DNA from: a virus
Virus record (IMG/VR): IMGVR_UViG_3300044712_001126
Coordinates: 1 to 24,869 of that record
Strand: one strand, 5' to 3'
DNA: 24,869 nt
A program made the position numbers and the translations under genes. Of the stretch, positions 1 to 24,869 are shown in pieces; positions within the stretch are counted from its first letter, which is position 1, and every line of letters begins with the position of its first letter. The notes below the pieces were generated by a model, which saw nothing but the letters and a program-made list of their open reading frames with translations, made no database searches and was not told the origin of the DNA.

Positions 1-300
1 GATCCTCCTCTGTGTTGGCATCTCCACCCAAAACGACAAATCCCCCGTTTTGGGGTCTTGCGACACATTGATCTCGGAGTCGGGGTAGTTCGCGTACACA
101 CTCCTCGCCACCCCTACGCTTTCCATGCCGGTCAGGCCCTGGATCTGGGTCAGGAATATGTGGACCAGCTTTCGCAGCCCCGCGTTTTCCTCTCGCAGAG
201 CTTTGGCGGACTCATCACCGCAACAGCGTTTGTACTTCTCGCCGCTGCCGCAAGGGCAAGGTTCATTCCTGCCCACCTTCTTTTCGTTCGTGGCAATCAT
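1..300 (-). CDS. SEC-C zinc-motif protein, C-terminus cut by window edge
   Basis: The visible 100 residues start at an ATG at 300, with GAGAGAGG a few bases upstream, and run off the left edge. Residues 10-27 form a SEC-C motif ([18 protein letters not shown]), the Cys/His zinc-binding module known from the SecA C-terminus and from many small bacterial and phage proteins. A short charged helix follows (about residues 30-60). The motif identifies a metal-binding or protein-interaction module, not an enzyme activity. It is the most downstream gene seen in the leftward head operon, 12 bp after the 109-aa gene, so a virion or assembly role is possible but unproven. Confidence 0.85.
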
Positions 301-312
301 GCTATGCCTCTC

Positions 313-642
313 TCACCCCGTCACAACGACTCGATGAATCGTCGTGGGGGAATGGAAAATCCTCTGTGCCTGGACGATCTGCCACACACCCCGCATGACG
401 ATCTCCTCGGCGCGGTCCGTGGCCTCTTCCTGCGTGTCCGCCTTCTCATCCAGCCAACCGGCCTCCAGATAGACCCGGAGATTGACCTTCTTGGCGGGAA
501 GGGCCTCTTTGGCTTCCCGCACCACGACAGGGGCCGGTTGCGGGCCGGGCCCGTCGTTCTCGGGAATCACGGTCAGGGTCGCCCCGGCTTGCCCGCCAAC
601 GTTGTCCATTTCACCACGGATATTCTTGGTCTTGCCTGCCAT
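313..642 (-). CDS. hypothetical protein, 109 aa, head operon
   Basis: ATG at 642 has AAGGAG about 8 nt upstream. I do not recognise the family. The N-terminal half is Gly/Pro/Ala-rich and low in complexity, the middle is charged, and the C-terminal third (DTQEEATDRAEEIVMRGV) looks helical. There is no signal peptide or membrane segment. It lies 19 bp after the scaffold-like gene and 12 bp before the SEC-C gene, in the same direction. Its place between scaffold and the unseen downstream head genes suggests a small structural or assembly factor; this is inference from position only. Confidence 0.7.
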   Translation of the reverse strand: MAGKTKNIRGEMDNVGGQAGATLTVIPENDGPGPQPAPVVVREAKEALPAKKVNLRVYLEAGWLDEKADTQEEATDRAEEIVMRGVWQIVQAQRIFHSPTTIHRVVVTG

Positions 643-661
643 CAGTCTTGCTCCTTCTGGG

Positions 662-1534
662 TTATCCTTGCATCAAAGCGGCACTGTTCGGCCACCGGGC
701 CTTCACGTCGATCTGCTCTCCCCCCTTGCCGCCGCTGCCGAAGGCGTTCGGGGAGCCGCCCGTGCCCATTTTCATCTGAGCCGCTTCGCGTAAGGCCCGC
801 AGAATGGGCAATTCGATGAAGCGATCTCCGTGCAGCGTTCGGGTGCGAAACTTCTCCCAACCCTCCGTGTCAATCACCCCGTCTTTGACGAACTGGGTCT
901 GCATGTACTGGATGACCCGCTTGATGCTGGCGTCGGCCACTTCCTTGTTTCCGCCACAGTCCTCATTCAGGAAGGTCTTGTAGTTGTTGTCGGCCATGCC
1001 CTGAATGACCCGGGTGCGGTGGTCGTTGAGCCGTTGTACCATGCCCAGTTGGACAGCGAGAACCTTCTTGGCCGTCTCCGTCGGCACTCCGTCCGCGTGC
1101 AGTAAAGCCCGGTACTCCTTCAGGGCCTGCTCGTCAATCGGCGTGCCCTCGGGAATCTCGAACTCATAACCCTCGGGGGTCTCGGGGACATTGGCGAACC
1201 GCCGCAGATGCTCCGGCTTCAGGATGCCTTTGAGCCGGTCGGTGATCTTCGACACTTCTGCGTCGGGCAACCCATCCAGAGAGTCCGGCACGCGGAAGGA
1301 CTGGCGGAACTGCTTCTGCAACTCGACATGCCCCTTCAAGGCGTCCTTGATCGTCTTGTACTTCGACAGGGTCTCCTTGCCGCCCTTGTCCTTGGCGAGG
1401 TCGGCGAAATCTGCTGTCGCGTCCAGCCAATGGGCCTGCGTGCCGCCTTCACCTGCACCACCTGCATCAGCCGTGCCACCGTCGCCACCGGCCCCGCCGT
1501 CTGCCGCATAGAAACACTTGACCGCGTAACTCAT
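662..1534 (-). CDS. putative capsid scaffolding protein
   Basis: 290 aa. The chosen ATG at 1534 overlaps the upstream stop as ATGA and has GGAGG about 8 nt upstream; an in-frame extension to 1603 lacks this support. Residues 12-30 are a Gly/Ala-rich low-complexity stretch. The rest is charged and helical, without cysteine-rich or membrane parts. The segment EGYEFEIPEGTPIDEQAL followed by a long helix is typical of scaffold-like proteins next to podovirus portals. It sits two genes downstream of the portal, the usual place for a scaffold before the capsid gene. The capsid gene itself is not in the window. Function comes from composition, motif and gene order. Confidence 0.62.
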   Translation of the reverse strand: MSYAVKCFYAADGGAGGDGGTADAGGAGEGGTQAHWLDATADFADLAKDKGGKETLSKYKTIKDALKGHVELQKQFRQSFRVPDSLDGLPDAEVSKITDRLKGILKPEHLRRFANVPETPEGYEFEIPEGTPIDEQALKEYRALLHADGVPTETAKKVLAVQLGMVQRLNDHRTRVIQGMADNNYKTFLNEDCGGNKEVADASIKRVIQYMQTQFVKDGVIDTEGWEKFRTRTLHGDRFIELPILRALREAAQMKMGTGGSPNAFGSGGKGGEQIDVKARWPNSAALMQG

Positions 1535-1776
1535 GCTTGTCCTCCATTCTTTCGAGATTCCTGCCTTGCCGTCGCCAAGATGGCTTCGGTTACGTTCTTC
1601 CACATCAGTTGTTGACCCTCATGGGTCGAAATCACTCGGACGATTCTTTGTAGGGCCTCATTGTGGGCGATGCGTTCCTGCTCGTTACTCAACGTGGTCA
1701 AGGCCTGAGCGACCTCGGCCTCCAAGGCCTCGGGGTAGGCGGAATACATCTCAATCAGTCGCTCACGGGAAATCAT
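1531..1776 (-). CDS. hypothetical protein, 81 aa, between portal and scaffold
   Basis: ATG at 1776 overlaps the portal stop (ATGA) and its own stop overlaps the scaffold start (ATGA), so it is translationally coupled on both sides. The protein is almost entirely helical and acidic in its first half (SRERLIEMYSAYPEALEAEV), with no Cys motif and no membrane segment. I do not recognise a family. Small helical proteins between portal and scaffold genes are common in podovirus-like head modules; a head-assembly role is plausible but unproven. Confidence 0.75.
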   Translation of the reverse strand: MISRERLIEMYSAYPEALEAEVAQALTTLSNEQERIAHNEALQRIVRVISTHEGQQLMWKNVTEAILATARQESRKNGGQA

Positions 1777-3518
1777 TTGGCCCCCATCATCGCCAAGGGG
1801 CTTTTCTTGTCGGTCGGGCCTTGGAGATTCTTCACCCCCTGAGCCATCTTCGGGGCGGCCTCAGCGATCTCCTGTTGAATGGCCCGCTGTTCTAGGGCCT
1901 GCTCCAGGGCCTTGTATTCGTCCTCGGGGACAATATCGGCTTGGGGGAAGCCTTCGCCCTCCAGGAAGCGTTCCAGGGCCGCAGCCCAGCGAACCTTGTT
2001 GACGACCCGGGGGTTGGACGCAAAGAACATCTGTGCCCCGGACAGGGCTCTGAGGGTCTTGAGGGAGTTGCGGTCCCGCTGCATGGCCATGCTCAAAAGG
2101 CCGATAAATTCCACGTCCATCTTGCCGTCGCCGTACTGCTGGACAATCGCCGGTGGCTCAGGTAGGCGGCCCCAAGGACTGGCGGGCTCGGCCATCAACT
2201 CGAAATCCATGAAGACGTCGTGGGTCGGTGCGAGCACCTGGTTCTCGTAGGTCTCGACCTGGGGGAACAATTGGCCCCGCTGCTCGGCGTCGGTCTTCAT
2301 CAGGGCGAACATGGTCTCCGGCTGTTGCTTGGCGTCCATGGCCTCGGTGACCGGCAAAAAGGTCCGGTAGTGGAAGTGCCGCCGCACGCTCTCGGCCAGC
2401 CGATCCGCGAAGTCCACCGCAATGTCATAGCGGGTCTTTCGCTCCAGATGGATGGGGGGTTGAGAGTATTCCTGCTCGGTGCGTGCCCAGTTGCCCCCGC
2501 CCGGCCCCATGTCCAGCAGCCCTTTGAGCGTCGCCATAGCCCACACCGGCGGCTTGACGGCCACTTCGGCCTCGCCGAACAGGGCCTCCCAAATAGCATT
2601 GTGCCCCCGGATGTCGTAGATGGCCCACCACGCCATCGTTCTGGAATAGACCTCGTGCCAGTTGCGGTGATAGTGCCACGTCGAGAAGGGGCGGGAGAAG
2701 TAGCCCGGCCCCATGTTGAGGGGCTTCAAAACCACCTGTTCATTCTCGCCTGCCGCGTCCAGGCAGATGAAATGCTCCAGCCAGGGATGGCTCTTCGCCA
2801 CGGGCTCGCGGAGGCCCTTGTAGATGCGGTCCCCGGCCCCGTAGATCACCTGAAGGTATTTGCTCTTGGCGTAGTGGTTGCCGTTGGCGAGCTGGTTCTT
2901 GATGGCCAGCGGGAGGTCTTTTTCGCCGAAGAAGTCCGCGGCCTCCATCGCGTTCCACTCGTGCAGGACGTGAATCGCGTTATCCATCCCAAAGATATCC
3001 CGATCCAGCCACACCGAGGCGTAATCGGGGACTTTGCAGATGATGCGGTCATTGGCCACGTCGTTCTGGAAAAGCATGGCGGGCGAGCCCACCGTACCCC
3101 CATCGAGGGTGAATTGGCCCATGACGTCGTGATAGTTGCTGCGACGATACACGGCTGTCATATGGTCGGCCATGTCCTGGCAGTAGCGATTGACCTCGTC
3201 ATTGCCCTTGAAACTGATGCCGAATCGGCGGTCGGGCTCGGGGACTTGTTCCCGAAACCACTCGCCCCGGCGGGAAATCATATTCCCTTGAAAGCCCCGC
3301 TGCCAGACCAACGCGGCATGGGGACCGGTCCCCTCGACAATCGAGCTCCCTTCAAAGGCCCCCTCCATCTTTTGGCCTGTCTGCCCGCGCACCAGATCGG
3401 GCCGCAGATATTGGGCGATGACGTCTCTTTGGGCGTCGTAGGCCTGCCGCCGCTGGACGTAGTCGCCGTGGCGTCCCTGTATCCGCTGCCAGAGGTTTTG
3501 TTGGTCGTAGGCGGTCAT
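1773..3518 (-). CDS. head-to-tail connector (portal) protein, T7-like
   Basis: 581 aa. ATG at 3518 forms an ATGA overlap with the upstream stop and has GGAG about 10 nt upstream; extension to 3560 is possible but less likely. The N-terminus (MTAYDQQNLWQRIQGRHGDY) and the body, rich in Trp, Tyr and Asp with segments such as GSPAMLFQNDVANDRII and SRTMAWWAIYDIRG, match the podovirus head-to-tail connecting protein family (PF12236). In that family twelve copies form the ring through which DNA is packaged and the tail attaches. Length fits the family (about 500-600 aa). The C-terminal 60 residues are Gln/Glu/Ala-rich and probably helical. The nearby terminase genes fit a packaging module. Confidence 0.88.
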   Translation of the reverse strand: MTAYDQQNLWQRIQGRHGDYVQRRQAYDAQRDVIAQYLRPDLVRGQTGQKMEGAFEGSSIVEGTGPHAALVWQRGFQGNMISRRGEWFREQVPEPDRRFGISFKGNDEVNRYCQDMADHMTAVYRRSNYHDVMGQFTLDGGTVGSPAMLFQNDVANDRIICKVPDYASVWLDRDIFGMDNAIHVLHEWNAMEAADFFGEKDLPLAIKNQLANGNHYAKSKYLQVIYGAGDRIYKGLREPVAKSHPWLEHFICLDAAGENEQVVLKPLNMGPGYFSRPFSTWHYHRNWHEVYSRTMAWWAIYDIRGHNAIWEALFGEAEVAVKPPVWAMATLKGLLDMGPGGGNWARTEQEYSQPPIHLERKTRYDIAVDFADRLAESVRRHFHYRTFLPVTEAMDAKQQPETMFALMKTDAEQRGQLFPQVETYENQVLAPTHDVFMDFELMAEPASPWGRLPEPPAIVQQYGDGKMDVEFIGLLSMAMQRDRNSLKTLRALSGAQMFFASNPRVVNKVRWAAALERFLEGEGFPQADIVPEDEYKALEQALEQRAIQQEIAEAAPKMAQGVKNLQGPTDKKSPLAMMGAK

Positions 3519-3709
3519 CTCGGGGGCTCCGGCAGGGGTTGCCAGTGGGTAGGATTGCACAGCCCGTACTCATCGGCGTCCCATTCATTGTCGGGGAGTA
3601 GCCGTGCTATGAACATGCCATGCTTCGGGCCATAGATCATGTTGGGCGCGTACACCAGCACAGGCACCTTCCGCACCGGCAATCGTTCATCTACGGATAT
3701 CCATGCCAT
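3515..3709 (-). CDS. DUF551-like small protein
   Basis: 64 aa, from ATG at 3709 to a stop overlapping the portal start. The pattern WISVDERLP near the N-terminus, VLVY in the middle and THWQPLPEPP at the C-terminus is the signature of DUF551 (PF04448), a small phage and prophage protein family of unknown function. The Shine-Dalgarno is weak (GGGG about 9 nt upstream), but the upstream stop is only 3 nt away, so reinitiation is likely. DUF551 genes usually sit in early or accessory parts of phage genomes, so a copy between terminase and portal is slightly unusual. Confidence 0.82.
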   Translation of the reverse strand: MAWISVDERLPVRKVPVLVYAPNMIYGPKHGMFIARLLPDNEWDADEYGLCNPTHWQPLPEPPR

Positions 3710-3712
3710 ACT

Positions 3713-3925
3713 CTAGAGCCCCAGCTTTCCGGCGGCCCCGAGCCGCAGATCCTCATCCTTGAACACCTGAGCGGCAGGGCGATACTTCTTGCGGCTCTTG
3801 GTCAGTTCTTCGCCCGGCGTCACCGGAATAGGAGCTACCCCAGGCGTCTTGGGGGTCGGGGCCTTCTTCTTGAGGAAGCCCAGAAAGGTCGTCTTCTCCA
3901 GCAACTCCATCGGGTCCATGCCCAT
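3713..3925 (-). CDS. hypothetical protein, 70 aa, Pro/Lys-rich
   Basis: ATG at 3925 overlaps the terminase stop as TAATG and the gene ends 3 nt before the next start. After a short helix (ELLEKTTFLGFLKKK) comes a proline-rich linker (PTPKTPGVAPIPVTPG) and a basic C-terminus (SRKKYRPAAQVFKDEDLRLG). I do not recognise it. Small proteins with this layout, a helix plus Pro linker plus charged tail, are frequent between terminase and portal genes in podovirus-like phages. A structural or packaging accessory role is inference from position. An alternative upstream start at 4180 would overlap the terminase deeply and is rejected. Confidence 0.7.
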   Translation of the reverse strand: MGMDPMELLEKTTFLGFLKKKAPTPKTPGVAPIPVTPGEELTKSRKKYRPAAQVFKDEDLRLGAAGKLGL

Positions 3926-5589
3926 TATGCCCGCCCCCTGTTGAATCGCCCCCAGGTGCCGTAGGGGGAAGTATTGCCGCCCGCATAGGCTGCCGCCACA
4001 ACGCGGCTGTCGCCGATGTACTCGCCGCCGATGGTCCCAAAGCGATACTGAACTGCCAGATGTCTCAGAGCGTCCATCATATGCCGATGGGGCGTCTGGG
4101 CGGGCTGATTGTGGTAGGCGGGCTGGTCCTCGGTGCTCAATCGCTCGTTCTTCTGCTTGCCGTAGCCCTTGGCGGCCCACAGGAGCGTTCCGGCCCCCTG
4201 CTCATCGATGTCGAGCAAAGGCCAGATGAACCGCACCGCTTCAATCCCATCCTCGAAGGAGATTTTTGGTACGGCGTGGAAATTGAACCCCAGCCCCCGC
4301 AACACGTCCCGGGTGGTCTTGCCGCTGGCGGTGAAACTCTGCTTGTTGCTGCCCTCCAAATCAGGCCCGGCGTAATGGTCCTTGCCCCAGACATAGGGCA
4401 TGGCCTGCATGCTCTTGGCCAGCCCCATCGCCCCCCGGCCATCGACGGGGACCGTACCGCCCCGGCTGGCAGACTCACCGGCGTTGTCCCAGTAGTCGTT
4501 GATGATCCTGATGCGGCCCCGGATGAACTGAGCATCGAAAGCCGCTGTCCAGACATCACCCGTGTCGGCGAAGCGATAGACGGGAAAAGCCGGATCGTAG
4601 GGATAGGGGCCGATCCGCTGGGTCCTGCGGGCCGCAGCCAGCTCCCCGCCGTAGTACGTGCCCTCTTTGGTCGTGGGGAACGCCCCGCGAACGCGAATCA
4701 GCCAGCCATCGGAGCCCTTGCGATAGCGTTTGAGAATGGTCTGTTCAAAGTCTCTTCCGGCTACCCCGGGAATGACCTCGCGGCCCTCCTGATAGTTCGG
4801 GGTGTCCAGGACCGAGACGGGGACTACGTGCCAGCCCTGATCGCTCATGTAGGGCTCGGAGGACGTCTCCAGTTGGTCGAGCTTGCCGTCCAGTCGACAG
4901 GCGGCCGCAAACTCGCTCTCCGGGTCCGTGGGGTTGCCGATGGCCAGCACTTTGCACCGCTCGTTGACCACCAGACCTTCCATCACGGTGCGCCAGATCT
5001 GCGACAGGATGCCGCACGCCTCATCCAGGATCGCCAAGACCCATTCGTTGTGCCAGCCCTGCATCTTGGAGCTATGCTCGGTCGCCGAATCGGGGGAGGT
5101 CGAAAAGCCGATGGCGAAATTCAACTCCCAACACGTCCGCTCTTCGGGGGACAGACTGTCCAGAATGGCCGCATTGGGCTTGCAGTCCCAGAGGGTCTGA
5201 TTGATGGTCCCACCCAGAGGGATGCGGGAGCCCACGAACGAGGCGTGGATATGCCGCCAGAGTTGATTCTTGACTTGATTGTCCGAGGGGGCCGTGGTCA
5301 AGACGGTAGACGGCTGGAAACAGGTCTTGAACCAGGGGACGATCACCCGGCCCGCCCCGAAGGTCTTGGAGACGCTGTGGCCGGCCGGCACGGCGGTCAA
5401 CTGGTAGTCCCGCACGCTCTCAGCGACCGCCCGCATCTTGCTCCAGATGTGCTTCGGCTGGACGCCTAGGACGTTCACGGCAAAGCCCACCGGGTCTTGG
5501 CGGTAGGCAATCATCTGGGACCAGATGCCCGCCATCTCGGCCCGGTCGCTTACGGAGAGCCTGTCCAGGGCTTTAGTCGGTAGTGCCAT
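3925..5589 (-). CDS. terL: terminase large subunit
   Basis: 554 aa from ATG at 5589. It would be the DNA-packaging motor: ATPase plus headful or site-specific nuclease. An ATPase-type Walker A-like loop is seen at residues 67-76 (PAGHSVSKT; variant but usual in this terminase branch) and Walker B with the catalytic acid at 184-191 (VLAILDEA). The nuclease half has an acidic site at 340-345 (FADTGD), D410 (GPDLEGSNK) and D506 in the C-terminal HRHMMDALRH helix. Length fits the family. The start is uncertain: 5589 has only a weak GGTG, and ATG 5637 adds 16 unlikely hydrophobic residues. It overlaps the small-subunit stop by 17 nt. Confidence 0.92.
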   Translation of the reverse strand: MALPTKALDRLSVSDRAEMAGIWSQMIAYRQDPVGFAVNVLGVQPKHIWSKMRAVAESVRDYQLTAVPAGHSVSKTFGAGRVIVPWFKTCFQPSTVLTTAPSDNQVKNQLWRHIHASFVGSRIPLGGTINQTLWDCKPNAAILDSLSPEERTCWELNFAIGFSTSPDSATEHSSKMQGWHNEWVLAILDEACGILSQIWRTVMEGLVVNERCKVLAIGNPTDPESEFAAACRLDGKLDQLETSSEPYMSDQGWHVVPVSVLDTPNYQEGREVIPGVAGRDFEQTILKRYRKGSDGWLIRVRGAFPTTKEGTYYGGELAAARRTQRIGPYPYDPAFPVYRFADTGDVWTAAFDAQFIRGRIRIINDYWDNAGESASRGGTVPVDGRGAMGLAKSMQAMPYVWGKDHYAGPDLEGSNKQSFTASGKTTRDVLRGLGFNFHAVPKISFEDGIEAVRFIWPLLDIDEQGAGTLLWAAKGYGKQKNERLSTEDQPAYHNQPAQTPHRHMMDALRHLAVQYRFGTIGGEYIGDSRVVAAAYAGGNTSPYGTWGRFNRGRA

Positions 5590-6079
5590 CGCGAGCACCA
5601 CGCATAATAGCCGCAATATCTGCGAGGCTTTGCACATTCAGGTCGAGTTCCTTCTTGTCCCGCCACACTTTGGGCCGGCGGTTCTTGAGCCAGAAGATCA
5701 TCGCCGTGGGGTCCGGCGGATAATGCTTGATGATCGGCGTCAGGGTTACTGAGCCCTCGTAATTGGACACATGCACATCAGGGACGCTGTAGCCGGTGGC
5801 CCGCTCGAACAGACTCCGCTCCACTTTGTCGTCGGAAATGGCCTTGGCCTTTTTGATGGAGGCGAGAAAGTCAGGATACCGCTTGTACCAGTTCTTCACC
5901 GTCTGCTCATCCACCCCGAACATCTCTGCAACCTGTTCATCGGTGAATGGTGCGTTGATCTCGGCTTGAACCTTGACTGTTTGAGGATAGGTCTTGCGGT
6001 ACTTTGTGGGTCTGCCGCTCCGTCGCTTGGTAGTCGCGGCCTTTTTCGTTGCCCCTTTTTCTCCTGCGTCTCCAACCAT
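5573..6079 (-). CDS. terS: terminase small subunit (HTH)
   Basis: 168 aa from ATG at 6079. A basic N-terminus (KRRSGRPTKYRKTY) precedes a helix-turn-helix at about residues 45-66 (TDEQVAEMFGVDEQTVKNW), then a second helical region and the segment AMIFWLKNRRPKVWRDKKE, a hallmark of phage small terminases that recognise DNA and recruit the large subunit. It lies directly upstream of terL with a 17-nt overlap. The start is doubtful: neither ATG 6079 nor the in-frame TTG at 6115 has a good Shine-Dalgarno, and the TTG is the first base of a TTGACA that could be a -35 box. It is the first gene of the leftward head operon. Confidence 0.85.
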   Translation of the reverse strand: MVGDAGEKGATKKAATTKRRSGRPTKYRKTYPQTVKVQAEINAPFTDEQVAEMFGVDEQTVKNWYKRYPDFLASIKKAKAISDDKVERSLFERATGYSVPDVHVSNYEGSVTLTPIIKHYPPDPTAMIFWLKNRRPKVWRDKKELDLNVQSLADIAAIMRGARDGTTD

Positions 6080-6086
6080 GATGGCG

Positions 6087-6115
6087 GGAATAACACTATC
6101 TGGCTGGTTTGTCAA
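6087..6115 (-). promoter_or_regulatory. possible weak promoter for the packaging operon
   Basis: On the minus strand TTGACA (6115-6110) is followed after 17 nt by TATTCC (6092-6087). The -35 is perfect but the -10 matches only 3 of 6. If used, transcription would begin next to the ATG at 6079 and give a leaderless small-terminase mRNA. Confidence 0.25.
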
Positions 6116-6279
6116 GAGAAATCCGGCAGAGGGACGGGGGATTTTAACAGTATCGTGCTATTCTGCTGTTTTTGTCTGATTATCTGTATTTTACTATAGA
6201 CATAGAGATGGTATGCCGATATAGTATGTGTAGTGATTGACAACCAAACAAGGGAACATCAGGAACGGGAGGACAGACA
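6116..6279. promoter_or_regulatory. divergent intergenic region between packaging operon and small-gene operon
   Basis: These 164 bp separate the leftward terminase genes from the rightward small genes. The stretch 6140-6250 is much richer in A+T than its surroundings, as expected for promoters. A rightward promoter candidate is listed separately. TTGACA at 6237-6242 has no -10 box at the right distance on the plus strand. No late-promoter sequence that I can recognise was seen for the minus strand. Confidence 0.6.
6172..6200 (+). promoter_or_regulatory. sigma70-like promoter for the 6280 operon
   Basis: TTGTCT (6172-6177), a 17-nt spacer and TATAGA (6195-6200) on the plus strand, in an A+T-rich stretch 80 bp before the first gene at 6280. 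Each box matches the consensus at 4 of 6. It is the best candidate in the region for transcription of the rightward small genes. Confidence 0.4.
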
Positions 6280-6477
6280 ATGGCAATGAGAATCAAATAC
6301 GAGATTCAGCAGGACAACGCGAATTGCTGGCGGGTCATTCGTACTGGTCTGGATGGTGTTCGCCGGGCATGGGACTGTCCGCCGTGCGCAACCAAGACTG
6401 AGGCCCGCGAGGTCATCCGGCAGGCGCGTGATACTGACCGCGAGGAATACAAGCGGCTCGGGGTGAACGGTATTTGA
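6280..6477 (+). CDS. hypothetical protein, 65 aa
   Basis: First gene of the rightward small-gene operon. ATG at 6280 has a strong GGGAGGA at -14 in the context GGAGGACAGACAATG, a leader sequence that recurs before other genes in this window. The protein looks like a small alpha/beta fold: KYEIQQDNANCWRVIRTG (strands), then WDCPPCATKTEAREVIRQARD (helix). The layout of strands followed by a KTEAREV helix resembles the DUF2188-type fold of the next gene, so the two could be distant relatives. Two nearby cysteines (CPPC) may bind metal. Function unknown. Confidence 0.75.
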   Translation: MAMRIKYEIQQDNANCWRVIRTGLDGVRRAWDCPPCATKTEAREVIRQARDTDREEYKRLGVNGI

Positions 6478-6533
6478 AGTGCTGGCCAAGGTGGTCAGCC
6501 GGGACAGAAACCCAGATTATGAGAGGTGAGACG

Positions 6534-6710
6534 ATGGCAAAGAAAAGCACGCGACAGGTAGGAGTGTACACCGTGCAGGAACACAATATGGTGGTCCCCG
6601 ACGGCAAGAAAGTCTGGTTGGTCAAAGACGCGAACGGCAAGACGGTCCATAGCTCGCAGTCGAAAACTGACGCGATTGAGTGGGCCAAAGAGGCTTCCGG
6701 TAGGTATTGA
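6534..6710 (+). CDS. DUF2188-like protein, 58 aa
   Basis: Start ATG 6534 has GAGAGGTGAG upstream. The central pattern HNMVVPDGKKVWLVKDANG, followed by SSQSKTDAIEWAKE, matches DUF2188 (PF09954): a short beta-meander and one helix with the usual VVP...W.VK...S...T..EA...A signature. The family is small, widespread in bacteria and phages, and of unknown function. The gene stands alone with its own RBS and a 56-nt gap on the left. Confidence 0.75.
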   Translation: MAKKSTRQVGVYTVQEHNMVVPDGKKVWLVKDANGKTVHSSQSKTDAIEWAKEASGRY

Positions 6711-6746
6711 TTCCCCCGCCCTACGGGGCACAGGGAGATTGAGAGT

Positions 6747-7010
6747 ATGATCCTCTATGAACTTGACGCGCCGCCCGGCGACATCGAGGGCGAACCAACA
6801 GAGGAGTATTTTACCTCACTACATGAGGCTTCGCGCAGACGGGCAGAGATAATCCAAGAATACAGCCGTGACGGCGGGTGTCCGCCAAGCGGGTGCCTCC
6901 GCATTGACCGCGTAGTGGTAGCCAAGCTACCGGCCCGCAAGCTGGCCATGAGACTGCTCAACCGTAGTGGGTGGTGCGAGAAAAGGGAAACCGTTGTTCC
7001 TGAACTCTAA
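6747..7010 (+). CDS. hypothetical protein, 87 aa
   Basis: ATG 6747 follows AGGGAG at a good distance. The sequence starts with a strand (MILYELDAPPGD), has an acidic loop, a helix (SLHEASRRRAEIIQEYSRD) and a second strand (IDRVVVAKLPARKLAMRLLN). Three cysteines are present, not in a recognisable zinc pattern. I do not recognise the family. It is the third of seven small rightward genes that look like early accessory genes; no further function can be supported. Confidence 0.7.
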   Translation: MILYELDAPPGDIEGEPTEEYFTSLHEASRRRAEIIQEYSRDGGCPPSGCLRIDRVVVAKLPARKLAMRLLNRSGWCEKRETVVPEL

Positions 7011-7046
7011 ATTGACTGACCGCCCGCGAGGGCAAGGAGTGAGACC

Positions 7047-7388
7047 ATGACAGCAAAGCATACACCGGGACCGTGGGAGGTCGTATACGTACACGGCTGG
7101 GCCATCGGCGTCGGGACCTGCGCCGCAGAGTGCGGGTCCGTGACCGTATTTGAAATGATCGGAAACACCCTCACAAAAGATGTGCAGGACAAGGAAAGCC
7201 ACCGCAGAACGTGCGAGGCCAAAGCCCGCCTGATCGCCGCCGCGCCGAAGCTGGCGAAAGACCTGAAAGCCCTTCTGGGCTACCTCGGCCGCTTGAACGA
7301 CGCCAGCAATGAAGGTGGGATACTGCTCTGCGACGAGGTAGATCAGGCCATCACCGACCTCCGTGACGCCGGATTGGAGACCCCATGA
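7047..7388 (+). CDS. TPGPW-type phage protein of unknown function
   Basis: 113 aa; ATG 7047 has a GAG-type RBS (AAGGAGTGAG) upstream. The N-terminus HTPGPWEVV and the segment CEAKARLIAAAPKLAKDLKALL match a very common phage and prophage protein type with the signature TPGPW near the start and EANARLIAAAP...L near the end. The first half is probably a beta-sheet, the second half helical. No biochemical role is established for this family as far as I know. The stop overlaps the start of the next gene as ATGA. Confidence 0.8.
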   Translation: MTAKHTPGPWEVVYVHGWAIGVGTCAAECGSVTVFEMIGNTLTKDVQDKESHRRTCEAKARLIAAAPKLAKDLKALLGYLGRLNDASNEGGILLCDEVDQAITDLRDAGLETP

Positions 7389-7522
7389 TAACCCTCTATC
7401 TCATTGCCGTGGCCGTGGTGGTGGTTCTGTCGGCCCTGTGGGGCTACTGGCAGGCCTGGGGCCGCGACGATTGGCTCGATGGCCAGGTGTTCAAAGACCC
7501 GCAGAGACGATTCAGGAGGTAA
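7385..7522 (+). CDS. single-pass membrane peptide, 45 aa
   Basis: Starts inside the previous stop (ATGA). Residues 2-22 (ITLYLIAVAVVVVLSALWGYW) form one clear membrane segment; the tail is short, with acidic residues and a basic end (DPQRRFRR), suggesting the tail faces the cytoplasm or periplasm depending on insertion. The last codons contain the AGGAGGT that serves as the next gene's RBS. Too short for family assignment; small membrane peptides of this type are common among early phage genes. Confidence 0.65.
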   Translation: MITLYLIAVAVVVVLSALWGYWQAWGRDDWLDGQVFKDPQRRFRR

Positions 7523-7526
7523 AACC

Positions 7527-7706
7527 GTGGATACCGCAGCAGTAAAACGCAAGGCCCTCCGGCGAGCCCGGAGCATCATCAAGAAGGAAGGGTATCGGCT
7601 GGTCCTCAGTGAAGATGGCTGGACCGCTACCGTCAACACGATCCGCAGCAAGTACAATTTCCGCACCGCGACCGCCATTCTGTGGTGCCTCTTGTGGGAG
7701 GACTGA
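7527..7706 (+). CDS. small basic hypothetical protein, 59 aa, GTG start
   Basis: GTG at 7527 has a perfect AGGAGGT six nucleotides upstream, which decides this start over longer in-frame possibilities. The N-terminal third is strongly basic (KRKALRRARSIIKKEGYRL), followed by two predicted strands (VLSEDGWTATVN) and a helix (TATAILWCLLWED). It could bind nucleic acid, but no known fold is recognised. It is 4 nt from the preceding stop and 4 nt from the following start. Confidence 0.65.
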   Translation: MDTAAVKRKALRRARSIIKKEGYRLVLSEDGWTATVNTIRSKYNFRTATAILWCLLWED

Positions 7707-7710
7707 GCCG

Positions 7711-7881
7711 ATGGAAGAGACCAGACCCAGGCAGTTTCTGTGCAATATTCCGCCAACTCTGGTTCATGCCGCCGAAGACGAGGCCCGCCGCCGTCGATTG
7801 GAGACGGGCCTCAATATCACTTGGCAGGCGGTCATCCGGGAATGGGTAGTGGCCGGCCGAAAACTGTCACCCGCAAAATAG
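7711..7881 (+). CDS. possible ribbon-helix-helix DNA-binding protein, 56 aa
   Basis: ATG 7711 follows GAGGA at a good distance. A strand-like segment (PRQFLCNIPPTLVHAAEDEA) followed by two helices (RRRRLETGLNI, TWQAVIREWVVAGRKL) resembles the CopG/Arc-type ribbon-helix-helix layout of strand, helix, turn, helix. In that family a dimer binds operator DNA through the paired strands. The match is by pattern only. It is the last gene of the rightward cluster and runs 15 nt into the end of the oppositely transcribed methyltransferase gene. Confidence 0.55.
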   Translation: MEETRPRQFLCNIPPTLVHAAEDEARRRRLETGLNITWQAVIREWVVAGRKLSPAK

Positions 7882-8742
7882 GAGCATCTGCTGTTTCTTG
7901 GCTTCTTCCTGAGCCCGCTCCAAGTTTTTCAGGCAGGTGGCGTGATACTCGGGCTTGATTTCGCAGCCGTAGAACCGCCGCTCCAGTTTCACAGCCTCAT
8001 ATCCTTCCGACCCAATCCCGGCGAATGGCGAAAACACTATCTCGCCGGGATTGCTGTATAGGCGGATAAGCCGATGGATAACCCCCAACTGCAGGGGGCA
8101 GATGTGTTTCGTGTCGTCCTCGCCCCGGCCCTCGCGGACATTGAGCGTGTCCGTCTCCTTGATGTCCATCCAGCAGCATTCCGCCCAGTCGATCCACTGG
8201 TTGCGGGAGACTTCGCCCTCGGAACTGATGGGCACCTTGTTCTCCCCGGGAGCCCGGAACTTGATCAAATAGTCGGGCAGGCTCCCGCGGCTCTTGGCTC
8301 GATCGGCTTCCAAGCCGACAAATTGGAGCTCCCGGCTCTTGGTGCGGATCGCTTGAGCCTGAGGGTTCTTGCGGACGGACCAGTCATACTCATAGACCAG
8401 CCCGGCCCGCTCCCCCAGTCGAATGTTCAGGCCCCGGAAGTCAAACAGGCCCGCGCCGCCGCTGCGTTTCATCCGGGGAATCTGCATGACGTGGACCATC
8501 GCCACGCGGCCGGGCTTCAAGACATGGGCAAGCCCCCGGTAGAAAAAAGACAGGTGGAGCTTGGCTTCCCCCGCCAGATCCTCGCTGTTGCCGATGTCCT
8601 CGGGAAGACTGCTATATGCATAGAGGCTCGGGAAGGGGGGCGAGAATACCGAGAAATCCACTGACTCGGGCGGCATCACGGCCATATGGCGAATACAATC
8701 TTCCTGCACGACGCGATAGAGTTCTTCATTTTCCAATAGCAT
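7867..8742 (-). CDS. DNA methyltransferase, SPPF-type, permuted (beta class)
   Basis: 291 aa from ATG at 8742. Catalytic motif IV is SPPF at residues 34-37, the form seen in many N4-cytosine and some N6-adenine enzymes. The SAM-binding motif I (FSPFAGIGSEG, about 237-247) lies near the C-terminus, so motif order is IV then I, as in beta-class enzymes. It would transfer methyl from SAM to a base in a short DNA site. Target base and site cannot be read from sequence. The start overlaps the helicase stop by 17 nt, so both form one operon. No restriction nuclease is adjacent. Confidence 0.85.
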   Translation of the reverse strand: MLLENEELYRVVQEDCIRHMAVMPPESVDFSVFSPPFPSLYAYSSLPEDIGNSEDLAGEAKLHLSFFYRGLAHVLKPGRVAMVHVMQIPRMKRSGGAGLFDFRGLNIRLGERAGLVYEYDWSVRKNPQAQAIRTKSRELQFVGLEADRAKSRGSLPDYLIKFRAPGENKVPISSEGEVSRNQWIDWAECCWMDIKETDTLNVREGRGEDDTKHICPLQLGVIHRLIRLYSNPGEIVFSPFAGIGSEGYEAVKLERRFYGCEIKPEYHATCLKNLERAQEEAKKQQMLLFCG

Positions 8743-10213
8743 AGGTCTTGAATATCCTTTCTTGTTCTTCCGTGTCCGCCTGGACCCGCTTGGCCTTGGA
8801 AAGCACGTTTTGGACCATGGGCATTTCGGCGTCGGTCACCGGGATATGGACGTTGAGGGGCCGCGTGCTGCCGACGCGGTTCGACCGCTTGACCCCCTGA
8901 TAGTATTCCTCGTAGGAGTCCTGGAGCCCGCTCCAGACTTGCCGGGTAGCAATCTGGAGGTTCTGGCCGAACCCGAGGATTTTGGGCTTGGTGACGAGCT
9001 GACGCACGCGGCCGGCCTTGAAGTCGGCAATGATCTTCATGCGTTCCTCGTAGGGGGTGTCCCCGGTGATATTCCCTGCTTCGGGGAACGTGGCGGCCAT
9101 GGTCTCCTGTTCGGCGTTGTAGTGGCACCAGATGATGGTAGATTCGTCGGGCCAGCTATCCACCAGCCGCCGGATGAAGGCGGGCTTGTTCGTGGCGATA
9201 GACCTTCCGTTGAGCTTGCCCTTGGAGATCTGACTGAGCTTGCCCCGCGTGCCGATACCCCCGGCGTCCGTCACGAACAGGCCCCCGGTTTGGTCCTGGA
9301 CCGCTGTAGTCTGCTCGGTAGTCATGGGGACGTGGTCGATATGGACGTGGATCGGCGGGATGTCTCCACTGTGGTCTTTCCAGCCGTAGGTCGCGGGGTT
9401 CGTCAGGAAGATGCTCCAGTCGGACAAGGCCCGGTAGAACGGTCCCAGGGCGTGCGGCTTCAATTCCCAGCGGTTTTGGGTCTGACCCCGGTTGACAAAA
9501 AACCGGGCCAAAAAGGCATTGACCGTGGGGAAGGCGTCCATGAAGATCGCGTGATTGGCGTACTCAATCCGGTCGTTCGGGGCGGGCGTGCCTGTGCCGG
9601 CGAACTTCCACTGGAGCCCCTTGCCCAGCCGGAGAATCTGGTGTCCCCATGCCCCGTAGTGGCTCTTGAGCATGGAGCTTTCGTCCACAATCAGAGCCCC
9701 CAGCCGCCCCGGCTCAATCTGCTCCGTCAGGGCCTCATAGTTGGTGATGCCGTACCGTGAACCTTGAATCATCCAGGCGCGGAGATCGCGGGCATGGACC
9801 TGCTCCAGTGGGATCGAATCACCGTAGAACCGTCGGCACTCGTCCATGGTCTGCTGCACCACCATCAGGGGGCTGATAATCAGCACGGCCCTACCGGCAG
9901 GCAGGACGGATGCGACGTAGCGGGCGAACTCCAGCATAATCAGGGTCTTGCCCAAGCCACAATCCGCGAATACGGAGAACTTCCGCTTGCGGATTGCCAT
10001 GGCGGAAATAGCCTTCTGGTAGTCAAAGAGAAAGGGGCTGGGTTCATAGGGCGGAAGTGTCGAGAGGATAGCCTGCTGGCCCAGCATCGCCACGTATTCC
10101 TCGGGCACCAGTGCTGTTCGCCCGCAGAAGCGATAGCGAGGCAGGGCCTTGATTCGTAGGAACAGACCGTATCCCTCCTGGCTGTTCAGGTCGATAGGGA
10201 TTTCCTGCATCAT
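8726..10213 (-). CDS. SNF2-like superfamily 2 helicase/ATPase
   Basis: 495 aa from the first of two ATGs at 10213, with GGTGAG just upstream. Visible SF2 motifs in order: Q-like FDYQKAI (63-69), Walker A ADCGLGKT (83-90), Ia LIISPL, II VDES (176-179), III GTGTPAPN (206-213), IV IIWCHYN, V GFGQNLQ and VI QGVKRSNRVG (439-448). This is the phage group of DEAD/SNF2-like helicases whose arginine finger lies in motif VI. Likely role is ATP-driven movement on duplex DNA. Coupling to the downstream methyltransferase recalls helicase-methyltransferase pairs in phage anti-restriction and in restriction-like systems; that link is inference. Confidence 0.88.
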   Translation of the reverse strand: MMQEIPIDLNSQEGYGLFLRIKALPRYRFCGRTALVPEEYVAMLGQQAILSTLPPYEPSPFLFDYQKAISAMAIRKRKFSVFADCGLGKTLIMLEFARYVASVLPAGRAVLIISPLMVVQQTMDECRRFYGDSIPLEQVHARDLRAWMIQGSRYGITNYEALTEQIEPGRLGALIVDESSMLKSHYGAWGHQILRLGKGLQWKFAGTGTPAPNDRIEYANHAIFMDAFPTVNAFLARFFVNRGQTQNRWELKPHALGPFYRALSDWSIFLTNPATYGWKDHSGDIPPIHVHIDHVPMTTEQTTAVQDQTGGLFVTDAGGIGTRGKLSQISKGKLNGRSIATNKPAFIRRLVDSWPDESTIIWCHYNAEQETMAATFPEAGNITGDTPYEERMKIIADFKAGRVRQLVTKPKILGFGQNLQIATRQVWSGLQDSYEEYYQGVKRSNRVGSTRPLNVHIPVTDAEMPMVQNVLSKAKRVQADTEEQERIFKTYAIGK

Positions 10214-10320
10214 CTCACCAAAGAAAAACCCCCGGCCCTGCTACAGATGTGGAGTCTGCCCGCGCGTTACCGCTTTGGGGGACCGGGGATTGATGGCTTG
10301 TTTTCCACTGTTTTAGCATG
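10214..10320 (-). promoter_or_regulatory. structured leader L1 with terminator-like hairpin before the helicase
   Basis: The leader can fold into a three-way junction. The outer stem is CCCCGG (10288-10283) with CCGGGG (10235-10230), extendable by GGG/CCC around a bulge. One inner hairpin is GCG-GTAA-CGC (10273-10264), with a GNRA loop. The second is GCAGA-CTCCACA-TCTGT (10259-10243). The outer stem is followed directly by GTTTTTCTT and then the RBS and ATG at 10213. This looks like an intrinsic terminator or RBS switch placed between promoter and gene. Structure is read by eye, not computed. Confidence 0.5.
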
Positions 10321-10325
10321 ATGTC

Positions 10326-10353
10326 ACAATAGCAACTGTCACGCGATTGTCAA
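10326..10353 (-). promoter_or_regulatory. promoter of helicase-methyltransferase operon with candidate operator
   Basis: On the minus strand TTGACA (10353-10348) and TATTGT (10331-10326) are 16 nt apart. The -35 is perfect, the -10 matches 4 of 6. Between and over the boxes lies GCGTGACAGTTGCTATTGT, which resembles the palindrome at the promoter near 15880, and GTGACA occurs twice 15 nt apart. A repressor-operator arrangement is likely. Confidence 0.6.
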
Positions 10354-10580
10354 GGGGTTTTCCGCCACAAAATCAGGCCCTCGACGGCCAAACCGAGAAA
10401 AATCAAGTCCCGCAAGGCAAACGACCAGATGCCCGCCTGGACGTGAATGGCCAGAGACAACCCATTACTGACGAGCCAGAGTCCAAAGCAGATCCGCTTG
10501 CGGCGATTGTTGGCCACTACCCCCAATATGGCGATGGCGGTCGCCAGCAGTCCAACAGTCTCGATGATCCATGGGTTCAT
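10350..10580 (-). CDS. small multi-pass membrane protein, 76 aa
   Basis: ATG at 10580 follows GGGGAAAG. Three membrane segments can be seen: about residues 6-21 (TVGLLATAIAILGVV), 31-49 (CFGLWLVSNGLSLAIHVQA) and 53-71 (FALRDLIFLGLAVEGLILW). The conserved look, with NNRRKRICFGLW between segments 1 and 2 and FALRD between 2 and 3, recalls small PnuC/SemiSWEET-like membrane proteins; a three-segment holin is an alternative because two further small membrane genes follow upstream. Neither role is proved. It overlaps the helicase promoter by a few bases at its 3' end. Confidence 0.65.
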   Translation of the reverse strand: MNPWIIETVGLLATAIAILGVVANNRRKRICFGLWLVSNGLSLAIHVQAGIWSFALRDLIFLGLAVEGLILWRKTP

Positions 10581-10695
10581 CAAATCTTTCCCCCAGCCAG
10601 CCGGGTTGTCAGCCGGGGGAATCCGTCGCCAGCAACTATATGTAGTGCGTCAGCATTTCGGCCCTCCTGTGGGGCCGTCCCTGGCCGCTTGAGGG
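10581..10695 (-). other. intergenic spacer between two membrane-protein genes
   Basis: 115 bp with no convincing gene. On the minus strand an RBS-like AGGAGGG precedes a six-codon ATG frame (MLTHYI then stop, about 10650), which could be a leader peptide or chance. CCCCC/GGGGG arms at 10590-10619 could form a hairpin that covers the RBS of the 10580 gene. Confidence 0.35.
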
Positions 10696-10812
10696 TCATC
10701 CGTGAGGTTTGCCCCGGCTACGCCACACCCGCCACGCCTGGACGGGATGAAACACGCAATAGATGAGGCCCAGAGGCCACGCCAGCCATTTGGGGAGGAT
10801 GGGGCCGCTCAT
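10696..10812 (-). CDS. small membrane peptide, 38 aa
   Basis: ATG at 10812 overlaps the preceding stop as ATGA, giving a 38-residue protein ending in a TGA at 10698-10696. It has one probable membrane segment (WLAWPLGLIYCVFHPVQAW, about residues 9-27) and a basic tail (RVWRSRGKPHG), which suggests an N-out, C-in or peripheral arrangement. No family is recognised. It belongs to a run of three small membrane-protein genes that could be a lysis or superinfection-exclusion group; that is inference from layout. Confidence 0.55.
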   Translation of the reverse strand: MSGPILPKWLAWPLGLIYCVFHPVQAWRVWRSRGKPHG

Positions 10813-11087
10813 GGTACGTGAATCCCTGTCACTCCCGCCTGGGCCAACATGACCTTGTGGGCCTTGACCTCGGGACTGTCGTGGAAGTTGCACCGACCCT
10901 GAAGATAAACCGCAATGGCGTCGTCGGCCTTGGTCTGAGTCGCCTTGGCTGATTCCGCGAACTTCCACCACCGCAGCCGATCTTTCTCTCGGTCCTGTTC
11001 GCCCCGCTCCCGGGTGAAGTAGGCACACACCAGAGCCGGGGCAATGACCTTGCCGATCCGCATCAAAAGTGCCGTAAGCCAGCCCAT
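10809..11087 (-). CDS. membrane-anchored small protein, possible lysis accessory
   Basis: 92 aa from ATG at 11087, with AAAGGA upstream. One membrane segment near the N-terminus (WLTALLMRIGKVIAPALVCAYF, residues 3-24) is followed by a highly charged helix (TRERGEQDREKDRLRWWKFAESAKATQTKADDA) and a short tail. A membrane anchor plus charged helix is the layout of phage i-spanin or Rz-like proteins and of some holins, but no signature was found. A strong GC hairpin lies 22 nt before the start codon. Function remains open. Confidence 0.6.
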   Translation of the reverse strand: MGWLTALLMRIGKVIAPALVCAYFTRERGEQDREKDRLRWWKFAESAKATQTKADDAIAVYLQGRCNFHDSPEVKAHKVMLAQAGVTGIHVP

Positions 11088-11108
11088 TGCACAGTCCTTT
11101 CAAAGCAG

Positions 11109-11137
11109 GGGCAGGGCGGCATGAACACACCCTGCCC
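11109..11137 (-). promoter_or_regulatory. hairpin H1 upstream of the 11087 gene
   Basis: GGGCAGGG (11109-11116) pairs perfectly with CCCTGCCC (11130-11137) around a 13-nt loop. On the minus strand its 3' arm ends 21 nt before the ATG at 11087, just outside the RBS. There is no U-tract, so it is not a standard intrinsic terminator. Confidence 0.55.
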
Positions 11138-11159
11138 GTGTCGGAGGGGAGGGTGAGTC

Positions 11160-11660
11160 TCAGAATCGCCGCTGGAGAGTCAGAAGGAGGCGGCCTTGGT
11201 CGTCTACCGTGCCAAACTCTTTCCAGAGGTCGTCATTCAGGAGGTACTGATATTCGACGCCGATGCGGGTCTGGGTGTCGCCGAAACTCAGGCCGGTCAT
11301 CAGGGCTGCCCCGGCGTCCTCGTCGGAGTCCTCGCGATGCAGCACCCCCATTTGACCGCCGACGTAGATCGTGACGGGAACTTGGTAGGTCAGGACGGTG
11401 AATTGAGCATCCTGGACGACGTCGTAGATCGCGTAGGCCCCGCCGCCGTAGGCTTCGTCCTCGCCCTCGGCGAGACCGTCCAGCCATACGCCATAGCCGC
11501 CGACTTCCGTGCGGCCCTGCCAGGGCCTTGTACCCACCCGCAGGGAAAGCAGGTCGTCGCTGCCAACGGCAGTCACGGTCCAGCCGTCGCCTCCGTAGAC
11601 CGTACTGCACAGCGCACACAGAAACACCATCACCAAAATCGAAATTGCGAATGTCTTCAT
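11160..11660 (-). CDS. secreted outer-membrane beta-barrel-like protein
   Basis: 166 aa from ATG at 11660, with GGAGAAAAAGAG just upstream. A signal peptide spans about residues 1-23 (KTFAISILVMVFLCALC core, then STVYG/G). The mature part is Gly/Tyr-rich with alternating polar and hydrophobic residues, acidic loops, and strands such as QTRIGVEYQYLL and GRLLLTLQRRF. The C-terminal Phe and the strand before it are the recognition signal for the outer-membrane BAM machinery. About eight strands would fit. Phage-encoded porin-like proteins such as lambda Lom are known and change the host surface. It has its own promoter. Exact family not recognised. Confidence 0.7.
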   Translation of the reverse strand: MKTFAISILVMVFLCALCSTVYGGDGWTVTAVGSDDLLSLRVGTRPWQGRTEVGGYGVWLDGLAEGEDEAYGGGAYAIYDVVQDAQFTVLTYQVPVTIYVGGQMGVLHREDSDEDAGAALMTGLSFGDTQTRIGVEYQYLLNDDLWKEFGTVDDQGRLLLTLQRRF

Positions 11661-11690
11661 CTCTTTTTCTCCAAACCCTTACCCGTTGAT

Positions 11691-11707
11691 GTCCGGACGC
11701 TCCAGAC
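11691..11707 (-). promoter_or_regulatory. short hairpin at 5' end of the beta-barrel mRNA
   Basis: On the minus strand GTCTGGA-GCG-TCCGGAC forms a 7-bp hairpin (one G-T pair) immediately downstream of the -10 box. It would lie at the very 5' end of the transcript, where such hairpins often slow mRNA decay. Confidence 0.35.
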
Positions 11708-11710
11708 AGT

Positions 11711-11739
11711 ATTTTACCACTCCCCCGAAGCCCTGTCAC
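11711..11739 (-). promoter_or_regulatory. promoter for the beta-barrel gene
   Basis: GTGACA (11739-11734), 17-nt spacer, TAAAAT (11716-11711) on the minus strand; both boxes match 5 of 6. It begins directly after the stop codon of the Myb/SANT-like gene, so the beta-barrel gene can be expressed alone. Confidence 0.6.
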
Positions 11740-11952
11740 CTACTTTCCCAGGGCCTTCATGCGTTTTTTGCTCTTGCGGAGGCCCAGCCGGGAGGCCTTT
11801 TTCTTGACCGCCTGGAGGGGGCGGTGCAGCAGTTGTGCTACTTCCTCCGTGGACCGGCCCGGAAACAGCCGCTTGAGATCTCGCAGGTCGTTTTTCGTCC
11901 AAGCGCCCTTTGTCATGTTCTTGAGATACACGTTGCTCTCTGCCACTGTCAT
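11740..11952 (-). CDS. small Myb/SANT- or GcrA-like DNA-binding protein, 70 aa
   Basis: ATG at 11952, start 7 nt after the upstream stop. After a short N-terminus comes WTKNDLRDLKRLFPGRSTEEVAQLLHRP followed by QAVKKKASRLGLRKSKK: a tryptophan-initiated three-helix unit whose last helix (LQAVKKKASRLGL) is the recognition helix. This is the pattern of phage Myb/SANT-like and GcrA-like DNA-binding proteins. The C-terminal tail is strongly basic. It is a candidate regulator of the promoters that share the TGACAG motif, though nothing ties it to them directly. Shine-Dalgarno is weak (AAAGGG close to the start). Confidence 0.7.
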   Translation of the reverse strand: MTVAESNVYLKNMTKGAWTKNDLRDLKRLFPGRSTEEVAQLLHRPLQAVKKKASRLGLRKSKKRMKALGK

Positions 11953-11958
11953 TCCCTT

Positions 11959-12435
11959 TCACTTCTTGAGATACCATACATGGTCTACCAGCTTCACGAT
12001 AGCGTCAAACTTCTTCTTGGTGGTCCCTGATCGGTTCGGCCGGGGGCCTTTCCACACCAAGACCATCTTTTTGTCGGGATGCTGCTGGCAGAAGCGAATG
12101 ACGTTTGTTCCTGCCTGCTGCTCGATGCGATTGTACTTGATCTCGTACCAGACCTCGCCTTCGTCGGAATTCCAGACCACGCGGCAGTCGGGCCGGTAGG
12201 TCCGCACGCACCCGATCCCTGTCCGCTTGAAGTGAATCTCGACTTCCTTGGGCTGCCACTGCCACTCTTTGACTTGACCGCCCACAATCGCAAGCTCCAA
12301 CTCACGGAGCCATTGCCGTTCCGCCCCGGACGCCGTGTAGCACTCCCGGCCCGCTACGGTAATCCACCCCGCACTTCCGTAACTCTGTTCTGGGCGGAAT
12401 CGTTTCTCAAAGCCCATCTTTTCCGGTTCGGTCAT
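11959..12435 (-). CDS. DUF1064-like PD-(D/E)XK nuclease
   Basis: 158 aa; ATG at 12435 overlaps the exonuclease stop as ATGA. Conserved acids fit a PD-(D/E)XK active site: E39 in the SGAERQWLREL helix, PD at 82-83 (YRPDCRVVW) and EIK at 98-100 (VWYEIK). The order helix with E, then QPKEVEI strand, then R.Y.PD, then EvK is the DUF1064 (PF06356) pattern. DUF1064 proteins are phage-encoded and proposed to be Holliday-junction or branched-DNA endonucleases. Its place next to a DnaQ exonuclease and an Erf-like protein supports a recombination role. Confidence 0.75.
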   Translation of the reverse strand: MTEPEKMGFEKRFRPEQSYGSAGWITVAGRECYTASGAERQWLRELELAIVGGQVKEWQWQPKEVEIHFKRTGIGCVRTYRPDCRVVWNSDEGEVWYEIKYNRIEQQAGTNVIRFCQQHPDKKMVLVWKGPRPNRSGTTKKKFDAIVKLVDHVWYLKK

Positions 12436-13049
12436 GGCGACTGCTCCGGCCGGTTCTTGGCGTAGTGGACTTCTGGCTCCGGCACCAGACCCAGGCCCGC
12501 CAGCCGCCGCAGCAGTTCCGCCGTCACGGTGGCGTCGCCGAAAGCGGTGTGTTCTTCGGGCTGTTCGATGCCAAAGTGCTTGCAGGCTTCCCAGAGCTTG
12601 GGGAACTTGTACCCGCTGCCGGTTTTCTTGGGGATTTTACACACGCCGGTCAGAGCCCGCATGACGCAGACGTTCGGGGTGTCCTCGAACCGGTCGGGTA
12701 GCCCGGCCCGCCGCAGTTCCCCCCGCATGACCTTGGTGTCATACTGGGCATTGAAGCCCACAATCACAAACCCATCTTCGATCAGGGCCAGATACAGGGC
12801 CAGCACGTCTTTGATCGGGATGCCCTTGGTGTTGAGGATGTCATCGGTGAGCCCGTGGATCTTGATCGCATCCGGGGTCATCGACCAGCCGTCCGGTTTT
12901 ACGAAGACGTTCACGGTGGTCTCGACCTCCAGCGTTTCGTTCAGGGTGAGGACGGCCAGATTCGCCAATCGCGGCTGGCCCTCGGCGTCGGCGGGCTTGG
13001 AGAAGTCGAAGAGCCCGCTCGTTTCGGTATCGATCACTGCGTATCGCAT
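12432..13049 (-). CDS. DnaQ-like 3'-5' exonuclease (DEDDh)
   Basis: 205 aa from ATG at 13049, with AGGAGAG upstream. All three exonuclease motifs are visible: Exo I DTETSGL (D7, E9), Exo II GFNAQYDTKVM (D104) and Exo III HTAFGDATVT (H167, D172), which makes it the DEDDh type with two-metal catalysis. It would remove nucleotides from 3' ends of DNA or RNA. It lacks any polymerase or RNase-T-specific part. Coupled by ATGA to the DUF1064 nuclease; likely part of a replication and recombination set. A GC hairpin ends 18 nt before the start. Confidence 0.88.
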   Translation of the reverse strand: MRYAVIDTETSGLFDFSKPADAEGQPRLANLAVLTLNETLEVETTVNVFVKPDGWSMTPDAIKIHGLTDDILNTKGIPIKDVLALYLALIEDGFVIVGFNAQYDTKVMRGELRRAGLPDRFEDTPNVCVMRALTGVCKIPKKTGSGYKFPKLWEACKHFGIEQPEEHTAFGDATVTAELLRRLAGLGLVPEPEVHYAKNRPEQSP

Positions 13050-13067
13050 GTTTCTCTCCTAGGGGAC

Positions 13068-13093
13068 GGGGCAGGCGGACGGCCGCCCGCCCC
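13068..13093 (-). promoter_or_regulatory. hairpin H2 upstream of the exonuclease gene
   Basis: GGGGCAGGCGG (13068-13078) faces CCGCCCGCCCC (13083-13093) around a 4-nt loop; the single mismatch becomes a G-U pair in the minus-strand RNA. It fills the gap between two genes and ends 18 nt before the ATG at 13049. No U-tract follows. Confidence 0.6.
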
Positions 13094-13106
13094 TCGGGAC
13101 AGAATA

Positions 13107-13844
13107 TCAACAGTCGGTGTAGACGGCCTCCCAGGCCAACTCCAGCCCGGGAATCGTCTGCTCGGGCACGTCGATGCCCTTCCGCTCTTTCGGGTAGTTC
13201 TTCTCGATTTCCAGCACCCTCTCTTGGATGGCTTTGAGGTTCGCCGTTTTGATCGTCAGTTCGGCCGGGAGGAAGTCCACGTTGAGGACGCGGCTCTTGA
13301 GGCGGTAGTGCATCCGGCGGGCCTCCGCGTGCGGGGACACGACCAGGGGGGCTACCACCGATTCCGGGGCCGCAATCACCGTCACGGCCTGCTTGCCTTG
13401 CGCCACGGCGGCGGCTTGGATCTTCTGGCGGCGTTCGAGTTCGGCCCGTTCCTTGGCGGCGGCTTCGTCGGCCTTCCGTTGTTCCTCTTGGGCTTTCGCC
13501 ATGACGGCCTTGTCGTAGTCCCGGCGTCGGTCGGAGGCCCCTTCTACCGCCTCGTCAATCTCGGTAATCAGGGGCTGGAAACGGCTGTCCACCTCGGTCT
13601 TGAAGGCCCGATTGATCGCCTTGCGGGCGTCGTCCAGCTTCACTCCCAAAGGCTTTGTGGCGGCGATCAGGACATCGGCTGCGGCCCGCTCGTTGTCGTC
13701 ACGGACTTGCAGGGCCTTGCATGCCTCAAGATTTGGCAGGATTTGCTGCCGCAGACCCTCGATTGCCTGCCGGTCGGCCAGTTCGTTGAGTTTCGGGAGT
13801 GCCCGGACTGCCACTTGGACGATTGCTGTTGTGTTGAACTGCAT
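13107..13844 (-). CDS. coiled-coil protein of recombination module, 245 aa
   Basis: ATG at 13844 has GGAGG at a good distance in the context GGAGGACAGACCAATG. This start places the first 118-119 nt inside the end of the Erf-like gene. The N-terminal third is helical (VAVRALPKLNELADRQAIEGLRQQI; VLIAATKPLGVKLDDARKAI), the middle is a long charged coiled coil (about residues 95-140, KAQEEQRKADEAAAKERAEL), and the C-terminal part has mixed strands and helices. I do not recognise a named family; coiled-coil partners are often found beside phage annealing proteins. Cellular role unproved. Confidence 0.7.
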   Translation of the reverse strand: MQFNTTAIVQVAVRALPKLNELADRQAIEGLRQQILPNLEACKALQVRDDNERAAADVLIAATKPLGVKLDDARKAINRAFKTEVDSRFQPLITEIDEAVEGASDRRRDYDKAVMAKAQEEQRKADEAAAKERAELERRQKIQAAAVAQGKQAVTVIAAPESVVAPLVVSPHAEARRMHYRLKSRVLNVDFLPAELTIKTANLKAIQERVLEIEKNYPKERKGIDVPEQTIPGLELAWEAVYTDC

Positions 13845-14436
13845 TGGTCTGTCCTCCAAACCAGTTGAACATCTTCAATTCGTTGCGGACGGCGTTCGTC
13901 ACCGTCTCTTCGATGGTCCGCTTGTCGAAACACTCTTCCATGAGCTTGTCCCACGGCCCCGTGTTGTCCCACCGGATCATCAGGGCTTGCAACAGGGCAT
14001 GTTTCAAGGCCAAGGTCATGGCCGAATCCAGTGACCAGTACCGATTCATGCCCATGCCGCAGCCCGGGACGATCATCTGATATCCGGTGTCGGCGTCCGT
14101 CAGGGCAAAGTAGGTCCGGCAGAAAAACATGCCCCGGTCGTTCCAGGCGTTCGTCTGGTGGTTCGGGTCCGCGTAGGGAGTGAAGGTCAAATTGTACTTG
14201 GTCAGGACCGGCACGACTTCCTTGAGAACATCGGCGTAGCGGGTGAAGCAGAATTGCTCCCCGGACGCCTTGTCCTCGGCGTTGCCGGTGGTCTTGACTT
14301 CGGGCAGTTCCACCGCCACCGAGAGAATCTTGCGGTGAAGTTGGGCCCGGGCGTCGGCTTCCGTCATGCCGCGATACGGCCCGGGCTCCTTGACGAAAAC
14401 TGTCCGTGTTTTGCGTTTGACTGTCTTTTTATTCAT
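13726..14436 (-). CDS. Erf-like single-strand annealing protein
   Basis: 236 aa from ATG at 14436, RBS AAAGGGACAGACCC. The segments FTRYADVLKEVVPVLTKYNL and GMNRYWSLDSAMTLALKHAL correspond to the essential recombination function (ERF, PF04404) pattern of a Y-A-x-L-x-x-V repeat-type helix and the later G...YA..Y.LK.aL helix. Erf proteins anneal complementary single strands during phage recombination. The last 40 residues are Ser/Pro/Gly/Asn-rich, a disordered tail as in SSB-type proteins, and they overlap the next gene. Neighbouring exonuclease and DUF1064 nuclease fit a recombination set. The family call is by eye and moderately sure. Confidence 0.68.
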   Translation of the reverse strand: MNKKTVKRKTRTVFVKEPGPYRGMTEADARAQLHRKILSVAVELPEVKTTGNAEDKASGEQFCFTRYADVLKEVVPVLTKYNLTFTPYADPNHQTNAWNDRGMFFCRTYFALTDADTGYQMIVPGCGMGMNRYWSLDSAMTLALKHALLQALMIRWDNTGPWDKLMEECFDKRTIEETVTNAVRNELKMFNWFGGQTNAVQHNSNRPSGSPGTPETQRTGRPAGNRGSAAANPAKS

Positions 14437-14457
14437 GGGTCTGTCCCTTTTCTGCTG

Positions 14458-14490
14458 GGGGCGACGGCCGCTCCATCAGGCCGCCGCCCC
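14458..14490 (-). promoter_or_regulatory. hairpin H3 upstream of the Erf-like gene
   Basis: GGGGCGACGGCC (14458-14469) faces GGCCGCCGCCCC (14479-14490) around a 9-nt loop, 11 of 12 positions paired. On the minus strand it ends 21 nt before the ATG at 14436, followed by AGCAGAAAAGGGACAG. No U-tract. Confidence 0.6.
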
Positions 14491-14666
14491 GGTCCCAATC
14501 TCCCCAACGATCCTCGCTGGGGGCCTAAAGAGGAGGAGAGTCAAAATGGTCGGGCCTTGTCAGCGAGTCGATCTCCAATTCCATCGCCGCATTCTTCCTA
14601 CAGGTAGCCCGTGGGGATATCCCCGTTGTTTCTGTAGATCAGCCAGTCATGATCTGGCACGCTTCG

Positions 14667-14718
14667 TAAAAATCCCGGCGGCGTAAAATGTGTGAATCAC
14701 GATGTAGCCGCCGCCGGG
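14667..14718 (-). terminator. intrinsic terminator downstream of the zinc-protein gene
   Basis: On the minus strand CCCGGCGGC (14718-14710) and GCCGCCGGG (14682-14674) form a perfect 9-bp stem, followed at once by ATTTTTA. The 27-nt loop is long but the stem and U-tract are good. It lies 40 nt after the stop of the 14759-15256 gene and before the Erf-like gene. Confidence 0.6.
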
Positions 14719-14758
14719 GTCTGTGGACTGCTTCGATTGTCAAAGAACCTTGCCGGTG

Positions 14759-15256
14759 TTACTTGGAGAGCTTGCGAATCAGGGCCATGGCGTTGGCCAG
14801 AATCTTCCCGGCCTCGGTGGCTTCCGGGTAGGTCTGCCGGACACAGTTCAGTTGCATCAGGGTCAAAGCCGCCTCTTCCCGGATTTCCGTGCGGTTGATA
14901 GCGTCGATTCTGCGGGCGATGGCCGTGGTGATGCGGTCGTACTTCAACACGACTTCCCGCATATCCGCCGTCCGCTGGCTGCTGATCTGATTCAGGGCCT
15001 GCTCCAATGATTCTTTCTCACATCGCACCGAGCAAACGTACTCATCGGCAAAGCTCTCGGTCTGGACCGGATAGAAGCAGTTTCGGCACCCATGGACTCC
15101 GCAGCGGCATCGCTCCAGACGGTCCTCGGCCACTTCGGAGTCACAGTGAGCACAATGCACAAGCCCGGATGCCGCCCGCATCTCTCGGTCTATTTCGGCG
15201 TCCAGCCGCTCATCCCGGGATTTGTCCGACTCGCTGGAAATCAGTTCATCTGTCAT
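14759..15256 (-). CDS. zinc-finger-like protein with helical C-terminus, 165 aa
   Basis: ATG at 15256, RBS GAAAGGACAGAACC. Cysteines at residues 35, 38, 50, 52, 57, 60, 75 and 79 plus His55 (CAHC, CRCGVHGCRNC, CSVRC) could bind two zinc ions in a treble-clef or FYVE/RING-like cross-brace. The region before is acidic, the region after is a long helix (EKESLEQALNQISSQRTADM) and more helices. No known family is recognised. It is the first gene after a strong promoter and is followed by a terminator, so it may be made alone as an early protein. Confidence 0.75.
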   Translation of the reverse strand: MTDELISSESDKSRDERLDAEIDREMRAASGLVHCAHCDSEVAEDRLERCRCGVHGCRNCFYPVQTESFADEYVCSVRCEKESLEQALNQISSQRTADMREVVLKYDRITTAIARRIDAINRTEIREEAALTLMQLNCVRQTYPEATEAGKILANAMALIRKLSK

Positions 15257-15305
15257 GGTTCTGTCCTTTCCTATGTGTTGTGGTTGCCTTCAGCTTACGT
15301 TGATA

Positions 15306-15334
15306 ATTCTATCGGCCGGTCTTGGCCTTGTCAA
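15306..15334 (-). promoter_or_regulatory. strong sigma70-like promoter for the zinc-protein gene
   Basis: TTGACA (15334-15329), 17-nt spacer, TAGAAT (15311-15306) on the minus strand: perfect -35, 5 of 6 at -10. It lies about 50 bp before the start at 15256 and immediately after the end of the lysozyme-like gene. Confidence 0.75.
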
Positions 15335-15338
15335 TAGC

Positions 15339-15788
15339 CTATTTCGGAGAATTTTGGGCGTGACTTGCTAACCCCTTGTCACTCCGTCGGTTATGAGCCA
15401 AGATTTTTTTCACATTTCCGCGCCAGTGCCGATTGAGGGGGTGCGATTCCACCGGAGCCCACCGCCGGGCGAATGCTTCCAGGTCGCCCGTGTACCGCTT
15501 CTGAATCGTGCCGGCGGCCCATTTCGCCTGCAATCGTAGGCTCTGAGCGTGGTTTCCATGGTATCGCCTAGCAGCGGGTTCCAGTACCCCCATCTCGCGG
15601 CCGTCTAGGAGGCCCCGGGCGCGGTCCTTCTCGTTGCCCTCGGCCAGATAGATCGCAAACAGCAGGTGTTTGGATTCGCCCTTCAGGCGGTATTCCTGGG
15701 CCACTTCTGAGAGAATCGCTCGATCGGCTTCGGGGATTCGCAGGAAGGGACTGGCCGCACACAACACCACGACGAACGACGTAATCAT
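15339..15788 (-). CDS. secreted lysozyme/transglycosylase-like protein
   Basis: 149 aa from ATG at 15788, chosen because a perfect AAGGAGGT ends five nt upstream; an ATG at 15806 adds MKKEVF, which would give the signal peptide positive charges, and is a real alternative. The hydrophobic N-terminus (FVVVLCAASPF) looks like a signal peptide or anchor. The body (LLFAIYLAEGNEKDRARG, GREMGVLEP, LQAKWAAGTIQKRY, FARRWAP, NRHWRGNVKKIL) matches a lysozyme-like helical fold seen in phage proteins, with the glutamate of YLAEGN as catalytic candidate. It may cleave peptidoglycan in the periplasm. Known endolysin families were not matched directly. Confidence 0.6.
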   Translation of the reverse strand: MITSFVVVLCAASPFLRIPEADRAILSEVAQEYRLKGESKHLLFAIYLAEGNEKDRARGLLDGREMGVLEPAARRYHGNHAQSLRLQAKWAAGTIQKRYTGDLEAFARRWAPVESHPLNRHWRGNVKKILAHNRRSDKGLASHAQNSPK

Positions 15789-15878
15789 AAAGACCTCCTT
15801 TTTCATAGTCTACCCTCTCTATCGGCCTGGGGCAAGGATGGCGTGACAATTTTTCTGTGATTCTGCGGATTTTCCCTC

Positions 15879-15907
15879 TTGACAGTGGCTGTCACGCCCT
15901 CTATACT
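15879..15907 (+). promoter_or_regulatory. strong promoter of the rightward operon
   Basis: TTGACA (15879-15884), 17-nt spacer, TATACT (15902-15907): perfect -35 and 5 of 6 at -10. The spacer and -35 carry the perfect inverted repeat TGACAG-TGG-CTGTCA (15880-15894), a likely operator. Expected transcription start is near 15914, leaving a leader of about 117 nt before the first gene. Confidence 0.8.
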
Positions 15908-15955
15908 CTCCCTTATGCTGAATCGCTTGGACATCTTGCCCTTATACCGATAACC

Positions 15956-16026
15956 CCGGTGGCCGTGGACACTCCTCTGTCCTATAGCCTTCAGCAGCAC
16001 GGCCACCGGATGTTTTTCTTAGGAGG
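15956..16026 (+). promoter_or_regulatory. structured leader L2 with terminator-like hairpin before gene 16031
   Basis: CCGGTGGCCGTG (15956-15967) pairs perfectly with CACGGCCACCGG (15998-16009), 12 bp, then ATGTTTTTCTT and the RBS AGGAGG (16021-16026). Inside the 30-nt loop a small hairpin GACA/TGTC exposes CTCCTC, which is complementary to AGGAG of the RBS. The layout of promoter, hairpin, U-tract, RBS is the same as in L1. It may terminate transcription, or hide and release the RBS. Confidence 0.65.
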
Positions 16027-16030
16027 CCCT

Positions 16031-16336
16031 ATGGGATTTGAATTGTGGGTACAGACCAAGGAGAAAGACAGTTCTGTGGTGGAGGTCCGGGTCAATACGG
16101 GATTGAGTTGCACCCGCAACGTCATGGTCTTCCCGTTCGATACGGGGAGCCAGTTCGCGGCGGAATTGCTTGCGGCCCACATCCGGGATTCGCTGAACGG
16201 TAGGATCGAAACGATGCTCCGTACCGCCTACCTCGCAGGCTGGAGAGACAAGAGCCGCCACTTCACCAAACGAACCGCCTTCCGTTCTCAGTTGAACGAC
16301 GGCCCCGTGGTCTTTCCCGCGCGGGAGGGAGAATGA
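16031..16336 (+). CDS. hypothetical protein, 101 aa, first gene of rightward operon
   Basis: ATG 16031 follows AGGAGG by 4 nt. N-terminal half has strands (GFELWVQTKEKDSSVVEVRVNT), then FPFDTGSQFAAELLAAHIRDSL helix, then a basic end. No signal peptide, membrane segment or Cys motif. I do not recognise the family. Its position directly behind the strong promoter and leader L2 suggests it is made early and under control; its product could itself be regulatory, which is inference. Ends in ATGA overlap with the next gene. Confidence 0.75.
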   Translation: MGFELWVQTKEKDSSVVEVRVNTGLSCTRNVMVFPFDTGSQFAAELLAAHIRDSLNGRIETMLRTAYLAGWRDKSRHFTKRTAFRSQLNDGPVVFPAREGE

Positions 16337-16497
16337 AGCCCACTTGTGAGCATTGCCGGTTCTGGAAAGCTCAGGTAGTCCTGGGGCATGTCGTGGTGGG
16401 CTGTGCCAATGACAAGAGCCCCAAGACGAATTTGTCCACCGGGGCCGCCGATACCTGCCCCCAGTGCAAGATGAAGGAGACACATGAATCGACGTGA
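16333..16497 (+). CDS. small Cys-rich (zinc-ribbon-like) protein, 54 aa
   Basis: ATG 16333 overlaps the previous stop and has GGGAGGGAG upstream. CEHCRFW at residues 5-11 and CPQC at 42-45, with one more Cys at 24, form a two-knuckle zinc-ribbon-like arrangement (C-x2-C ... C-x2-C). The first part, KPTCEHCRFWKA, is typical of small phage and bacterial 'C-x2-C-x-F/Y-W' proteins. Function unknown; could bind metal and nucleic acid or protein. Confidence 0.7.
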   Translation: MKPTCEHCRFWKAQVVLGHVVVGCANDKSPKTNLSTGAADTCPQCKMKETHEST

Positions 16498-16795
16498 CGC
16501 CCTCAAAGGACTCGCGGGTATGACCATCGGAACGGCATCGTGCGTGCTGCTGCCGGCGAGGGAGAGGCCCCAGAAGCCTGACAAGTTGGAGCGGGGTCAA
16601 GTCTGGCGGACTGAAGACGGCTGGACGTGCTTTGTGTCCCAAGCGGAGAAGGACGTTAGGATGGAGTGGTTCGGCCCTACCCCTGAGCATGGCTCCAGTT
16701 CTGGTTTCTACCACACAGAGAATGCCCTGATACTCAAGTGTGTGAGAGACCACTGGACCTACCTCGGCAACATCCGGGAGCTTCCGCTCGCATAG
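16484..16795 (+). CDS. Tat-signal protein, 103 aa
   Basis: ATG 16484 follows AAGGAG. The N-terminus MNRRDALKGLAGMTIG is a textbook twin-arginine motif (RRxxLKGLAG) with a hydrophobic stretch, followed by TASC, which is close to a lipobox, and then VLLPARERPQ. This suggests export by the Tat system, perhaps as a lipoprotein. The mature part (QVWRTEDGWTCFVSQAEKDVR, ending with HWTYLGNIRELPLA) has strand-like segments and no family I recognise. Tat signals on phage proteins are rare. The start overlaps the previous gene by 14 nt. Confidence 0.6.
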   Translation: MNRRDALKGLAGMTIGTASCVLLPARERPQKPDKLERGQVWRTEDGWTCFVSQAEKDVRMEWFGPTPEHGSSSGFYHTENALILKCVRDHWTYLGNIRELPLA

Positions 16796-16812
16796 ACAAA
16801 GGAGGAATGAGC

Positions 16813-17028
16813 ATGTTCATTGCCGGATTGGTTATCGGGGGTGGCTTGGGCCTGTTGCTCTCCGTCTACGTTTCGGAGCAACTCTACGGGGGTATCCAAC
16901 GGGACATCAAGGAACTGGAGCGGGAGATTGCCGCCGACAACCTCGAATGTGCCCGGGAAGAACGCCGAGCTGCGGCTTTGAGATTGATCCTCCAGAACGA
17001 ACAGCAGGCCCGGGAGAATGAGAGATGA
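16813..17028 (+). CDS. membrane protein with coiled-coil tail, 71 aa
   Basis: ATG 16813 is favoured over ATG 16807 because AAAGGAGG then lies 7 nt upstream instead of 1. Residues 2-19 (FIAGLVIGGGLGLLLSVY) form a membrane segment; the rest (QRDIKELEREIAADNLECAREERRAAALRLILQNEQQARE) is one long charged coiled coil. N-terminal anchor plus coiled coil fits a small membrane-tethered protein, perhaps a lysis or exclusion factor. No family recognised. Stop overlaps the next start (ATGA). Confidence 0.65.
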   Translation: MFIAGLVIGGGLGLLLSVYVSEQLYGGIQRDIKELEREIAADNLECAREERRAAALRLILQNEQQARENER

Positions 17029-17177
17029 GACGCATCTTTCCGTGGGTACTATTGGCGGTGGTGCTGACGGCGATACCGATTGCCTCTACCCCCGCCACGA
17101 AGGAGACGGTATGTGCTGCCGTCATCCTGATCTGCATTTGTCGCATCGTGGAAATCTGTCTGGAGGAAATCAAATGA
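17025..17177 (+). CDS. two-segment small membrane protein, 50 aa
   Basis: ATG 17025 overlaps the previous stop. Residues 5-20 (FPWVLLAVVLTAIPIA) and 29-45 (VCAAVILICICRIVEIC) are membrane segments with a short polar turn (STPATKET) between them, giving a hairpin topology. The N-terminus is basic (MRR), so both ends probably face the cytoplasm. Small hairpin proteins of this type include holins and toxins; no specific match. Stop overlaps the next start. Confidence 0.6.
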   Translation: MRRIFPWVLLAVVLTAIPIASTPATKETVCAAVILICICRIVEICLEEIK

Positions 17178-17581
17178 CACAGGAGACCAATATGGGATTT
17201 GATCTGGTGAAGTACATCGCCGACCAAAAGGAATGGTCTGAGCGAGTGTTCGGGCCGGGCAAGAGAACCGGCGGGCTGATAAAGCACATCCAGAGCGAAT
17301 TGAAGGAGATCGCGGATGCTCCGACAGATTTGATCGAGTGGGTGGACGTGATGATTCTGGCCTTTGACGGCGCGTGGCGGGCTGGCCACGCCCCGGAACA
17401 GATCATCGAAGGTCTCTTGAAGAAGCAGATCAAGAACTTCGCCCGCAAGTGGCCGAAGCCGGGGCCGCAGGATGAGGCGAACTTTCACATCAAGGCGTCT
17501 CCCGCCGAGAGGCCCTCTATCCGTGGCGGGGAATACCTCGGCAACGTCCTGACCAAGCTCGTCCCGGAGGCCAAAGTATGA
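17174..17581 (+). CDS. MazG-like dATP/dGTP pyrophosphohydrolase (DUF550)
   Basis: 135 aa; ATG 17174 has GGAGG 7 nt upstream, and ATG 17192 with AGGAG upstream is an alternative. The metal-binding EXXE-x9-EXXD set of all-alpha NTP pyrophosphatases is visible at E42/E45 (SELKE) and E55/D58 (DLIEWVD), within KRTGGLIKHIQSELKE and LIEWVDVMILAFDGAWRAGH. This matches PF04447 (DUF550). The reaction would be dNTP to dNMP plus PPi, shaping the nucleotide pool for phage DNA synthesis; MazZ of Z-genome phages belongs nearby, but no purZ-like gene is in the window. Confidence 0.8.
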   Translation: MTQETNMGFDLVKYIADQKEWSERVFGPGKRTGGLIKHIQSELKEIADAPTDLIEWVDVMILAFDGAWRAGHAPEQIIEGLLKKQIKNFARKWPKPGPQDEANFHIKASPAERPSIRGGEYLGNVLTKLVPEAKV

Positions 17582-17775
17582 ATAACATACGAATCGGGAG
17601 GCCGGTGGTCGGTTTCATATGTCTGCGTTCCGAGCCGTATCCTTGGGGAGATGCTGAGTGCATGCCTCTGCTTGGTCCTCCGCAGCAGTTGCCACAAGAA
17701 ACCAAGGCTCCCCCACTGACCTTGAAAGAGCGTGTACGTAACGCCGTCGCGCGGATAAAGGAAAGGACAGAATGA
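17578..17775 (+). CDS. hypothetical protein, 65 aa
   Basis: ATG 17578 overlaps the preceding stop as ATGA. The N-terminus has hydrophobic and aromatic residues (IRIGRPVVGFICLRSEPYPWG), the middle is proline-rich (PPQQLPQETKAPP), and the C-terminus is a basic helix (LKERVRNAVARIKERTE). No family recognised. The region rich in Pro and Gln looks flexible. Coupled on both sides to neighbouring genes, so it is part of the same mRNA. Confidence 0.6.
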   Translation: MNNIRIGRPVVGFICLRSEPYPWGDAECMPLLGPPQQLPQETKAPPLTLKERVRNAVARIKERTE

Positions 17776-17936
17776 CCACCCCACAAACCCACCGATCACG
17801 GCACTGGCGCAAACAGAGAATCCGCCAACGCCGCAAGCAGGATAAGCGGATGCGGAAGCTGCGAAACTACATCGCGACGTACTATAAGCCCGGTACTCAG
17901 GTTGTTGTGGCTTGCGTGCACAAGGAGGCCCAATGA
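17772..17936 (+). CDS. small Arg/Lys-rich protein, 54 aa
   Basis: ATG 17772 overlaps the previous stop, RBS GAAAGGACAGA. More than a third of residues 8-31 are Arg or Lys (HRSRHWRKQRIRQRRKQDKR), followed by NYIATYYKPGTQVVVACVH. The strong positive charge suggests nucleic-acid binding. No known family. The last codons hold the AGGAGG of the next gene. Confidence 0.6.
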   Translation: MTTPQTHRSRHWRKQRIRQRRKQDKRMRKLRNYIATYYKPGTQVVVACVHKEAQ

Positions 17937-18220
17937 AGACCACGAACGAATGGAGCATGAAAGCCCAGTGGTACGCTCGATGGTGCAAGCATGACGGCTG
18001 GGAGTCCGCAGTGTTGGCGACGCCCCATGGATATGCAACTGTCCTTCTTGATCGATTGGGCTGGAAGAATAAGCCCGGCAAGTATCTTCTGTTGGCCCGT
18101 TTCATCTGGCAGGGGCGCGAGTATCAGTTGCGTAGAGAGCAGGCCAAGCCCTTCACTCGCAAGGGGGCCGTGCGGATCGTGAACCGATGGATCAGAGAGA
18201 AGGTGGGGGTGAAGACATGA
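17933..18220 (+). CDS. hypothetical protein, 95 aa
   Basis: ATG 17933 has AAGGAGG upstream and overlaps the previous stop. The protein is basic and Trp/Tyr-rich (EWSMKAQWYARWCKHDGWES), with strands in the middle (KYLLLARFIWQGREYQLRRE) and a basic helix at the end (FTRKGAVRIVNRWIREK). It could be a compact nucleic-acid-associated domain, but I do not recognise it. Coupled by ATGA to the next gene. Confidence 0.65.
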   Translation: MKTTNEWSMKAQWYARWCKHDGWESAVLATPHGYATVLLDRLGWKNKPGKYLLLARFIWQGREYQLRREQAKPFTRKGAVRIVNRWIREKVGVKT

Positions 18221-18504
18221 TGAACAAACTGAACCGTCTGAGACTGCGGTTGGGGTTGTTCCGGTGGAAGAACTACGCGAGCATTGAGCCGGTCTACCCC
18301 AATGCCACGTCTGTTGTAGCATCTGCTCCTAATGGAGATGTGTACGACATCGTTGCATTAACCGCTGCCTTTTGGGTGCTGTATTGGGTGGTCTATTGGC
18401 CCCATCCTCGGGCACTGAGCGATTACCCCGATGGTAAATTTCCATCCCACCGAGACGCTATCCGCTACGTCCGCCGCTGCATCAGAAGAGGAGAAAGACC
18501 ATGA
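18217..18504 (+). CDS. membrane protein, 95 aa
   Basis: ATG 18217 (two ATGs in a row) overlaps the previous stop. A basic N-terminus (KLNRLRLRLGLFRWK) precedes a linker and one membrane segment at about residues 46-62 (IVALTAAFWVLYWVVYW), then a basic C-terminus (HRDAIRYVRRCIRRGERP). The basic flanks on both sides make topology unclear. No family recognised. Stop overlaps the 16-codon frame that follows. Confidence 0.6.
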   Translation: MMNKLNRLRLRLGLFRWKNYASIEPVYPNATSVVASAPNGDVYDIVALTAAFWVLYWVVYWPHPRALSDYPDGKFPSHRDAIRYVRRCIRRGERP

Positions 18505-18551
18505 CCCCCAAGACCTACCTCGCTCCCACCGACACCGAGGCTGCCGTATGA
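18501..18551 (+). pseudogene. 16-codon frame resembling the start of the 19291 gene
   Basis: ATG 18501 has GAGGAGAAAGA upstream. It encodes MTPKTYLAPTDTEAAV and stops in an ATGA overlap with the reductase gene. The peptide aligns with the N-terminus of the 19291 product (MKTFVAPTDEIAAAL): K-T-[YF]-[LV]-A-P-T-D, then E or D, then A-A. It may be the remnant of a gene that was interrupted when the reductase gene arrived, or a translated leader peptide for coupling. Confidence 0.45.
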
Positions 18552-19288
18552 ACACGCTCTGCGGGAAGACACTGGCCGAGATTGCTATCGAGCGACTCAA
18601 GGAGTTTGAGCCCGCCGACGGCTACTACGTGGCCTACAGCGGTGGCAAGGATAGCGATGTCATTCTTGATCTGGTGCGCCGGTCTGGGGTGAAGTACGAC
18701 GCTCACCACAATCTGACGACCTGTGACCCGCCCGAAGTAGTGCGGCACGTCAAGGAACAGGGGGACGTGGTGATTCATCGGCCCCCCGTGACCATGTGGC
18801 AACTGATCCGGCAAAAGAAGAAGCCGCCCAGGATTTGCAGTCGATATTGCTGTGAAGTGCTCAAGGAGTCGTATGGACCGGGCAGGGTTATCGTGCTGGG
18901 TGTGCGATGGGGAGAATCACAGAAGCGGTCAAGGCGGAAGATGGTGGAGCAATGCTATCGCGACCCAACCAAGCGATACGTGAACCCTATCATTGATTGG
19001 TCTACTGCCGATGTCTGGACTTATATCCATGCCCGCAACATCTCGTATTGCACCCTCTACGACGAAGGCTTTGAGCGGATTGGCTGTGTGCTGTGCCCCG
19101 AGAGTAGGAATGTAGAGCGAGAGATGGCCCGATGGCCGCAGATTGCGCGGGCGTGGGAACGGGCGATCAAGGCTACGTTTGTTGCGGGCAAAGGGCCGTT
19201 TCTGACGGCAGAGGAATACTGGCACTGGTGGCTCAATCGTGACGCCCCGACGCCTGATAATGAGATGCCGTTGTTTTTCAGGGATTGA
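18548..19288 (+). CDS. PAPS-reductase-like enzyme (CysH/DndC-type)
   Basis: 246 aa; ATG 18548 overlaps the previous stop. The PP-loop SGGKDS is at residues 31-36 (YSGGKDSDVI), the nucleotide-binding signature of PAPS/APS reductases and related N-type ATP pyrophosphatases. Cysteines at 97, 101 and 102 (ICSRYCCEVLK) and C180, C183 (IGCVLCP) make a CC...CxxC set that in this family holds an Fe-S cluster. Phages often carry such genes; suggested roles are sulfur assimilation during infection or DNA/RNA thio-modification. No dnd partner genes are seen here. Substrate is not determined by the sequence. Confidence 0.85.
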   Translation: MNTLCGKTLAEIAIERLKEFEPADGYYVAYSGGKDSDVILDLVRRSGVKYDAHHNLTTCDPPEVVRHVKEQGDVVIHRPPVTMWQLIRQKKKPPRICSRYCCEVLKESYGPGRVIVLGVRWGESQKRSRRKMVEQCYRDPTKRYVNPIIDWSTADVWTYIHARNISYCTLYDEGFERIGCVLCPESRNVEREMARWPQIARAWERAIKATFVAGKGPFLTAEEYWHWWLNRDAPTPDNEMPLFFRD

Positions 19289-19290
19289 GT

Positions 19291-19794
19291 ATGAAGACCT
19301 TTGTAGCTCCGACCGACGAGATCGCCGCCGCCCTGCACCGCGGGGAGTTGAGCGAGATTGAGATAGCGATGCCCAAACCTCCGCTCGGATGCGTCTATCT
19401 GATGAATGGGGCAGGGGACAAAGCCTGCTGCTATGCCCCAGAAAGAGACCTTGGCAACTTCACGGGGCCGTGTTGGGTTCCGCCGACACCAACCAGCAAA
19501 GATCACCTGCTGCCCTGTCCCTACGCTCCGGGCGATACGATCGCGGTGAAAGAGCGGTGGCGCGTCGCCAGCCTGCACGGTTCTGGATGGGACATACAAT
19601 ACCATAGCGACCTGCGATACCGCTGGATTCAGGACTACGAACCGTCTTACAAGCCCGCTGGTGAATGGTGCTGTGCCAGCAAGATGGCAACGCGATGGAG
19701 CGACACCCGCCTGCTCGTCCTCGCCAACGACTGCCGCGAGCGGGAGGGGGAGTGGAGATGGATTGTGACCGTGAGAAAGGAGAACGTATCGTGA
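19291..19794 (+). CDS. ASCH/PUA-like phage protein, 167 aa
   Basis: ATG 19291 follows GGGATTGAG at a short distance. The pattern CPYAPGDTIAVKERWRV, with preceding conserved C/P-rich part and following WDIQYHSD strand, is that of ASCH/PUA-like phage proteins, whose core is G-D-x-[IL]-x-V-[RK]-E-x-W. ASCH domains are thought to bind RNA or modified nucleotides. The C-terminus (SKMATRWSDTRLLVLANDCREREGEWRWIVTV) looks like the R-W-A-S...D strand set of the family in a changed form. Its first residues are echoed by the small frame at 18501. Confidence 0.65.
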   Translation: MKTFVAPTDEIAAALHRGELSEIEIAMPKPPLGCVYLMNGAGDKACCYAPERDLGNFTGPCWVPPTPTSKDHLLPCPYAPGDTIAVKERWRVASLHGSGWDIQYHSDLRYRWIQDYEPSYKPAGEWCCASKMATRWSDTRLLVLANDCREREGEWRWIVTVRKENVS

Positions 19795-20015
19795 CTATCC
19801 ACGAACAACTTGCACAGTTCAAGCCGTCCGAGATCAAAGTCCAATGGCTTCATGAAGCGATGACCCAGATCAAGTCCACAAAAAACAGCTCAAAGGTGAC
19901 GTTTGCCACTGACCAACTTCGCGCCGGAGACGTCATCGGCGACACCGGGAAGCCCTGCATGATATTGTGGCTCGACAGGGATGCGGTTGATCGCTTACGG
20001 GGAGGCAAGCCATGA
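19791..20015 (+). CDS. hypothetical protein, 74 aa, GTG start
   Basis: GTG 19791 overlaps the previous stop (GTGA) and has AAAGGAG 9 nt upstream. N-terminal helix (IHEQLAQFKPSEIKVQWLHEAMTQIKST), followed by strands (KVTFATDQLRAGDVIGD) and IILWLDRDAVDRLRG-like end. No family recognised. The phrase TDQLRAGDVIG resembles ligand-binding loops of small phage proteins but is not diagnostic. Coupled by ATGA to the next gene. Confidence 0.6.
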   Translation: MTIHEQLAQFKPSEIKVQWLHEAMTQIKSTKNSSKVTFATDQLRAGDVIGDTGKPCMILWLDRDAVDRLRGGKP

Positions 20016-20464
20016 CTCTTACCGAACTGCAAGCCCTCAGCGACAAATGCGGCCCCGGCCCGGAAGGAGATCGGAAGTTCCTGGCCGACCCGCTCACGCG
20101 CGAGGCATACTACAAGGCGATGGGGTCGACAACGAACGGGCATGTATGGAAGCCGTCTAAAAGGCACGGTGGCGAGTTCTGTTCCGCCTGCGGATTTGAC
20201 CGAACCGAAGCCGAAGGGTTGCCATGCTCGCAACCTGTGGGCTCCCTCGCTGACGCCGCCGAAGAACTGAGGGCGAAGGTGGCAGAGAAGTGGGATGACT
20301 TTATTGACACCCCGGGTACATTTGAGGCGGTAGAACGGCTGTTCTGGGATGCTGCTGTTGAACTGTGTCCCGACAAGGTTCTTGCGTTGGAGCCCGCCCG
20401 TATCTGCATCATGGTCTTTCTCTGTGCCCTCGGGGCAGTAGAAGTGGAGGACAAGAATGGCTAA
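20012..20464 (+). CDS. hypothetical protein with possible zinc knuckle, 150 aa
   Basis: ATG 20012 has GGGGAGG upstream. N-terminal helical part (LTELQALSDKCGPGPEGDRKFL), a Cys-containing middle (EFCSACGFDRTEAEGLPC) that could bind zinc through three cysteines and a histidine, then a helical C-terminus with acidic and hydrophobic residues (IDTPGTFEAVERLFWDAAVEL, ICIMVFLCALGAVEVED). Not recognised. It overlaps the next gene by 8 nt. Confidence 0.65.
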   Translation: MTLTELQALSDKCGPGPEGDRKFLADPLTREAYYKAMGSTTNGHVWKPSKRHGGEFCSACGFDRTEAEGLPCSQPVGSLADAAEELRAKVAEKWDDFIDTPGTFEAVERLFWDAAVELCPDKVLALEPARICIMVFLCALGAVEVEDKNG

Positions 20465-20675
20465 GACCCTTGAACAGTACCTCCGTGAGTTGGAGCAGGT
20501 GTGCACATGGATTGGGGAGGGCTCTATTATTGCACGTGATGATGCCATAGATGCTCTCCCCAATCTCCTGCGGATCGTGCGGGAGATCCTGGCAGCACTT
20601 CCGGAGTCGCAGGGTGGAGTGTTGTTCAGGCAGGACATTGCTGAGATTGCCGAGAAAATCATCAATGAGGACTGA
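20457..20675 (+). CDS. hypothetical helical protein, 72 aa
   Basis: ATG 20457 follows GGAGGACAA. The sequence is helical and acidic (LEQYLRELEQVCTWIGE; DAIDALPNLLRIVREILAAL; DIAEIAEKIINED). No Cys pattern beyond a single Cys, no membrane segment. I do not recognise it; the overall look is of a small three-helix protein that could bind a partner. It lies in the middle of the rightward operon. Confidence 0.6.
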   Translation: MAKTLEQYLRELEQVCTWIGEGSIIARDDAIDALPNLLRIVREILAALPESQGGVLFRQDIAEIAEKIINED

Positions 20676-20678
20676 CCC

Positions 20679-20762
20679 ATGTTCGGTATCGTAGTAGCAC
20701 TACTGGTCGGCCTGGGTGCCATTCTGTTGGCGCGGTGGGCCGGAAATCTGTGGAAGGACTGA
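20679..20762 (+). CDS. 27-aa membrane peptide
   Basis: ATG 20679, GAGGA 8 nt upstream; ends at TGA 20760-20762. Residues 2-19 (FGIVVALLVGLGAILLAR) are one membrane segment, followed by WAGNLWKD. Too short for family assignment. It fits between two genes with only a few nt on each side and has its own RBS, which argues for translation. Single-segment peptides of this size occur in many phage early regions and can act as small toxins or modulators; that is inference. Confidence 0.5.
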   Translation: MFGIVVALLVGLGAILLARWAGNLWKD

Positions 20763-20765
20763 GAC

Positions 20766-21149
20766 ATGACCGAGTTGCGATTCAAGCTCAAGAAGGACGG
20801 CAAGTGCGTCGGGTACATGCGGATATGTCTTGAGCCGAATCACCGGCTACGCATGGAGCAAGAGTTTCGTCACCCATGGAGTGCCGAATGGCTTCCTCGC
20901 AACATTGCTGACCTATTACCAGAGGCAGACTCCATCCATCCATTCGTCCGCCAGGACCGCAACGGGCAGGACGTGTACGAAGGGGATGCAATCCGAGCAT
21001 TCTATCCCTGCGGCAAGGTCATTGACGAAGGGACTGTAGCCATCCCGCGAACGGGTGTATTCATGAGGGCTCAACACAACAGTGGGGCAGTTGAGCCCAA
21101 TAGAATCGAGCTTCTGCCCGACGCGGCCCGGGCAGAGAAAGGACAATGA
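20766..21149 (+). CDS. YopX-like phage protein, 127 aa
   Basis: ATG 20766, RBS GGACTGAG. The segment HPFVRQDRNGQDVYEGDAIRAFY contains the diagnostic D-x-N-G-x-[DE]-[IV]-Y-E-G-D of the YopX family (PF09643), found in many phages and prophages, function unknown. The usual second part, a beta-rich region, is represented by GKVIDEGTVAIPRTGVFM. N-terminus has strands (ELRFKLKKDGKCVGYMRI). The length fits. Coupled by ATGA to the next gene. Confidence 0.75.
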   Translation: MTELRFKLKKDGKCVGYMRICLEPNHRLRMEQEFRHPWSAEWLPRNIADLLPEADSIHPFVRQDRNGQDVYEGDAIRAFYPCGKVIDEGTVAIPRTGVFMRAQHNSGAVEPNRIELLPDAARAEKGQ

Positions 21150-21481
21150 AGATGAGTGACCTGAACTACTGGATAGCTGCCGTGGAAGCCGGTCTTGAGG
21201 ACTGCACGGCGGACGGGAAACTGACGCCAGACGAAATCAGGCATGTGGCCGATTCGGTTATGGGAGCCTTTGAGGTTTACCATGAAGCAACCGGGCGGTC
21301 CTGTATCCCGAACCCGCTCTACGAGGAAAACAAAAACCTCCGCAAAGAACTGGACATTGAACGCCAGAAGGTCGTCTGTCCTGAATGCAGGGGCAAAGGT
21401 CGAATCGTTTTTAGCTGCGGCACAATCACCTCTGACTCCCAGTGCAGTGCGTGCCGTGGCGAAGGCTACAGATTACCGTGA
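21146..21481 (+). CDS. DnaJ-type zinc-finger protein, 111 aa
   Basis: ATG 21146 overlaps the previous stop; ATG 21152 is a near alternative. Helical N-terminal two-thirds (NYWIAAVEAGLEDC; LTPDEIRHVADSVMGAFEVY) with a coil (EENKNLRKELDIERQK), then CPECRGKGRIVFSCGT and CSACRGEGY: two CxxCxGxG repeats as in the DnaJ central zinc domain. There is no J-domain, so it is not a co-chaperone of normal type. Such single zinc domains are known in phage and bacterial small proteins; possible role in protein or nucleic-acid binding. Confidence 0.75.
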   Translation: MKMSDLNYWIAAVEAGLEDCTADGKLTPDEIRHVADSVMGAFEVYHEATGRSCIPNPLYEENKNLRKELDIERQKVVCPECRGKGRIVFSCGTITSDSQCSACRGEGYRLP

Positions 21482-21511
21482 TTGACCTGTGCCAGAGAAA
21501 GGATCAAGAAG

Positions 21512-22129
21512 ATGAGTGAGCCAGTCAAAATCTATCGTTCCTACGACATATGGGAGGCAGTCAACAAGAACCCAGCCTGCGACTGCGTGGGACTCGTAAG
21601 TCTCTCCGACCACGAACGCCTTCTCCAGCAGGCCCGCGAGGAAGGCGATGAATGGGCACGAACATCAGCTAATTATGCAGAGGCTTTGGACAATGTACGG
21701 GATTCTTTAGGGTTGGACTCTACCCACTGGATGGTGATTCACAACGAGGTTAATGCAGCTCTTAAAAAGGCCCGCGAGGAAGCCACGAAGGCTGAGCGGG
21801 AGCGGTGGGCGAATGGGATAGAGTACCACCTTGGAACAGGCCAAATCAGTTGCGAGGAGGTCTGGTCTGTGGGTGGCGACTACATTGGCATTCAGCTCCG
21901 GAAGATAGAGCAGCAACCCATTGGGTCGTCCACAAACGACGTCATTATCCCTGATCCAGACGCGCCGAGCGTAGTGATCTGCGTCCACAAGGTGGAATCA
22001 GCTATCGTGCTGCTGGAGTTGGTGACAAAGGTGTGCCGATTCTTGACGGACTGTAGAGTTCGGGAGGCAGTCAAGAAGGCTCAAACGGCCGCTATCGAGG
22101 CCAAGCAGAAGGAGGCCCCCAGTGAGTGA
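21512..22129 (+). CDS. coiled-coil-containing hypothetical protein, 205 aa
   Basis: ATG 21512 follows AAAGGATC. N-terminal part (KIYRSYDIWEAVNKNPACDC; VSLSDHERLLQQAREEG) then helices (ALKKAREEATKAERERWANGI), a middle with strands (ISCEEVWSVGGDYIGIQL) and a helical, Lys/Ala-rich C-terminus. The words AREEG and AREEA occur twice, and AREEG again in the next gene. Family not recognised. The stop overlaps the next start; the tail KQKEAPSE contains the AAGGAGG that serves the next gene. Confidence 0.6.
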   Translation: MSEPVKIYRSYDIWEAVNKNPACDCVGLVSLSDHERLLQQAREEGDEWARTSANYAEALDNVRDSLGLDSTHWMVIHNEVNAALKKAREEATKAERERWANGIEYHLGTGQISCEEVWSVGGDYIGIQLRKIEQQPIGSSTNDVIIPDPDAPSVVICVHKVESAIVLLELVTKVCRFLTDCRVREAVKKAQTAAIEAKQKEAPSE

Positions 22130-22553
22130 CCAGCAGAAAACACCCTTCAGAGAAGAGGATGTTCTGTGGCGATGGACGCCCGCCGTGAACCCAAAGACGT
22201 TTCGCCGTGAAAATGTAGCACTGGAGTATGTGGTGTGCGTCCCCTCTCCCAAAAGCAGGTATCGCCCTGTCGTATGGGGCCGTTGGGGTCAGACGTGGTT
22301 CAATACTAATGCTGGTCTACGACTGGTGATCGCCGAACTCCTGCGTGCCCGCGAGGAAGGCGAGAAGTCCGGCAGAGACAAGGAGCGAGAGGTATGGCAG
22401 ATCGCGTGGGCAGACTTACGAGACACGGTTCTCCATGAACGCGGAGCCCTCGCAGAAATGAACGCCAGCAACGATGTCATCAATGCTGTACTGGGCGAAA
22501 TGGATGATGCCCTTACTGTCATCGAGGCCAAGATCAAGGAGAACCCGGTATGA
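22122..22553 (+). CDS. hypothetical protein, 143 aa, GTG start
   Basis: GTG 22122 has AAGGAGG 6 nt upstream, inside the previous gene. N-terminal part is Trp/Arg-rich (LWRWTPAVNPKTFRRENVALEYVV; RPVVWGRWGQTWFNTNAG), followed by AREEGEKSGRDKEREVWQIAWADLRDTVL and a helical end. Shares a 13-base segment and the AREEG motif with the previous gene. No known family. The stop overlaps the next start as ATGA. Confidence 0.6.
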   Translation: MSDQQKTPFREEDVLWRWTPAVNPKTFRRENVALEYVVCVPSPKSRYRPVVWGRWGQTWFNTNAGLRLVIAELLRAREEGEKSGRDKEREVWQIAWADLRDTVLHERGALAEMNASNDVINAVLGEMDDALTVIEAKIKENPV

Positions 22554-23026
22554 ACGTGACAGAATTCCGTAGAGCAACCGTCTGCCTGGCACTGGAGCTG
22601 CCCGAGAGTGTATACAAATCGTATGCGATAATGGCAGCAGAGCTTGCAGGCGGATACGAACGCAGTGAACAGGCCATCGCTGCCGCCAACGAGCAGATCG
22701 CCAAGCTCAAGGAAGATGTGGCATTCAATGAGCATCGCTTGTCTGAGGCATTCGAGCGGATCAATAATCAGATCGAGCATTTGAGAGAGAAGGATGAAAA
22801 GATCGCCAAGCTCCAGCAGGAGAACGAGCGGCAGCATGCCCGGATCGGGAAACTGGAGGCATTGCTGTGCCGCGCCGCTCGGTGTATTCGCATGACTGGG
22901 TCCATGCACAGGGCTGTGTGTACAGCCGCCAGTCAGTGGGATATGACGGAGGCCCGCGAAACGATAGACGGGATCGACAAGGCCCTGAACCCCCAGCCCC
23001 AGAAGGAGACCCCCGATGACGCATGA
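22550..23026 (+). CDS. coiled-coil protein, 158 aa
   Basis: ATG 22550 overlaps the previous stop. After a short N-terminus the protein is a long coiled coil from about residue 35 to 105 (NEQIAKLKEDV, INNQIEHLREKDEKIAKLQQEN), ending in a Cys-containing segment (LLCRAARCIRMTG) and TEARETIDGIDKALN. No enzyme motif. A structural or regulatory oligomer is plausible. Tail QKETPDDA contains the RBS for the next gene. Confidence 0.65.
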   Translation: MNVTEFRRATVCLALELPESVYKSYAIMAAELAGGYERSEQAIAAANEQIAKLKEDVAFNEHRLSEAFERINNQIEHLREKDEKIAKLQQENERQHARIGKLEALLCRAARCIRMTGSMHRAVCTAASQWDMTEARETIDGIDKALNPQPQKETPDDA

Positions 23027-23375
23027 TGCACGGCTGAGACTGTTGGATGAGTGGTATGTGCATAGCCTTGCGTGGGAGTTGGCCTACGAGGACTTCCGCA
23101 AGCTGCTCGGCGTCGAGGATCTGGAGAAGTGTCCGATGCTGATCGCTGGGTGGTCGATGCACGAAGCGTACACGAAAGCCGTGTCTGTTCTTTCTGGCGA
23201 CAGGGATGATTGGCTGACGTGGTGGTGGAATGACGCTGAGCACGGTACGAGGAACATGGAGGCCGCTGCTGCGACGTGGGAAGGCAAGACGCGCCCCATT
23301 CGCACCATTGCGGACCTGTGCGAGATCATCGAAGCTGATTTAGCGAAGGAGACCCCGACTGATGCCCCACAATAA
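23016..23375 (+). CDS. hypothetical protein, 119 aa
   Basis: ATG 23016 follows AAGGAGACCCCCG, within the end of the previous gene. Helical, Trp-rich protein (LLDEWYVHSLAWELAYEDFRKLL; DDWLTWWWNDAEHG), with RTIADLCEIIEADLAKETPTDAPQ at the end. No family recognised. The concentration of Trp around residues 66-72 is striking. The tail again has a KE-T-P pattern, which encodes the next RBS. Confidence 0.6.
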   Translation: MTHDARLRLLDEWYVHSLAWELAYEDFRKLLGVEDLEKCPMLIAGWSMHEAYTKAVSVLSGDRDDWLTWWWNDAEHGTRNMEAAAATWEGKTRPIRTIADLCEIIEADLAKETPTDAPQ

Positions 23376-23508
23376 CCTGTGCCCTATTGTCCCGGTGGAG
23401 TGCCCCCATAGCCAAGCCGGGGAGTGTGTCGTGCCTGAGTTGGAGGCCAAGAATTGTCCGCTGAATTCCCTGGAGGATGCCGCGGCGTGCGAGGAGGCGT
23501 ACCGATGA
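23362..23508 (+). CDS. small Cys-rich protein, 48 aa
   Basis: ATG 23362, AAGGAG about 10 nt upstream. Five cysteines (residues 7, 14, 22, 32, 43) and one His-rich spot (NNLCPIVPVECPHS) suggest metal binding, but spacing does not match a standard zinc finger. Acidic end (LEDAAACEEAYR). No family recognised. Overlaps the previous and next genes by a few bases. Confidence 0.55.
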   Translation: MPHNNLCPIVPVECPHSQAGECVVPELEAKNCPLNSLEDAAACEEAYR

Positions 23509-23729
23509 CCACCGAGAAGGCCCCCCAAATGACCTACAAGCATACCCAGACCGATTTCGGGACCAATCCCCCCTTTCGCCAGCATATCGTCTCTGACGGG
23601 CAGGGAAGGCCCTTCCTGAGAACGATGTGCGTCTTCCGAGACTCAGCAAATGATATTCAGGTAGGCCAATGGCTGGCTGAGGCGGTGAAAGCCCTGAATT
23701 CGCAGCAGGAAAAATCTCAGCCGGCCTGA
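23505..23729 (+). CDS. hypothetical protein, 74 aa, last gene of rightward operon
   Basis: ATG 23505 overlaps the previous stop, GAGGAGG upstream. Mixed strands (IVSDGQGRPFLRTMCVF) and a helix (VGQWLAEAVKALNSQQE). The PFLRTMCVF...A.D.Q...WL.EAVKALN layout suggests a small alpha/beta protein of the type seen in many phage early genes. Not recognised. It is followed by a stem-loop region and a terminator, so it ends the operon. Confidence 0.6.
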   Translation: MTTEKAPQMTYKHTQTDFGTNPPFRQHIVSDGQGRPFLRTMCVFRDSANDIQVGQWLAEAVKALNSQQEKSQPA

Positions 23730-23908
23730 GGTTTTCCCTTGCCCCCGCCTGTGCAGGGGGATATAAGGGCAGGCATGGTGCTCGAAATGCTGGTTTCTGT
23801 TCCGTCATAATCTGTGCGGGGCCGGTGTGCCATTTCTCCGACGAGCATTGGGCACCACGCACCGGCCCGCGTTTTCTGCCTCTTGGTTGGAGGCTCTGAG
23901 GGTAGAAC
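23730..23908 (+). promoter_or_regulatory. intergenic stem-loop region before the replication gene
   Basis: 179 bp without a gene. It contains a hairpin CCCCC/GGGGG (23742-23746 with 23756-23760), the terminator listed next, and the RBS of the 23909 gene. CATAAT at 23806-23811 looks like a -10 box but no -35 lies 16-18 nt upstream. It may carry regulatory RNA for the replication gene. Confidence 0.45.
23816..23875 (+). terminator. terminator-like hairpin L3 at the end of the rightward operon
   Basis: GCGGGGCCGGTG (23816-23827) pairs with CACCGGCCCGCG (23860-23871), 11 pairs with one bulged G, followed by TTTT (23872-23875). TGCC/GGCA forms an inner extension. It ends 37 nt before the ATG at 23909, so it could both stop the upstream operon and control the replication gene. 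Confidence 0.6.
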
Positions 23909-24682
23909 ATGGCTGGTTTCACCAAGCTGTGCAGCACGATCATTACGTCCTCGATTTGGTCCGAGGACCATGCCACGCGGATCGTATGGGTGACGATGCT
24001 GGCCCTGGCGGACGCTGACGGTCAGGTGGATGCCTCTCTGCCGGGGCTGGCCCGGGCCGCCAACGTCACCCTGCAAGAGTGCGAGATAGCCGTCAAGAAA
24101 TTCAGTGAACCCGACCCGTACAGCCGAACCACCGACTATGAAGGCCGTAGGCTCTGCGCCGTCGATGGGGGATGGCTCCTGCTGAATTACGCCAAATACC
24201 GCCAAACACGCGACCCCGTAGCCCGTAAGGAACAGAACCGCGAGGCGGCCCAGAAACACCGGGACAAGATCGCTGAAATCAGCCGCCGTCAGCCGCCGTC
24301 AGCCGCCGTCAGCCAAGATCAGCCGTTGTCAGCCCATGCAGAGGCAGATGCAGAAGCAGAGAAAGAAGAAAGACTTGTCGATTCTGTCGAATCGACGGCT
24401 ACGATTGAGCCCCCCTGGAGCGAGGAAGAAGAGGCGTTCGAGCGAGCTCGCAAGCTCTATCCCTCGACGGCCAAGCGGGGCCACGCCACTGAGTGGGTGA
24501 ATTTCCGCAAAAAGCACAAGGACTGGCGGGAAGCCGTCGCAGACCTCGAACCGGCGATTCGCATCCAGATCCGGGAGCGGGAGTTGAAAACCAAGGCCAA
24601 GGAATTCGTACCGCCCTGGAAGAACTTCCAGACGTGGATCAATCAGCGGTATTGGGAGCAGGCGTACAATGCACAAATCTAA
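23909..24682 (+). CDS. phage replication initiator-like protein (N-terminal wHTH)
   Basis: 257 aa; ATG 23909 has GAGGG 7 nt upstream. The N-terminal 100 residues (IITSSIWSEDHATRIVWVTM; SLPGLARAANVTLQECEIAV; GRRLCAVDGGWLLLNYAKYR) form the winged-helix domain of phage replisome organiser/O-like proteins, which bind the origin and recruit the helicase loader. A linker with repeats (residues about 124-140) follows, then an acidic segment (EADAEAEKEER) and a C-terminal helical part ending WINQRYWEQAY. The linker lies on a 10-bp tandem repeat. Its own stop overlaps the next gene by 14 nt. Confidence 0.75.
   Translation: MAGFTKLCSTIITSSIWSEDHATRIVWVTMLALADADGQVDASLPGLARAANVTLQECEIAVKKFSEPDPYSRTTDYEGRRLCAVDGGWLLLNYAKYRQTRDPVARKEQNREAAQKHRDKIAEISRRQPPSAAVSQDQPLSAHAEADAEAEKEERLVDSVESTATIEPPWSEEEEAFERARKLYPSTAKRGHATEWVNFRKKHKDWREAVADLEPAIRIQIRERELKTKAKEFVPPWKNFQTWINQRYWEQAYNAQI
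24281..24334 (+). repeat. 10-bp tandem repeat inside the replication gene
   Basis: AGCCGCCGTC occurs three times without change (24281-24310), followed by two diverged units (AGCCAAGATC, AGCCGTTGTC) and AGCC. The unit is not a multiple of three, so any gain or loss of one unit shifts the reading frame of the initiator-like gene. Confidence 0.9.
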
Positions 24683-24869
24683 GCTGGAAACCAAGTTGGA
24701 CCCGCCCGAGGCCCCGAAGCCCAAGCTCGTCACCCTCAAACAGGGCTACACGCCCTGGGTTATGTGTCTGACGGCCCCCGAGGACCATCCGAGTTGGCAG
24801 GGCCGGGAGTGGGTTCGGCTGGACCACTTTTCGACCAAACGATGCACCGACAAGGATTACGTGGCGCAG
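24669..24869 (+). CDS. hypothetical protein, C-terminus beyond window edge
   Basis: ATG 24669 lies inside the end of the previous gene. The 67 visible residues start with a Lys/Pro-rich part (KSKLETKLDPPEAPKPKL), then TLKQGYTPWVMCLTAPEDHP and WQGREWVRLDHFSTKRCTDKD. No family recognised. Position after a replication initiator suggests a replication-related gene, but nothing in the visible part supports a function. Confidence 0.6.
   Translation, partial: MHKSKLETKLDPPEAPKPKLVTLKQGYTPWVMCLTAPEDHPSWQGREWVRLDHFSTKRCTDKDYVAQ

Follow-up and report, generated by a model that had tools for sequence, protein, structure and literature searches.

A candidate phage moron encoding an exported protein, probably an outer-membrane beta-barrel, in a viral genome fragment

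The gene and its neighbourhood

We analysed the virus record IMGVR_UViG_3300044712_001126, a stretch of 24,869 bases that is referred to here as the window. The open reading frame (ORF) that an earlier note had placed at 11160-11660, without naming a strand, was recovered exactly on the minus strand and lies within a run of minus-strand genes. The encoded protein, which we call P0001, and the other features of the locus are as follows:

11160..11660, minus: CDS of P0001, 166 aa, a predicted exported barrel-like protein (ORF listing, codon-position GC, homolog at L012:6438-6935)
11592..11660, minus: predicted signal peptide, residues 1-23 (sequence, heuristic; AlphaFold2 helix at residues 3-20)
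11163..11195, minus: C-terminal strand-like segment GRLLLTLQRRF with a Phe end (sequence, homolog end)
11669..11672, minus: ribosome-binding site GGAG, 8 nt before the ATG (sequence)
11711..11739, minus: promoter-like site GTGACA-17-TAAAAT, second hexamer preceded by TG (consensus match, gap shuffle test)
11109..11137, minus: hairpin 3′ of the P0001 gene (folding z −2.8; equally stable in 4/200 shuffles)
11740..11952, minus: 70-aa HTH-type protein, phrog_323-like, upstream neighbour (PHROGs)
10809..11087, minus: 92-aa protein with an N-terminal hydrophobic stretch, downstream neighbour (ORF listing)
10350..10583, minus: PnuC-like membrane protein, 77 aa (Pfam, PHROGs)
8726..10213, minus: helicase, synteny anchor, 77% identity with the phage of the homolog (PHROGs, contig comparison)
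7867..8742, minus: DNA methyltransferase, second synteny anchor, 81% identity with the phage of the homolog (contig comparison)

The P0001 ORF is a real gene. Its codon-position GC (0.66/0.43/0.77) matches the minus frame and the neighbouring genes, and the antisense ORF at 11196-11807 fits this pattern less well. That the frame is not a gene, or is one that has drifted out of use, is hardly credible: the collections searched yielded a single relative, but this has the same architecture and none of 1000 shuffles aligned as well, and the Shine-Dalgarno (SD) sequence, the codon-position GC and the open frame also argue against this explanation. An Rfam search of window positions 10000-13000 gave no match.

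The promoter-like site is a consensus match only and lies in the 79-nt gap between the HTH-type gene and the P0001 gene; such a site appeared in 67 of 5000 shuffles of this gap. The hairpin behind the gene is without a clear T run, and a terminator scan reported no terminator-like site 3′ of the gene. The homolog described below is also followed by a hairpin (15 bp and UUUAU, z −3.7, as stable in 1 of 200 shuffles), but the consensus scan around it reported neither a promoter-like nor a terminator-like site. The earlier proposal that the gene has its own promoter and is expressed separately therefore stands in part, on the promoter-like site and the two hairpins, and lacks a reported terminator and a counterpart promoter at the homolog.

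The P0001 gene is set among replication-type genes, away from the tail module. Its 92-aa neighbour had no family match in Pfam, PHROGs or NCBIfam, and a TnsA-like neighbour used as a query found no relatives. In IMGVR_UViG_3300017987_000024 (G003), a phage with a ~60% identical portal and an integrase, homologs of the 70-aa and 92-aa neighbours adjoin without a P0001 gene, although their order is swapped and one of the two similarities is weak. The 92-aa protein and the PnuC-like 77-aa protein are possibly lysis genes, which would suit a part for P0001 in lysis, in which it would help to disrupt the envelope from the outer membrane or the periplasm. We consider this improbable, because P0001 has no standard lipobox by eye, unlike o-spanins, because neither it nor the 92-aa or 77-aa protein matched an endolysin, holin or spanin family, and because the homolog has other direct neighbours.

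Elsewhere in the window, a PAPS-reductase-like gene lies at 18431-19288 (plus strand) and a dATP/dGTP pyrophosphohydrolase-like gene at 17018-17581 (plus strand). A 155-aa protein at 15339-15806 (minus strand) has a signal-peptide-like start, and searches found neither a family for it nor a convincing structural counterpart. Small ORFs at window 16484-16795 (plus strand) and at L007:8554-8985 have twin-arginine-type starts (NRRDALKG, LRRTFIKSA), which we take to be Tat motifs.

A distant homolog with conserved synteny

A scan with the helicase of the window found a 41-kb phage contig, IMGVR_UViG_3300013829_000003 (locus L012), with a tape-measure match and an integrase. At L012:6438-6935 this contig encodes a homolog of P0001 of 165 aa and 28-30% identity, which has a signal peptide and an Arg-Arg-Phe end. 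The match had an E-value of 1.5e-6 in a tblastn search of the fetched loci and of 4e-8 in pairwise comparison, and the mature parts aligned with a score of 88 compared to 33.9 ± 6.4 for the 1000 shuffles. The homolog lies ~3 kb upstream of the same helicase and methyltransferase pair as in the window. Before it, at L012:6289-6412, we noted by eye a CACAGAG-type inverted repeat, and translations give a hint of further stretches of this kind on that contig.

In the collections searched, these two proteins are the only known members of the family. P0001 had no match in Pfam, PHROGs or NCBIfam, no match in the phages collection and none in PDB, and it had no relatives among 5 pattern matches in viral_contigs or 83 in genome_contigs. 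The alignment made for the homolog search (A1) gave no relatives among 63 matches in viral_contigs, only the known homolog in 20 related records (1/20), none in 12 further records (0/12) and three weak matches in PDB, the best of which (E 0.014) was a fimbrial subunit, so that no structural match was convincing. A match to A1 in 1 of 397 Phycisphaerae genomes (E 0.007) contained an internal stop and was taken as chance. With the homolog as the query, viral_contigs gave nothing beyond the homolog itself, and phages gave one match with an E-value of 2.

Features of the P0001 protein

The N-terminus of P0001 consists of a Lys and a hydrophobic core followed by V-Y-G|G-D. Cleavage after VYG is preferred by eye, and the first site acceptable to our heuristic is after residue 18. 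P0001 is one of four window ORFs listed by this heuristic among 102 SD-preceded starts, in a scan that used a core hydropathy threshold of 1.7 and did not list ORFs with a later hydrophobic segment. The signal peptide postulated earlier is thus upheld by rule, as a Sec-type signal, and judged from its sequence P0001 is very probably exported.

The earlier description of the protein as rich in Gly and Tyr was confirmed, since the mature part of 143 residues contains 15.4% Gly and 5.6% Tyr, compared to 13.0% and 5.4% in lambda Lom, together with 16.1% acidic residues, one Lys and no Cys. A strand-like segment in line with the suggested C-terminal Phe strand was likewise found, with P0001 ending in RLLLTLQRRF and the homolog in LVAGLRRRF and with hydrophobic residues at positions 1, 5, 7 and 9 from the end of P0001, but the third residue from the end is Arg and not aromatic. 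Arg at this position is atypical for an outer-membrane beta-barrel protein. The proposed alternating strands are a borderline case: the mean alternation of P0001 had a P of 0.04, but the count of alternating segments (P 0.35) was no better than in shuffles. The corresponding values for the homolog were 0.17 and 0.07. AlphaFold2 predicted no barrel and was uninformative, with a pLDDT of 36 when the sequence was modelled singly and of 29 when two rows were supplied.

Lambda Lom is described as a barrel with a signal peptide that is expressed in lysogeny (PMC12309495). Like P0001, it is phage-encoded, with a signal peptide, similar Gly and Tyr contents, an aromatic C-terminal residue and the same P of 0.04 for mean alternation. 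Lom differs in its length (206 aa), in being less acidic, in having nine Lys instead of one and in adjoining the tail gene J, whereas the P0001 gene lies among replication-type genes. Membership of P0001 in the Lom/Ail family was rejected (BLASTP E 0.58; 159 of 1000 shuffles scored as high; no Pfam family match), and the homolog had no detectable similarity to Lom (809 of 1000). A role like that of Lom is plausible for P0001. G003 encodes two exported, aromatic-ended proteins other than P0001, one of which, of 212 aa, matches PF13505 (OMP_b-brl) with 29.2 bits, and 28.8 bits in a second run, compared to a cut-off of 28.7. This protein is exported and barrel-like as P0001 would be, but P0001 itself has no PF13505 match, and homology to the two G003 proteins was rejected because 169 and, for the 212-aa protein, 250 of 1000 shuffles were as good.

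The earlier assignment of P0001 to the outer membrane accordingly receives mixed evidence: the signal peptide, the Phe end and the Lom-like composition and mean alternation point to it, but the AlphaFold2 models contain no barrel, no family matched and the segment count is at shuffle level. On balance, we consider an outer-membrane barrel likely.

The earlier note had also held that the gene would reveal a diderm host. A diderm host is consistent with the gene but not proven by it. Our portal alignment matched 1 of 392 Planctomycetota genomes, a relative on a contig of one Phycisphaerae MAG, and this is a weak hint at Phycisphaerae as the host; the binning of the MAG may be wrong. Planctomycetota have two membranes, which would fit our reading of P0001. 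For lysogeny, no integrase was matched among the 23 ORFs given to Pfam or PHROGs from the window, which is a fragment; integrases are present in two related phages that carry OMP-like genes. An integrase gene on the minus strand at L025:13116-14783 adjoins genes for tRNA-Cys and tRNA-Met, which may mark an attachment region.

Predicted export signals of tail-type proteins and the possible role of P0001

Because contig L002 overlaps the left end of the window with 99.87% identity over 3770 bases, it continues the same virus beyond that end. After the capsid gene, L002:5535-11710 holds a run of tail-type genes in which five ORFs have classical Sec signal peptide starts, and nozzle proteins of related contigs carry a similar addition:

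L002:5535-7637: signal-peptide ORF, by rule
L002:9002-10177: signal-peptide ORF, by rule
L002:10168-10974: signal-peptide ORF, by rule
L002:8595-8993: signal-peptide ORF, read by eye
L002:10976 to contig end: signal-peptide ORF, read by eye
L028:16033-18450: tail nozzle (phrog_376) with a signal peptide before the conserved start
L050:8973-11588: tail nozzle (phrog_376) with a signal peptide before the conserved start
G770:C1:21039-23624: tail nozzle (phrog_376) with a signal peptide before the conserved start

In the same run, the start of L002:7711-8172 is hydrophobic and contains no charged residue; L002:8201-8593 has no such start. When four of the L002 ORFs were searched against PHROGs, those beginning at 8595 and 9002 and, weakly, 10168 matched tail or virion families, and L002:5535-7637 had no match. 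Across the signal-peptide-bearing proteins, 9/19 matched tail or virion PHROGs; for the remaining 10/19 the tail role therefore rests on position only.

In two nozzles of related contigs, the match to the phrog_376 profile does not begin before residue 22 in one and residue 33 in the other (E 4.5e-164 and 1.8e-204), and the stretch before the profile start is signal-peptide-like in both. Three of four lineage nozzles have the added signal peptide (G003, G774 and G770; no SD was recognised for that of G770), and the nozzle of G777 is without the stretch. It was absent from all eight cultured nozzle homologs, which begin directly with the conserved part, and this, together with the late profile starts, argues against a mere product of the heuristic. 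Nozzle matches were found in 11 of 392 Planctomycetota MAGs (16 matches), and none of the 10 with a readable start had the added stretch, for which reason we rejected a general trait of Planctomycetota phages.

We also counted ORFs that passed the rule across contigs. With a minimum of 250 aa and no later transmembrane segment, 25/113 passed in 12 lineage contigs, compared to 0/84 in 8 cultured phages and 4/67 in 6 MAG contigs, three of which were taken in part; Fisher P-values were 3e-7 and 0.006 for the lineage against cultured phages and MAG contigs, respectively, with ORFs that are not independent. Among the 25 are at least four terminases, and one ORF in G774 and another in G777 look false. 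With a minimum of 150 aa, 30/234 passed in 22 lineage contigs, compared to 5/164 in cultured phages and 4/122 in nine other environmental contigs, where one of the four is the P0001 homolog itself. The set of 12 consists of the members of the 22 that exceed 10 kb, and the lineage material includes both the window and L002, with their overlap of 3770 bases. Both counts used a core hydropathy threshold of 1.9 and an overlap filter that discards genuine genes covered by a longer antisense ORF, of which L002:5535-7637 is an example. An SD was required in the window scan and the ≥150-aa count and not in the ≥250-aa count, which did not score an ORF as positive if a hydrophobic segment followed further on.

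The large terminase of the window (3925-5637, minus strand) and those of L003, L007, L040 and L041 have a signal-peptide-like N-terminus. A hydrophobic start was seen in terminases of 4/15 loci, plus L007, and the true start may instead be at an in-frame ATG that lies in or behind the hydrophobic stretch.

As far as sequences can tell, tail-type proteins in this phage lineage often carry signal peptides. In the textbook view of tailed phages, the tail is assembled in the cytoplasm. Our literature searches gave no title or abstract that describes signal peptides on tailed-phage tail proteins, which does not imply their absence from print. Since signal peptides also occur on tail-type proteins, such a peptide says less than usual about a host-surface role in this phage, and because it alone marks no host-surface protein here, the explanation of P0001 as an exported, beta-rich protein other than a barrel keeps real weight, although we rate it as unlikely. 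P0001 would then reside in the periplasm, be secreted or form part of the virion, with export as for the tail-type proteins. The five signal-peptide starts in the neighbouring tail-type genes of the same virus, the resemblance of LCALCSTVYG in P0001 to LCPTTVYA of L002:9002-10177 and the AlphaFold2 models without a barrel fit this explanation, but the composition, length and Phe end of P0001 suit small barrels and it matched no virion PHROG. The replication-type position and the gene's own signals still favour a moron.

Our preferred explanation is a stand-alone moron whose product is exported and is probably an outer-membrane beta-barrel; we assign it a probability of about 0.58. The moron would consist of this one gene, which has a promoter-like site of its own and is followed by a hairpin. 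P0001 would be exported by Sec, with its signal peptide probably cut after VYG, and the mature protein of ~143 residues would probably fold as a small outer-membrane beta-barrel of about 8 strands with acidic loops. Its most likely job would be to alter the surface of the infected cell, for example by masking or spoiling a receptor and thereby keeping other phages out, and we propose such a surface or exclusion role tentatively. It is doubtful that, instead, the lineage sends nozzle, spike and fibre proteins over the inner membrane by Sec and completes virion assembly outside the cytoplasm, with P0001 as the outer-membrane piece of that programme and not a Lom-type coat change. If the tail signal peptides work, a lineage that exports parts of its tail would need another way of assembling it, and this would matter more than P0001.

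The known phage outer-membrane proteins, Lom first, come mostly from enterobacterial prophages. A fast-diverging family in uncultured phages would widen this kind of phage-encoded protein. It may also offer a way to study phage-phage exclusion in hosts beyond the reach of cultivation.
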